This document shows, in pieces, positions 1-64,000 of a stretch of 64,000 nt of DNA (positions are counted from its first letter, which is position 1; the number at the start of each line of letters is the position of its first letter). Under the pieces are notes generated by a model. That model ran no database searches, was not told the origin of the DNA, and saw only the letters and a list, made by a program, of their open reading frames with translations. This DNA is from Bacilli bacterium (lineage in GTDB: Bacteria; Bacillota_I; Bacilli_A; Izemoplasmatales; Hujiaoplasmataceae): the NCBI GenBank assembly GCA_018399755.1, contig JAGYOE010000003.1:1-64000 (forward strand), given 5' to 3'. The translations under genes and the position numbers were made by a program.

Positions 1-241
1 CATTATAAAGGGTTATATTAATCGGGATAAAATTGCTCTAATAAAAACACCTCAAGGTTTTAAAACAACAGAGCTAAAAACGGCATATAAACTTGCGAAT
101 AAAAATAAAAAGCAATATATTGATGATGCTTCTTTATTATTTTATGAAGTGAATAAGGAAGTAAAACTAATTAAAGGCAATGAAAACAATATAAAAGTAA
201 CATCAGAATTTGATTTAAATATAATGGAGGATTTACTATGA
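1..241 (+). CDS. ispD: 2-C-methyl-D-erythritol 4-phosphate cytidylyltransferase, C-terminal part (truncated by window edge)
   Basis: Frame from base 2 reads ...KTPQGFKTTELKTAY...DDASLLFYE...GNENNIKVTSEFDLNIMEDLL*, typical of the IspD C-terminus; overlaps ispF start. Confidence 0.85.
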   Translation, partial: IIKGYINRDKIALIKTPQGFKTTELKTAYKLANKNKKQYIDDASLLFYEVNKEVKLIKGNENNIKVTSEFDLNIMEDLL

Positions 242-729
242 TTAAAATTGGATTTTCAAAAGATGTTCACCCTTTAGAAGAGGGCGAAAAATTTATGTTA
301 GGTGGTTTAGAGATTGATCATTACAAAGGATCTACTGGTTATTCCGATGGAGACTGTTTATTACATGTAATAGCTGAATCTTTGTTAGGTGCTCTTGCAA
401 TAGGTGATTTAGGAAAGTTTTTTCCTGAAGATAATCCAAAGTTCAAAGATTATGATTCTAAGTTAATTTTAAAAGAAGTATTTAATTATGTTAACAAAAA
501 AAATTACGAAATATCAAATTTGGATTGTATGGTATCTTTAGAAAAACCTAAAATTAGGCCTTACATAAATGATATGCGTAGATTGATTGGCGAATTACTA
601 GATTGTGATCCAAAACAAATATCTATTAAAGCAACTACTTTTGAAGGTTTAGGATTTGTTGGGGAAGAAAAAGGAATTATGTGTGAGGCAATTGTTGTTT
701 TAGAAAAATCTGATTTTATTTTAGATTAA
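238..729 (+). CDS. ispF: 2-C-methyl-D-erythritol 2,4-cyclodiphosphate synthase
   Basis: GFSKDVHPL...HYKGSTGYSDGDCLLHVIAESLLGALAIGDLGKFFPE is the IspF signature; adjacent to ispD. Confidence 0.95.
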   Translation: MIKIGFSKDVHPLEEGEKFMLGGLEIDHYKGSTGYSDGDCLLHVIAESLLGALAIGDLGKFFPEDNPKFKDYDSKLILKEVFNYVNKKNYEISNLDCMVSLEKPKIRPYINDMRRLIGELLDCDPKQISIKATTFEGLGFVGEEKGIMCEAIVVLEKSDFILD

Positions 730-801
730 AAAATTAACAAGACTTATTTTTTCAAATTGTAATGAGTTTGTGTTAAAATAGTTACGCTAGGAAGTGGTAA
801 G

Positions 802-1086
802 ATGTTAGAGACAGAACATGGAATGTTTGACTTATTAAAAAATTATCGTGATGCTTTTGTTTTAGATGATTTTAATAATCGTTATGTTGATTATTTTCAT
901 AAATATAAATTTATTGTAGGAGACTACTCTGCAGGGTTATTAAGACTTAAAGGTTTTACTAAAGATAACTATGAATTAATACCCGACTATCTAGCAGAAT
1001 CATGCGCTCCTAATTGCGCATACTACATATTAAAAAACAATCAGTATAAAGAAAATCAAAACAACGGTGAACAAAACAAAGAATAA
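802..1086 (+). CDS. yutD: YutD-like family protein
   Basis: Short protein with RYVDYFHKYKFIVGDYSAGLLRLKGF and a CAPNCAYYILKN tail, resembling YutD; next to nfu and pgpA-like genes as in yut clusters. Confidence 0.7.
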   Translation: MLETEHGMFDLLKNYRDAFVLDDFNNRYVDYFHKYKFIVGDYSAGLLRLKGFTKDNYELIPDYLAESCAPNCAYYILKNNQYKENQNNGEQNKE

Positions 1087-1100
1087 GTGAGGTGTTACAA

Positions 1101-1340
1101 ATGAAATATGAAGAAATTATTGAAGAGATAAAAGCTGTAATCAAATTAATTAGACCATATATTAATCGAGATGGTGGAGATATAGAGTTTGTTAAGTTTG
1201 AAGATGGTATAGTTTATGTGAAACTCAAAGGAGCTTGTGTTGGCTGTGCTGGTTTTGATACAACTATGAATGATTTAATTGAAGATACACTATTAGAAAG
1301 AGTTCCTGGAGTAATTGGAGTTGAACATATATGGGAATAG
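1101..1340 (+). CDS. nfu: NifU C-terminal domain Fe-S scaffold protein
   Basis: IRPYINRDGGDIEFVKFEDGIVYVKLKGACVGCAGFDTTM; CxxC Nfu motif. ATG at 1101 has a better RBS than the GTG at 1092. Confidence 0.9.
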   Translation: MKYEEIIEEIKAVIKLIRPYINRDGGDIEFVKFEDGIVYVKLKGACVGCAGFDTTMNDLIEDTLLERVPGVIGVEHIWE

Positions 1341-1846
1341 AAATGATAAATTCAAATGATAAGATGAAAGCAATATCAAAAAATTTGTTAATTGATCGCG
1401 GGGTTACGATTAAAGATATAGCAGAAATTGTTTATGATTTACAAAAGAAATATATTCCTAGCATTAAACACAAAGATTGTATGGACGCAATTGAAAGAGT
1501 ATTAGATAAAAGAGAAGTTCAAAACGCAATTTTAACTGGCATTGAATTAGATAGATTAGCCGAAGAAAATAAATTATCCGAACCACTAGAAACCCTTATA
1601 AATGGAGATAATCCTCTATATGGAATTGATGAAATATTAGTTTTATCTATTGTTAATGTATATGGTTCAATTGGTTTTACTAACTTTGGATATGTTGATA
1701 AATTAAAACCGGGTATTATTGGTAAATTAGATGAAGAAGGAAAAAAACCAAATAAATGTAATACCTTTTTAGATGATATTATTGGGGCTATTGCAGCTGC
1801 AGCTGCTTCATCAATAGCTCATAATTTTGAAGATAAGAAAGAATAA
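1331..1846 (+). CDS. Phosphatidylglycerophosphatase A-like (YutG family)
   Basis: LLIDRGVTIKDIAEIVYDLQKKYIP...GFTNFGYVDKLKPGIIGKLDEEGKKPNKCNTFLDDIIGAIAAAAAS resembles the YutG/PgpA-like family. Confidence 0.75.
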   Translation: MGIEMINSNDKMKAISKNLLIDRGVTIKDIAEIVYDLQKKYIPSIKHKDCMDAIERVLDKREVQNAILTGIELDRLAEENKLSEPLETLINGDNPLYGIDEILVLSIVNVYGSIGFTNFGYVDKLKPGIIGKLDEEGKKPNKCNTFLDDIIGAIAAAAASSIAHNFEDKKE

Positions 1847-1864
1847 CCTAAGGTTATTCTTTTT
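1841..1864 (+). terminator. Intrinsic terminator overlapping the pgpA-like stop codon
   Basis: GAATAACCT-A-AGGTTATTC followed by T-run; stop TAA lies inside the stem. Confidence 0.75.
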
Positions 1865-1947
1865 AAGTGAAAAATTAAAAACTCTCTTGCTTGATAAAAA
1901 CTGATTATATGATATAATATTATCAGTTTCTTTGAGGGGTGTTAATT

Positions 1948-2277
1948 ATGAAACAAGGTGACATCGTCAAAGGTCGTATTACTAATATAAAATCTTATGG
2001 AGCTTTTGTTAAAGTAGAAGATAAATATGATGGTTTAATTCATATATCTGAAATTAGCGATGGATATGTAAGAAATATCGAAGACTATCTTAGTGTTGGT
2101 GATGAAGTTACTGTCGAAGTAATTAAAGTAGATGGTGATAAAATTAGCTTCAGTTATAAGAGTCAAAATAAGACCGGACGTAAAAAAAGAGAATCAACAG
2201 ATTTAAAAACTGGATTCAAACCTTTTGAAACCCAGCTTAAAGCTTGGGTAAAAAAGTATCAAAAAGACGACGAATAA
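1948..2277 (+). CDS. S1 domain RNA-binding protein (YugI/GSP13-like)
   Basis: GDIVKGRITNIKSYGAFVKVEDKYDGLIHISEISDGYV...GDEVTVEVIKVDGDKISFSYK. Confidence 0.85.
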   Translation: MKQGDIVKGRITNIKSYGAFVKVEDKYDGLIHISEISDGYVRNIEDYLSVGDEVTVEVIKVDGDKISFSYKSQNKTGRKKRESTDLKTGFKPFETQLKAWVKKYQKDDE

Positions 2278-2340
2278 TTTCGTTGTTTTTTATTGACAAA
2301 AGTTTAGATATCAGATAATCTTAAAGCCTAGGGGGCCATT

Positions 2341-3675
2341 ATGAAAGAAAAATATTTAAAATTGGATTATGAAAATATTTTAGCATTTATTAACAAAGAT
2401 AGCTTGGATGAAATTCAAACTGAAGTTTCAAGAGCAAAAAATAAATTGGATAATAAATCAGGTTTAGGGAATGCCTTTTTAGGGTGGCTAGACACTGTAG
2501 GAAATTATAATCCAGATATGATTAATGATATTATTAAAACTAGTAAAAAAATCCAAAAACAAGCTGATGTTTTGGTAGTTATTGGAATTGGTGGATCATA
2601 CCTAGGCGCTAAAGCGGCTATAGAATATATGAAATCATATTTTAAATTAACTTCAAAAACTGAAGTAATATTTGCGGGGCAAAATTTATCTTCAACTTAT
2701 CTAAGTGAACTTATAGATTATTTAAAAACAAAAGATTTTTCAATTAATGTAATCTCTAAATCTGGGACTACTACTGAACCAGCAATCGCTTTTAGAGCTT
2801 TGAAAATATTACTTGAAGATAAATATGGTGAAACTAGTGCAAATAAAAGAATATATGCGACTACAGATAAAAATAAAGGGGCTTTAAGAAGCTTAGCTGA
2901 TACAAAAAAATATAAAACTTTTATTGTTCCTGATGATATAGGCGGTCGTTATTCAGTTTTTACACCAGTAGGGTTATTGCCAATAGCGGTAGCTGGAATT
3001 GATATCTTAAAAATGCTTGAAGGAGCAAAAGAAGCCAAGGATACTTATCTTAAAGAAGATATTTATCAAAATGATGCATTTATGTATGCAGCTTTAAGGA
3101 ATTTATTATATCGTGATAAATTCGCAGTTGAGTTATTGGTTAATAGTGAGCCTAAATTAAACTATTTTTCTGAGTGGTGGAAGCAATTGTTTGGTGAATC
3201 AGAAGGTAAAGATGGGGAAGGATTATTTGTTGCTAGTGCATCTTTTACAACCGATTTACATTCATTAGGACAATTTATCCAAGATGGTAAAAATATTATC
3301 TTTGAAACAATTATCAATATAGATAAACCAGAGAAAGATTTATTAATTGGGCAAAATAAAGCAAATTTAGATCAGCTTAATTATCTTAAAGAAAAATCCA
3401 TCGACTATGTTAATAAACAAGCGATTAAAGGGACTAGACTTGCACACTTAGATGGTAAAACGCCAAATATGATGATAACAATTCCAAAAATATCTGCATA
3501 TAGTTTTGGATATTTGGTTTACTTTTTTGAACTAGCTTGTGCTATAAGTGGATATCTCTTAGGGGTTAATCCATTTAATCAACCAGGAGTAGAAAATTAT
3601 AAAAAAAATATGTTTGCTTTATTAGAAAAACCTGGTTTTGAAAAATTAACAAAAGAATTAAAGAAAAAACTATAA
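2341..3675 (+). CDS. pgi: Glucose-6-phosphate isomerase
   Basis: VVIGIGGSYLGAKAA, VISKSGTTTEPAIAFR, DDIGGRYSVFTPVGLLPIAVAG, NPFNQPGVE. Confidence 0.97.
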   Translation: MKEKYLKLDYENILAFINKDSLDEIQTEVSRAKNKLDNKSGLGNAFLGWLDTVGNYNPDMINDIIKTSKKIQKQADVLVVIGIGGSYLGAKAAIEYMKSYFKLTSKTEVIFAGQNLSSTYLSELIDYLKTKDFSINVISKSGTTTEPAIAFRALKILLEDKYGETSANKRIYATTDKNKGALRSLADTKKYKTFIVPDDIGGRYSVFTPVGLLPIAVAGIDILKMLEGAKEAKDTYLKEDIYQNDAFMYAALRNLLYRDKFAVELLVNSEPKLNYFSEWWKQLFGESEGKDGEGLFVASASFTTDLHSLGQFIQDGKNIIFETIINIDKPEKDLLIGQNKANLDQLNYLKEKSIDYVNKQAIKGTRLAHLDGKTPNMMITIPKISAYSFGYLVYFFELACAISGYLLGVNPFNQPGVENYKKNMFALLEKPGFEKLTKELKKKL

Positions 3676-3680
3676 AAAAT

Positions 3681-3706
3681 AAGCACTATCGATTATGATA
3701 GTGCTT
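3681..3706. terminator. Bidirectional terminator between convergent genes
   Basis: AAGCACTATC-gattat-GATAGTGCTT hairpin. Confidence 0.75.
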
Positions 3707-3714
3707 GTTATTTG

Positions 3715-4575
3715 TTAAAATATATTTTTAGAATATGCGTGCAGCAATTTTTTTTGTTTAGCTTTTACAGATATTTTAGTGATGTTTGCTTTTACTTCAC
3801 CATCAGCTTGGAAATATACTGGTTGATTTAGGTTTAATTGAATGTTTCTGCCTTTTAATATAGTAATTTTTGATTTAATATATCTATGCCAACCTGGGTA
3901 GATAGTTAATAATAAAAGTTGTAATAATAATTTATTTAAATTATGTGCGACGACCACATAAAAACTATCATCTTCAAGATTAGCATTAGGAGCAGCTTTC
4001 ATTCCTCCTCCAAAGTAACGACCGTTTTGAATAGAAGCAATGTAAGCTTTTTTAAAATTATATTCTTTATTATCAATAATAAGATTTATTGTTTGATTTC
4101 TATAATTGAGAAGTGCACGAAAAACATTTATTAAGTAAGATAACTTACCTTTTTTTGAATCATTATTTACATAATGAGAAACTAATCCATCAAAACCTAA
4201 ACCACAACCATTGATAAATTTTACTTTTTCTTTATCATCTAAAGTAGCTTCACCAATTGTTACTTCAGCTGATTTTAGTGGTTTAAGTGATCTTAAAAAA
4301 TCATTACCTGAACCACTTTTTGCTAGATAAATATTTTGTTTAATTTCTTCAAGATTAACATTATTAATTAAATAATTTATTGAACCATCTCCACCTAGAA
4401 ACAAAATATCAGTAATATTTTTTCTTTTATTTAAATATGATTTTAAATTAGTTATTTTAAGTGTAGAACGCAAAATAAATTCTATACCTTTTTTTTGAAA
4501 ATATTTGACAATCTTCTTTGTTTTTCTTTTTGATTTTCTATTGCTAGAAAGTGGATTGTGAATTATTAAAAACAT
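3715..4575 (-). CDS. Diacylglycerol/lipid kinase family protein
   Basis: FLIIHNPLSSNRKSKR..., LFLGGDGSINYLINNV, SGSGNDFLRSL: DAGK catalytic motifs. Confidence 0.85.
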   Translation of the reverse strand: MFLIIHNPLSSNRKSKRKTKKIVKYFQKKGIEFILRSTLKITNLKSYLNKRKNITDILFLGGDGSINYLINNVNLEEIKQNIYLAKSGSGNDFLRSLKPLKSAEVTIGEATLDDKEKVKFINGCGLGFDGLVSHYVNNDSKKGKLSYLINVFRALLNYRNQTINLIIDNKEYNFKKAYIASIQNGRYFGGGMKAAPNANLEDDSFYVVVAHNLNKLLLQLLLLTIYPGWHRYIKSKITILKGRNIQLNLNQPVYFQADGEVKANITKISVKAKQKKLLHAYSKNIF

Positions 4576-4738
4576 ATTAAGCCCCTTTCAGTTCGCGAAC
4601 CAGATAAGGTTATTATATCATACTATTTAAATAACTAAATATTAAATATTTTTTTATGTTAAGCATCGCTTAAACTGTGAATTTAATCATTTTATGATAT
4701 AATCATTAGTATAATATTATTGAATTTAAGGAGTTAAA

Positions 4739-5200
4739 GTGAAAATTAGAAAAAGATTAAATTCTCAAGAAGATACATATAAACTAGCAAAAATAATTTC
4801 CGAGTATATATTTCCTGGAATGATTATAGGATTAAGTGGTGATTTAGGATCGGGCAAAACCACTTTTACTAAATATTTTGCTAAAGAAATTAGTGTGAAG
4901 GATGTTTTAAATTCACCTACTTTTACAATTCTAAAAACTTATAAAGGCAAGCTGGATTTATATCATATGGATGTTTATAGGTTAGAAGGTATAGGATATG
5001 ATTATGAATTAGATGATTATATTTATGGTAAAGGCATCGCTATTATAGAGTGGTGTGAATATATTGATATCATGTTACCAAAAGATATTCTTAAAATATC
5101 TTTTAAATTTATTGATGAAACTACTAGAGATGTAATTATTGAAGGAAGTGATAAATATGAAAAAATCGTTGAAGAGATTAGCGATAGATACAGCGACTAA
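4739..5200 (+). CDS. tsaE: tRNA t6A biosynthesis ATPase TsaE
   Basis: GLSGDLGSGKTTFTKYFAKE...NSPTFTILKTYKGKLDLYHMDVYRL. Confidence 0.95.
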   Translation: MKIRKRLNSQEDTYKLAKIISEYIFPGMIIGLSGDLGSGKTTFTKYFAKEISVKDVLNSPTFTILKTYKGKLDLYHMDVYRLEGIGYDYELDDYIYGKGIAIIEWCEYIDIMLPKDILKISFKFIDETTRDVIIEGSDKYEKIVEEISDRYSD

Positions 5201-5759
5201 ATATATATACTTAGCTTTAATGATAGATGATAAGGAAGTGTCATCTATTTATCAAGAAGGAGACAATAATCATTCTGTGACTATTATTCCTTTATTAGCT
5301 GAATTATTAAAGAATGCGGAAATTTCCTTACAAGATTTAGATGAAATAATAGTAGGTGTAGGACCAGGAAGTTATACAGGAGTAAGAATTGGCGTGACTG
5401 TTGGGAAAATGATAGGTTATTTAAATAATATAAATATTTATCAAGTATCATCATTAGCATTATTAGCTTCTACTTCTAAGCAAAAATATATTTTACCTTT
5501 AATAGATGCAAGAAGAAATAATGCTTTTATGGCTTTTTTTAATCAAAAAAAGAGGAAATTGACTTATCTAAAAAATGATACACTAGAAAATATTGAATCA
5601 TTTAAAAGCAACATAATAGAAAAATATGAAGTAATCGAGTTTGGAAAACCTAATTTAAAGAAAATAATTGATTCAAACTTAATGGTTAAGATTGAAGATA
5701 TTCATAATTTAACACCAAATTATTTAAGGATAACTGAAGCTGAAAGAAATCTAAAATAA
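5157..5759 (+). CDS. tsaB: tRNA t6A biosynthesis protein TsaB
   Basis: LAIDTATKYIYLALMID...IIVGVGPGSYTGVRIGVTVGK; overlaps tsaE; ATG at 5157 preferred. Confidence 0.92.
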   Translation: MKKSLKRLAIDTATKYIYLALMIDDKEVSSIYQEGDNNHSVTIIPLLAELLKNAEISLQDLDEIIVGVGPGSYTGVRIGVTVGKMIGYLNNINIYQVSSLALLASTSKQKYILPLIDARRNNAFMAFFNQKKRKLTYLKNDTLENIESFKSNIIEKYEVIEFGKPNLKKIIDSNLMVKIEDIHNLTPNYLRITEAERNLK

Positions 5760-6193
5760 TGAACTCAAATATAAGGAAAGCAACCAAGAATGATTTATGT
5801 TTTATTCAAAAATACGATAATTTATATTTTAATAAAACATCAAAGCGTGGGATTTCTAATGAAATATTTAATAATCCTTTATTAAATTGTTTTATCTTAG
5901 AAAATAAATCTACCAGTATTGGTTATACCATAAGATGGCTAGATAAAGATAAATAACAGATGTATAGTTTGGCCATAAACCCTAGTGAACTACATAAAGG
6001 GTATGCAAAAATACTTTTAGATTACTTGTTCAAATACTATAATAAAAAAAATAAAAGAAATAAGTTCAGAAATAAGAATCACAAACAAAAAATCAATAGA
6101 TTTGTATAAAAGTTTTGGTTTTAAAGAAGTAAGCATTAGAAAAAATTATTACAATAATAATGAAGATGCATTATTATTGTATAGAAAATTATA
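5759..6193 (+). pseudogene. rimI: RimI-like ribosomal-protein alanine acetyltransferase, disrupted
   Basis: MNSNIRKATKNDLCFIQKYDN...TIRWLDKDK* then in-frame MYSLAINPSELHKGYAKILLDYLF, then after an A-run frameshift EISSEIRITNKKSIDLYKSFGFKEVSIRKNYYNNNEDALLLYRKL*; canonical position between tsaB and tsaD. Confidence 0.8.
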
Positions 6194-6206
6194 GGAAGTG
6201 AAATAA

Positions 6207-7202
6207 ATGAATGTATTAGGCGTTGAAACAAGTTGTGATGAAACAAGCGTTAGCATTGTTAGAGATGGCAATGTTGTTTTAGCAAATGAAGTTTTATCAC
6301 AAATTGATATTCATAAAGTATACGGGGGAGTAGTGCCTGAGATTGCTTCTAGAGAACATATTAAAGGGATTACTTATGTTTTTGATCAAGCGATGAAAAA
6401 AGCTAATTTAAATTTTGAAGATATTGATTTAATTGCAGTTACAAAAGGTCCGGGATTAATTGGATCGTTACTAATCGGGATAAACGCTGCTAAAGTAATT
6501 AGTTTAAATTATGGTATTCCAATTATTGGAGTTCATCATATTAGTGGTCATATTTACGCTAATTATATTGAACAAGGAATGGAATTTCCAATATTAGCAT
6601 TAGTTGTTTCTGGAGGCCATACTGAATTAATTTTGATGAAAGAACACTATGATTTCACTAAACTAGGCGAAACACAGGATGATGCGGTTGGAGAAGCCTA
6701 TGATAAAATTGCAAGGGTATTAGGTTTAGAATACCCGGGTGGTCCGGTAGTTGATCGACTTGCTGGCGGCGGAGAAGATAATTTGGATTTTCCAAGGCCA
6801 ATGATTAATAGCAATGATTTTAATTTTAGTTTTTCTGGACTTAAATCTCATGTGATTAATACTCATCATAATATGAAGCAAAGAAATGAGAAGATTAATA
6901 TTGATGATTTTTGTGCTAGTTTTCAAGAAGCAGTAACTGATGTTTTAGTTAAGAAAACAATTCAAGCTAAAAATAAATACAAGGTTAAACAAGTAATAGT
7001 TGCGGGTGGAGTCGCAGCTAATTCAGGATTAAGAAAAAAAATGAAGGCGAAAATCACTGATATTCCAGTGTATTTTCCTAAGATGCAATACTGTACAGAT
7101 AATGCAGCTATGATAGCCGCTGCGGGATATTTCCAATATAAAAAAAATGGTGAATCTGATGATTTATATATAAATGGATATTCAAGATTAGATTTAGAAT
7201 GA
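6207..7202 (+). CDS. tsaD: tRNA N6-threonylcarbamoyladenosine transferase TsaD
   Basis: [50 protein letters not shown]. Confidence 0.97.
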
Positions 7203-7211
7203 GAGGATAAT

Positions 7212-8840
7212 ATGGAATCAAATTTTATTAAAACTATTATGGAAGAAGATTTAAAGTCTGGAAAAGTAAATGAAATTGTTACTAGATTTCCACCTGAGCC
7301 CAGCGCTTATTTACATATTGGTCACGCTAGAGCAATTGTAATGAATTTTGAACTAGCAAATAATTTTGACGGTAAAACTAATTTGCGCTTTGATGATACA
7401 AATCCTTCAAATGAAGATAAATCATTTGTTGAAGCAATTAAAAGAGATATTGAATGGTTAGGATACAAACCTGCTAAAGTATTGTTTGGTTCGGATTATT
7501 TTGATGTATCTTATAAATTAGCAAAGAAGTTAATAGAAAAAGGTTTAGCTTATGTCTGTGATTTAAACGCTGACCAAATGCGAGAATATCGAGGAACTTT
7601 AAAAACACCAGGAAAAGAATCTCCATATCGTAAGCGTTCTATTGAAGAAAATTTAGAATTATTTTCACAAATGAAAGCTGGTAAATTTAAAGATGGAGAA
7701 AAAACATTACGCGCAAAAATTGATATGGCCTCTCCTAATATGAATATGCGTGACCCGGTGATTTATCGGATAATGCATATTGAACATCAAAACACTGGAA
7801 AAGATTGGTGTATCTATCCGATGTATGACTTTGCACACCCGATTCAAGATGCATTAGAAGGAATAACTCATTCTTTATGCTCTTTAGAGTATGATGATCA
7901 CCGAGTTTTATATGATTGGTTTGTAGAAAAATGTGAAATGGAACACGTTCCTCATCAATATGAGTTTGGCAGATTAAATATTACTAACACAATTATGTCT
8001 AAACGCTATTTAAAAATGCTTGTAGAAGCAAATAAAGTTAACGGATTTGATGATCCAAGAATGCCAACTTTAGCTGGTTTAAAAAGAAGAGGTTTTACAA
8101 AAGAATCAATTAAAGATTTTATTATAAGCACTGGTCTTTCTAGAGTTAATTCAACTGTTTCAAGTGAAATGTTAGAAAACTCTTTAAGAAACGACCTAAA
8201 CTACAAAGTGAAAAGAGCACACGGAGTAATTAATCCTTTAAAAGTTACTATAACTAATTATCCAAAGGATGAAATTGAATGGATTGAAGTTCCTTATAAT
8301 CCTCAAAATGAAGCTTTAGGTTCTCGAAAAATTGCTTTTGGGAAAAATGTTTATATTGAAAGAGAAGATTTTATAGAACATAAACCAAATAAAAAATGGA
8401 AACGTTTGGCTTTAGGAATAGAAGTTAGATTAATGCGAGCATATTTTATTAAATGTAATGAAGTTATTAAAGATAAATCAGGAAAAATAATCGAGTTACT
8501 TTGCACCTATGATCCTGAAACTAAATCTGGATCAGGGTTTAAAGATAGAAAACCTAACGGTAATATTCATTTTGTTGAAGCAACTACTTCAAAAAAAGCT
8601 AATTTTAATTTGTTTGAACCACTATTAATTGATTCTGATGATAAAAAAGATCTCTTTGAAAGATTAAACCCTAATTCTTGGTTATCATCAACAGGATATA
8701 TTGAAAAAGCCTTAGAAAATACAAAACCAGAAGATAAATTTCAATTTATTAGAAAAGGTTACTTCACAACTGATTTTGAATCGACGAAAGACAATATTAT
8801 AATTAATAGAACTGTTGAATTAAAATCTAGATTCAAGTAA
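7212..8840 (+). CDS. glnS: Glutaminyl-tRNA synthetase
   Basis: TRFPPEPSAYLHIGHARAIVMNFELA...GKTNLRFDDTNP, SLEYDDHRVLYDWF, IMSKRYL; GlnRS-type class I aaRS. Confidence 0.92.
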   Translation: MESNFIKTIMEEDLKSGKVNEIVTRFPPEPSAYLHIGHARAIVMNFELANNFDGKTNLRFDDTNPSNEDKSFVEAIKRDIEWLGYKPAKVLFGSDYFDVSYKLAKKLIEKGLAYVCDLNADQMREYRGTLKTPGKESPYRKRSIEENLELFSQMKAGKFKDGEKTLRAKIDMASPNMNMRDPVIYRIMHIEHQNTGKDWCIYPMYDFAHPIQDALEGITHSLCSLEYDDHRVLYDWFVEKCEMEHVPHQYEFGRLNITNTIMSKRYLKMLVEANKVNGFDDPRMPTLAGLKRRGFTKESIKDFIISTGLSRVNSTVSSEMLENSLRNDLNYKVKRAHGVINPLKVTITNYPKDEIEWIEVPYNPQNEALGSRKIAFGKNVYIEREDFIEHKPNKKWKRLALGIEVRLMRAYFIKCNEVIKDKSGKIIELLCTYDPETKSGSGFKDRKPNGNIHFVEATTSKKANFNLFEPLLIDSDDKKDLFERLNPNSWLSSTGYIEKALENTKPEDKFQFIRKGYFTTDFESTKDNIIINRTVELKSRFK

Positions 8841-8864
8841 ATCAAGGGGAAAAACCCTTGATTT
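8839..8864 (+). terminator. Intrinsic terminator after glnS
   Basis: AAATCAAGGG/CCCTTGATTT stem followed by an AT-rich tail. Confidence 0.6.
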
Positions 8865-8936
8865 ATTTATTGTATTTATAAGGGTTATAAGTTTATACTT
8901 TTTTGCAATCATGTTATAATATTTAAAGGTGATAAT

Positions 8937-13110
<4,174 letters not shown>

Positions 13111-13112
13111 AT

Positions 13113-15935
13113 TTGAAAGATTATATTACAATAAAGGGCGCGAGAGAAAACAACTTAAAGTCCATAAATTTAGAATTTAAAAAGAATCAGTTAATAGTTA
13201 TGACAGGTCTTTCCGGTTCAGGGAAGACTAGTTTAGCATTTGATACTATTTATGAAGAGGGTAGAAGAAGATATGTAGAATCTTTAAGTGCTTATGCTAG
13301 ACAATTTTTAGGAAATATGAAAAAACCAGATGTTGATTTAATTGAAGGGTTAAGCCCATCAATATCTATTGATCAAAAATCTACTTCTCATAATCCTCGT
13401 TCTACTGTAGGTACAGTTACAGAAATTTATGATTATATCCGTTTACTATATGCAAGAATTGGCAAACCAATTTGTCCTATACACGGAGTAGAAATTAAAT
13501 CGCAATCGATTCAAGAAATGACAAATAAAATTTTAGAGAATGACCAGAAAAGATTAATTATTTTAGCTCCAATCATTCGCGACAAAAAAGGGATGCATAA
13601 AGATGAAATTTCTGAACTTAGGAAAGAAGGCTATACTAGAGTAAGAATAAATGAAGAAAACTATGAATTAGATCAAGAAATAGTTTTGGATAAAAATAAA
13701 CGTTATGATATAGATGTAGTAATTGATAGGATAATAGTAAAAGAATCAGCTGCTTCAAGATTATATGATTCTTTAGAAACAGCTGCAAAACTTGGTAATG
13801 GAAGTGTAAAAGCGATAATTGATGGTGAAGAAAAATTATTTAGCGAAAATTTTTCTTGCCCAATATGTGGTTTTACAATTCAAGATTTAGAACCAAGATT
13901 ATTTTCATTCAACGCTCCATATGGTGCTTGTAAAACTTGTAATGGTTTAGGTTTTAATCGCAAAATTGATGTTGATGCTTTACTTCCAGATCAAAGTTTA
14001 AGCTTGCAGGAAAATGTTTTTCAAAAATATGCTAAAACAGATTCTATTTATTATCGCCAAATAGAACAAACTGCTATAGCTTTGGATATTCCCCTAAATA
14101 AGCCATTTAACAAACTAACTAAAAAACAACAAAATATTCTTTTATATGGTTCTGAAGCAGAAATTGATTACAAATATGTTTCTCGAGAAGGAAGATTATT
14201 CCACAAAGCAAAGAAACCTTTTGAAGGTGTTATAAATGGGCTTGAAAGAAGATATATGAGCACTAAATCTAGAATGATTAGACGTTGGATTGAAGGAATG
14301 ATGAGTGATATTGTTTGTGAATCTTGTGATGGTAAAAGATTAAATGAACAAGCACTATCAGTTTATATAGCTAATAAGAATATTGATGATGTAAGTAATC
14401 TTAGTATTATTCATTTATTAGATTTTTTTGAAGATTTACAATTAGAAAGACAAGATAAAGAAATTGCTACCCCGATTGTAAAAGAAATAAAAGACAGATT
14501 GGGCTTTTTAGTTAATGTTGGCTTGGATTATTTAACGCTCTCGAGAGCTTCAATGACTCTTTCTGGGGGAGAAGCACAAAGGATTAGACTAGCAACACAG
14601 ATTGGCTCAAGACTGACAGGAGTATTATATGTCTTAGATGAACCCTCTATTGGTCTTCATCAGCGTGATAATATTAGATTAATCAATTCATTAAAAGAGA
14701 TGAAAAATCTTGGAAATACTATGATTGTAGTAGAACACGATCACGAAATGATTTTAGAAAGTGATTTAGTTGTTGATATTGGTCCAGGGGCCGGAGAACA
14801 CGGCGGTAAATTAGAATTTATCGGAACACCAAAGGAATTATTAAAAGATAAAAAATCGATAACTGGAAAATATTTACGTAAAGAATTACATATTCCTATA
14901 CCAAAGAAAAGACGCAATCATGATAAAGGGTATTTGAAAATAATTGGCGCTAAACAAAATAATTTAAAATCAATTAATGCAGATATACCTATTGGGTGTT
15001 TAACTTTAGTTACTGGCGTTAGTGGGTCTGGTAAGTCTTCTTTAATAAATGAGGTCTTATATAAGAATTTAGTTAATTTAATAACTAGAAGAAGAGAATC
15101 ACCAGGAAAGGTAAAGAAAATTGACAATTATCAACAATTTGATAGAATTATTGATATTGATCAATCTCCTATTGGCAAGACTCCAAGATCTAATCCAGCG
15201 ACATATACTGGGGTATTTGATCATATCAGAGATTTGTATGCTAAAACTAAGGAATCTAAGTTGCGAGGATACAATAAAGGAAGATTTTCGTTTAATGTTA
15301 AAGGTGGTCGCTGTGAAAATTGTCAAGGAGATGGTGTAATTAAAATTGAAATGCATTTTATGCCTGATATTTATGTTGAATGTGAAGAGTGTCATGGAAA
15401 AAGATATAATAAAGAAACCTTGCAAGTGAAGTATAAAGGTAAAAACATTGCGGATGTTTTAGATATGCGAGTAGAACAAGCTTTAGAATTTTTTGACAAA
15501 ATACCAAAAGTTAAGCGCAGATTAGAAACGATAAATGATGTTGGCTTAGGCTATATTAAGTTGGGACAATCATCAACTACTTTATCTGGTGGAGAAGCGC
15601 AAAGAGTAAAACTAGCTTCAGAGTTGTATAAGCGAATAACTGATAAATCAATCTATATATTAGATGAACCTACTACGGGATTACATACTCACGATATTAA
15701 AAAATTAATGTCAGTTCTAAATGATATAGTTGATAAAGGCGCTACAGTAATAGTAATTGAGCATAATTTAGATGTAATTAAAACTGCAGATCATATAATT
15801 GATTTAGGTCCTGAAGGGGGAGAACGTGGCGGAAGAATTGTTGTTACTGGAACTCCAGAAAAAGTTGCTAAAAGCAAAAAGTCATATACAGGAAAATATT
15901 TAAAGGATATTCTAGAACAAATTAAAACCAGTTAA
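13113..15935 (+). CDS. uvrA: Excinuclease ABC subunit A (TTG start)
   Basis: GARENNLKSINLEFKKNQLIVMTGLSGSGKTSLAFDTIYEEGRRRYVESLSAYARQFL; two ABC ATPase domains with Zn modules. Confidence 0.97.
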   Translation: MKDYITIKGARENNLKSINLEFKKNQLIVMTGLSGSGKTSLAFDTIYEEGRRRYVESLSAYARQFLGNMKKPDVDLIEGLSPSISIDQKSTSHNPRSTVGTVTEIYDYIRLLYARIGKPICPIHGVEIKSQSIQEMTNKILENDQKRLIILAPIIRDKKGMHKDEISELRKEGYTRVRINEENYELDQEIVLDKNKRYDIDVVIDRIIVKESAASRLYDSLETAAKLGNGSVKAIIDGEEKLFSENFSCPICGFTIQDLEPRLFSFNAPYGACKTCNGLGFNRKIDVDALLPDQSLSLQENVFQKYAKTDSIYYRQIEQTAIALDIPLNKPFNKLTKKQQNILLYGSEAEIDYKYVSREGRLFHKAKKPFEGVINGLERRYMSTKSRMIRRWIEGMMSDIVCESCDGKRLNEQALSVYIANKNIDDVSNLSIIHLLDFFEDLQLERQDKEIATPIVKEIKDRLGFLVNVGLDYLTLSRASMTLSGGEAQRIRLATQIGSRLTGVLYVLDEPSIGLHQRDNIRLINSLKEMKNLGNTMIVVEHDHEMILESDLVVDIGPGAGEHGGKLEFIGTPKELLKDKKSITGKYLRKELHIPIPKKRRNHDKGYLKIIGAKQNNLKSINADIPIGCLTLVTGVSGSGKSSLINEVLYKNLVNLITRRRESPGKVKKIDNYQQFDRIIDIDQSPIGKTPRSNPATYTGVFDHIRDLYAKTKESKLRGYNKGRFSFNVKGGRCENCQGDGVIKIEMHFMPDIYVECEECHGKRYNKETLQVKYKGKNIADVLDMRVEQALEFFDKIPKVKRRLETINDVGLGYIKLGQSSTTLSGGEAQRVKLASELYKRITDKSIYILDEPTTGLHTHDIKKLMSVLNDIVDKGATVIVIEHNLDVIKTADHIIDLGPEGGERGGRIVVTGTPEKVAKSKKSYTGKYLKDILEQIKTS

Positions 15936-15990
15936 ATACAAAATTAATAATAACTATGTTATGATATTAATAGATAAGAAGAGTGATTTT

Positions 15991-16560
15991 ATGAGCGATA
16001 AAAACAACGATAAAGACAAAAAATCTAAAGAAGAAATTCGTAAGGAAATTGAAGATTTAGAAAAGTTAATTGAAAAAGTAAAAAAACAAAATGAACAAAA
16101 TAGAAAGAAATATGGCGGCAGGAATCCAATTTTAAAAATTAATCTAGCCGCTGTTTATTCACGAAATTTTATAATAAATTTAATAATCAGTTTTTTAATA
16201 AATTTTATTACTTTTTTTATAATCATTAGTGTTTTAGAAGAATTGTTTATAAGTAATTTAACTAATGATTTATATTTATTAATTATTGTGTTTGGTTTAA
16301 CTTTATATGAAGAATTATATAAGAAATACTTATTTAAGAAGCATATGCAAATTGTGATTTATTCTATAGGAACAATATTTTTCTTGTTAAATGTGTTATA
16401 TTTGTATTTTGTAGATTTAATTGTGTTTGGTAGTAGTTTTTCTTTTATTAGTGCTTATCATCCAATAATATTTATTATAGTTTTTAGTTTCTTAAGATAT
16501 GTAATCAAGGTGATTTATAAACGCATAGAACTATTTGTAAATCGCAAGAGTAGAAGGTGA
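15991..16560 (+). CDS. Membrane protein of unknown function (coiled N-terminus, several TM segments)
   Basis: Uninterrupted ORF, charged N-terminus, hydrophobic segments; ATG at 15991 preferred over 15961. Confidence 0.6.
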   Translation: MSDKNNDKDKKSKEEIRKEIEDLEKLIEKVKKQNEQNRKKYGGRNPILKINLAAVYSRNFIINLIISFLINFITFFIIISVLEELFISNLTNDLYLLIIVFGLTLYEELYKKYLFKKHMQIVIYSIGTIFFLLNVLYLYFVDLIVFGSSFSFISAYHPIIFIIVFSFLRYVIKVIYKRIELFVNRKSRR

Positions 16561-16564
16561 AAAT

Positions 16565-17518
16565 ATGCCAAAAATAAAAGTTTCTGATATTATTGAAGGT
16601 TTAGAATTAAAATTGATTGCTGGTGAGGGTGGGATTAATAACTTTGTTAATATCGCTTCACTTGCTAAACCGGGTCTTGAATTAGCTGGAATGATGGATT
16701 TTTATGAAAATGATAGGATTCAAATTATCGGCTCTAAAGAAGCTGCTTTTTTTCATTCTTTAACTAAAGAAGAACAAACTTCAAGAGTTGAGAGTATTTT
16801 TAAAAAAACGGCTCCAGCCTTTATTTTTTCTAAAAATGTTGATGTGCCTAAAATATTTAAAGATTTAGGTAATCAATACAAAATACCAATACTAAAAAGT
16901 TTTTACAAAACAACTTCATTATTTACAGAGTTATATGCTTTTTTACAAGCTAAACTTGCCGAAAGAACTTCAATGCATGGGGTTTTAATGGACATAAACG
17001 GTGTAGGGATATTGATTACTGGTAAGAGTGGGATTGGGAAAAGCGAAGTTGCACTTGAATTAATCAGACGTGGATATATTTTGGTTGCTGATGATATGGT
17101 AGATATTTATCAAGTTGAAAAAGGTGTAGTTATTGGTGAAGCACCTGATGTATTAAAGAAATTTTTGGAAATACGTGGTGTTGGTGTAGTAAATGTAGTC
17201 TATTTATTTGGGGTCAGATCTTTTCGAGAGAAAAAAAGGATATCAATTATTGTTGAATTAGATAAATGGCAAGACGATTTTAAAAACGATCGTTTAGGTT
17301 TAAAAACTGGCAGGAAGAAAATATTTGATACTTATGTTTCATATGCAACTTTACCAGTTACCGAAGCTAGAAATACCGCAACACTAGTTGAAGCTGCTGC
17401 TTTAGATTATAAATCCAAAGATATGGGATATAATTCAGCCGAAGATTTTAATTATTCTCTTAATAAAGAAATCAAAAAAAACCAGGAGTTAGAAAATGAA
17501 AAACACAATAAAAATTAG
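16565..17518 (+). CDS. hprK: HPr kinase/phosphorylase
   Basis: MHGVLMDINGVGILITGKSGIGKSEVALELIRRGYILVADD; signature EIRGVGVVNV; upstream of lgt as in many Bacillota. Confidence 0.95.
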   Translation: MPKIKVSDIIEGLELKLIAGEGGINNFVNIASLAKPGLELAGMMDFYENDRIQIIGSKEAAFFHSLTKEEQTSRVESIFKKTAPAFIFSKNVDVPKIFKDLGNQYKIPILKSFYKTTSLFTELYAFLQAKLAERTSMHGVLMDINGVGILITGKSGIGKSEVALELIRRGYILVADDMVDIYQVEKGVVIGEAPDVLKKFLEIRGVGVVNVVYLFGVRSFREKKRISIIVELDKWQDDFKNDRLGLKTGRKKIFDTYVSYATLPVTEARNTATLVEAAALDYKSKDMGYNSAEDFNYSLNKEIKKNQELENEKHNKN

Positions 17519-18725
17519 TTTAAGTTTACTTATAATCTTTTTATCAATATTTTTTATTAGTTGCAGTTCTGGAGAACAAACTACAGAAAATGGAACTGAT
17601 GAGTTTACTGTTACTTTTGTTGATTATGATGGAGATGTTTTAAAAACAATCAATTGTGATAGTCAAGAAACCTGTGAAATAGTACCTCCAGAAGAACCAA
17701 ACAATAAGGAAAATTCAAAGTTCTTAAGATGGTCTTTTTTTGAAAGTGGTTTTTCTGAAATTGATGAAGATACAGAAATAAAAGCAATATATAATTATGA
17801 TAATCGTCTATTAACTATTTTTGGTAGATCAATTAATATGTACTCATTCTTTATTATGCTAGGTATCATTGTAGCGTTATTATTATCTTTAAGAGAAGCA
17901 CCAAGAATTGGCATGAAAAAGGATGATTTTATAGATGGATTCTTATGGATAGTCCCAGTAGCTATATTAGGTTCTAGGCTATGGTATGTTATAGCTGAGT
18001 GGGATGCTTTCTATGACGGAAGTATTGGTGGTTTAATCCAGAGTTTCTTTGGTTTTCAAAATGGTAGTTTTGCTGGTTTTGCTGGGCTAGCTATACATGG
18101 AGCTTTCTTTACCGCAGTTATAATGATTATCCTTTATGCTCGCAAACGAAAATTAGATATATTTAAAATACTAGATATAGTTGCTGTTGGTTTTATTATT
18201 GCTCAGGCTTTTGGAAGATGGGGTAATTTCTTTAACCAAGAAGCTCATGGTGGTATAGTTGGGGGAATGAACTCTGAAGGTGAAGCCATTCTTTCAATTG
18301 AACAACAATTTAATTATTTACGTAATACTTTACATATTCCTGAATTTATTGTGAATAATATGTTTATAATTGAAGAAGATAAATTCGCTCCAATAAGAGG
18401 CTTTTATCATCCTACTTTTTTCTATGAATCAATCTTTAATTTATTAGGATTTAGTATAATGCTTATTATAAGAAGAATTAAACAAATACACTTTGGTGAA
18501 ATATTTAGTTTCTATTTAATTTGGTATGGTGGGTTAAGAATATTTATCGAAACTATGAGAACAGATCCACTGACTTTCGAATTTTTAGGACAAACATTTA
18601 AACTTGCAATAGTAACTTCAGTACTAATGATAATTGGTGGTATTTTAGTTTCAATTTATCTTAGAACTAAAAGAAAAGGCAAGACTTATGCAGAGTCAAA
18701 ATATACTTTTGATTTTAAATCATGA
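17496..18725 (+). CDS. lgt: Prolipoprotein diacylglyceryl transferase fused to an N-terminal lipoprotein-like signal and InlB B-repeat-like domain
   Basis: N-term IFLSIFFISCSSGE (lipobox-like) + FTVTFVDYDGDVLKTINCDS...KFLRWSFFESGFSEIDEDTEIKAIY, then Lgt core (GSRLWYVIAEW, HGAFFTAVI, AQAFGRWGNFFNQEAHGG, RGFYHPTFFYESI); AGGAG RBS upstream of ATG. Confidence 0.9.
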   Translation: MKNTIKISLSLLIIFLSIFFISCSSGEQTTENGTDEFTVTFVDYDGDVLKTINCDSQETCEIVPPEEPNNKENSKFLRWSFFESGFSEIDEDTEIKAIYNYDNRLLTIFGRSINMYSFFIMLGIIVALLLSLREAPRIGMKKDDFIDGFLWIVPVAILGSRLWYVIAEWDAFYDGSIGGLIQSFFGFQNGSFAGFAGLAIHGAFFTAVIMIILYARKRKLDIFKILDIVAVGFIIAQAFGRWGNFFNQEAHGGIVGGMNSEGEAILSIEQQFNYLRNTLHIPEFIVNNMFIIEEDKFAPIRGFYHPTFFYESIFNLLGFSIMLIIRRIKQIHFGEIFSFYLIWYGGLRIFIETMRTDPLTFEFLGQTFKLAIVTSVLMIIGGILVSIYLRTKRKGKTYAESKYTFDFKS

Positions 18726-18746
18726 CATATAAGGATTGGTGGTAAT

Positions 18747-19700
18747 ATGTCATTTGCAAAAGAAATAAAAAAAGAATTACAAAGCCTCAAACATTTGGAC
18801 TGTTGTAATAAAGCTGAGTTATCAGCTATGTTACATATTAATGGTTCGATAGAAAAAAATTCTACAGGTATTAGTTTAGTTTTTCAAACAACTAATAATT
18901 CTGTAGTAAGGAGATTTGTATATTTACTAAAGAAAATTTATGATATTGAATATAGTTTAATTCAAAAGAAAATTAGTCAATTTAAAAATAAAGAAAAATT
19001 TATTGTTAAGATTAGTGAATCAGTAGATATACTATTAAATGAATTATCATTATTAAACGATGAAGCTCTATTTTTTAAAGATGTTGATAAGGAATTAATT
19101 GAAAAAGAATGTTGTAAACGGGCATATTTACGTGGAGCGTTTTTAGCTTCTGGATCAATAAACTCTCCAGATACAAGCGCTTATCACTTGGAAATACAGT
19201 CTTATTCAAAAGCACATAGCGAAATTATAAAAACTTTAGCCAATGAATTTAATTTAAATGCTAAAATAGCCGAAAACAAGCGCGGCTATATTACTTATTT
19301 AAAAGAAGCAGAAAGAATTGCAGATTTTTTAAAAGTGATTGGCGCTAATAACTCTTTATTTACCTTTGAAGATACAAGGATAAAAAGAGATTTTAAAAAT
19401 TCAATAAATCGCGTAATTAATTGTGATATAGCTAATGAGAGAAAAGCACAAATTGCCGCAAAGGAACAATTAAAAAATATTGAAATAATTGAAGATAATA
19501 TTGAAAAGAATATTTCAAAAAGCATGAAAGAAGCTATTTTTCTAAGAAAAAAATATCCAGAATCTTCATTACAAGAGCTAAGTTATTTATCGAAGGAACA
19601 CTTTGATAAGAGTATTTCTAAATCAGCTTTAAATCATCGTTTTCGAGCAATAAAGGATTTAGCTAATAAAATAAATATTTCTGAGGGTAAATATGATTAA
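18747..19700 (+). CDS. whiA: WhiA-like DNA-binding sporulation/cell division regulator
   Basis: SFAKEIKKELQSL...CCKRAYLRGAFLASGSINSP...YHLEI...; C-terminal ALNHRFRAIKDLA. Confidence 0.93.
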   Translation: MSFAKEIKKELQSLKHLDCCNKAELSAMLHINGSIEKNSTGISLVFQTTNNSVVRRFVYLLKKIYDIEYSLIQKKISQFKNKEKFIVKISESVDILLNELSLLNDEALFFKDVDKELIEKECCKRAYLRGAFLASGSINSPDTSAYHLEIQSYSKAHSEIIKTLANEFNLNAKIAENKRGYITYLKEAERIADFLKVIGANNSLFTFEDTRIKRDFKNSINRVINCDIANERKAQIAAKEQLKNIEIIEDNIEKNISKSMKEAIFLRKKYPESSLQELSYLSKEHFDKSISKSALNHRFRAIKDLANKINISEGKYD

Positions 19701-20034
19701 AGGAATCGGAATTGATATTTGTAAGATTGATCGTTTAAAATTAACAAGTTTTAAACGCATTTTATCTGAGGAAGAAATTCAAGTTTATAAATCTTTTAAA
19801 CTTCTTTCTAGAAAGAAAGAATATTTAGCGGGAAGATTCGCTCTTAAAGAGGCGATAATTAAAGCTTTTGGTAATATGGATATTAAAATATATTTTCAAG
19901 ATGTTACTATTTTAAATGATGTTAAAGGAAAGCCAATTGTAAAAAATCCTAATTATAAAAACTTTTTTATTTGGGTTAGTATCTCTCATGAAAAAGACAA
20001 TGTGATTGCTCAAGCTATCATTGAAGAAAAATAA
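19693..20034 (+). CDS. acpS: Holo-[acyl-carrier-protein] synthase
   Basis: GIGIDICKIDRL, YLAGRFALKEAIIKAFG, VSISHEKDNVIAQAI. Confidence 0.93.
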   Translation: MIKGIGIDICKIDRLKLTSFKRILSEEEIQVYKSFKLLSRKKEYLAGRFALKEAIIKAFGNMDIKIYFQDVTILNDVKGKPIVKNPNYKNFFIWVSISHEKDNVIAQAIIEEK

Positions 20035-20096
20035 ATAAAATTAACACTTGAATTATTTAACTATTTTATGTAAAATTAAGATATTGAGGTGAGAAA

Positions 20097-20639
20097 ATGG
20101 CTACTTATTCAAAAGGATATAAGAAACAAAACCCACAACTTTTATTATTAAAAGTAATTGTTGGAGTTATAATAGCGGTAGGTTTACTAATGTTATTTGC
20201 TTTTATTTATGATAAAGCAACTGATTGGAAAGATTACGATAGTTATACACACGCAAATACTTACGACGAAATTTGGACTATGACAGATGATGATAGAAAT
20301 GAATTATCAAACTATGCGGTGTATTTTTATTCAAATACTTGTCCTACTTGTTTAGAAATGAAAGAAGATGTATTAGGCTTTGCTAATGATTATAACAAAG
20401 AAGCTGAAAGATTTTTCTTAGCTGATGCTGAATCTATTACAGCTAGAGAAGTTGGTGAAGGTGAAACAGCATATACCGAAGACAACTTCTTAGCAGGTAT
20501 TGAAGAAGAAGAAATTATTCCTCCGATGATTGTTGTGGTTACGGATAATGAATTTGAGGAAGTAATAATTGGAAGAGTTAATATTAATAACTTTTTAGAT
20601 TCTTTAGAAGCAGGAAGTTATGAACCGTTTAATGATTAG
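20097..20639 (+). CDS. Membrane-anchored thioredoxin-like protein
   Basis: N-terminal TM helix then AVYFYSNTCPTCLEMKEDV (CPTC motif). Confidence 0.7.
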   Translation: MATYSKGYKKQNPQLLLLKVIVGVIIAVGLLMLFAFIYDKATDWKDYDSYTHANTYDEIWTMTDDDRNELSNYAVYFYSNTCPTCLEMKEDVLGFANDYNKEAERFFLADAESITAREVGEGETAYTEDNFLAGIEEEEIIPPMIVVVTDNEFEEVIIGRVNINNFLDSLEAGSYEPFND

Positions 20640-20665
20640 AGCTAAATTTTTTAGCTCTTTTTTTT
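20638..20665 (+). terminator. Intrinsic terminator overlapping stop codon
   Basis: AGAGCTAAA-ttt-TTTAGCTCT + T-run; TAG stop at 20637-20639 abuts/overlaps stem. Confidence 0.8.
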
Positions 20666-20717
20666 AAAAATTGTTGATAATTGTGATAAAATGTATAAGG
20701 GGAAAGCGGGTAAATAG

Positions 20718-22919
20718 ATGGAATATTTAAATGATAATTTAATTAAAGAAGTCGCAAAAACACAAGCGATTACAACTAAACAAGTCAAGGTTGTATTAGA
20801 ACTGTTAAAAGAGGGGAATACAGTTCCTTTTATTGCTAGATACAGAAAAGAAAAAACTAATTCATTGGATGAAGAAGAAATTAGAGCAATTCAAAAAGAA
20901 TATGAGTATAGCAAGAATCTCCAAGAAAGAAAAGAAGATATTATCAGATTAATTGATGAAAAAGGAATGCTTACTGAAGAGTTAGTAGATGATATTAATA
21001 AAGCTGATAAATTAGTTGATCTTGAAGATATTTATCGTCCGTTTAAAGAAAAGAAAAAGACTAAAGCTACAGAGGCCATAAAAAAAGGATTAGAACCCTT
21101 AGCTAACCAAATGCTTATGTTCCCTGAAGAAGGTTCTTTAGAAGAAATGGCTAAACCATTTTTAACTGAAGAAGTTGAAACGATTGATGATGCATTTATG
21201 GAAGCCAAATATATCATTTCTGAAATGGTATCAGATAATGCGGATTATCGAAAATGGATTAGAGAATATACATATAATCACGGTTCAATTGTAACGCAAA
21301 AGAAAAAAGATGCTAAAGATCAATATGAAACATATCAAAATTATTATGATTATAATGAAAGACTAAAATCAATTAAACTTCATCGTATACTTGCGATAAA
21401 TCGTGCAGAAAAAGAAAAAACAATAACAGTTAGAATCGATGTTGATACTGAACCAATTTTTAAATATCTAAATAGTCAAGTTATATTTGGAAGATATTCG
21501 ATTGTAAATGAATTGATTGAAGAGGCATATATTGATGGTTATAAAAGATTAATTAGTCCCTCAATATCTAGAGAAATTCGTAGTGATTTTACCGAAAAAG
21601 CTGAAGACCAAGCTATTCATATTTTCTCAGAAAATTTACGATCTTTATTATTACAACCACCTTTAAAAGGTCAAGTAGTTTTGGGTATAGATCCAGCTTT
21701 TAGAACCGGATGTAAATTAGCTGTTATTGATAAATATGGCAAGTTTATTGATAAATCAGTTATTTATCCTCATGAAGCTTATCAAGGTGCTAGAGTTTCT
21801 GATGAACAAATTAAAGATTCTAAAAACAGATTAGTTTCATTGTTTAATAAATATCCAATTGATATTATAGCTATAGGTAATGGAACTGCATCTAGAGAAA
21901 CAGAAAAATTTATTGTTGATTTACTTAAAGAAATTAAAGCAGATATTAAATATGTTATAGTTGATGAGGCAGGAGCTAGTGTATATTCTGCTAGTAAATT
22001 AGCCAGAGAAGAGTTTCCAGATTTTCAAGTTGAAGAAAGGTCTGCTGTTTCAATTGCTAGAAGAATTCAAGATCCTTTATCAGAGTTAGTAAAAATAGAT
22101 TCTAAATCAATCGGAGTGGGTCAATATCAACATGATGTTTCACAAGCTAAATTAAACGATTCTCTTGACTTTGTTGTTACTACAGCCGTTAACCAAGTGG
22201 GAGTAAATGTTAATACTGCAAGTCATTCACTATTACAATTTGTTTCTGGTTTATCAGCTAAAGTTGCAAAGAACATAGTGAATTATCGCGAAGAAGAAGG
22301 CCCTTTTCAAAATCGAAACAAGATAAAAAAAGTTAAAAATATTGGTAAAAAGACTTTTGAACAGGCAATAGGCTTTTTAAGAATATTTAATTCTAAAAAT
22401 CCTTTAGATAAAACCCCTATTCATCCTGAAAGTTATTCATTAGCAAAGAAAATACTTAAGGAATTAGAACTTGAGTTAAATGACATTGGTACTGAAAAAG
22501 CAAAAGCAAAAATTTCTGAAATTAACAAAAGTGATTTAGCGAATAAGTTAGATGAACATATTATTCTAGTAGAAGATATTCTCGAAGCATTTATCTCTCC
22601 AACAAGAGATATTAGAGATGATTTTCCGCAACCTTTATTAAAAAGCGATTTATTAAATCTTGAAGATCTTAAACCTGATATGGAATTACAAGGTACAGTA
22701 AGAAATGTAGTAGATTTTGGTGCTTTTATTGATGTAGGAATTAAAGAGGCTGGTTTAGTTCATATCTCAAATTTAAGCAAAAAATACGTTAATCATCCTT
22801 TAGAGGTTGTAAAAGTTGGAGATATTGTTAAGGTTTGGGTCCTCTCTATTGATGTTGATAGAAAACGACTTCAACTTACAATGATAAAACCAGATGAAAA
22901 ACCTAGTTTTATAAATTAA
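20718..22919 (+). CDS. tex: Tex family RNA-binding transcription accessory protein
   Basis: EGNTVPFIARYRKE, VLGIDPAFRTGCKLAVID, GNGTASRETEKF, DEAGASVYSASKLAREEFP, C-terminal S1 domain. Confidence 0.95.
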   Translation: MEYLNDNLIKEVAKTQAITTKQVKVVLELLKEGNTVPFIARYRKEKTNSLDEEEIRAIQKEYEYSKNLQERKEDIIRLIDEKGMLTEELVDDINKADKLVDLEDIYRPFKEKKKTKATEAIKKGLEPLANQMLMFPEEGSLEEMAKPFLTEEVETIDDAFMEAKYIISEMVSDNADYRKWIREYTYNHGSIVTQKKKDAKDQYETYQNYYDYNERLKSIKLHRILAINRAEKEKTITVRIDVDTEPIFKYLNSQVIFGRYSIVNELIEEAYIDGYKRLISPSISREIRSDFTEKAEDQAIHIFSENLRSLLLQPPLKGQVVLGIDPAFRTGCKLAVIDKYGKFIDKSVIYPHEAYQGARVSDEQIKDSKNRLVSLFNKYPIDIIAIGNGTASRETEKFIVDLLKEIKADIKYVIVDEAGASVYSASKLAREEFPDFQVEERSAVSIARRIQDPLSELVKIDSKSIGVGQYQHDVSQAKLNDSLDFVVTTAVNQVGVNVNTASHSLLQFVSGLSAKVAKNIVNYREEEGPFQNRNKIKKVKNIGKKTFEQAIGFLRIFNSKNPLDKTPIHPESYSLAKKILKELELELNDIGTEKAKAKISEINKSDLANKLDEHIILVEDILEAFISPTRDIRDDFPQPLLKSDLLNLEDLKPDMELQGTVRNVVDFGAFIDVGIKEAGLVHISNLSKKYVNHPLEVVKVGDIVKVWVLSIDVDRKRLQLTMIKPDEKPSFIN

Positions 22920-23001
22920 ACATTAATGAATATAATTGAATTATGTGAATTATAAAGATATAATGTAAATATAGAACATTTTAAACTAAAGGAGGTTTAT
23001 T

Positions 23002-23703
23002 ATGGCTAAAGCAAAATATGGTTATGGATGGCTTATTAAATGGATTATAGCTGCTATTTTACTTGGTATAGGTATTTTTATGGTTTTATCAGATGATGTT
23101 GTTTATACAGTGACTGGTATTGCAATTACGATTTATTCATTGTTTAGGGTTTATCCTTTGCTGAAAACACTGAATAAAGAAGTATTAAGAACGATTAACT
23201 TGTTTGAAATACTAATAGGTGTAGTTCTTGGTGTTGTTATGATTTATGCGGGTGTAAAAGGACTTGATAGTGATCAAGCAGATACTTGGTCAAAATTATT
23301 TAGGTGGTTTTTAGCGTTTTTCTTCTATTTAAGAGGTTTAGTATTCTTTGTTTCAACATCTTTCTTTGAAGAAAAAACAGAAGTACCTAAGTTTATTTTT
23401 CACATTTTAGCTTTATCTTTAGGCGCTGTACTTGTAATGTGGAACGATTTTGATGCTTCAACTTTAGGATGGTTATTCTTATTTGTTACTATTGGTAGTG
23501 CAATTTATTTAAGTTATGATGGTTATGGTGGATATAGAAAGTATCGACAATTCTCTAAATCTCTTAATACTAAGAAAACTAAAGAAGCTGAAGTTAAGTA
23601 TGAAAAAGATTTACCTAAAGAAGACATTGATAAAGAAAAAGACACTCCTGACCCTCGGATAGACGAGGAAGAAAAAGAAGAGGAAGAAACATACATAAGT
23701 TAA
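23002..23703 (+). CDS. Multi-pass membrane protein of unknown function with acidic C-terminal tail
   Basis: Continuous ORF with strong AAGGAGG RBS; hydrophobic helices; charged tail. Confidence 0.6.
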   Translation: MAKAKYGYGWLIKWIIAAILLGIGIFMVLSDDVVYTVTGIAITIYSLFRVYPLLKTLNKEVLRTINLFEILIGVVLGVVMIYAGVKGLDSDQADTWSKLFRWFLAFFFYLRGLVFFVSTSFFEEKTEVPKFIFHILALSLGAVLVMWNDFDASTLGWLFLFVTIGSAIYLSYDGYGGYRKYRQFSKSLNTKKTKEAEVKYEKDLPKEDIDKEKDTPDPRIDEEEKEEEETYIS

Positions 23704-23763
23704 AGAAATTATAGTTGACAGTTGGCCTAAAATCTAGTAATATAAAATGGCTGACTGTTAAAC

Positions 23764-23854
23764 GGAGTAATACTCAAGAGGCTGAAGAGGCGCCCCTGCT
23801 AAGGGTGTAGGTCGGGCAACCGGCGCGAGAGTTCGAATCTCTCTTACTCCGCCA
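23764..23854 (+). tRNA. tRNA-Ser(GCT)
   Basis: Class II tRNA: acceptor GGAGTAA/TTACTCC, anticodon loop CTGCTAA, long variable arm, GTTCGAATC T-loop, encoded CCA. Confidence 0.93.
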
Positions 23855-23999
23855 TTAAAAATATTGAAAGTAATCCACCTATTGGGTTACTTTTTTTTAC
23901 AAAAGTTTATCATTAAAAAATTCTCTAACGATGCAGAAAAAAAAGAAGCAATATTGGAACAACAAATTAAAATTACTTGTAAAAACTCATAAATTAATT

Positions 24000-24029
24000 A
24001 GAAGAATGCCAAATTCTTCTCTTTTTATT
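24000..24029 (+). terminator. Intrinsic terminator downstream of tRNA-Ser
   Basis: AGAAGAAT-gccaa-ATTCTTCT followed by CTTTTTATT. Confidence 0.6.
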
Positions 24030-24088
24030 AGAAATTTTTAAATTAAATTGGCTTAAATTAGATAAAATTTTAAATATTTAAAATTAAA

Positions 24089-24140
24089 TAGATAAATATC
24101 TAATTTATTGTTTGACAATAGATAAATATCGTTGTATAAT
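24089..24140 (+). promoter_or_regulatory. Promoter of YW-peptide cassette 1 with flanking palindrome
   Basis: TTGACA (24112-24117), 17-nt spacer, TATAAT (24135-24140); TAGATA-AA-TATCTA palindrome at 24089-24102 with a second TAGATAAATATC copy at 24119 inside the spacer. Confidence 0.65.
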
Positions 24141-24215
24141 GTAATTGTAAATAAGAAAAACTAGATTCAACATATGAAAAACATACATAATATTGATTAA
24201 GAAAGGGGTATTTAT

Positions 24216-24350
24216 ATGACAAATAATAAATCAAAAATTAATATAAGCGGTATTTGTCCTAATGCTTACTGGGATCAATTCTATAAAGAATCATCAGCAA
24301 AATCTTATATTACAGAATTAAGAAAGAAAAATCAGTTATTAAATCGATAG
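24216..24350 (+). CDS. Short YW-core peptide 1 (44 aa), unknown function
   Basis: MTNNKSKINISGICPNAYWDQFYKESSAKSYITELRKKNQLLNR; SD AAAGGGG; shares core with the next two small ORFs. Confidence 0.65.
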   Translation: MTNNKSKINISGICPNAYWDQFYKESSAKSYITELRKKNQLLNR

Positions 24351-24377
24351 TTATAAAGTTTAAGGAGGGGTTTTAAA

Positions 24378-24485
24378 ATGAAATTTACAGAAATTAAAAA
24401 GGTATATATTCAAGGAATTAGTACAAATGATTATTGGGATCAATTTTATCAAGAACCTAAACAATCAAAAAAAATATGGAAATAA
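24378..24485 (+). CDS. Short YW-core peptide 2 (35 aa), unknown function
   Basis: MKFTEIKKVYIQGISTNDYWDQFYQEPKQSKKIWK; strong SD AAGGAGGGG. Confidence 0.68.
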   Translation: MKFTEIKKVYIQGISTNDYWDQFYQEPKQSKKIWK

Positions 24486-24511
24486 TCTTTATTAAATCAG
24501 GAGGAAATATT

Positions 24512-24619
24512 ATGAAATTTAATGGCCAAAATAAAACTGAAAAAATTCACGTATATAATTATAACTTTATTTGCCCTACTGAATATTGGGAACAATTTAA
24601 ATTTGATATTCAAAAATAA
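24512..24619 (+). CDS. Short YW-core peptide 3 (35 aa), unknown function
   Basis: MKFNGQNKTEKIHVYNYNFICPTEYWEQFKFDIQK; SD AGGAGG. Confidence 0.65.
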   Translation: MKFNGQNKTEKIHVYNYNFICPTEYWEQFKFDIQK

Positions 24620-24650
24620 TAATAATAATAATTTACGTGTTCAACAAAAG

Positions 24651-24675
24651 AAGAAGAACCGGAAGGTTCTTCTTT
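24651..24675 (+). terminator. Terminator/attenuator-like hairpin between peptides and MFS gene
   Basis: AAGAAGAACC-ggaa-GGTTCTTCTT perfect 10-bp stem with U-rich 3' arm. Confidence 0.55.
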
Positions 24676-24724
24676 AATAAAATATCTTAGAATCATTTTT
24701 AAGCTGTCGGAAGGGATAATTCAT

Positions 24725-25477
24725 ATGAATGTGAAATTATTAAAAAATAAAAACTATATGTTAGTTGTATTAGGTAATTTTGTTTCACTTTTGGGGAGCA
24801 ACATTCAACAATTTGTTTTATCATTATATGTATTAGCTTTAACTGGCTCGGCAACCCTATTTGCATCAATGTTGGCTATATCAATTTTGCCGAGAATTAT
24901 ACTTTCTCCAATTGCAGGAGTTTTTGGGGATTGGTTTAATAAAAAGAAATCAATTGTTATTTTGGATATAGTTAATGCGATAGTTATAGCAGGATTTGCG
25001 GTAATGTTATTTTATAATGAAGTATTAACTATAGGGTGGATCTACTTACTAATAGTTTTGTTAGAAATAACAGAAATATTTTTTCATTCTTCAATGTCAG
25101 CAGTTATTCCAAGTATTGTTGAAAAAGATCAGTTATTAGAAGCAAATTCACTTAGAACAATGGTTGTCTCTTTTGGTCAACTTATGGCACCAATTATAGG
25201 GGCTTTAATTTATGGGATATTTGGCTTGTTAATTGCTTTGATTATTAATGCTATTAGTTTTTTACTATCTGCAATAAGCGAATTATTTATTGTTGTTCCT
25301 AAGAGCATTAGTGAAGATAATCAACGTTCGATTAAAGGTTTTAAAAAAGATGTCAAAGAAGGATTCAAGTTAATTAAAAATAGCAAACCAATCCGTACTT
25401 TAATCGCAATTGGGATATTTTGGCTACCAAGAAAATTTAAAAAATTAGATAACATCTATTTTTTTCTTGATATCTGA
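24725..25477 (+). pseudogene. MFS transporter, 3'-truncated (cassette copy 1)
   Basis: 250 aa, MFS N-terminal half (LGNFVSLLGSNIQQFVLSLYVLALTGSATLFASMLAISILPRIILSPIAGVFGDWFNKKK); reads directly into the promoter of the second cassette. Confidence 0.7.
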
Positions 25478-25495
25478 TAGATTTCGTTGTATTAT
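25467..25495 (+). promoter_or_regulatory. Promoter of decayed YW-peptide cassette 2
   Basis: TTGATA-17 nt-TATTAT; spacer TCTGATAGATTTCGTTG and downstream ATAATTGT match cassette 1 promoter (..ATCGTTGTATAATGTAATTGT). Confidence 0.55.
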
Positions 25496-25553
25496 ATAAT
25501 TGTCTTAAAAGAAAGACGGGTTAATGTAAAAAAGATTTTTAAGGTGGAAGAAA

Positions 25554-25915
25554 ATGAAATTAAGAGAAGAAAAAAGTTTATGTCAACTAAAATGAATCAG
25601 AAATGATTACTGGCACAATTTTACCAAGATTCAAATCACAAAAATATTTGGAAATAAGTAAGTAATGGATATAGAGGGCAAGACAATGAAATCTTTGAGA
25701 GAAGAAAAAAGAGTTTATGTCAATTATTTAAATCCAAGTGATTAATACAACAATTTGATCAAGATCCAAAGTAAAAGAATTTTCCTGGAGATAACGAGTG
25801 TTTTTTATTATTAGGGGAATGAATCATGGCATTTAAAAAATAATTATAAAAGACGATAAAAAGTATACGAATTATATGAATCCAGTTGATTATTGGCAAC
25901 AGTTTTATCGTCAGC
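25554..25915 (+). pseudogene. Three decayed YW-core peptide genes (cassette copy 2)
   Basis: Frame-corrected fragments NDYWHNFYQDSNHKNIWK*, KRVYVNYLNPSD*, and YTNYMNPVDYWQQFYRQP*YNKQLWK*, each about 35 codons and in the same order before an MFS remnant. Confidence 0.65.
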
Positions 25916-25965
25916 CGTAATATAATAAACAATTATGGAAATAAGATTTTTAAGAAGGTTAACTT

Positions 25966-27276
25966 ATGAATAAACAATTACCAAAATAAAATTATATGTT
26001 AGTTGTTCTGGTACTCCCCGCAAATAATAATGGGCGTAATATACAACAATTTGTTTTATTACTGTATGTACTTGCTTTAACAGGATCCTAACCTTACTTG
26101 CATCCAGTGTTAGCCATATCGATATTACCAAGAATTTTTCTATCACCGATATCGGTGGTGTGCATTTTGCAGATTGGTTTGATAAAAAGAAATCAATCAT
26201 TATTCTTGATTTAATCAATGCCTTTGTTTAATTTCTGGTTTTGCAGTTTACTTATATTTCAATGAATCTCAACGGCTGGTCTTATTTACTTATTGGTTAT
26301 ATTGTTAGAAATTACTGGAAATCTTTTCCATTCATCAATGTCTGGCTGTAATGCTAAGTGTTGTTGAAAAAGATCATCCGGAAGCAAACTCGCCCAGAAC
26401 CATGTTAGTTTCATTGGTCAATTAATGGCGCCAATTTTTAGGCATTAATATTTGGAGCCTTTATTCATTTGTCGCAATCATTATCAATGCATTTACTTTC
26501 TTGTTTTCTCGTAATCAGGTGAGATGTTTGGCTCATGTGCCTAAATCTAAGAGTGAGGATAATGTTAAACTTTGTCAGCTTTAAAAGGATTTGTTTAGTG
26601 GCTTAAAATTATCAAAGAATCTAAACCGATTCTAACCATTATATCAATGTATAACCATTATTAACTTTTAGCATTGCACCACTATTGCTACCTTTTATTT
26701 TCTTGGTAAGGGAAGTTCTCTTTACAACTTGAACATACTAATTAGGGAATCTTCTACAAACAGTCTTAATTAGCCTCAATGATTGGGTCGCGCCTTTGTT
26801 ACTTATAAAAGCAAAGCCTAAAAGAAATGAAATTAGGCGATGTGTTGGCTAAATCATTTCGATTATTGGTCTATTGATTATGCCTATTTCTATAACCATC
26901 CACCAACTCAATATTCTCTCGTATGATGGCTTGCTTCTTATATGATTGTTTTGCTATTTGTTTTATCATTGGCGTTTTTGTCACTGCGGTCAATATCGCT
27001 GTTCAAACCTTGTTTCAAAAACATCGTGCCTATGGAATATATGGGGGAGAACTCAATACCCGGTTTAAAGTTTACAGCGATTGCACCTAATTGACAAATG
27101 ATTTTTGGTTACTTATATGATATAATAAATCCAGGACTTGTTGTTATATTAAAATGGTTTCATCATTATCATGGTTGTGATTATTTATTATAAACGCATG
27201 CATCAAATTGAAACCTACAATCCAAAAGAAATCAAAGAGAAAATACTTCCAAAGAAGAGTGGCCTTAAACGAAATT
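25966..27276 (+). pseudogene. MFS transporter remnant (cassette copy 2), multiply frameshifted
   Basis: YMLVVLV..NIQQFVLLLYVLALTGS, ASSVSHIDITKNFS, DWFDKKKSIIILDLINA fragments nearly parallel copy 1; ends VVIIYYKRMHQIETYNPKEIKEKI. Confidence 0.75.
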
Positions 27277-28416
27277 CAATTTAATGAAGATGTTTCAAAA
27301 TATATGATTATTTGTTGTTCCTAAGGATTTTTTCTATCAAAAGAATACTAAGATAGTGAAAGATGATGAGTTAAAAACTTTATTCATATGAGTCTTGTAT
27401 TTAGATTTATGTAAATTTAATGAAAACTAAAACCTTATGAGTAGGCCTTCAGCTGGACACTACCAAAAAGATGTCTATTCAAGTTATGATTATCCAAATA
27501 TTTTAATGAGTGCATTTCCTGTTGATGATTATTCCGGGATGACACAAGTATCTCTAGTATATCATTTCATTGGATGATCAAGTCTTTAAAGATAAATTAG
27601 TCAGCGTTGATTACTATGGATTGATGGATGAAGCAGAAGAAAATGATTTAGGTGACTTAAATGCGACGGATTATATCAATAACCTAAAAATTGACTCACA
27701 CAATGGATCATTTAGCTTTGTCCAAACCTCAAACACATTTTTGAAGATTGTCAATTTTCTTAAAACAATTTTGAAACCGCTCTTTAGTATGCAATATATA
27801 TAAGGATTTTGTCGATCAAGTTAAAAGCATTTGGATGTTTCTAAACGATTATCAAAAACATATTGAGTCTCTTAAGAAAATCACATAATTTGAATTAATT
27901 ATAATTTGAATGGATCCTGTTAATATGTAATTTTCGTGGCAATTCGCTTATATTCTATATTCATTAGTGCTAAAGGCGATTGTGCCATTGTTTGGGGGAG
28001 AATATAACCGGAGTTTTCATTTGCAAAAGACTGAGATTAATTGGAAAATCAATTAGCTCAGGCAGAGTTAAGATATCTCAAGTTCTTTGTGAGAGATAAA
28101 AAATCATGTTGCCAGTTCCAAAATGATTCGTGAATGGGACTTATCCAAGAAGGTCATGTTCGAGAGTCAGAGGCATCAGTGCTACGATTTCAAATTTATA
28201 ATAGTTTTAATCCTAACTGTAGTAATATCATAATTTTCAACTAAAGAAAGAAAGAAGTGTTCTGTTATAAAATAGATTTGAAATTAAACAAGTCACCAAA
28301 ACTTCTGTAGCGAAGATTTCAAATTTTCAATGAAATAATATAACAGGTATAGAGATTATACTCTATATCATTTTTCTTTAATATGATTTACGAAGATGGA
28401 ACATAGGGAGGCTACA

Positions 28417-28938
28417 ATGTCGATAAAAGAAATTGACAAAAATGAAGATCCATTATTAAAAAATTATATTGAAGATGCTGAAACAGGACTGGTAAGAAAC
28501 AGCTAATGTAATTAAGGTTCATAGTTTAAAACCTCAAATGATTAAAGGCCCATATGCTTATAAGGAAACGCCCGCGTTTGGAGAGAGTGGTTTATCAAGA
28601 GGGCAAAGAGAAATGATAGGGTAAAGGTGGTTTCATCAACAAACCAATGCCCATATTGTACAAGCCATCATGGAGAGGCCACATCATATCAACGAAAATC
28701 AGAGTTAGTTAGAAAAGGGTTGCCTCAGATTACCATTCAAATTCTTTAAATGAAAAGACTGATGATTTGTGTCTATAGTGAAAATTAAATCTCCAAGACC
28801 CTTATAAAATGCATGAGGGTGATATCCATAAATTGAGATCTGGTTTCTGTGATGAGGATATTTTAGATATCAATCAACAGTTTTTATTTTAATGGTGTTA
28901 ATAGGAACTGAAACCATGGATTGGGAGGATTTAGAATG
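28417..28938 (+). pseudogene. AhpD/carboxymuconolactone-decarboxylase-like peroxidase-related gene, decayed
   Basis: MSIKEIDKNEDPLLKNYIEDAETG, VHSLKPQMIKGPYAYKETPAFGESGLSRGQREMI, VSSTNQCPYCTSHHGEA (CxxC-x3-H motif) in shifting frames. Confidence 0.7.
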
Positions 28939-29785
28939 AATCAAATGATTTAAACTGAAGTAGCTATTATCAAATCCAGGTAATGGGAGTCCATTGATAT
29001 ACTAGATCATAAATATTTAAGAATCATCAAAGAAGCAGTCTTTAATATTTCTTAAGCAAGAGAAAGAGATATTCGATCAAGCAAACAGGATTTTTGTTTA
29101 TCCTAATAATATGTATTCAGTTCAAGGAGATATTCTTTATGGCTATATAAAGCACTTCAGATCAAGAACTGCAGTAATTTAATACTCTCAAGCCTTTCCT
29201 CAAATACTCAGATAAATTAAACCTCCAGGAGAATATTCTAAGTATGCTTGAAAAATATATTAAACAACAAGTGTTTGAATCTCATTTGATTGATGACTTA
29301 GGTTTTTGATATAGACAAAATTGAAGTTAATGACATGCAAATGAAGTGGCTTTGTTCCTTATATTGTCTTTAAATCTTAGGAGACTTTTGGAAAGAGTGC
29401 ATATGAGTTTATGGTAATGACCAAAGAATCTTTTATCTTGATGCTTTCATATGCTTGACAAACCTTGAATTGAAGCAAAAGTTTTGAAACTGCTTTAGAA
29501 GAAATCATTGAATTAGCACCCACCAGCCGAAAGAATCCTAAAAATGGCCATTAAAATGTAAAGATATTGATGACTTTATTGATGGATATGCTGGAAGGGC
29601 TTGTCCAGCCTAAACACGCCTACCAGTCATCTTTCATTTGTTGTATCATCAGTCTTCATCAGCAGCAATTGAGTGAATGCTCATTGAGTGTTTTTAAATT
29701 TATAGAGCCTTGTTGTTGTGGGCGATTTTATCAAAAGTATACGATATTCCAAAAGCATGGAAGAATAATTTAGTTAAAAAATAAC

Positions 29786-30660
29786 ACTTCTTGTCCTTTA
29801 CTCTGCTTGTAGTAAAGCAAGTATTTCATCTTCTTCAAGTAGTTTTCCACTAGCAACAACTTCTTCTTTTTCATCAATGACAAATCCCCTGGTGTTTGTG
29901 TAATAGGTTGTACTTTGATATCTCAAGATATCCGTTACCTTTTCAACCCTTTTGCATCGAAATCATTTTCTAAAATGACTTTTTAATTCTTTTCGCCTTA
30001 CCATTTTGCATCCAGATCCTAATACTTTAATCCATTGTCTTTGTCTTTATATAAATATATGTTCAAATAAATTAAATAGATAAATCGCGTGATAATGATC
30101 TGCCGTAACAATACCAACAAATGTTCCATGAGTTTCCATTTAACAACTTTAATAATATCAGTGATGGTAAGCCTAAGTGCAGTGAATTGCCATCATAAAT
30201 GCAAAAGGGGACTGTACTGATTCCAACACCCTTATAAACGAGTGGTTTGTTAATTGGCAGGAAGCAAAGATGTCCGTGACATACATTGGTATTCCGACAA
30301 TTGTATGATTATCACTGGAAATGGATTATCATCACCAAGAACAGTTTGTATCCATGTTTCGAATGCATCCGTGAATAACAGCACCTATTCCAACCCCAAT
30401 TAGTATATATATCCATACCCTTCAATGATTTCTTTAACTTGATCAATGGCATATTGACGTCTTTCTTTTTTGCTTAATTCAATCTCTTCACTGGATAGTT
30501 TCCTTGATCTCCGATGAAATTAGCAACATATTTTTCCATTTTAAATAATGAAATCATGGTTCCACTGATAACGGCAATCACAATGCCAACAAGGACATAT
30601 AATAGGCAACCGCCAGCCAAATATACCGGCAAGGAGAATAACCGATGCCAAATCAACTAA
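29786..30660 (-). pseudogene. ArsP/DUF318-like permease with C-terminal thioredoxin-like domain, decayed
   Basis: Reverse strand fragments GIPMYVTDIF, LPINKPLVYKGVGIS, PFAFMMA, TFVGIVTADHYHAIYLFNLFEHIFI, then IKVLGSGC...GFVIDEKEEVVASGKLLEEDEILALLQAE. Confidence 0.6.
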
Positions 30661-30984
30661 GGGGCATGGAAATCAAAAATGAAAATGTCACACCAACATT
30701 CAAGTTAATCCACTTGGTGAATCCAATAAAATTGGTATTGAAGAGCAGGAACAATGGTGTAATGGTACCCCACAAGGCAACGCTTACGATATTACTTTAA
30801 CACCTTTGATGTCGAGCAAAATCTTTGTTCTTCAAAATATGATTGACATAAGATGATAGATAGATTAATATTTATAGAAGTATAAAGATTTTGAATGAGA
30901 ATACAGACAAAGAAAGAGAAACTTTAAATAACAGGCTTGTTTCATCCATTCAAAGAGACGTAAGCAGATAAAGTCAAATCGACC

Positions 30985-31055
30985 GCCTTGTACGGTTCCG
31001 TACGCAGGGTGGTGTGAGAGGGACTAAATAAAAATAATTATTTAGTCTCTACTTA
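30985..31055 (+). mobile_element. Probable 3' end of a group II intron (remnant)
   Basis: CCGCCTTGTACGGTTCCGTACGCAGGGTGGTGTGAGAGGGACTAAATAA...TTATTTAGTCTCT resembles 3'-terminal intron sequence with a terminal stem-loop; no adjacent RT ORF. Confidence 0.45.
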
Positions 31056-31153
31056 ATTTATATATTTATTATGAATATTTTATAACTTAGTTGAAGTGTT
31101 GTTTTTAAACCTAATACGTAGTAAAATCATATTAGATAAAAAGAGGTGATTTC

Positions 31154-31501
31154 ATGAAGCGCTGTATATTATGTGGAAAAGAAAATGATGATTCAAATCG
31201 ATATTGTTATAATTGCAATGAAGAATTTGATGTTTCTACTTATGCGACAAATGAAAATGTAGAACAAGAAATATTAGATGAACCAATACCTAATAAACAT
31301 AGTACTAATCAAGAAGTAAGGTGTCCAAATTGTAACTCGAAGAAAATTGCATATTTAACAAAAGAATCTGATGGTTTTAGTGGGTCTAATGCGTGCTGTG
31401 GCTATATTATTTTTGGGCCTTTAGGATTATTATGCGGATTAAGTGGAAAAAGAGAAAGTTTAACCGTTAAAAAATGTATGGATTGTGGATATGAATTCTG
31501 A
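31154..31501 (+). CDS. Zinc-ribbon protein of unknown function
   Basis: CILCGKENDDSNRYCYNCNEEF and CPNCNSKK...KKCMDCGYEF. Confidence 0.65.
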   Translation: MKRCILCGKENDDSNRYCYNCNEEFDVSTYATNENVEQEILDEPIPNKHSTNQEVRCPNCNSKKIAYLTKESDGFSGSNACCGYIIFGPLGLLCGLSGKRESLTVKKCMDCGYEF

Positions 31502-31844
31502 GAAAATATGGTTGCGATTAATGAAAATTGGCAGAAATATAGGTTGTCACCAACAAAGTTGTAGGTCATTCTTTTATAAAAATTATCAGTTTCCTGTTTG
31601 TGCAAGATGCACAGGAATTTTAGTCGGAGAATTTTTTGTTGCGCCAATTGTGCTTTTGTTTGGGTATAACAATATTTATTTAAATATATTTCTTTTACTA
31701 GTTATGATAGTTGATGGTTTGTTACAATATTTTAATTTGATAAAGTCGAATAATATACGAAGATTTGTTACAGGGTTAGGAGCAGGTTATGCATTAACTT
31801 CACTTGTTGTATATTTGATTTTGTTTATAATAAATATTTTATAA
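31494..31844 (+). CDS. DUF2085-like small membrane protein
   Basis: GCHQQSCRSFFYKNYQFPVCARCTGILVGEF motif followed by TM helices. Confidence 0.75.
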   Translation, partial: NSEKIWLRLMKIGRNIGCHQQSCRSFFYKNYQFPVCARCTGILVGEFFVAPIVLLFGYNNIYLNIFLLLVMIVDGLLQYFNLIKSNNIRRFVTGLGAGYALTSLVVYLILFIINIL

Positions 31845-31860
31845 TTTCATAGATTAAAAA

Positions 31861-31892
31861 AGAAAAAGGCTGGTAACAGCCTTTTTCTATTT
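31861..31892. terminator. Bidirectional terminator between DUF2085 gene and gyrA
   Basis: AGAAAAAGGCT-ggtaac-AGCCTTTTTCT. Confidence 0.8.
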
Positions 31893-31902
31893 ATTAAAAA
31901 TC

Positions 31903-34437
31903 TTATTTTCCTATGTTTTCGATGATTTTTTGATTGATTATTTCTTTGGTTTTATCGTCAACTTCATTTTCATCATCATCATTTTCTACTGTTTTTATTA
32001 AAGCGATAGTTTTTACGAATTGTTCGTTTATCAAATTAATTATTTTTACACCTTGTGTTGCACGTTTTGTTATTGAAATTTGGTTGATTGGTGTTCTAAT
32101 TATCATTCCTTGATTCGAAACAACTAATAGATCTTCATCACCAACTACAGATATTAGTTTTGTAAGTTTTCCGTTTTTAATTGTTACATTTATTGTTTTT
32201 ACACCTTTACCACCACGATTTTGTGTGCGATATTCATCTACCTCAGTACGCTTTCCGTAGCCTAGTTTAGTTATGGCTAGAATTTGATTTTGTTCTTCAC
32301 TAACAACAGCAACACCAACAACGTGGTCAGAATTAGATAAATCTATGCCTTTTACACCTGCAGCAGTTCTACCCATGCTCCTTACTTGATTTTCTGCAAA
32401 GCGAATAGCTTTTCCGTTTGAGGCACCAATAATGATGTCTCTTGAACCATCAGTGTGTTTTACTGAATGTAAATAGTCATTTTCTTTAAGTGTTATGGCT
32501 TTTATACCATTGACACGAATATGTTGAAATTCTGAAACTTTTGTTCTTTTTGAAATTCCTTTTTTTGTTGTGAAAAATAAATAACCGTTTTCAAAATTTT
32601 TCACTGACATACAAGTTGCTAATTCTTCACCTTCGGCTAAATCAAGAAGATTTACAATAGGCAAACCTTTTGATGCTCGACCAAAGTTTGGTATTTTATA
32701 ACCTTTCATTTTATAAACCCTACCAAGAGTTGTAAAGAAAAGTAAATGGTCATGAGTTGAAGTATAGATAATTGAATCAAGCACATCATCTTCATTTAAA
32801 TTGATTCCAGTTTTACCTCTACCACCACGATTTTGTGAGCGGTAAACGTCTATATTCATGCGTTTAACATAACCATTAGTTGTTATAGCTATAATGACAT
32901 CTTCAACTGGAATTAAATCTTCGTCTTCGATTTCGAAATCTCCATATAGGTCGATATCAGTTCGTCTATCATCACCGAATTGTCTTTTGATTTCTAAAGC
33001 ATCTTCAACTAGTATAGTATTTTGTTTGGTTTTATTTTGAAGAGTTTCTTGTAAGTCTTCGATTGTGTTAGTTAAATCATTAATTTCAGTATTTATTTTA
33101 TCTCTTTCAAGTCCAGATAATCTTCTTAACTGCATTTTAAGTATAGCTTTTACTTGAACGTCAGAAAAATCAAATTCTGCGATTAATCTTTCTTCGGTAT
33201 CATCATAAGATTCTCTAATAATTTTAATAACTTTTTCGATATTATCTAATGCAATAATAAAACCTTTTAAAAGATGTAGACGTTCTTTAGCTTTATTTAA
33301 ATCATAATTAGTTTTTCTAATTAATACCTCAACTTGGTGTAAGTAGAAGTATTTAATCATATCTTTAAGATTTAATACTACTGGTTTATCATCAACTAGA
33401 GCAAGCATATTTGCGCCAAATGAGACTTGAAGTTGAGAGTTTTTATAAAGATTGTTTAAGACTACATCTGCATTAGCATCTCTTCTAATTTCAATAATAA
33501 CCTTCATACCTTTTCTGCTTGATTCATCTCTTAAATCGGTTATGCCTTCAATTACTTTATCTTTAGCTAAAGTAGCTATTCTATCAATTAAGGTTGTTTT
33601 GTTTACTTGGAAAGGTATTTCTGTAATAATAATTTGTTTTTTTCCGTTAGCAAGTTCTTTGATTTCAGATTTTGCTTTTACTCGGATTATTCCTCTACCA
33701 GTTTTATAAGCTGATAATATCCCTGTTTGACCTAAAATAACCCCTCCTGTTGGGAAATCAGGCCCTTTAATATGTTCCATTAATTCATCAATATCAATAT
33801 CATTGTTATTGATATAAGCAATATATCCATCAATTACTTCTGAAAGATTATGTGGAGGTATATTAGTTGCCATACCAACTGCAATTCCAGTAGAGCCATT
33901 GATTAAGAGATTGGGAATTTTTGATGGTAAAACTTTTGGTTCGGTTTCTGTACCATCATAGTTTTCTATAAAATCAACAGTATCTTTTTTTAAATCCTTG
34001 ATTATTTCATCAGAAATTTTATCCATTTTTGCTTCAGTATAACGCATTGCAGCTGCGGGATCCCCATCAACTGAACCGAAGTTTCCATGACCATTAACTA
34101 ATGGATAGCGATATGAGAAGTTTTGTGCCATTCTAACCATTGCATCATAGATTGCACTATCTCCATGAGGGTGATATTTACCCATTACATCGCCGACAAT
34201 TCTAGCCGATTTTTTAAATGTTTTATCAGGGGTTAAACCTAGTTCATTCATACCGTAAAGAATTCTTCTATGAACAGGTTTTAATCCATCTCTTACATCT
34301 GGTAGTGCTCTAGATACGATTACACTCATTGCATATGATAAGAATGAGTTTTCCATTTCGTTAGTAACATTTATTTCTAAGATCTTATCAGCAATCTTTT
34401 TTTCATCTTCTGGTATTATATTAAAATTATCTTCCAT
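31903..34437 (-). CDS. gyrA: DNA gyrase subunit A
   Basis: [60 protein letters not shown]; GyrA-box QNRGGRG/KG; adjacent to gyrB. Confidence 0.96.
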
Positions 34438-34451
34438 GTCAAACTCCTTCT

Positions 34452-36365
34452 TTAAATATCTAAATTCTTAACGTATTCTGCGTTTTCGTTAATGAATTCT
34501 TTTCTGCTTTCGACATCATCACCCATTAACATCGAGAAGATTTGATCAGCTTTAATTGCATCTTCTAAAGTAACTTGTAATAATGTTCTTTCATTTGGGT
34601 CCATTGTAGTTTCCCATAGTTGTTCTGGGTTCATTTCACCTAGACCTTTGTACCTTTGAATGCCTGGTTTTCCATTCATTTCTTTTAATATCATTTCTAG
34701 TTCTTTTTCTAAGTAAGCATATTGTATTTGTTTGCCTTGTTGGATTTTATATAAAGGTGGTTGAGCAATATAAACATAACCTTGGTCAATTAATGGTTTA
34801 AGGTATCTAAATAAAAACGTTAGTAATAAAGTTCTAATATGAGCGCCATCAACATCAGCATCTGTCATTATGATAATCTTATGATATCTTAGTTTAGTTA
34901 TATCAAATTCATCACCAATTCCTGTGCCAAAAGCTTGAATCATAGATAGGATTTCTTTGTTTTGTAAAGCGCGATCAAGACGAGCTTTTTCTACATTTAA
35001 AACTTTTCCCCTTAAAGGTAAAATAGCTTGGAATTCTGAGTCTCTACCTTGTTTAGCAGAACCGCCGGCAGAATCTCCCTCAACAATATATATTTCTGAC
35101 TTAAAAGCCTCTTTACTTCGACAATCTGCAAGTTTTGATGCAAAGCCTAATGCATCTAACGGAGATTTCCTTCTCGTCGCTTCACGAGCTTTTTTAGCAG
35201 CTACTCGAGCTCTTTGAGCCATTAAGGCTTTTTCAATAATAGTTTTTGCGGCATTTGGATTTTCTAATAAAAATCTTTCTAAGCCATCAGACATTATTGT
35301 GCTAACAGCTCTTCTTGCATCGCTTGAACCTAGTTTCGATTTTGTTTGGCCTTCAAACTGTGGGTCAGGATGTTTAATAGAAACTATAGCAATAAGGCCT
35401 TCTCTTGTATCTTCGCCTTGCAAAGATTCATCTTTTTTAAAGATATTATTTTCTCTGCCATATTTATTTAGGATTCTAGTTAATGTCATCTTAAATCCTT
35501 CGACGTGAGTTCCACCTTCAGGATTAGTGATATTATTAGTGAATGGATAGATATTATCAGCATAGCCGTTATTATATTGAATAGCAATTTCAACTAAAAT
35601 ATCATCTTCACTTAAACCTTCAAAATAAGCAACATTGGGGTGAAGAACATCTTTACCTTTATTTAAGAAAGCAACATATTCTTTAACTCCACCTTCATAT
35701 TGATAATCTTTATTAATGATTTTTAATTCATTCCTTGAATCGGTAATAGAAAATTTAATGCCTTTATTTAAAAAAGCAAATTGTTGTATTCTAGTTCTAA
35801 GAATCTCAAAGTCATAGACATTGCTTTCAGTAAAAACTTCAGGATTAGCTAAAAAAGTAACAACTGTACCACTGCGATTAGAATCACCTTCGCATTCTAA
35901 TTCTTTCTTTAAGAAGCCATTTTCAAACTCGATAATATATTTCTTGTTATCCTTATGGATTTCTACAGTCATAAAAGAGCTTAAAGCATTAACTACAGAA
36001 GCGCCAACTCCATGTAGTCCACCAGAAACTTTATAAGAATCGTGGTCAAATTTTCCACCTGCGTGTAAAGTGGTATAAACAGTTTCTACAGATGGTCTAC
36101 CAGTTTTTGGATGTGTATCTACAGGAATTCCTCGACCATTATCAGCAACTCTTATAATGTTTCCAGGTAATATTTCTACATGGATATAATCGCAATAACC
36201 AGCTAATGCTTCATCAACAGCGTTATCAACAATTTCCCAAACTAAATGGTGCAAGCCTCTTGGCCCAGTTGTGCCTATGTACATTCCTGGTCGTTTTTTT
36301 ACAGCCTCTAGACCTTCCAATATTTGAATATTTTTTGATGTATAATCTCTAATGTTTTCACTCAT
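34452..36365 (-). CDS. gyrB: DNA gyrase subunit B
   Basis: [74 protein letters not shown]. Confidence 0.97.
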
Positions 36366-37449
36366 GATTATTCCCCCTTATGAAGTGATTTTCTACATGA
36401 TATATATTTGCAGTATTTAAAATAGTTTGATTTATATTAGCAGTAGTAGTTGTAGTGATAATTGTTTGAAGTTCAGATTTATTTAAAAAATTAACTAATT
36501 TATTTTGTCTTAAAGAATCTAATTCAGAAAAGACATCATCTAATAAAAGAATTGGTTTGGTTTTTTTAATTGTTTCTACTATTGAGCTGATTGCTAGTAA
36601 TAAAGCAAGAATCATTATTCTTTGTTCACCTTGTGAAGCAACAGCTTTTGAATCTATATCATCTAGAAAAAAGCTATAGTCATCTCTATGAGGTCCAGAA
36701 GCAGTTGTTTTGATAAATAAATCTTTTCGATAGTTGGTTTTAAGGTTTTTTTCAAGGTTTTTTTCAATTGAAGGCTCATAATTAAAAATAAACTTTTTAT
36801 GGTTATTTGCTAAATATGGATAAATAGATTTTAGTTCTTTATTAATATTAGCGATAATCTTCTTACGGTAATTAATAATAATTGTGCCAGATTTTGCGAG
36901 TTGTTCTGTATAAATATCTAAAAGTGTTAAATCAGGTTTTTTTTCTTCTGATAAATCTTTAATTAGTTGGTTTCGTTGTTTAAGCAAGTTCTTATAATTG
37001 GATAGTTCTAATAAATAATTTTTATCAATTTGGCCAATAATAGAATTTATAAAGTAACGTCTGTTTTTTGGTGGACCTTTAATTAAATTCATATCTTCTG
37101 GTAAAAATGAAACAACATTTATTTGGCCAATGTAGTTGCTTAATTTATTTATTTCTTGATCATTAAAAATAATTTTCTTTTTAGTCTTTGAGATAATTAT
37201 TTTTGTTTTGTATTGTAAGTCTTTATCTATAGCAGTGGTTTTAATCCTGGCAAAATCTTGATTGAATTTAATTAGATTTTGATCTTCAGTTTTATATGAT
37301 TTGGCCAAAGATAAAAAATATATTGCTTCTAGTAAATTGGTTTTACCGCTTCCATTGTTTCCAATAAGTAAATTAACCCTATTACCAAAAGCAATATTTT
37401 GTTTATAGTAACCGCGATAATTATATAAACTTAAATTTTTAAGTAACAT
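36358..37449 (-). CDS. recF: DNA replication/repair protein RecF
   Basis: [53 protein letters not shown]. Confidence 0.95.
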
Positions 37450-37657
37450 CTTTTATGATTTTGTAATCTTCGTTGAGAATGGTAATTTTATCACCTGGGT
37501 ATAGTTTTTTTCCGCGACGATTTTCATTCTCACTATTGACAAATACTTTATTGTTTTTTAAGAAAAATTTAACTTCTCCACCCGAAGAAACTAAACTGAT
37601 ATGTTTTAAAAATTGTCCTAAAGTTATGTATTCAGTTTTTATAATAATCTCTTTCAT
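37439..37657 (-). CDS. yaaA: S4 domain protein YaaA
   Basis: YITLGQFLKHISLVSSGGEVKFFLKNNKVFVNSENENRRGKKLYPGD; immediately upstream of recF. Confidence 0.9.
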   Translation of the reverse strand: MKEIIIKTEYITLGQFLKHISLVSSGGEVKFFLKNNKVFVNSENENRRGKKLYPGDKITILNEDYKIIKDVT

Positions 37658-37745
37658 AATTACCACCGTATATTATAATATATATATTATATATTATATA
37701 ATATATTCACGTTTTTTTCAATCGATATTCGTCTATATTTAGAAA

Positions 37746-37769
37746 AAAAGATGCTTATTCAGCATCTTT
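37746..37769 (-). terminator. Terminator overlapping mfd stop codon
   Basis: Minus strand AAAGATGCTGAATAAGCATCTTTTTTT; TAA is in the loop. Confidence 0.7.
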
Positions 37770-40700
37770 AAATTTTATTATTTTTTCTAGGAATTTTACC
37801 ATCGTAAATATCCAGTGTTTTTCTAAATTTATTGTGTCTAAAATAATGTGGATTTGTTCGTTTTTATAATTGAAACGAATAGCTTTTGATACTTCAATTC
37901 CACTTTGAAAAATTTTATCTCCAGCCATTTTTTTAGTTCCGGATTTAGAAACTATTAATGTTTTATTTGTTTTGTTATCTTTTATTTTTTCTATTTGTAA
38001 TTTTTTTGTATAATATTCAAATAATTGTTCGTAAATATATATCTCTAATTCAATACTATAATCACCAAATCTATCTTTGATTTCCTGTAAGAGATTGTTG
38101 ATGTCATGAAGTGATTTAACATTTTTGATTTTCTTATGCATTTCTATTTTTATGTAATCATCTTCAATGTATTCTTTATCAATGAATTTAGAGACATGTG
38201 CTTTTACACCTTTTTGTTTTGATTTCTCTTCTGTTTTTCCTTGTACTTTATTGATTTCTTCTTCAAGTATTTTCATATACATGTCAATTCCAACTGAATC
38301 AATAAAACCGGATTGCTCTTTTCCTAATACATCTCCTGCGCCTCTGATAGATAAATCTCTTAGCGCAATTTTAAATCCGCTACCTAACTCTGTAAATTCT
38401 TTAATAACTTTAAGTCTTTTTTCAGCATCTGGAGTTAAGCGTTTATTTGCTTCATACATTAAATATGCATAAGCAATTCGATTTGATCTTCCGACCCTAC
38501 CTCTGATTTGGTATAACTGAGATAAACCTAGCATATCAGCATCATGAACAATTAAAGTATTGGCGTTAGGGATATCTATGCCGGTTTCAATAATAGTAGT
38601 AGATATTAATACATCAAGTTCTTGATTAATAAATCCATCAACAACTTTCTCTAAGTTTAGCTTTGACATTTGTCCATGAGCAATATCTATTCTAGCGTTA
38701 GGTACTATTTTTTGAACTTCATCTGCAATAAAATCAATTTGATTAACGCGATTAAATAAATAAAATACTTGTCCGCTTCGGGCTAACTCTCTTTCAATAG
38801 CATCTCTTAAGATAATTTTATTTCTTTCTAAAACATATGTTTGAACTGGATATCTATTTTCCGGTGCTGTTTCAATAATACTCATATTTTTTACACCCAT
38901 AATCGCCATATTCAATGTTCTTGGAATTGGGGTGGCTGAAAGCGATAAAACATCGATGTTAATCTTCATTTTTTTAATTTTTTCTTTATGCATGACTCCA
39001 AAACGTTGTTCCTCATCAACGATTAATAAGCCCATGTCTTTAAATTCGATGTCCTTGCTAAGAAGTCTATGGGTTCCGATTAAAATGTCAATATGGCCGG
39101 ATTTAATGCCTTTAATGATTTCTTTTTGTGCTTTTCTAGAAATAAAACGGTTGATTAGTTTAACATTTATACCAAATTCACTCATTCTATTTACAAAAGT
39201 ATTGTAATGTTGTTTAGATAAAACAGTTGTTGGAGCTAAGTAGGAAACTTGTTTTTCATTTAAGATAGCTTTAAAAGCAGCTCTTAAAGCTATTTCTGTT
39301 TTTCCAAAGCCAACATCACCACAAATTAATCTATCCATAGGGGTGGATTTTCTCATATCATTAAAAACATCTTTTATTGCGGTTAACTGATCTTTAGTTT
39401 CAATATATTCAAAACTACTAGCAAATTCATTTTCAAGGTCAGGAAAATCTTTGAAAGCATAACCTTTGCTTTTTTCACGTTGTGAATATAAATCGATTAA
39501 TTGATCGGCAATATCTTGAACTTGTTTTCTAACTCTTGCTTTTGCTTTTGACCAAGTTTTGCCACCAATTTTTGAAAGTTTTGGTTTAAATCCCTCACTT
39601 CCTGAGTATTTATGAATTTGGTCAATTGAATCTAGGGTTATATACAATTTATCTTTGTTTTGATATTCAATATGAATATAATCGGTTTCTTGGTTCTTAA
39701 ACTTCATTGTTTTAATTTCTAAAAATTTACCGATTCCATAGTTATAGTGAACAACATAGTCGCCAGGTTTTAAATCATTTATATCACTTAATTTAGTAGA
39801 GCGTTTATATACAGAAACATATTCGCCTCTTTTTCTTGTAAGATTTTTCTTTCTGATAGCTTCTTCAGTAATTAACTTAGTAGCGAAAGTTCGCGAGTGA
39901 AAATCAAAAACTTTATTAGTTAAAATTAAGTTTAATTTATTTTCTTTAATTGTTTTTGAGGTAGTATAATCAATTTTTTTATTTGTTAAGGTTTTTGCAA
40001 ATTGATTAAGATATCTTTTAGAATCAAAGGCTATTATTTGGGTTAGTTTATCGCTGTCTTTGGATAAATCCCGGTATAGATATTCTAAGTTTTCATTATA
40101 GGTTGTAATTGATTCACCAAAAATTGAATATATATTATTGAATTTTTCTTTATAAAAATAATCTAAATAATCTACTTTTATAGATGGTAATCTATCAACT
40201 TCAAGAAAATCATAAAGAACATTAAAATCCATTTTTGGATAATCTTCAGTTTGTTCATACCATTCCTTTATTTCTTCAATTAAAAGTTTGTTTTGTTCAA
40301 TAATTCTGTGATAATCTAAATAAATTGCTTTTGCATTTGGTTTTAAATCTAGTACAGTTGTATGATTTTTAGTTAAAAATGGCAGATAACGACTTAAACG
40401 GTCTAATTCATCTCTGTTTTCTAGTTTGTCGATATCATTGTTAATTTTTTCAATGGCCGAAGAAGAAAGATCTAGAGAATTTTTTTTGTTTTCAATTATT
40501 TCTTTAAGCTTATCTAGTTCTTTTTCATTATAAAAGAAATCAATTATTGGCAGTAATTTAAAACTGTTAACCTTAGTGATTGATCTTTGTGAGTCTAGGT
40601 CGAATGTTTTAATTACATCTAACTCATCGCCAAAGAAATCTAAACGATAAGGATTTTCAGTTGTAACTGGATAAATATCAACAATTCCGCCTCTAATTGC

Positions 40701-41219
40701 GAAGTCGCCAATTTTTTCTACTGTATATTGGTGTTTATAACCGTAGTTTATTAGTGTTTCTTTTAGTTCGTCTAGTTTATATGAATTGCCGGTTTTAATA
40801 TTGATTAATGATTTTTGCCATTTTTCTAGTGGGAATTGTGGTTTTAATATTCCGTAGAGATTAATAATTACGATTCGTGGTTTTTTAGTTAATAGTTTAT
40901 AGATTGTATTAACTCTTTCTAATCTAAATTCATTTGATGAGACTAATAATTCATTTGTTAGGAATTCATCTTGTGGAAAGAAATTTATTTCGTCTTTATC
41001 TAGTACTTTACTTAATTTATCATAGGTTAACTGAGCAGTGTATAGATTAGGTGTTATTAGAAAAATTGTTTCTTTTTGTTTTTTAAATAAAGATAAAAGC
41101 ACTAATAGAGCATTGTCTTCATTAGTGTTATTTATGTAAATATTTTGCTTATTTGATATTTTATTGTTAATTTCAGTAAGAAGCTTATTTTGGTTTAAAA
41201 AGTTTATTATTGAATTCAT
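37755..41219 (-). CDS. mfd: Transcription-repair coupling factor
   Basis: LKPGDYVVHYNYGIGKFLEI, DRLICGDVGFGKTEIALRAAFKA, DEEQRFGVMHKEKIK, LSATPIPRTLNMAIMGVKNMS, QIRGRVGRSNR. Confidence 0.97.
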   Translation of the reverse strand: MNSIINFLNQNKLLTEINNKISNKQNIYINNTNEDNALLVLLSLFKKQKETIFLITPNLYTAQLTYDKLSKVLDKDEINFFPQDEFLTNELLVSSNEFRLERVNTIYKLLTKKPRIVIINLYGILKPQFPLEKWQKSLINIKTGNSYKLDELKETLINYGYKHQYTVEKIGDFAIRGGIVDIYPVTTENPYRLDFFGDELDVIKTFDLDSQRSITKVNSFKLLPIIDFFYNEKELDKLKEIIENKKNSLDLSSSAIEKINNDIDKLENRDELDRLSRYLPFLTKNHTTVLDLKPNAKAIYLDYHRIIEQNKLLIEEIKEWYEQTEDYPKMDFNVLYDFLEVDRLPSIKVDYLDYFYKEKFNNIYSIFGESITTYNENLEYLYRDLSKDSDKLTQIIAFDSKRYLNQFAKTLTNKKIDYTTSKTIKENKLNLILTNKVFDFHSRTFATKLITEEAIRKKNLTRKRGEYVSVYKRSTKLSDINDLKPGDYVVHYNYGIGKFLEIKTMKFKNQETDYIHIEYQNKDKLYITLDSIDQIHKYSGSEGFKPKLSKIGGKTWSKAKARVRKQVQDIADQLIDLYSQREKSKGYAFKDFPDLENEFASSFEYIETKDQLTAIKDVFNDMRKSTPMDRLICGDVGFGKTEIALRAAFKAILNEKQVSYLAPTTVLSKQHYNTFVNRMSEFGINVKLINRFISRKAQKEIIKGIKSGHIDILIGTHRLLSKDIEFKDMGLLIVDEEQRFGVMHKEKIKKMKINIDVLSLSATPIPRTLNMAIMGVKNMSIIETAPENRYPVQTYVLERNKIILRDAIERELARSGQVFYLFNRVNQIDFIADEVQKIVPNARIDIAHGQMSKLNLEKVVDGFINQELDVLISTTIIETGIDIPNANTLIVHDADMLGLSQLYQIRGRVGRSNRIAYAYLMYEANKRLTPDAEKRLKVIKEFTELGSGFKIALRDLSIRGAGDVLGKEQSGFIDSVGIDMYMKILEEEINKVQGKTEEKSKQKGVKAHVSKFIDKEYIEDDYIKIEMHKKIKNVKSLHDINNLLQEIKDRFGDYSIELEIYIYEQLFEYYTKKLQIEKIKDNKTNKTLIVSKSGTKKMAGDKIFQSGIEVSKAIRFNYKNEQIHIILDTINLEKHWIFTMVKFLEKIIKFKDAE

Positions 41220-41282
41220 AACTAAATTCCTCCACGTCGTTTTAGCGAGTTATAAACTCGCTAGGGTGTATTAATTAATATT

Positions 41283-42023
41283 TTATTTTTTATTTTGAAT
41301 TTTATAAGAAGCGTTTAATATTAATTTTTTAGGCATTAATCGGGTTAAAAAATATAGAAGTTTCATTTTAAAGCCAGGAATGATTAGGCTTTTGTTTTTT
41401 TCTATACCTTTAATAATAATTTTAACACAAGTTTTAACGTCTAAGGCTTTTAGTTTTTGTTTGGCTTTAGCAACTTTATTGAATTCGGTTTTAACTGGTC
41501 CGGGTGCTACAGTTAATACCTTTAAAGATTTGTTTGCTTTTTTAAGTTCATAGTTGATTGCCTCTGAATAATTGCTGACATAGGCTTTAGTAGCTGCGTA
41601 ACTAGCAAGTTTAGGGGTTGGTAAATAAGCTGCTAATGAACTTATATTAACTATTTTACCACTATCCATATGTGTTAGGGCAAACTTAGTTAAAATATGT
41701 AAGCTTTTTATATTTAAATCAATCATATTTAATTCATTTTCAGTGGGGATATTATATGATTTTCCAACTATACCAAACCCAGCATTATTAATAAAAAGAT
41801 CAATCTTTTTATCCTTTATATTATCTATTAGTTTGTTTAATTGTTCTATATTGGTTAAATCAGTTTGATAGATTGTTACTTCAACATTTTTTAGTTTTGC
41901 TCGTAAGTTTTTAAGTTTATCTATTCTTCTTGCAATTAGAATTAAATTGTAGTTTTTATTGGCCAATTGAATAGCTAATTCTTTTCCAATACCGCTTGAA
42001 GCCCCAGTAATTAAAGCTAACAT
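41283..42023 (-). CDS. Short-chain dehydrogenase/reductase family protein
   Basis: MLALITGASSGIGKELAIQLA, NNAGFG, NISSLAAYLPTPKLASYAATKAYV. Confidence 0.85.
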   Translation of the reverse strand: MLALITGASSGIGKELAIQLANKNYNLILIARRIDKLKNLRAKLKNVEVTIYQTDLTNIEQLNKLIDNIKDKKIDLFINNAGFGIVGKSYNIPTENELNMIDLNIKSLHILTKFALTHMDSGKIVNISSLAAYLPTPKLASYAATKAYVSNYSEAINYELKKANKSLKVLTVAPGPVKTEFNKVAKAKQKLKALDVKTCVKIIIKGIEKNKSLIIPGFKMKLLYFLTRLMPKKLILNASYKIQNKK

Positions 42024-42133
42024 AAATGCCTCCTAAAGATTTTTTTCTTTATTAAAATTATACCACGCTATAATCATCCAAACAAATCATTTTATTTAAT
42101 AAAATAAGTTTGTCAATAAAAGTTAAATATAGA

Positions 42134-42162
42134 TTGACAACGCTTTCATAATTAAGTATAAT
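42134..42162 (+). promoter_or_regulatory. Promoter of lysine catabolic operon
   Basis: TTGACA (42134-42139)-17 nt-TATAAT (42157-42162). Confidence 0.75.
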
Positions 42163-42177
42163 TACATTGTAATTTTC

Positions 42178-42348
42178 TAACTCACAGAGGTGCGAATAAT
42201 CGGTATTTTACTTTGTTTTCTTGTTTAGGTACTTGTTGGTAAAAGAAGGGGTTATTTGCCGAAGGATATAACTTTCCTAAAAAGTTATTATCTTGATATT
42301 TAAGTAGACCGCTTAAATATTGCCATATTGGATATGGAGAGCTGTTAT
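42178..42348 (+). promoter_or_regulatory. Lysine riboswitch (L box) aptamer
   Basis: cagAGGTGCGaa...GGGGttatttGCCGAAGgatataac...gttat...TTGCC..att..GGAtatGGAGAGCTG; conserved L-box landmarks in order, upstream of lysine catabolic genes. Confidence 0.8.
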
Positions 42349-42372
42349 ATTTTTTAATATAACAGCTTTTTT
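42340..42372 (+). terminator. Riboswitch expression-platform terminator
   Basis: AGCTGTTATATT-tttt-AATATAACAGCT followed by TTTTTT. Confidence 0.85.
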
Positions 42373-42394
42373 AATTATAAAAAGGAAGGAGTTT

Positions 42395-42832
42395 ATGATG
42401 AAAAGTTTTACGATAAATGATATTAAAGTTGGAGATTCTGCTTCAACAAAAAAGGTTTTTATTGAAAAAGATGTTTTAGCTTTTGCGAAAATATCTACGG
42501 ATTTTAATCCTGCTCATGTTGATAAGGAATATCCTAAGAAAACGATTTTTAAAAAACAAATCGTTCACGGAATGTTAGTAGGATCATTGTTTAGTGCTAT
42601 TTTTGGCGTTCAATTACCTGGTTTAGGTAGTATTTATACTAAACAATCATTAAAGTTTATTAAACCAGTTTATTTTGGGGAAGAGATTGAGGCTAAAGTT
42701 ATTGCTAAAACGATTAATCTTGAAAGAAACAGAATTACTTTTGATTGTATTGCAATAAATCAAAAAGGTGAAACTGTTATTATCGGAGAAGCAGAGATTA
42801 TGCCGCCTAAGGAGGTAGTAAATCATGACTAA
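42395..42832 (+). CDS. MaoC-like (R)-specific enoyl-CoA hydratase
   Basis: GDSASTKKVFIEKDVLAFAKISTDFNPAHVDKEY...IVHGMLVGSLFSAIFGVQLPGLGSIYTKQSLKFIKPVYFGE: hot-dog MaoC motif. Confidence 0.88.
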   Translation: MMKSFTINDIKVGDSASTKKVFIEKDVLAFAKISTDFNPAHVDKEYPKKTIFKKQIVHGMLVGSLFSAIFGVQLPGLGSIYTKQSLKFIKPVYFGEEIEAKVIAKTINLERNRITFDCIAINQKGETVIIGEAEIMPPKEVVNHD

Positions 42833-43478
42833 TTTTATTGATGAATTAAAGTTTAAAAAACTATTAAAAGATGGTATGAAGATTCATGTTGGTGGTTTTT
42901 TAACTAATGGTTCGCCTGAAAATTTGATCGATTTAGTAGTTGAATCAGGTATTAAAGATTTAACGATTATTTGTAATGATGGTGGTTATGAAGGAAATGG
43001 CGTTGGCAAGATGATTGATAATAATCAAGTTAGTAAACTTATTGCTAGTCATATTGGAACTAATCCAAATGTTGGTAGGTTAATGAACGAAGATAAACTA
43101 GTTGTTGAGTTGGTTCCACAAGGAACTCTAGTTGAGAGAATCAGAGCTTTTGGAGCTGGATTAGGTGGTATTTTAACTCCAACTGGTTTGAATACTATTG
43201 TGGCTGAAGGAAAACAAATTATTAAAGTCAAAGATAAAGAATATCTTTTAGAAGAAGCATTAGGTGCTGATTTAGCTTTGATAGGCGGAGCTATAGCTGA
43301 TAATTTTGGGAATTTAAAATACTTACAAACTATGAGAAATTTTAATTCTATGATGGCTACTGCGGCTGAAGTAGTTGTAGTTGAGCCAATTAAAATTATT
43401 GAAGAGATTGATCCTGAAAATGTTATTACTCCACATCCGTTTGTGGATTATGTATTGGTAGGTGAACCAAATGAATGA
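42825..43478 (+). CDS. CoA-transferase subunit A (AtoD-like)
   Basis: [39 protein letters not shown]...[26 protein letters not shown]. Confidence 0.9.
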
Positions 43479-44124
43479 TAAACAAGTAATTGCTTCAAGA
43501 ATTGCTTTAGAATTAAAAGATGGAGATTTAGTTAATCTTGGTATTGGTATTCCTACCTTGGTTGCTAATTATGTTCCTGAAAATAAAAAAGTAATTTTTC
43601 AATCAGAAAATGGAATTATTGGTTTAGGACCAGATAAAGGCGAAGATAATTATATCGTTAATGCTGGCGGTTTAAAAGCATCAATAATACAAGGAGGAGC
43701 TTTTATTGATTCGGCTACTTCATTTACTTTTATTCGCGGTGGCCATATTGATGTTACTGTTTTAGGAGCTTTAGAAGTTGATCAAGAAGGTTCGATAGCT
43801 TCTTGGATTATTCCTGGGAAATTAGTTCCGGGTATGGGTGGAGCTATGGATTTAGTTACAGGAGCTAAAAAAGTTATTATTGCTATGAGACATACAAATA
43901 AAGGTAGAGTAAAGATTCTTAAAAAGTGTCGTTTGCCTTTAACTGCTTTTAACCAAGCAAATTTATTTGTTACAGAAATGGCGGTAATGGAAGTTAAAGA
44001 AGATGGCTTGCATTTATTAGAAGTAAATCCTAAATATACAGTAAAAGAAGTTATTGAGGCTACTGAAGCTGAATTAATAATCAGTGAAGTTATGCCAATG
44101 AAAGGAGTAGAAGATGAAAACTAG
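43471..44124 (+). CDS. CoA-transferase subunit B (AtoA-like)
   Basis: [40 protein letters not shown]...[23 protein letters not shown]. Confidence 0.92.
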
Positions 44125-44497
44125 TTTGAAATTAAGAATGTCAAATCAAGATGCTCATTATGGTGGAAATTTAGTTGATGGCGCAAAAATATTAGCTTTG
44201 TTTGGAGATGCCGCAACTGAATTATTAATTAGAAATGATGGTGATGAAGGTTTATTTAGAGCTTATGAAAAAGTTGACTTTTTAACCCCTGTATTTGCGG
44301 GAGACTTTTTAGAAATAGAAGCGATTATCTTAAAGCAAGGTAATACCTCAAGAAAAATTGAGTTTAAATGTTTTAAAGTGATTACTCCTAGGCCGGATTT
44401 ATCAGATAGTGCTTGTGATGTTTTAGAGAAAAAAATCCTAACAACTCATGCAATAGGAACATGTATTGTTCCAAAGGAAAAACAGCGAAATGGATAA
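44114..44497 (+). CDS. kal: 3-aminobutyryl-CoA ammonia-lyase
   Basis: [63 protein letters not shown]; between CoA-transferase and kce. Confidence 0.9.
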
Positions 44498-45311
44498 ATT
44501 GATAATCACTTGCGCAATCACTGGCGCAGAGACTACAAAAGCACATAATAAAGCTGTTCCTTATACAGTTAAAGAAATGGTTGATGAAGCTAAATCAGCC
44601 TTTAAAGCAGGGGCTTCAATAATACATTTACATGCGCGTTATGATGATGGAACACCAACTCAAGATAAATCAAGATATAAAAAAATTATAACAGCTATTT
44701 TAAAGGAATGTCCTGATTTAATTATTCAAGTTTCTACTGGCGGAGCGGTAGGAATGAGTGTAGAGGAACGCTCTGATGTATTAAACTTAAAGCCAGAAAT
44801 GGCAACTCTTGATTGTGGCACTTTAAATTTTGGTGGCGATGAAATATTTATTAACACCGAAAATAATATAATCTATTTTGCAGAAAAGATGGATGATTTA
44901 AAGATAAAATATGAAATGGAGTGTTTTGAAAAAGGTCATATTGATATGACAAAACGTTTAATAAAAAAGGGCATTATTAAACCGCCTTATCACTATAGTT
45001 TTGTTTTAGGTGTTAATGGAGGTATGATAGGAGAAGAAAGAGACTTTTTATTTCTAAAAGATAGTATTCCAAGTAACGCTAGTTATAGTGTTGCTGGGAT
45101 TGGTAAGTATGAGTTTTCACTTGCTGAACTAGCAATAAAGCATGGCGGACATGTGAGAGTTGGTTTAGAGGATAATATATATTTAGAAAAAGGTATTCTT
45201 GCTAAATCAAATGCTGAGTTAGTAGAAAAAGTAGTAAAAATCGCAAAAAAATATAACAGAGAAATCGCTAATACTAGCGAAACACGCAAAATATTAAAAA
45301 TGGAGGAATAA
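44490..45311 (+). CDS. kce: 3-keto-5-aminohexanoate cleavage enzyme
   Basis: [24 protein letters not shown]...[27 protein letters not shown] (BKACE/DUF849); ATG at 44490 preferred. Confidence 0.93.
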
Positions 45312-45312
45312 T

Positions 45313-46353
45313 ATGGAAAAACTTTGTAGATTTGGAACACATAGAGTAATATATCCGTTAGGTTCATTACCGCAAACTGCGGAAAAAATTGATAATCAAA
45401 TGGTATGTTTAGATAATGAAATTTTAATTGATGTGGAAACATTAAATATCGATTCAGCTTCTTTTACTCAAATAAGAGAAGTATGTAATGATGATTTAGA
45501 TAAAATGTCAGAAATGATATTGGATATTGTTGAAACAAAAGGTAAAATGCAAAATCCTGTAACTGGAAGTGGCGGGATGTTATTAGGGAAAATTAAGGAG
45601 ATAGGAAAAGATTATAAAACTGATGCTTCTATAGGAGATAAAATAGCTTCTTTAGTTTCTTTATCTTTAACTCCTTTACAAATAGATGAAATTATCAGTA
45701 TTGATTTAACTAAAGATCAAGTAAATATAAAAGGACAGGCGATTTTATTTGAAACAGGAATTTTCTCAGTGATTCCCAAAGATTTACCTGCAGATATAGT
45801 ATTATCAGCTTTAGATGTTTGTGGAGCTCCTACACAAGTAAATAAACTTGTGAAAAAAGGTGACTCAGTTTTAATTTTAGGAGCTGCAGGAAAATCTGGT
45901 ATTTTATCAGCTTATCAAGCAAAGAAGAATGCTGGTAAAGAAGGGAAAGTAATTGGTTTAATTCATTCAGAAGATAAACGAGCTGATTTAGAAAAACTAA
46001 ATGTTTGTGATTATATCATTGTTGGGGATGCAAAAAATCCAATGGAAGTATATGATAATGTTTTAGAGTTAAATGGTGATTTAGTTGATGTAACTATTAA
46101 TGTTGTAAATGTTTCAAATACAGAAATGTCATCAATTTTACCAACAAAGAAAACTGGAACAGTTTATTTCTTTAGTATGGCTACTTCATTTACAAAGAGC
46201 GCATTAGGCGCGGAAGGAATTGCTTCTGAAGCTTTGATGATAATTGGAAATGGATATACAAAGGATCACGCTGAATTTACTTTAAATATATTAAGGGAAT
46301 CGAAACCAGTTTATGATTTATTTGTAGAAAGATATGGAAAGGAGAAAAAATGA
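45313..46353 (+). CDS. kdd: L-erythro-3,5-diaminohexanoate dehydrogenase
   Basis: FGTHRVIYPLGSLPQTAEKIDNQM...ILGAAGKSGILSAYQAKK...; between kce and kamA. Confidence 0.92.
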   Translation: MEKLCRFGTHRVIYPLGSLPQTAEKIDNQMVCLDNEILIDVETLNIDSASFTQIREVCNDDLDKMSEMILDIVETKGKMQNPVTGSGGMLLGKIKEIGKDYKTDASIGDKIASLVSLSLTPLQIDEIISIDLTKDQVNIKGQAILFETGIFSVIPKDLPADIVLSALDVCGAPTQVNKLVKKGDSVLILGAAGKSGILSAYQAKKNAGKEGKVIGLIHSEDKRADLEKLNVCDYIIVGDAKNPMEVYDNVLELNGDLVDVTINVVNVSNTEMSSILPTKKTGTVYFFSMATSFTKSALGAEGIASEALMIIGNGYTKDHAEFTLNILRESKPVYDLFVERYGKEKK

Positions 46354-47603
46354 AAAGTATAACTAATGATAGTTATTTAGATAGAAAAGTAAAATATTTT
46401 CCTAATGTTTCACAAAAGGATTGGGAAGATTGGCATTGGCAGGTTAGAAACCGAATTCAAACTGTAGAACAATTAGATAAATTTGCAAAACTAGATAAAA
46501 CCGAAAAAGAAAATATTGAAAAAGTTTTGGCTAAGTTTAGAATGGCTATTACCCCATATTTCTTTAGTTTAATCGACTTGGATAACCCGGATTGCCCAAT
46601 AAGAAAACAAACAATACCATCAATAGAAGAATTGCATGTTTCTGATAATGATATGCTAGATCCTTTAGCTGAAGATACTGATTCACCTGTTCCAGGGCTA
46701 ACTCATCGCTATCCTGATCGAGTATTATTCTTAATTACTGATATGTGTTCGATGTATTGTCGCCATTGTACTAGAAGACGCTTTGCGGGACAATCGGATG
46801 AAAGAATGCCTAAAGAAAGAATTGATCAAGCAATTGAATATATTAAAAAAACAAAGGAAGTTCGAGATGTATTATTATCGGGTGGAGATGCTTTATTAGT
46901 AAGCGATAAGTTTTTAGAAGATATCATAAAAAGACTCAGAGAAATAGATCATGTAGAAGTGATTAGGATTGGCACAAGAACGCCAGTAGTTTTACCACAA
47001 CGTATTACAGACGATTTTGTTAATATGTTAAAAAAATATCACCCAATTTGGTTAAACATGCAATTTAATCACTATGATGAAATTACTAAAGAAAGTAAAC
47101 ATGCAATTGACAAACTGGCTGATGCAGGAATTCCTTTAGGTAATCAATCAGTATTGTTAAAAGGGATAAATGATTCAGTAGAAATTATGAAGACTTTAGT
47201 TCAAAGATTAGTTCAAATAAGAGTAAGACCTTATTATATCTATCAATGTGACTTATCTTTAGGAATAGAACATTTTCGAACACCAGTTTCAAAAGGTATT
47301 GAAATTATTGAAGGTTTAAGAGGACATACTTCAGGTTTTGCGGTGCCAACTTTTGTAATTGATGCTCCTGGAGGCGGCGGGAAAATTCCAGTAATGCCTA
47401 ATTATGTTATTTCACAAGCACCGGGGAAAATAGTTTTAAGAAATTATGAAGGGGTTATTTCAACATATAGCGAACCTAAAACGGTTTATAATAATAAAGA
47501 TAATTATGAAAATTCAGAAGGAGTTAGTGCTTTACTTGCGGGAAAACAAATTTCTTTAGAACCAAAAGACCTTAAAAGGAAGAAAAGAACATTAAAGAAA
47601 TAA
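46350..47603 (+). CDS. kamA: Lysine 2,3-aminomutase
   Basis: DWHWQVRNRI...HRYPDRVLFLITDMCSMYCRHCTRRRFAG (radical SAM CxxxCxxC), VRDVLLSGGDALLVSD. Confidence 0.95.
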   Translation: MKSITNDSYLDRKVKYFPNVSQKDWEDWHWQVRNRIQTVEQLDKFAKLDKTEKENIEKVLAKFRMAITPYFFSLIDLDNPDCPIRKQTIPSIEELHVSDNDMLDPLAEDTDSPVPGLTHRYPDRVLFLITDMCSMYCRHCTRRRFAGQSDERMPKERIDQAIEYIKKTKEVRDVLLSGGDALLVSDKFLEDIIKRLREIDHVEVIRIGTRTPVVLPQRITDDFVNMLKKYHPIWLNMQFNHYDEITKESKHAIDKLADAGIPLGNQSVLLKGINDSVEIMKTLVQRLVQIRVRPYYIYQCDLSLGIEHFRTPVSKGIEIIEGLRGHTSGFAVPTFVIDAPGGGGKIPVMPNYVISQAPGKIVLRNYEGVISTYSEPKTVYNNKDNYENSEGVSALLAGKQISLEPKDLKRKKRTLKK

Positions 47604-48580
47604 TTAATGCGCTTGATAAATATCGCGTAATAAATATATTAGGAAACACAAAAAATGCAGGTAAGACTACAGTTTTAAACTATATTATCGATAATTATAA
47701 TAAACCTTTAATAATAACCTCTATTGGTTTAGACGGAGAAGAAATAGATCAAGTCACCTTCTTAGAAAAACCTCAAGTTTTTGTCAGGAGCAATGATATT
47801 ATCGCGACTGCTAAAGAAACTTTAACAAAATTACAGGCGAATTATAAAATAATAACTGAAACTAATATTTTTACGTCTATTGGTAATATTGTGGTTTGCG
47901 AAATCTTATCTAGTGGGAAGGCATTAATTGCTGGCCCTTCTTTGGTTAGTGATATGAATCATTTAATAAAAGATTTAAAAAATATTTATGATTACAATAT
48001 TATTATTGATGGCGCCTTTTTTAGACAGAGTTTCGCTAGCATAGCTGATGGATCAATTTTGGTTATTGGGGCTAATTATTCTCCTGATATTAACAAAACT
48101 GTAGAAAATGCAAATTTATCATATAAAAAATTAACTTTACCAGTTATTCCTGATAAATATCAAGTTTTTAAAAATAAATCTAAAGTCTGCTTTTTAAAAA
48201 GTAATAGTTTAATTGAATTACATTTTTCTTCGATAATAGGTAAAGTTGATAAAATAATTAATGAAGAAACTTTAAATTCACAAGCTATATTTTTACCTAA
48301 CACTTTAACTGATGAACTAGTTAATTGGTTAACTAAAAAGCCTGACTATTTTAAATCTGATATTGTAGTTAATTCAGGAATTAACATTCAATTAAATAAT
48401 CAGAATCTAAAAAATTTATTTCGTTTAGAAAATAATGTTTTTGTTGTTGATCCAATAAACATTGCTTGTATTTGTTATAATCCAACTTCTACAAGAGGTT
48501 ATTATTATGATGAAATTGAGTTTGCGAATAAATTAAGTAATAAATTACAGAGAAAAGTTATAAATGTAAAAGAGGTGTGA
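47591..48580 (+). CDS. kamB: KamB-like lysine 5,6-aminomutase reactivase subunit (possible ATT start)
   Basis: 329-codon open frame beginning after an in-frame TAA; P-loop GNTKNAGKTT lies upstream of the first ATG (47891); position between kamA and kamD. Confidence 0.65.
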   Translation: MKEIINALDKYRVINILGNTKNAGKTTVLNYIIDNYNKPLIITSIGLDGEEIDQVTFLEKPQVFVRSNDIIATAKETLTKLQANYKIITETNIFTSIGNIVVCEILSSGKALIAGPSLVSDMNHLIKDLKNIYDYNIIIDGAFFRQSFASIADGSILVIGANYSPDINKTVENANLSYKKLTLPVIPDKYQVFKNKSKVCFLKSNSLIELHFSSIIGKVDKIINEETLNSQAIFLPNTLTDELVNWLTKKPDYFKSDIVVNSGINIQLNNQNLKNLFRLENNVFVVDPINIACICYNPTSTRGYYYDEIEFANKLSNKLQRKVINVKEV

Positions 48581-48584
48581 AAGA

Positions 48585-50141
48585 ATGAATAAACTTAACT
48601 TAGATAATAAACTGATTACATCTTGTAGGAAATATGCTAAAAGTATTGCTAAAGATGTTCAAGACTATATTAATAAACATTCTACAGTTAGTGTAGAAAG
48701 AACTGTTTTAAGGTTACTAGGTATTGAAGGAGTAGATAAATTTGATGTGCCATTAGTTAATCGTTTAGTAGATGATGTAAAGGAAAATGGAGATTTATCT
48801 TTAGGTGTGTCAATATATATAGCATCTGCCTTAAAAGCTAATAATAAAAATTTAACCGAATATTTAGATTACTATTTGTCTAATAATGTTAGTTTAACTG
48901 ATAATAAATTAGTAAATAAGAATGAAGTAGATAAAATATTGCGGCTATATTATAAGAAAAGTTTAACTAAAATCAAGAAAAACCGTGATTTAAGAACTAA
49001 ACTAATCAATAAATATGGTGAAAGAAAAACTGAACTTTATGTGATTGTAGCTACGGGTAATATTGATGAAGACGTATTGCAAGCTCAAGAAGCAGCTAGA
49101 GCTGGGGCTGATATTGTTGCGGTTATTCGTTCAACTGGGCAATCTTTACTTGATTATGTCCCTTATGGAAAAACAACGGAAGGTTTTGGGGGAACTTATG
49201 CAACTCAAGAAAACTTTAAAATTATGCGTTTAGCATTGGATGAAGTTGGGAATGAATTAAATCGTTATATTAAATTGGTGAACTATGCATCTGGTTTATG
49301 CATGCCTGAGATAGCTGCTATGGGAGCTTTAGAAAGATTAGATGTATTATTAAATGATAGTATGTATGGTATTATCTTTCGCGATATAAATATGAAAAGA
49401 ACATTTATTGATCAGTATTTTTCAAGAATGCTAAATGCCTATTCAGGAATTATCATTAATACTGGCGAAGATAATTATCTAACAACTAGTGATGCTGTTT
49501 TAGAAGCTCATACAGTAACAGCTTCACAATTTATTAATGAAGGTTTTGCTTTAGAAGCTAAACTTAAACCTGAATTAATGGGATTAGGACACGCTTTTGA
49601 AATTAACCCAAATATTGAAAATTCATTTTTATTGGAAATTGCTCAAGCGCAATTGTCTAGAGAATTGTTTCCTAAAGCACCCTTAAAATATATGCCACCA
49701 ACGAAACATATTAATGGGAACATATTTAGAGCTTATCAACAAAATGCAATGTTTAATATAGTTACAAATCTAACTGAACAAAAAATTCATTTATTAGGAA
49801 TGATGACTGAAGCTATACATACTCCTTTTATATCAGATCGTTACTTAGCTATTAAGAATGCTGAGATGATTCAAAAGTCTATGAAATCTTTGACCGACGA
49901 GATTACTTATAAAAAAGATGGTTTTATCCAAAAACGAGCTAATGAAGTATTAGAAAATGCGCATATGCTTTTAAAACAAATTGATAAAGATGGGATGTTT
50001 AAAACACTTGCAAATGGAGTTTTTGCTGAAACAAAACGCGCTGAAGATGCTGGTAAAGGTTTAGACGGAGTTTTCAAAAAATCTAATGATTATATAAATG
50101 TCGTTAGTGATAGATTGGAGGCGTACTTTAATGAAAATTAG
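48585..50141 (+). CDS. kamD: Lysine 5,6-aminomutase alpha subunit
   Basis: DNKLITSCRKYAKSIAKDVQDYINKHSTVSVERTVLRLLGIEGVD...RSTGQSLLDYVPYGKTTEGFGGTYATQENFKIMR. Confidence 0.95.
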   Translation: MNKLNLDNKLITSCRKYAKSIAKDVQDYINKHSTVSVERTVLRLLGIEGVDKFDVPLVNRLVDDVKENGDLSLGVSIYIASALKANNKNLTEYLDYYLSNNVSLTDNKLVNKNEVDKILRLYYKKSLTKIKKNRDLRTKLINKYGERKTELYVIVATGNIDEDVLQAQEAARAGADIVAVIRSTGQSLLDYVPYGKTTEGFGGTYATQENFKIMRLALDEVGNELNRYIKLVNYASGLCMPEIAAMGALERLDVLLNDSMYGIIFRDINMKRTFIDQYFSRMLNAYSGIIINTGEDNYLTTSDAVLEAHTVTASQFINEGFALEAKLKPELMGLGHAFEINPNIENSFLLEIAQAQLSRELFPKAPLKYMPPTKHINGNIFRAYQQNAMFNIVTNLTEQKIHLLGMMTEAIHTPFISDRYLAIKNAEMIQKSMKSLTDEITYKKDGFIQKRANEVLENAHMLLKQIDKDGMFKTLANGVFAETKRAEDAGKGLDGVFKKSNDYINVVSDRLEAYFNEN

Positions 50142-50862
50142 ACCTTATGGAGATACATTAAACGATGGAGCTACTCAGGTTAGTTTTACTTTGCCAATTG
50201 AATTATCAGCTAAAGCAATTCAAGCAGCTAAAGAATTAGCAAAAAAGATGGGTTTAATAAACCCTAGTGTTGTTCATTCTGAAAAAATAGGTAAAAACTT
50301 TTCCTTCTTTATTATTTATGGGGCATTAAATGCAAATGTAGATATTGATAAAATTAAAGTTACTGAAATTAAAAAGACTTCTAAATCTCAAAAAGAAATA
50401 GAGGAGATGATAAAAACTAATTTTGAAAGAGAGCTTATATTTGTTGGCGCATCTACTGGGACAGATGCTCATACTGTAGGTATAGATGCAATAATGAATA
50501 TGAAAGGCTTTGACGGTCATTATGGGTTAGAACGTTATCAAGGAATAAAAGCTTACAATTTAGGCTCTCAGGTTAATAATGAAGATTTTATAAAAATTGC
50601 TAGAGATAAAAAAGCAGATGTATTACTTGTGTCACAAACAGTTACACAAAAAGATGTTCACTTAAAAAATTTAGTTGAGTTAGTTGAATTATTAGAATCA
50701 GAAAATTTAAGAGACAAGGTTATTTTAATTGCTGGAGGGGCTAGAATTAATCATGAACTGGCTAAAGAGTTAGGTTATGATGCTGGTTTTGGACCAGGAA
50801 ATTATGCAGAAGATGTAGCTTTATTCGCTATTGAAGAATTGATAAAAAGAAAAGAGGGTTAA
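50131..50862 (+). CDS. kamE: Lysine 5,6-aminomutase beta subunit
   Basis: RPYGDTLNDGATQVSFTLP...IFVGASTGTDAHTVGIDAIMNMKGFDGHYGLERYQGIKAYNLGSQV (DxHxxG-type B12 motif); ATG at 50131 preferred. Confidence 0.95.
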   Translation: MKIRPYGDTLNDGATQVSFTLPIELSAKAIQAAKELAKKMGLINPSVVHSEKIGKNFSFFIIYGALNANVDIDKIKVTEIKKTSKSQKEIEEMIKTNFERELIFVGASTGTDAHTVGIDAIMNMKGFDGHYGLERYQGIKAYNLGSQVNNEDFIKIARDKKADVLLVSQTVTQKDVHLKNLVELVELLESENLRDKVILIAGGARINHELAKELGYDAGFGPGNYAEDVALFAIEELIKRKEG

Positions 50863-50863
50863 A

Positions 50864-51388
50864 ATGTTAATTAATAAATTGAGCCAAATTTCTACAAAAA
50901 AAGGTGATTCTGGAACATCAAAAAATTATAGTAATGAAGAATATTCTAAGGACTATACTATCTTTGAAGTTTTAGGTACTATTGATGAACTTAGTTCATT
51001 TTTAGGTTTAACCTATCATTATTGGGAGTCACAGTTAATTAAAACAATTCAAGAACATTTACAAAGAATTAGTTCTCAAGTTGCCACAAATCCAAACTCT
51101 AAAAATTATCAAAAACTAGAAAAAATTACTGAAGATGAAACAACTATTTTAGAAGATTTTATTAAAGTTTATTTAAGAAAATATCCATTAAATAACACTT
51201 TTTATTTACCTGGTAGTGAAAAATCAAAAGCTGGAGCTTATTTAGATGTTTCACGAGCAATAACTAGAAGATCTGAACGCAGATTAGTTGCTTTAGAAAA
51301 GTTAGAAAAAAGAACTGATTTAAAAGAAATAAAAATGTATTTAAATCGATTAAGTGATCTTTTATTTGTCTTGTCAATTAATAGTTAA
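50864..51388 (+). CDS. PduO-type cob(I)alamin adenosyltransferase
   Basis: STKKGDSGTSKNYSNEE...FEVLGTIDELSSFLGL...FYLPGSEKSKAGAYLDVSRAITRRSERR. Confidence 0.9.
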   Translation: MLINKLSQISTKKGDSGTSKNYSNEEYSKDYTIFEVLGTIDELSSFLGLTYHYWESQLIKTIQEHLQRISSQVATNPNSKNYQKLEKITEDETTILEDFIKVYLRKYPLNNTFYLPGSEKSKAGAYLDVSRAITRRSERRLVALEKLEKRTDLKEIKMYLNRLSDLLFVLSINS

Positions 51389-51478
51389 AATTTGTTTTAA
51401 TTAAAACTTTAATTCTACCTATAACTATGATATAATGTTTTACGTTATAAAAACGCTTACACTTAAGAGGAGATTATT

Positions 51479-51885
51479 TTGAAAACAATCGTAATAGGCG
51501 TTATTGGCGCCGATGTACATGCTAGTGGGAAACAAAATCATTGATTATACCCTTGTAAACTCAGGGTACAATGTCATTAACATCGGGGTATTATCATCTC
51601 AAGAGGATTTTATCAATGCTGCAATTGAAACAGATGCAGATTTGATAATGGTTTCATCTCTATATGGTCATGGAGAGATTGACTGTAGAGGAATGAGAGA
51701 AAATGCATTGAGTCAGGTCTTGAGGATATACTACTTTATGTTGGGTGGAAACATCGTTGTTGGAAAACAAGACTTTGAAGAAACAGAAGCAAAGATTTAT
51801 CGATATGGGTTTTGATAGAGTTTATCCTCCAGGAACATCGATAGAAACTGCTTTAGAAGATATAAAAGAGGACTTAGGAGAGTAA
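51479..51885 (+). pseudogene. glmS: Methylaspartate (glutamate) mutase S subunit, with four indels
   Basis: [129 protein letters not shown] across frames. Confidence 0.85.
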
Positions 51886-51886
51886 A

Positions 51887-53272
51887 ATGCCAAATTACTT
51901 ACTAGTGGATTTTGGATCAACTTTTACAAAATTATGTGCTGTAGATAAGGATGCAGAAAAAATAATTGGTACTTCTGTCCATTATACAACAGTGAGTGAG
52001 GACATTAGTATAGGTTATAATAATGCATTAAAACTCTTATACGATAAAATAGGGAAAAAAATTGAATTTGATCAAGTTATAGCTTGTTCATCAGCAGCTG
52101 GCGGCCTAAAAATGGCCGCTATTGGTCTTGTTGAAGAATTAACTGTAGAAGCCGCTAAAAGAGTTTGTTTAGGGGCTGGTGCTAAGGTAGATTTAGTTTT
52201 TTCACACCATTTAACTAAGAACGAAGTTAAAAAAATTATTGAAGAGGATATTGATATTATCTTATTATCAGGTGGTTCTGATGGTGGAAATACAGAAAAT
52301 GTTATCTATAATGCTAATTTACTTGGTGAAATGGGAGTTAAAGTACCGATTATCTATGCTGGAAATAAATCAGCTGAAGATGATATAATCGACATTATTG
52401 CTAAATATGAGATGAATGGTTTTATTTGCGATAATGTTATGCCAAAAATAAATAAACTGAATCCTAAATGTGCGAGAAAAACAATAAGAGAAATATTTTT
52501 AAAACAGATTATTGAAGCCAAAGGTATTAAAAAAATTGAAAATGAAATTGATCAGGTGATTTTGCCAACACCAAACGCTGTTTTGCAAGCTGCAAAACTA
52601 CTTTCTGAAGGCTATTTAAACGAAAAAGGTTTAGGCGACATTGTATTAGTAGATATTGGCGGAGCAACTACTGATATGTATTCAATATGTTATGCAACCT
52701 CAAGAAGTGATGTGGTTGTTCATGGCTTAGAAGAACCGTTCGCTAAACGAACAGTTGAAGGTGATTTGGGTATGCGCTATTCTGCGCCTGGGATTGTAAA
52801 ATCTCTTTCTAAACAAGAAATAGAGTTTATCAATAATGAAAAGAATATTGATATCGAAACTGAAGTTAACGAAAGGTATAAAAACGTTCACTTGCTACCT
52901 CATAGTGAAAGGGATAAATTTATTGATCAATTTTTAGCTGAGATGTGCGCATATAGAGCAATGAATCGACATTGTGGATTTATTCATGAAGTTATTACCC
53001 CAATGGGAAAAGTATTTAATCAATCAGGAAAAGATTTAACTAATGTAAATTATGTGATTGGTACTGGCGGAGTTTTAATTAATTCGAAAAACCAAAAAGA
53101 AATTTTAAATCAAACTACAAATATATTAAATGATGCAACACAGTTAAGACCTAAAGATCCAGATTTTTTAGTTGATCAATTATACATTCTAGCACCAATG
53201 GGATTATTAGCACAAAAAGATCCTAAACTTGCATTAAAATTAATGAAAGAGAACCTGAAGGAGTTAAATTAA
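51887..53272 (+). CDS. glmL: Glutamate mutase reactivating protein GlmL/MutL
   Basis: YLLVDFGSTFTKLCAVD...IILLSGGSDGGNTENVIYNA...VLVDIGGATTDMYSI. Confidence 0.93.
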   Translation: MPNYLLVDFGSTFTKLCAVDKDAEKIIGTSVHYTTVSEDISIGYNNALKLLYDKIGKKIEFDQVIACSSAAGGLKMAAIGLVEELTVEAAKRVCLGAGAKVDLVFSHHLTKNEVKKIIEEDIDIILLSGGSDGGNTENVIYNANLLGEMGVKVPIIYAGNKSAEDDIIDIIAKYEMNGFICDNVMPKINKLNPKCARKTIREIFLKQIIEAKGIKKIENEIDQVILPTPNAVLQAAKLLSEGYLNEKGLGDIVLVDIGGATTDMYSICYATSRSDVVVHGLEEPFAKRTVEGDLGMRYSAPGIVKSLSKQEIEFINNEKNIDIETEVNERYKNVHLLPHSERDKFIDQFLAEMCAYRAMNRHCGFIHEVITPMGKVFNQSGKDLTNVNYVIGTGGVLINSKNQKEILNQTTNILNDATQLRPKDPDFLVDQLYILAPMGLLAQKDPKLALKLMKENLKELN

Positions 53273-53278
53273 AATAAA

Positions 53279-54736
53279 ATGAATTTAAAAAACAAGAAGA
53301 TTAGTTTAAAAGACTTTTTTAAAGAAAGAGAAGAAGTCTTAAAAAGTTGGAAAACAGGTAATGATTCTGAATTGGATTTAGAAAAATCCGTTGAATATAT
53401 TAAAGGAATACCCAGTTATAAAAATTTCGCTTTTGTGTTAAATAAAGCAAAAGAACATGGGGAAACTTTAATTCAACCGCGAGCTGGTGTGCCTGAATTA
53501 GGAGAACATATAAAATTATTGCAGTTTCTAGAAAAAGCTGGAGCTGATTTTTTGCCAAGCACAATTGATAGTTATACAAGACAAAATAGATATATGGAAG
53601 CTGAAAAAGGTTTAGATGAATCAATGCACAAACATAGAGCTTTATTAAATGGTTTTCCAGCTGTAAATCATGGTGTAAAAAGTTGTAAACAAGTTTTAGA
53701 GGCGGTAAATGTTCCGATTGAAGCTCGTCATGGTACGCCTGATGCTAGATTATTATCTGAAATTATTCATGCTGCAGGTTGGACTTCTAATGAAGGTGGC
53801 GGAATTTCTTATAATATACCTTATGCAAAATCTATTCCGCTAGAAGTTTCAATTAAAAACTGGCAATATTGTGATCGATTAGTAGGTTATTATGAAGAAC
53901 AAGGTATTAAGATTAATCGTGAACCTTTTGGACCTTTAACTGGAACACTTGTTCCACCTTCAATATCAAACACAGTTATGATTATCGAAGCTTTATTAGC
54001 TGCTGAGCAAGGTGTTAAAAATATTACTGTAGGTTATGGAATGGGCGGAAACCTTATTCAAGATGTTGCTGCAGTTAATTCTTTACATTCACAAACAAAA
54101 GAGTATTTAAAAAAATTCGGCTATAATGATATGGAAATTTCTACTGTATTCCATCAGTGGATGGGTGGTTTTCCAGCAGATGAAGCAGAAGCGATGGCAT
54201 TAATATCTTATAGTTCTACAGTTGCGGCACTTTCTAAAGCAACAAAATTAATCACTAAATCACCGCATGAATCTGTTGGTATACCAACAATGGAAGCTAA
54301 TGGTTTAGGAATAAAAGCATCTAAATTTATAGTAAAAATGCTTCAGGATCAAAGGATTACAAGAAGTGAAGAACTAACAGAAGAAATGACTTTAATTAAA
54401 CGTGAAGTTAATTGCTTGATGGACGCTGTTTTAAAAGTTGGTGAGGGAGATTTAGCTGTGGGAGTTGTTAGAGCATTTGAACAAGGCCTTTTAGATATTC
54501 CTTTTGCACCAAGTCAATATAATGCTGGAAAGATTTTTCCAGCAAGAGATAATGATGGACGAATTAGAATTTTAGAATTTGGAAGTTTAGTTATGGACCA
54601 AGAGATAAAAGATTTCCATTATAATAAGATTAAACAAAGAGCAGATTCAGAAAATAGAAAAATCTCATTCCAACTAACTGTTGATGATGTTTATTCAGTT
54701 AGTAAAGGAACCTTGATAGGAAGACCAATAAAATGA
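53279..54736 (+). CDS. glmE: Methylaspartate mutase subunit E
   Basis: [42 protein letters not shown]...[39 protein letters not shown]. Confidence 0.96.
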
Positions 54737-55977
54737 AAATAAAAGATATTATTCTTTCAAAAGCATATACAGGCTTTTTCTTTGATGATCAAAAAGCAAT
54801 TAAAGCCGGGGCTAAAAAAGATGGTTTATTTTATCTTGGTAAGCCCTTAATTGATGGTTTTACAACTATTAGACAAAAAGGTGAAGCAATTTCTATACAG
54901 ATTATTTTAGAAAATGGGGATATTGGTTTAGGTGAATGTGCAGCTGTTCAGTATTCGGGAACAGGTGGTAGAGATCCATTATTTTTAGCTGATGATTATA
55001 TCCCTTTTATTGATAAATATATAACACCATTATTAGTGGGTGAGGATTTAAATAATTTTAAAGAAATAGCCGAAAAATATGATAAGTTAAAAATTAACGG
55101 CAAAAGATTACACACCGCAATTCGCTATGGGCTTACACAAGCTTTTTTATCTGCTTTTGCTAGTATTAAGAAAGTAACTATGGCTGAAATTATTCGCGAA
55201 GAATATCAGATAAATGATAAAGAATATAAAGCTATACCTATTTTTACGCAAAGCGGAGATGAGCGTTATGATGGTGTAGATAAAATGATACTAAAAGAAG
55301 CTGATGTTATTCCTCATGGCTTAATTAATAATATTGATGAGAAATTAGGTAGAGATGGGGAGTTATTAAAATCATATATTGAGTGGATGCGTAATAGAGT
55401 ATTAAAACATCGAGTTAAGGGAAACTATATGCCAATTATTCATATTGATGTTTATGGTACAATAGGGATTATTTTTAATAATGATATCGCAAAAATAGTT
55501 GATTATTTAACTGATTTAGAAAAAACTGCTAAACCTTTAAAAATAAGAATAGAAGGTCCAATTGATGCGGGTAATAAACAAGAAACCATTGAGTATCTAG
55601 CAAAGATTACTAAAGAATTAGGAAGAAAAGGTTCAAAATTACAAATCGTGGCTGATGAATGGTGCAATACTTTAGAAGATATTAAAGACTTTGCTGATGC
55701 TAAGGCTGGACATATGTTACAAATTAAAACTCCTGATTTAGGCGGAGTAAATAACATTTGTGAAGCGATTCTTTATTGTAATAAAGTTGGTATTGGTAGT
55801 TATTCAGGTGGTACTTGTAATGAAACTAATATTTCAGCTCAGGTTACAACAAATATCGCAATAGCTTGTAAAGCTAATCAGGTTTTAGCTAAACCTGGTA
55901 TGGGTGTTGATGAAGCATTTATGGTAGTTAAAAATGAAATGAATCGAGTTATAGCATTAGCTAATCGAAAAAGGTGA
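54733..55977 (+). CDS. mal: Methylaspartate ammonia-lyase
   Basis: [27 protein letters not shown]...[37 protein letters not shown]...[16 protein letters not shown]. Confidence 0.96.
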
Positions 55978-55983
55978 TAGTTT

Positions 55984-56235
55984 ATGTGGCAAGCTGGCAG
56001 CAAAGAATCCAATGATTGTCTTATAACGTTAAAGAAAAGTGATAAAACCAAAATTAAGATCGATAGTATTGTCGGTCATCTTTTCCATAATCAAATATTA
56101 AATGCGGTTAAGGATACTTTAAAATCAGATAACATTAATAATGTTGAAGTTTTAGTAGAGGATAAAGGGGCCTTAGATTACACGATTCGTGCTAGATTAA
56201 AAGTCGCAATAAAAAGGATGATGAAAGATGTTTAG
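55984..56235 (+). CDS. citD: Citrate/citramalate lyase acyl carrier protein (gamma)
   Basis: AGSKESNDCLITLKKSD...VKDTLKSDNINNVEVLVEDKGALDYTIRARLKVAI. Confidence 0.92.
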   Translation: MWQAGSKESNDCLITLKKSDKTKIKIDSIVGHLFHNQILNAVKDTLKSDNINNVEVLVEDKGALDYTIRARLKVAIKRMMKDV

Positions 56236-57073
56236 ATCACTATTGTTTGTCCCAGGAAACAATCCCTCTATGTTACAAAATGCTGATATTTTTATGAGTG
56301 ATGCAATTATTTTTGATTTAGAGGATTCAGTTAATTTAGATGAAAAAGATAATGCTAGAAATCTTGTGGAAACATATTTACTTACTACTAAAGAATTACC
56401 TAAAGCAGTAGTATTAAGAATCAATCCAGTTAATTCAGATTTAGTTGATGATGACTTAAAGTTATTGCAGACTAGAAAAATAGATTATTTATTATTACCT
56501 AAAGCAAATAAAATTTCTTTATTTGTTTTGGATAAAATTCTAAAAAAAATTGAAAATAAAATTGAACTAAAACCTACTAAAGTAATTTGTTTAATTGAAG
56601 AGACAAAATCTGTTATTGATATTTATGAACTTGCTAAGCATGAAAGAGTAGAAGCTTTAATGCTTGGAGCTGAAGATTTAACAAGCGAATTAGAGATTAA
56701 CCGAACAACTGAAGGGAAAGAATTGCTTTATTCTAGATCAAGGATAATTTATGCCGCAATAAGTAATAAACTTATTCCTATTGATACTCCTTTTACAGAT
56801 ATTGATAATCAAGATGGTTTAATTCAAGATTGTAAAAATGCTTTAAATCTTGGTATGAAAGCGAAAACCGCAATTCATCCTAGCCAACTAGAAACAATTA
56901 ATGAGATTTTTTCTCCTAGTCAAAAAGCAATAAAGTGGGCTGAAGCTGTATTAAAAAAAGCAAAAGAACTTAATAAAGGAGCTTTTCAATTTGAGGGTAA
57001 AATGATTGATCGTCCTGTTTTAGAAAAAGCAAAAAAGATTATTGAAAAAGCTAAATTATTTGAACTAATGTAG
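56228..57073 (+). CDS. citE: Citrate/citramalate lyase beta subunit
   Basis: RSLLFVPGNNPSMLQNADIFMSDAIIFDLEDSVNLDEKDNAR...ALMLGAEDLTSEL. Confidence 0.93.
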   Translation: MFRSLLFVPGNNPSMLQNADIFMSDAIIFDLEDSVNLDEKDNARNLVETYLLTTKELPKAVVLRINPVNSDLVDDDLKLLQTRKIDYLLLPKANKISLFVLDKILKKIENKIELKPTKVICLIEETKSVIDIYELAKHERVEALMLGAEDLTSELEINRTTEGKELLYSRSRIIYAAISNKLIPIDTPFTDIDNQDGLIQDCKNALNLGMKAKTAIHPSQLETINEIFSPSQKAIKWAEAVLKKAKELNKGAFQFEGKMIDRPVLEKAKKIIEKAKLFELM

Positions 57074-57081
57074 GTGAAATT

Positions 57082-58608
57082 ATGTTAAACGGTGTAAAAA
57101 GAAAAATACCTAATAACTTACCTCGCTTTGTTAGTAGCGATGATTTTTTAAATAAAAAGAGAAAATTAGTGTCTAAAAAAAAGAAACAGTTAAAAACTGT
57201 TTTTTTCAATAGTTATGAAGAGGTTTTTGATAAATTCAATATAAAAGATAAAACCACATTATCTTTTCATCATCATTTACGTAATGGTGATAGAGTTATT
57301 CAAGAAGTTTGTAAAGTGATAAAAAACAATAAGCTCAATGATTTACACTTTGCGCCTAGTTCAATTTTTCCAAGTTATACAAATATGACTGAATTAATTA
57401 AAAAGGGTAATATAACGAATATTCATACTAATTATCTTAATGGTGAAGTCGCTAAAGTAATTAGTGAGGGTAAATTAAAAGGTAAATTAATAATGAATAC
57501 TCATGGCGGTAGAGCTAGAGCTATTGAAAGCGGAGATTTAGCAATAGATGTTGCTTTTATTGCTTGTCCTACAGTGGATAGATCTGGTAACGGTAGTGGT
57601 GCTATTGGGAAAAATGCTTGCGGCACATTAGGATATTGTGTTCCTGATTTAGAATATGCTAAAAAAGTTGTTTTAATTACTGATAATTTAGTTGATAAAT
57701 TAGATGATTACCAATTAAATGGTGAATATGTTGATGGAGTTTTAGTTGTTGATTCTATTGGCGAAGCAAAAGGGATAGTTTCAGGAACAACAGAAGTTAC
57801 TAAAGATCCTATAGGGTTAAAAATTGCTCGAGATTGTTCAGTTTTATTATCTGATTTAGGATTACTAAAAAATAACTTTTCTATGCAAACAGGTGCAGGA
57901 AAAACATCTTTAGCTGTAGTAAATTACATAAAAGAAATTATGATAAAGCAAGATATTAAAGGTGGTTTTGCTTCGGGTGGCATTACTAAGAGTTATGTTG
58001 AAATGCTAGAAGCAAACTTATTTGAAAAATTATATGATGTACAATGTTTTGATTTAGAAGCTGTTAGATCATTTAAAGAAAATATTAATCATATTGCAAT
58101 GTCGGCTTCTAAATATGGCAATCCTTTTGAAAAAGATATTATAGCTGAAAAGTTAGATTTTGTTATTTTAGGAGCTACAGAGATTGACCTTGATTTTAAT
58201 GTTAATGTAACTACTGATTCAAGCGGTTATTTAATCGGTGGTAGCGGTGGACATGCTGATATTGCTAAAGGAGCGAAAGTAACAATAATTATTTCACCTT
58301 TAATTAAATCTAGAATACCAATTATTAAAGAAAAAGTTACCACTATTACTACGCCAGGAGAAGATATTGATATTTTAATTACCGAAAGAGGAATTGCAAT
58401 AAATCCTAAACGAAAAGATTTAATTAAAAAACTTAAGTCTTCAAAAATTAAGGTTTTCGATATTAAAGAATTATTAGATAAAACTCATGATATTACTGGT
58501 GTTCCAGCAAATATTAAAACCGATGATAAAATTATCGGTTATGTAGAATATCGTGATGGTACTTATATTGATGTTTTAAGAAAAGTACATGATGACTATA
58601 TCAAATAA
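57082..58608 (+). CDS. citF: Citrate/citramalate lyase alpha subunit
   Basis: TLSFHHHLRNGDRVIQEVCKVI...LHFAPSSIFPSY...MQTGAGKTSLAVV...HADIAKGAK. Confidence 0.95.
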   Translation: MLNGVKRKIPNNLPRFVSSDDFLNKKRKLVSKKKKQLKTVFFNSYEEVFDKFNIKDKTTLSFHHHLRNGDRVIQEVCKVIKNNKLNDLHFAPSSIFPSYTNMTELIKKGNITNIHTNYLNGEVAKVISEGKLKGKLIMNTHGGRARAIESGDLAIDVAFIACPTVDRSGNGSGAIGKNACGTLGYCVPDLEYAKKVVLITDNLVDKLDDYQLNGEYVDGVLVVDSIGEAKGIVSGTTEVTKDPIGLKIARDCSVLLSDLGLLKNNFSMQTGAGKTSLAVVNYIKEIMIKQDIKGGFASGGITKSYVEMLEANLFEKLYDVQCFDLEAVRSFKENINHIAMSASKYGNPFEKDIIAEKLDFVILGATEIDLDFNVNVTTDSSGYLIGGSGGHADIAKGAKVTIIISPLIKSRIPIIKEKVTTITTPGEDIDILITERGIAINPKRKDLIKKLKSSKIKVFDIKELLDKTHDITGVPANIKTDDKIIGYVEYRDGTYIDVLRKVHDDYIK

Positions 58609-59848
58609 TATATTAGAAGCTAGAGAAAAACGCGCTAAACTAATTAATAGTTTAGCCGAGCAAAATAAAGTAATTGTATCTTTAAAAGCAAATATACCTG
58701 GTAATAATAAATCAAGTTACTTAGCTTATCTTATTATTAATAGTTTTAGTTTTAATCAGTTAGAATTAGAGATAATTAAAAAACATTTTTTTGAATCAGA
58801 AGATGGTCCATTTTATCTTTTGGAAATTAATTCTATTGATTTACATGAAATAAAAGCAAAGTTAATTGCTTTTGAAAATAAATGGCCGCTAGGAAGATTT
58901 ATTGATCTTGATTTGCATACTCAAACTAAACAGATTTCAAGGCAAAGAAAACGCAAATGTTTTTTTTGCGATGATTTAGCAATAAATTGTATAAAAAATA
59001 ATAAACATAGTGTTAAAGAGGTATTTGATTATATAGAAAGCAAAACACTTGATTATTATCAAGGATTATTATTTAATTATATAGGCGAAAGTATAAGTTT
59101 AGAATTAAATCTAAATCCTAAGTTTGGTTTAGTAACAAAATATTCTCAAGGTTCTCATAAAGATATGGATTATAAACTAATGATTGAAGCTAAAAAGACA
59201 ATACTACCTTATTTTTATGATATGTTCTTGGCAGTTGTTAGAACTAAAAAGAATTTAAAAGATATTCTAATTATAGTTAAAAAAATTGGTATTGAAGCTG
59301 AAAAAGCTATGTATAAAACAACTAATGGCGTCAATGCTTATAAAGGTTTAATTTTTCATTTAGGTCTTATTGTTACAGCTTATAGTTTCATTATTTCTAG
59401 AAATGAAGATAAGACATTTTTAGAAGTAATTAAACAACTTGCAAAAGATTTCTTTAAATCTAAAGCTGATTTAAACACTTTTGGACAGTATGCATATAAT
59501 AAATATAATATCTCTGGAGCAATTGGTGAAGCGCTAGAGGGATATACACATGTTAGCAAAGCTTTAGAATATTTGATAGATTTTTCAGATTCAAGTTTAA
59601 TTCAAACATTAATTTTTTTTATTAGTGAAATTGAAGACACTACTCTCTTAAAAAGAGCGAAAACCTATGATTATTATCTAGAAGTAAAAAACAAGTTTAG
59701 AGATTTAGAAATAAATAAAAATTCTATAGAAAATTTAACTCAATATTGTATTAAACATAACTTGAGTTTTGGTGGTAGTGCGGATTTATTAATTGTGACA
59801 ATTTTTATAAAAAAAATTATGGTTATTTGTGATAAAATAAATCTTTAA
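58592..59848 (+). CDS. citXG: CitX-CitG fusion (holo-ACP synthase / prosthetic group synthesis)
   Basis: N-terminal CitX (LEAREKRAKLI...WPLGRFIDLDLHT...RKCFFCDDLA) followed by CitG (GLVTKYSQGSHKDMDYKLM, TNGVNAYKGLIFHLGL). Confidence 0.88.
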   Translation: MTISNNILEAREKRAKLINSLAEQNKVIVSLKANIPGNNKSSYLAYLIINSFSFNQLELEIIKKHFFESEDGPFYLLEINSIDLHEIKAKLIAFENKWPLGRFIDLDLHTQTKQISRQRKRKCFFCDDLAINCIKNNKHSVKEVFDYIESKTLDYYQGLLFNYIGESISLELNLNPKFGLVTKYSQGSHKDMDYKLMIEAKKTILPYFYDMFLAVVRTKKNLKDILIIVKKIGIEAEKAMYKTTNGVNAYKGLIFHLGLIVTAYSFIISRNEDKTFLEVIKQLAKDFFKSKADLNTFGQYAYNKYNISGAIGEALEGYTHVSKALEYLIDFSDSSLIQTLIFFISEIEDTTLLKRAKTYDYYLEVKNKFRDLEINKNSIENLTQYCIKHNLSFGGSADLLIVTIFIKKIMVICDKINL

Positions 59849-59887
59849 TGGCTATATTTAAAAATTTATTTTTTCAAGAAATTTCTC

Positions 59888-59916
59888 TTGACATATAGAT
59901 TAATAAATAGTAAAAT
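59888..59916 (+). promoter_or_regulatory. tRNA operon promoter
   Basis: TTGACA-17 nt-TAAAAT upstream of tRNA-Val/tRNA-Thr. Confidence 0.6.
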
Positions 59917-59935
59917 CTTTATGCGAGTGAAATTT

Positions 59936-60011
59936 GGAGGTTTAGCTCAGTTGGGAGAGCATCTGCCTTACAAGCAGAGGGTCGGCGGTTCGAGCCCGTC
60001 AACCTCCACCA
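59936..60011 (+). tRNA. tRNA-Val(TAC)
   Basis: GGAGGTT/AACCTCC acceptor, anticodon loop CTTACAA, GGTTCGAGCCC T-arm, CCA. Confidence 0.93.
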
Positions 60012-60012
60012 C

Positions 60013-60089
<77 letters not shown>

Positions 60090-60123
60090 TTTTAAATTTT
60101 TTATGCTAATTATTGCATTTAAA

Positions 60124-60152
60124 GCGTACTATTCAGTACGCGATTTTTTTTT
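60124..60152 (+). terminator. Intrinsic terminator after tRNA pair
   Basis: GCGTACT-attc-AGTACGC followed by GATTTTTTTTT. Confidence 0.85.
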
Positions 60153-60169
60153 GAGTTTATGAGGTAATT

Positions 60170-61567
60170 ATGGATAAAACAACAGACAAAAAATCAAAAT
60201 TAATATTACATAAAAACCCAATCTGGAAAGGTCTCTTATATCTTAGTTTTCCAGTATTTTTAGTTAATATTTTAAAAACCTTGCATGATATTGTCGATGG
60301 AATATTTTTAGGGAGAGTTTCTGGAACATATGATGGCGGCTTATCTATTGCGACTGCAATGCAAAGTGCTGTATCTTTAACTTGGCCAATTTTCTTTGTT
60401 TTTATTTCATTTGGTATGGGTTTAAGTGTTGCTGGTAATGCTCTTGTTGGACAATATGTTGGTAAAGGTGATACTAAAAACGCTAAAAGATTTGCGAATA
60501 ATACCTTATTTATAGCTATTTTTTTAGGAGTATTATTTAATGTTTTTGTTTTTACATTCGCTCCGCAAATCTTAAGTACAGTTGCCAATAATGATACCGT
60601 ATATAAATATGCGATTACTTATTTACGAATAAGAAGTTTTGAATTACCGGTATTGTTTTTAAGTTTTGCTTTTCAAGCAATTAGAAGAGCAACAGGAGAT
60701 ACGGTTACACCAGTAATTGTTAGTGCTAGTGGATTATTACTTAATATGATTTTAACTCCTATTTTAGTGTTAGAATTAAATATGGGAATTACTGGTGCTG
60801 CTTTAGCAACAGTTGCAGCACAGGTTGTTTTAATACCAGCGATGGTTTATTATTTAGTTAAACCTAAAACTGGAATTAGTGTTAAATTTAGAGTTAGTGA
60901 ATTAAATAAAATCGTAGTAAAAGATATTTTTCGTATCGGTATTCCGGCATCTTTAGGACAGTCAATTCAAGCAGTTGGTTTTGTAATTTTAAACTTTTTG
61001 ATTTTCTCTTATGGTCCAGCAGTATCAGCCGCATTTTATATTGGAAATAGAATTAATTCCTTAGTAATGTTTCCGGTTTCTGCGGTGAGTACAATTGTCG
61101 CAATTTATATCGCACAGAATGTAGGTGCTGGTAATGTAAAACGTGCTAAAAGCACTGTGAAACAGGGGATTATATTGGGTTTTTTGATGATGGTAGTAGG
61201 CGTAGCTATAATATTGCCTTTTAGAGAACCAATAGTAAGGTTATTCAGTGAAGATCCTGAAGCTTTAAGACATGCGGCTACATATACTTTGTATATTGGT
61301 CTAGGATTACCATTAATGGCTTTATTTATGACTTATTTAAATACTTTCCAGGGAAGTGGAGAAACACAGTATTCATTTATTTTAGCAATTGTAAGATTAT
61401 GGATGTTTAGATTGCCGTTTGTTTTATTGGCTATGCACGTGTTAGAATGGGGTCCAGAAGGTATTTGGTATTCAATGTTAGCTAGTAATGTATTAGCAGC
61501 TATATTAGGTACTTATTTATATAGTAGAGTTAAGTTTATTCCAAAAACTAGGGAGGCGTTTTCTTAA
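60170..61567 (+). CDS. MATE family efflux transporter
   Basis: PIWKGLLYLSFPVFLVNILKTLHDIVDGIFLGR...GNALVGQYVGKGDTKNAKR...; 12-TM MATE pattern. Confidence 0.9.
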   Translation: MDKTTDKKSKLILHKNPIWKGLLYLSFPVFLVNILKTLHDIVDGIFLGRVSGTYDGGLSIATAMQSAVSLTWPIFFVFISFGMGLSVAGNALVGQYVGKGDTKNAKRFANNTLFIAIFLGVLFNVFVFTFAPQILSTVANNDTVYKYAITYLRIRSFELPVLFLSFAFQAIRRATGDTVTPVIVSASGLLLNMILTPILVLELNMGITGAALATVAAQVVLIPAMVYYLVKPKTGISVKFRVSELNKIVVKDIFRIGIPASLGQSIQAVGFVILNFLIFSYGPAVSAAFYIGNRINSLVMFPVSAVSTIVAIYIAQNVGAGNVKRAKSTVKQGIILGFLMMVVGVAIILPFREPIVRLFSEDPEALRHAATYTLYIGLGLPLMALFMTYLNTFQGSGETQYSFILAIVRLWMFRLPFVLLAMHVLEWGPEGIWYSMLASNVLAAILGTYLYSRVKFIPKTREAFS

Positions 61568-62676
61568 TGAATAAAAAACTTGTATTTCCAGATTATGATC
61601 ATTCATTATTATCAATTCCAAATTCAATTTTAAACCACTATAATGTTAAAACAGAATATAAAGGACTACCTTATTTAGACAATAAGTTAAAGAATAACTA
61701 TCGTAATGTTATTTTTGTTTTAGTTGATGCTTTAGGGACAGAGATAATTAAAAAACATCTTGATAAAGCTAGTTTTTTAAATAATCACTTGCGAGATACC
61801 TTAACAACCGTTTTCCCTTCCACCACAACAGCCGCAACTACTACAGCTTTAACTGGTATCCCGCCAGTTGTTTCTGGATGGGTAGGTTGGCAACAATTCA
61901 TAAAAGAAGAGAACCGGCATGTTGTTTTCTTTATGAATAAAGATTATTATGATGATAATTATAAATTTACTTATAATGTTTCGGATAAGTTTGTTAAAAC
62001 AAAAACGATATATGAAAAAATTAAAACTGCTAATCCAAATGTTAATATTAAAGAGATCTTTCCAAAATTTAAAGAAAAAAATCATAAAACGATAAATGAT
62101 CAAGTGACTACTTGTTTAAATACTATAGACAATAATCAAAAGAATTTTATTTATATATATTGGGACCAAGTAGATTCTAAATTGCATGAATTTGGAACCG
62201 AATCAAAAGAAGTAGCTGATGAAATTGATCAAGTTAATCAAGCGTTAAAACGTTTGTTTAAACAAGCAAGTGAAGATAGCTTGATTATTGTAACAGCTGA
62301 TCATGGCCAAATTGATATTGAACCGATTAAAATATTTGAATATGAAGATATAACTAAAATGTTAGCCCAAAAACCTGCAGTAGAGGCTAGAGCGACAGCG
62401 TTTTATGTTAAAGAGGAATATATGGAAGATTTTCCAATAGTATTTAATAAACATTTTCATGATAAATTTGTTTTATATAAGAGTAAAGATTTATTAAAAA
62501 TGAATATTTTTGGATTTGGAAAAGCTCACCCAAAATTAAAGGAATTTTTAGGTGATTACTTTTCAATTGCAATAGATAAGTATGCCTTTAATCTTTTAAA
62601 TAAAAAACCCCATAAAGCTACTCATGCTGGTTTAGTAAAAGCTGAGATGTTAATTCCTTTAATAACAAATCATTAA
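61567..62676 (+). CDS. Alkaline phosphatase/nucleotide pyrophosphatase superfamily protein
   Basis: NVIFVLVDALGTEIIKKHL...TVFPSTTTAATTTALTGIPPVVSGWVGW...ITADHGQIDI. Confidence 0.85.
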   Translation: MNKKLVFPDYDHSLLSIPNSILNHYNVKTEYKGLPYLDNKLKNNYRNVIFVLVDALGTEIIKKHLDKASFLNNHLRDTLTTVFPSTTTAATTTALTGIPPVVSGWVGWQQFIKEENRHVVFFMNKDYYDDNYKFTYNVSDKFVKTKTIYEKIKTANPNVNIKEIFPKFKEKNHKTINDQVTTCLNTIDNNQKNFIYIYWDQVDSKLHEFGTESKEVADEIDQVNQALKRLFKQASEDSLIIVTADHGQIDIEPIKIFEYEDITKMLAQKPAVEARATAFYVKEEYMEDFPIVFNKHFHDKFVLYKSKDLLKMNIFGFGKAHPKLKEFLGDYFSIAIDKYAFNLLNKKPHKATHAGLVKAEMLIPLITNH

Positions 62677-62805
62677 GCAAGTTTTTACTAAGAAAATTAT
62701 TTTTCGTAGAAAAACTTTTAGCTTTATATAAAAATGTTAATATTTAACGATTTAAATCTTGCTTTTTAATTTTGGTTTTGTTATAATGTAATAGCGTAAA
62801 AATAC

Positions 62806-62890
62806 GGAGGGGTAGCGAAGAGGCTAAACGCGGCAGACTGTAAATCTGCTCCCATTGGGTTCGACGGTTCGAAACCGCCCCCCTCCACCA
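62806..62890 (+). tRNA. tRNA-Tyr(GTA)
   Basis: GGAGGGG/CCCCTCC acceptor, anticodon loop CTGTAAA, long variable arm, GGTTCGAAACC T-arm, CCA. Confidence 0.93.
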
Positions 62891-62895
62891 TTTTT

Positions 62896-62923
62896 AAATC
62901 AGCTTATAGCTGATTTTTTTATA
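62896..62923 (+). terminator. Intrinsic terminator after tRNA-Tyr
   Basis: AAATCAGCT-tat-AGCTGATTT + T-run. Confidence 0.8.
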
Positions 62924-62997
62924 TGAGGAAATTGTATTTTAAAATTAACAAATAATCGCCCTCTAGTAAAATTATACATTAAATTATTTTTCAAAAC

Positions 62998-63034
62998 AAA
63001 GAGGCTCATCCAACTACTGAGAGCCTCTTTATTT
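62998..63034. terminator. Second hairpin terminator
   Basis: AAAGAGGCTC...GAGCCTCTTT + TATTTAATT. Confidence 0.65.
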
Positions 63035-63474
63035 AATTAAATTAAACCTTCTTATTGTGGGTTATTATTTCTAGTGATTTGAAAACGCATAATTACCAAC
63101 AATGAAAATAAATGATATATAAGCGATTACTTGTTTAAATCAGTTGGCTCGTTATTAACTAAATTAAACATTATGCTTACAAGCCCGCTAACACCAGCAA
63201 TGAACAAGAAGAAAATCAATAAACAAGAAAAAAGAATAGAAGCTTTTTTGCATGGAATTCATTTTCATAATTACAACTCCTTAGTTTGACATTTTATTTA
63301 ATTATACTCTTATCTAAAAATTAATTAAATCGTTTTTTAGAAAAAAAAATTTAATAATTTATTAATTTCATAGCTATAATTACAAAATTCTGACTCTATC
63401 TTCTTTTTAGTGAGTTTGATGACAGGCTAATTCTTACTGTTCAATTAATATTTAGTTTTGTTTTTGCTAATAAA

Positions 63475-63502
63475 TTGACAGTCAATTTTATTATATTATA
63501 AT
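63475..63502 (+). promoter_or_regulatory. Promoter with palindromic -35 (TTGACAGTCAA)
   Basis: TTGACA-16 nt-TATAAT; TTGAC-A-GTCAA palindrome covers the -35 box. Confidence 0.5.
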
Positions 63503-63540
63503 ATGTGTATATTAGGTAATTCATAAGGATGGGATTCAAA

Positions 63541-63764
63541 TGAAAAGTTTTACATTAAAGGCATTTGTTGTAAAGGATGCGAAAAAGAGTTAACAACAAT
63601 TTTTAGTAATATCTATGGCGTTAAGAATGTATCTGTATCACAAGAGGACTGTACAGTATCTTATGAAGGGTATATTTCTGAAAGGATTATTAGACAAGCG
63701 CTTAAAGGCAACTGATTATGAAATAGATAGATTTGATATTGAGTCCGAAAATAGAGCCCAATAA
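63541..63764 (+). pseudogene. Heavy-metal-associated (HMA/CopZ-like) domain gene, frameshifted
   Basis: MKSFTLK| then other frame YIKGICCKGCEKELTTIFSNIYGVKNVSVSQEDCTVSYEGYISERIIRQALKG| then TDYEIDRFDIESENRAQ*; GICCKGC metal motif and HMA fold pattern. Confidence 0.6.
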
Positions 63765-63778
63765 GGGCTTTTTTTTAT
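63755..63778 (+). terminator. Terminator overlapping end of HMA-like gene
   Basis: AGCCC-aataa-GGGCT + TTTTTTT. Confidence 0.7.
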
Positions 63779-64000
63779 GATATGATATTACTTTCAAAAA
63801 TTACTTGAAAATATTTTTCTAGCGTTATAATAAAATAGGCAATAATGCGGTAAAGAAGGTGAATTGAGTGGAAAATTTAACCTGTGACGTCATCGAACTA
63901 GATAAAAAGAAAAGATTAGAGATAGAGGCACTTGAAAATGAAAAATAAGATAGGTGCTTATGTCTGTGAAAAACGTCAAGAAATAGAAAATATCAAGCGG

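Follow-up and report, generated by a model that had tools for sequence, protein, structure and literature searches.

Small peptides with a YWxQF core at the head of MFS and VanZ operons in one Mycoplasmatota family

Three adjacent open reading frames (ORFs), P1-P3, in the window (the whole 64,000-nucleotide stretch of DNA analysed) belong to a real, previously unnamed family of 30-50-residue peptides. About 30 members were found here in at least eleven related genomes, and its range is restricted to three genera within a single taxonomic family. The peptides stand before two genes that are not homologous to each other and are both of the drug-efflux or envelope-stress type. They are probably built-in regulators or helpers of their operons and not secreted signals.

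Results

Three peptide genes and their promoter

P1-P3 have 44, 35 and 35 codons, and a good Shine-Dalgarno (SD) sequence lies shortly before each. The features of this region are:

24088..24103, forward strand: operator-like palindrome ATAGATAAATATCTAA, directly 5' of the -35 box
24112..24140, forward strand: consensus sigma-A promoter TTGACA-N17-TATAAT, 12/12 match; 5' UTR of ~75 nt
24216..24350, forward strand: P1 peptide, 44 aa, core GICPNAYWDQF
24378..24485, forward strand: P2 peptide, 35 aa, core GISTNDYWDQF, C-terminal IWK
24512..24619, forward strand: P3 peptide, 35 aa, core ICPTEYWEQF
24651..24674, forward strand: hairpin AAGAAGAACC-TTCC/GGAA-GGTTCTTCTT, between P3 and the MFS gene

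P3 was taken to start at 24512; there is no good SD for the mechanical ORF start, 24476. The cores of P1, P2 and P3 align as GICPNAYWDQFYKE / GISTNDYWDQFYQE / FICPTEYWEQFKFD. ORF lengths, SD sites and the YW[DE]QF core are all as a sequence-only reading had described them, and the near-consensus sigma-A promoter that it placed upstream matches at every position. The IWK end of P2 is as in the MFS-linked peptides of the sister genus. The palindrome ATAGATAAATATCTAA also precedes the promoters of other peptide-MFS-ArsR operons and that of an MFS gene without peptides in genome G003. The hairpin has a poor U-tract on the forward strand and a terminator score only on the reverse strand; conservation was looked for in relatives and not found.

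Membership and spread of the family

A search with P2 as the lone query recovered, at E ~1e-4, P1, the remnant at 25858-25941 and one more copy in this genome, the fourth (G000:C16, at a contig end, after uvrB). A profile of four sequences from this genome only retrieved homologues, with per-genome E values of 3e-9 to 5e-4, from another six genomes: all four remaining ones of the genus, of which two are single-contig, and two from a second genus. An improved profile added G023. Among 90 genomes of the order it gave no other credible match, the one match outside the family being weak and chance-like, and samples of the class and the phylum (~400 genomes each) gave none. A phage search yielded one chance-like match and a plasmid search none. 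Eleven near-identical copies matched in G457 are probably a repeat element. In a third genus, diverged relatives were found by position: [SN]PxxYWxSF in G013 (two copies) and G026, and YFES in G020. The only named matches in a scan of genome contigs were Mycoplasmatota bacterium strain zrk2 (CP076020) and the Tenericutes MAG GH50.

Pfam and NCBIfam, searched even at E <= 1, gave no credible match (best E 0.15, below the cut-off), so the earlier statement that the peptides belong to no recognised family stands. A literature search found no paper on this family.

Two operon types headed by the peptides

The VanZ type consists of uvrB followed by one to four peptides, a VanZ-family protein, a DUF2089 protein (Zn ribbon-HTH-SHOCT) and a SHOCT-like protein. 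It has its own promoter, TTGACA-N16-TATAAT, followed by a AAGGTGTAA-like sequence; a partial duplicate (G002:C80) lacks this clear promoter. The MFS type consists of one to three peptides, a 433-436-aa TIGR00900/Mef-like MFS transporter and a ~340-360-aa protein with a C-terminal ArsR HTH, and immediately 5' of the -35 box its promoters have the palindrome TTAGATAAATATCTAA, exactly or with one mismatch. With the exception of one locus, the peptides come first in the operon, ahead of the gene for the membrane protein. The gaps from peptide to next start are mostly short, and one vanZ start lies inside a peptide gene. In the predicted transcription units, short ORFs with SDs of their own thus lie directly 5' of resistance-type genes.

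In three genera the peptides are inherited vertically at a single chromosomal site, uvrB-vanZ. The MFS-linked peptides of zrk2 match VanZ-linked ones best, and copies have apparently been exchanged between the operon types. An orphan copy (L066 3823-3945, reverse strand; G002:C78) is preceded by genes for an HTH_3 regulator and a 120-aa protein; a terminator-like hairpin follows it, and then no gene. In another locus (L071, G003:C15:8765-9300), four tandem peptide ORFs precede VanZ; in the first and the fourth the YW core is gone (EQWHKF; DYRVKYY), with ORF and SD retained.

MFS-ArsR pairs also occur with no peptide, in G003 (with the same operator), G129, G162, G107, G223, G062 and G054. Unrelated small ORFs with strong SDs replace the peptides in G241, where a 36-aa ORF occupies the peptide position of the MFS-ArsR operon, and in G010, G014 and G021, as expected if position counts more than sequence. 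In other genera, unrelated fast-evolving ORFs of 49-79 aa with strong SDs head the operon of the VanZ C-terminal domain, DUF2089 and SHOCT proteins (L113, L115, L117, L118 and L121). VanZ and this domain are fused in three genera (L064 6183-7898 and orthologues, L113-L130); others of the family have two genes, with uvrB and VanZ overlapping and the C-domain-DUF2089-SHOCT genes after them, a clear case of fusion or fission.

A truncated and a decayed unit in the window

The window locus is of the MFS type and syntenic with that of zrk2: tex, a 233-aa membrane protein, tRNA-Ser, peptides, MFS and, further on, a zinc-ribbon protein. In zrk2 an insertion element lies between two peptide genes. The features downstream of P3 in the window are:

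24725..25477, forward strand: N-terminal half of a TIGR00900/Mef-like MFS, homologous to residues 1-231 of 436
25467..25495, forward strand: promoter remnant of a second, decayed unit
25554..25944, forward strand: three decayed peptide genes of the YW family, with stops and frameshifts
25963..27245, forward strand: decayed MFS gene of the second unit
27461..28028, forward strand: decayed ArsR-HTH regulator, the gene after MFS in relatives

The MFS transporter that the sequence-only reading placed beside the peptides is thus present as the MFS of their operon, but only as an N-terminal half: its homology, at 74% identity to the MFS of G023, ends at 25417, approximately where the second unit begins. 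Misassembly at this break may be involved, since the assembly consists of 76 contigs and is ~80% complete. The second unit was once complete and has decayed in its promoter, three peptide genes, MFS and ArsR. It is followed by permease and thioredoxin-like pseudogenes on the reverse strand, homologues of zrk2 genes, so that 25446-31000, second unit included, is a long pseudogene stretch within a small genome. P1-P3 are intact although the window MFS and ArsR are broken.

Selection and peptide properties

Most orthologue pairs have a dN/dS of 0.14-0.49; the exception is one small pair (P2 of the window versus G28m, 1.07). Selection is strongest on a block ending at Q[FL], defined as -8 to +3 around the W: dN/dS is 0.56 before the block, ~0.28 within it and 0.49-0.71 after it, where constraint relaxes. 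The W is at residue 19-32, often 22-23, and the 7-26 residues after it are free. Homologues in other genomes together with purifying selection bear out the proposal of a paralogous peptide family, and linkage to an MFS gene, named earlier as a further check, was found with both at five MFS loci.

Decay of the neighbouring unit, and the loss of the core from some orthologues (the first and fourth ORFs of G003), might suggest that the ORFs are spurious or decaying and share a core only through recent local duplication in a degenerating locus. This is very improbable. Homologues occur at orthologous positions in two further genera, dN/dS is well below 1 in most pairs, and SDs and promoters are conserved; for the family as a whole, the explanation is already contradicted.

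The peptides are highly hydrophilic (GRAVY -0.86 to -1.59), soluble and for the most part basic, with no signal sequence, an internal core and no conserved C-terminus. AlphaFold predicts a single low-confidence helix, residues 16-24, corresponding to the YWDQF core, with no confident fold (mean pLDDT 63.8). These properties bear on the idea that the peptides are secreted unmodified, as a leaderless bacteriocin of the LsbB kind or a pheromone, with the MFS as exporter and VanZ as an immunity-like protein. In its favour, the tandem paralogues are small and basic, have no leader and lie next to an efflux-type transporter; the LsbB family includes leaderless peptides of comparable length, 30 and 37 residues (PMC5413573), and the locus of enterocin DD14, with tandem 44- and 43-aa peptides, has a DUF2089-family gene (PMC7332713). 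However, their GRAVY of -0.9 to -1.6 compares with +0.20/-0.11 for EntDD14, no amphiphilic N-terminal helix is predicted, an exporter is absent from most VanZ-type operons, and the uvrB-vanZ site is vertically inherited in three genera. With the core internal, the C-terminus unconserved and the window MFS truncated, we consider secretion improbable. A leaderless bacteriocin was rejected as a candidate on hydropathy, the low-confidence single short helix and an unsuited context. The bacteriocin-like peptides suggested earlier therefore fit neither in composition nor in context, and secretion or signalling through the MFS fails as a general function: the peptides also head VanZ operons, most of them without an exporter, and close MFS-ArsR operons have no peptide.

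Tests of a leader-peptide mechanism

Masking the mRNA up to the presumed stall site freed the next SD by >=0.2 in 4 of 25 junctions (the window MFS, the G004 MFS, and the MFS and VanZ of G028), compared with 4 of 27 controls. In most loci the leader folds were not more stable than shuffled sequences. Attenuation by SD occlusion, or by anti-SD pairing with the core codons, gave no signal and was set aside. A rho gene was found in 0 of 9 genomes tested, with the control search positive in 8 of 14 known genomes, and a Rho-dependent mechanism like that of CruR was rejected for these rho-less genomes. RNase J was found in 9 of 9 genomes tested. The alignment contains neither the RAPP motif nor any other known arrest motif.

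Discussion

Our tentative preference is that P1-P3 are cis-acting leader peptides (regulatory uORFs) at the head of their operon, whose nascent chains control the downstream gene. The head position, the near-fixed distance from the N-terminus to the W, the free tail and the tight spacing speak for this. Regulatory leader peptides were among the options raised by the sequence-only reading and are now the best model, without the SD occlusion, conserved terminator or Rho tested for here. In the proposed mechanism, the peptides would be translated first from a strong, regulator-controlled promoter. Once ~20 residues occupy the tunnel and the [CS]PNxYWxQ[FL] block lies close to the peptidyl-transferase centre, the ribosome would slow or arrest in response to a toxic compound or to ribosome or membrane stress. 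The arrest would raise expression of the downstream membrane protein, a Mef-like MFS or VanZ. Given that we found no SD occlusion, no conserved terminator and no Rho, the arrest would most likely act by shielding the mRNA 5' end from decay, as for ermC, or through translational coupling. In B. subtilis, ermC mRNA is stabilised by stalled ribosomes (PMC7509114). Tandem copies could serve as repeated roadblocks.

Several observations speak against a leader function. No RNA attenuator and no known arrest motif turned up, a conserved palindrome is already present at the MFS promoter and an ArsR-type regulator in the operon, leader peptides do not usually come in two to four copies per operon, and the orphan copy has no downstream gene. 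Action in trans is almost as likely: the peptides may be short, basic, soluble intracellular proteins, co-induced with the operon, whose YWxQF helix binds a common partner, such as the MFS or VanZ protein, the DUF2089 or ArsR regulator, or the ribosome or membrane. Tandem multiplication, apparent exchange between operon types and the orphan copy fit trans action equally well. The individual SDs, purifying selection, divergence of the tandem paralogues, intact P1-P3 beside a broken MFS and ArsR, and the failure to find a cis read-out are further points in its favour. It accounts less readily for the strict operon-head position, the weakly constrained tails, the lack of a confident AlphaFold fold, the unrelated small ORFs that replace the peptides in relatives and the close MFS-ArsR operons with no peptide. 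A broader proposal, which taken as a whole is rather doubtful, is that the YWxQF peptides are modular nascent-peptide or small-protein regulators, interchangeable, arranged in tandem and plugged into unrelated efflux and envelope-stress operons; acting without RNA structure in rho-less Mycoplasmatota hosts, they would form a new class.

Under the cis-leader model, the closest likenesses are to Mef(E)L and ErmCL/ErmBL, the drug-inducible leaders of Gram-positive resistance genes, likewise short ORFs directly before an efflux or resistance gene. The window-type MFS is distantly Mef-like, and the likeness to ermC would lie in an output through mRNA stability. However, the peptides described here have 30-49 aa with an internal block conserved family-wide instead of a minimal stall motif, occur up to four in tandem, and head a VanZ operon as well. 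Unlike in ErmCL/MefEL attenuation, we found no conserved terminator/anti-terminator or SD-sequestering fold. The copper-responsive uORF CruR (DUF2946) is also a conserved small protein heading operons with different downstream genes, and it needs no riboswitch and lies in unstructured mRNA (PMC9426467). CruR depends on an arrest motif, RAPP, and on termination by Rho, whereas the YW peptides have no RAPP and their genomes no rho. LsbB-family and multi-peptide leaderless bacteriocins are alike in being 30-50 aa long, unmodified, leaderless, basic, in tandem and next to a transporter; the YW peptides are far more hydrophilic, with no predicted amphiphilic N-terminal helix and a core that is not C-terminal, at a vertically inherited locus whose exporter is absent in most VanZ-type cases. 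Membership in the leader-peptide, CruR or leaderless-bacteriocin families fails on the features tested. The VanZ type shares its DUF2089 and SHOCT-like proteins with the DUF2089/SHOCT-like/Toastrack envelope-stress operons (PSP-partner systems), and a search of passages of PMC11237479 turned up no small YW peptide of this kind.

With these peptides, a branch of Mycoplasmatota in which one sequenced strain, zrk2, has a complete chromosome gains a conserved small-protein family that had no annotation and whose genomic logic is clear. VanZ is known above all from glycopeptide resistance, and the source here is a wall-less-type bacterium. Should the peptides stall ribosomes, they would be tandem leaders that are common to unrelated operons and need neither attenuator RNA nor Rho. 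Should they act in trans, MFS and VanZ membrane proteins would gain a new accessory.
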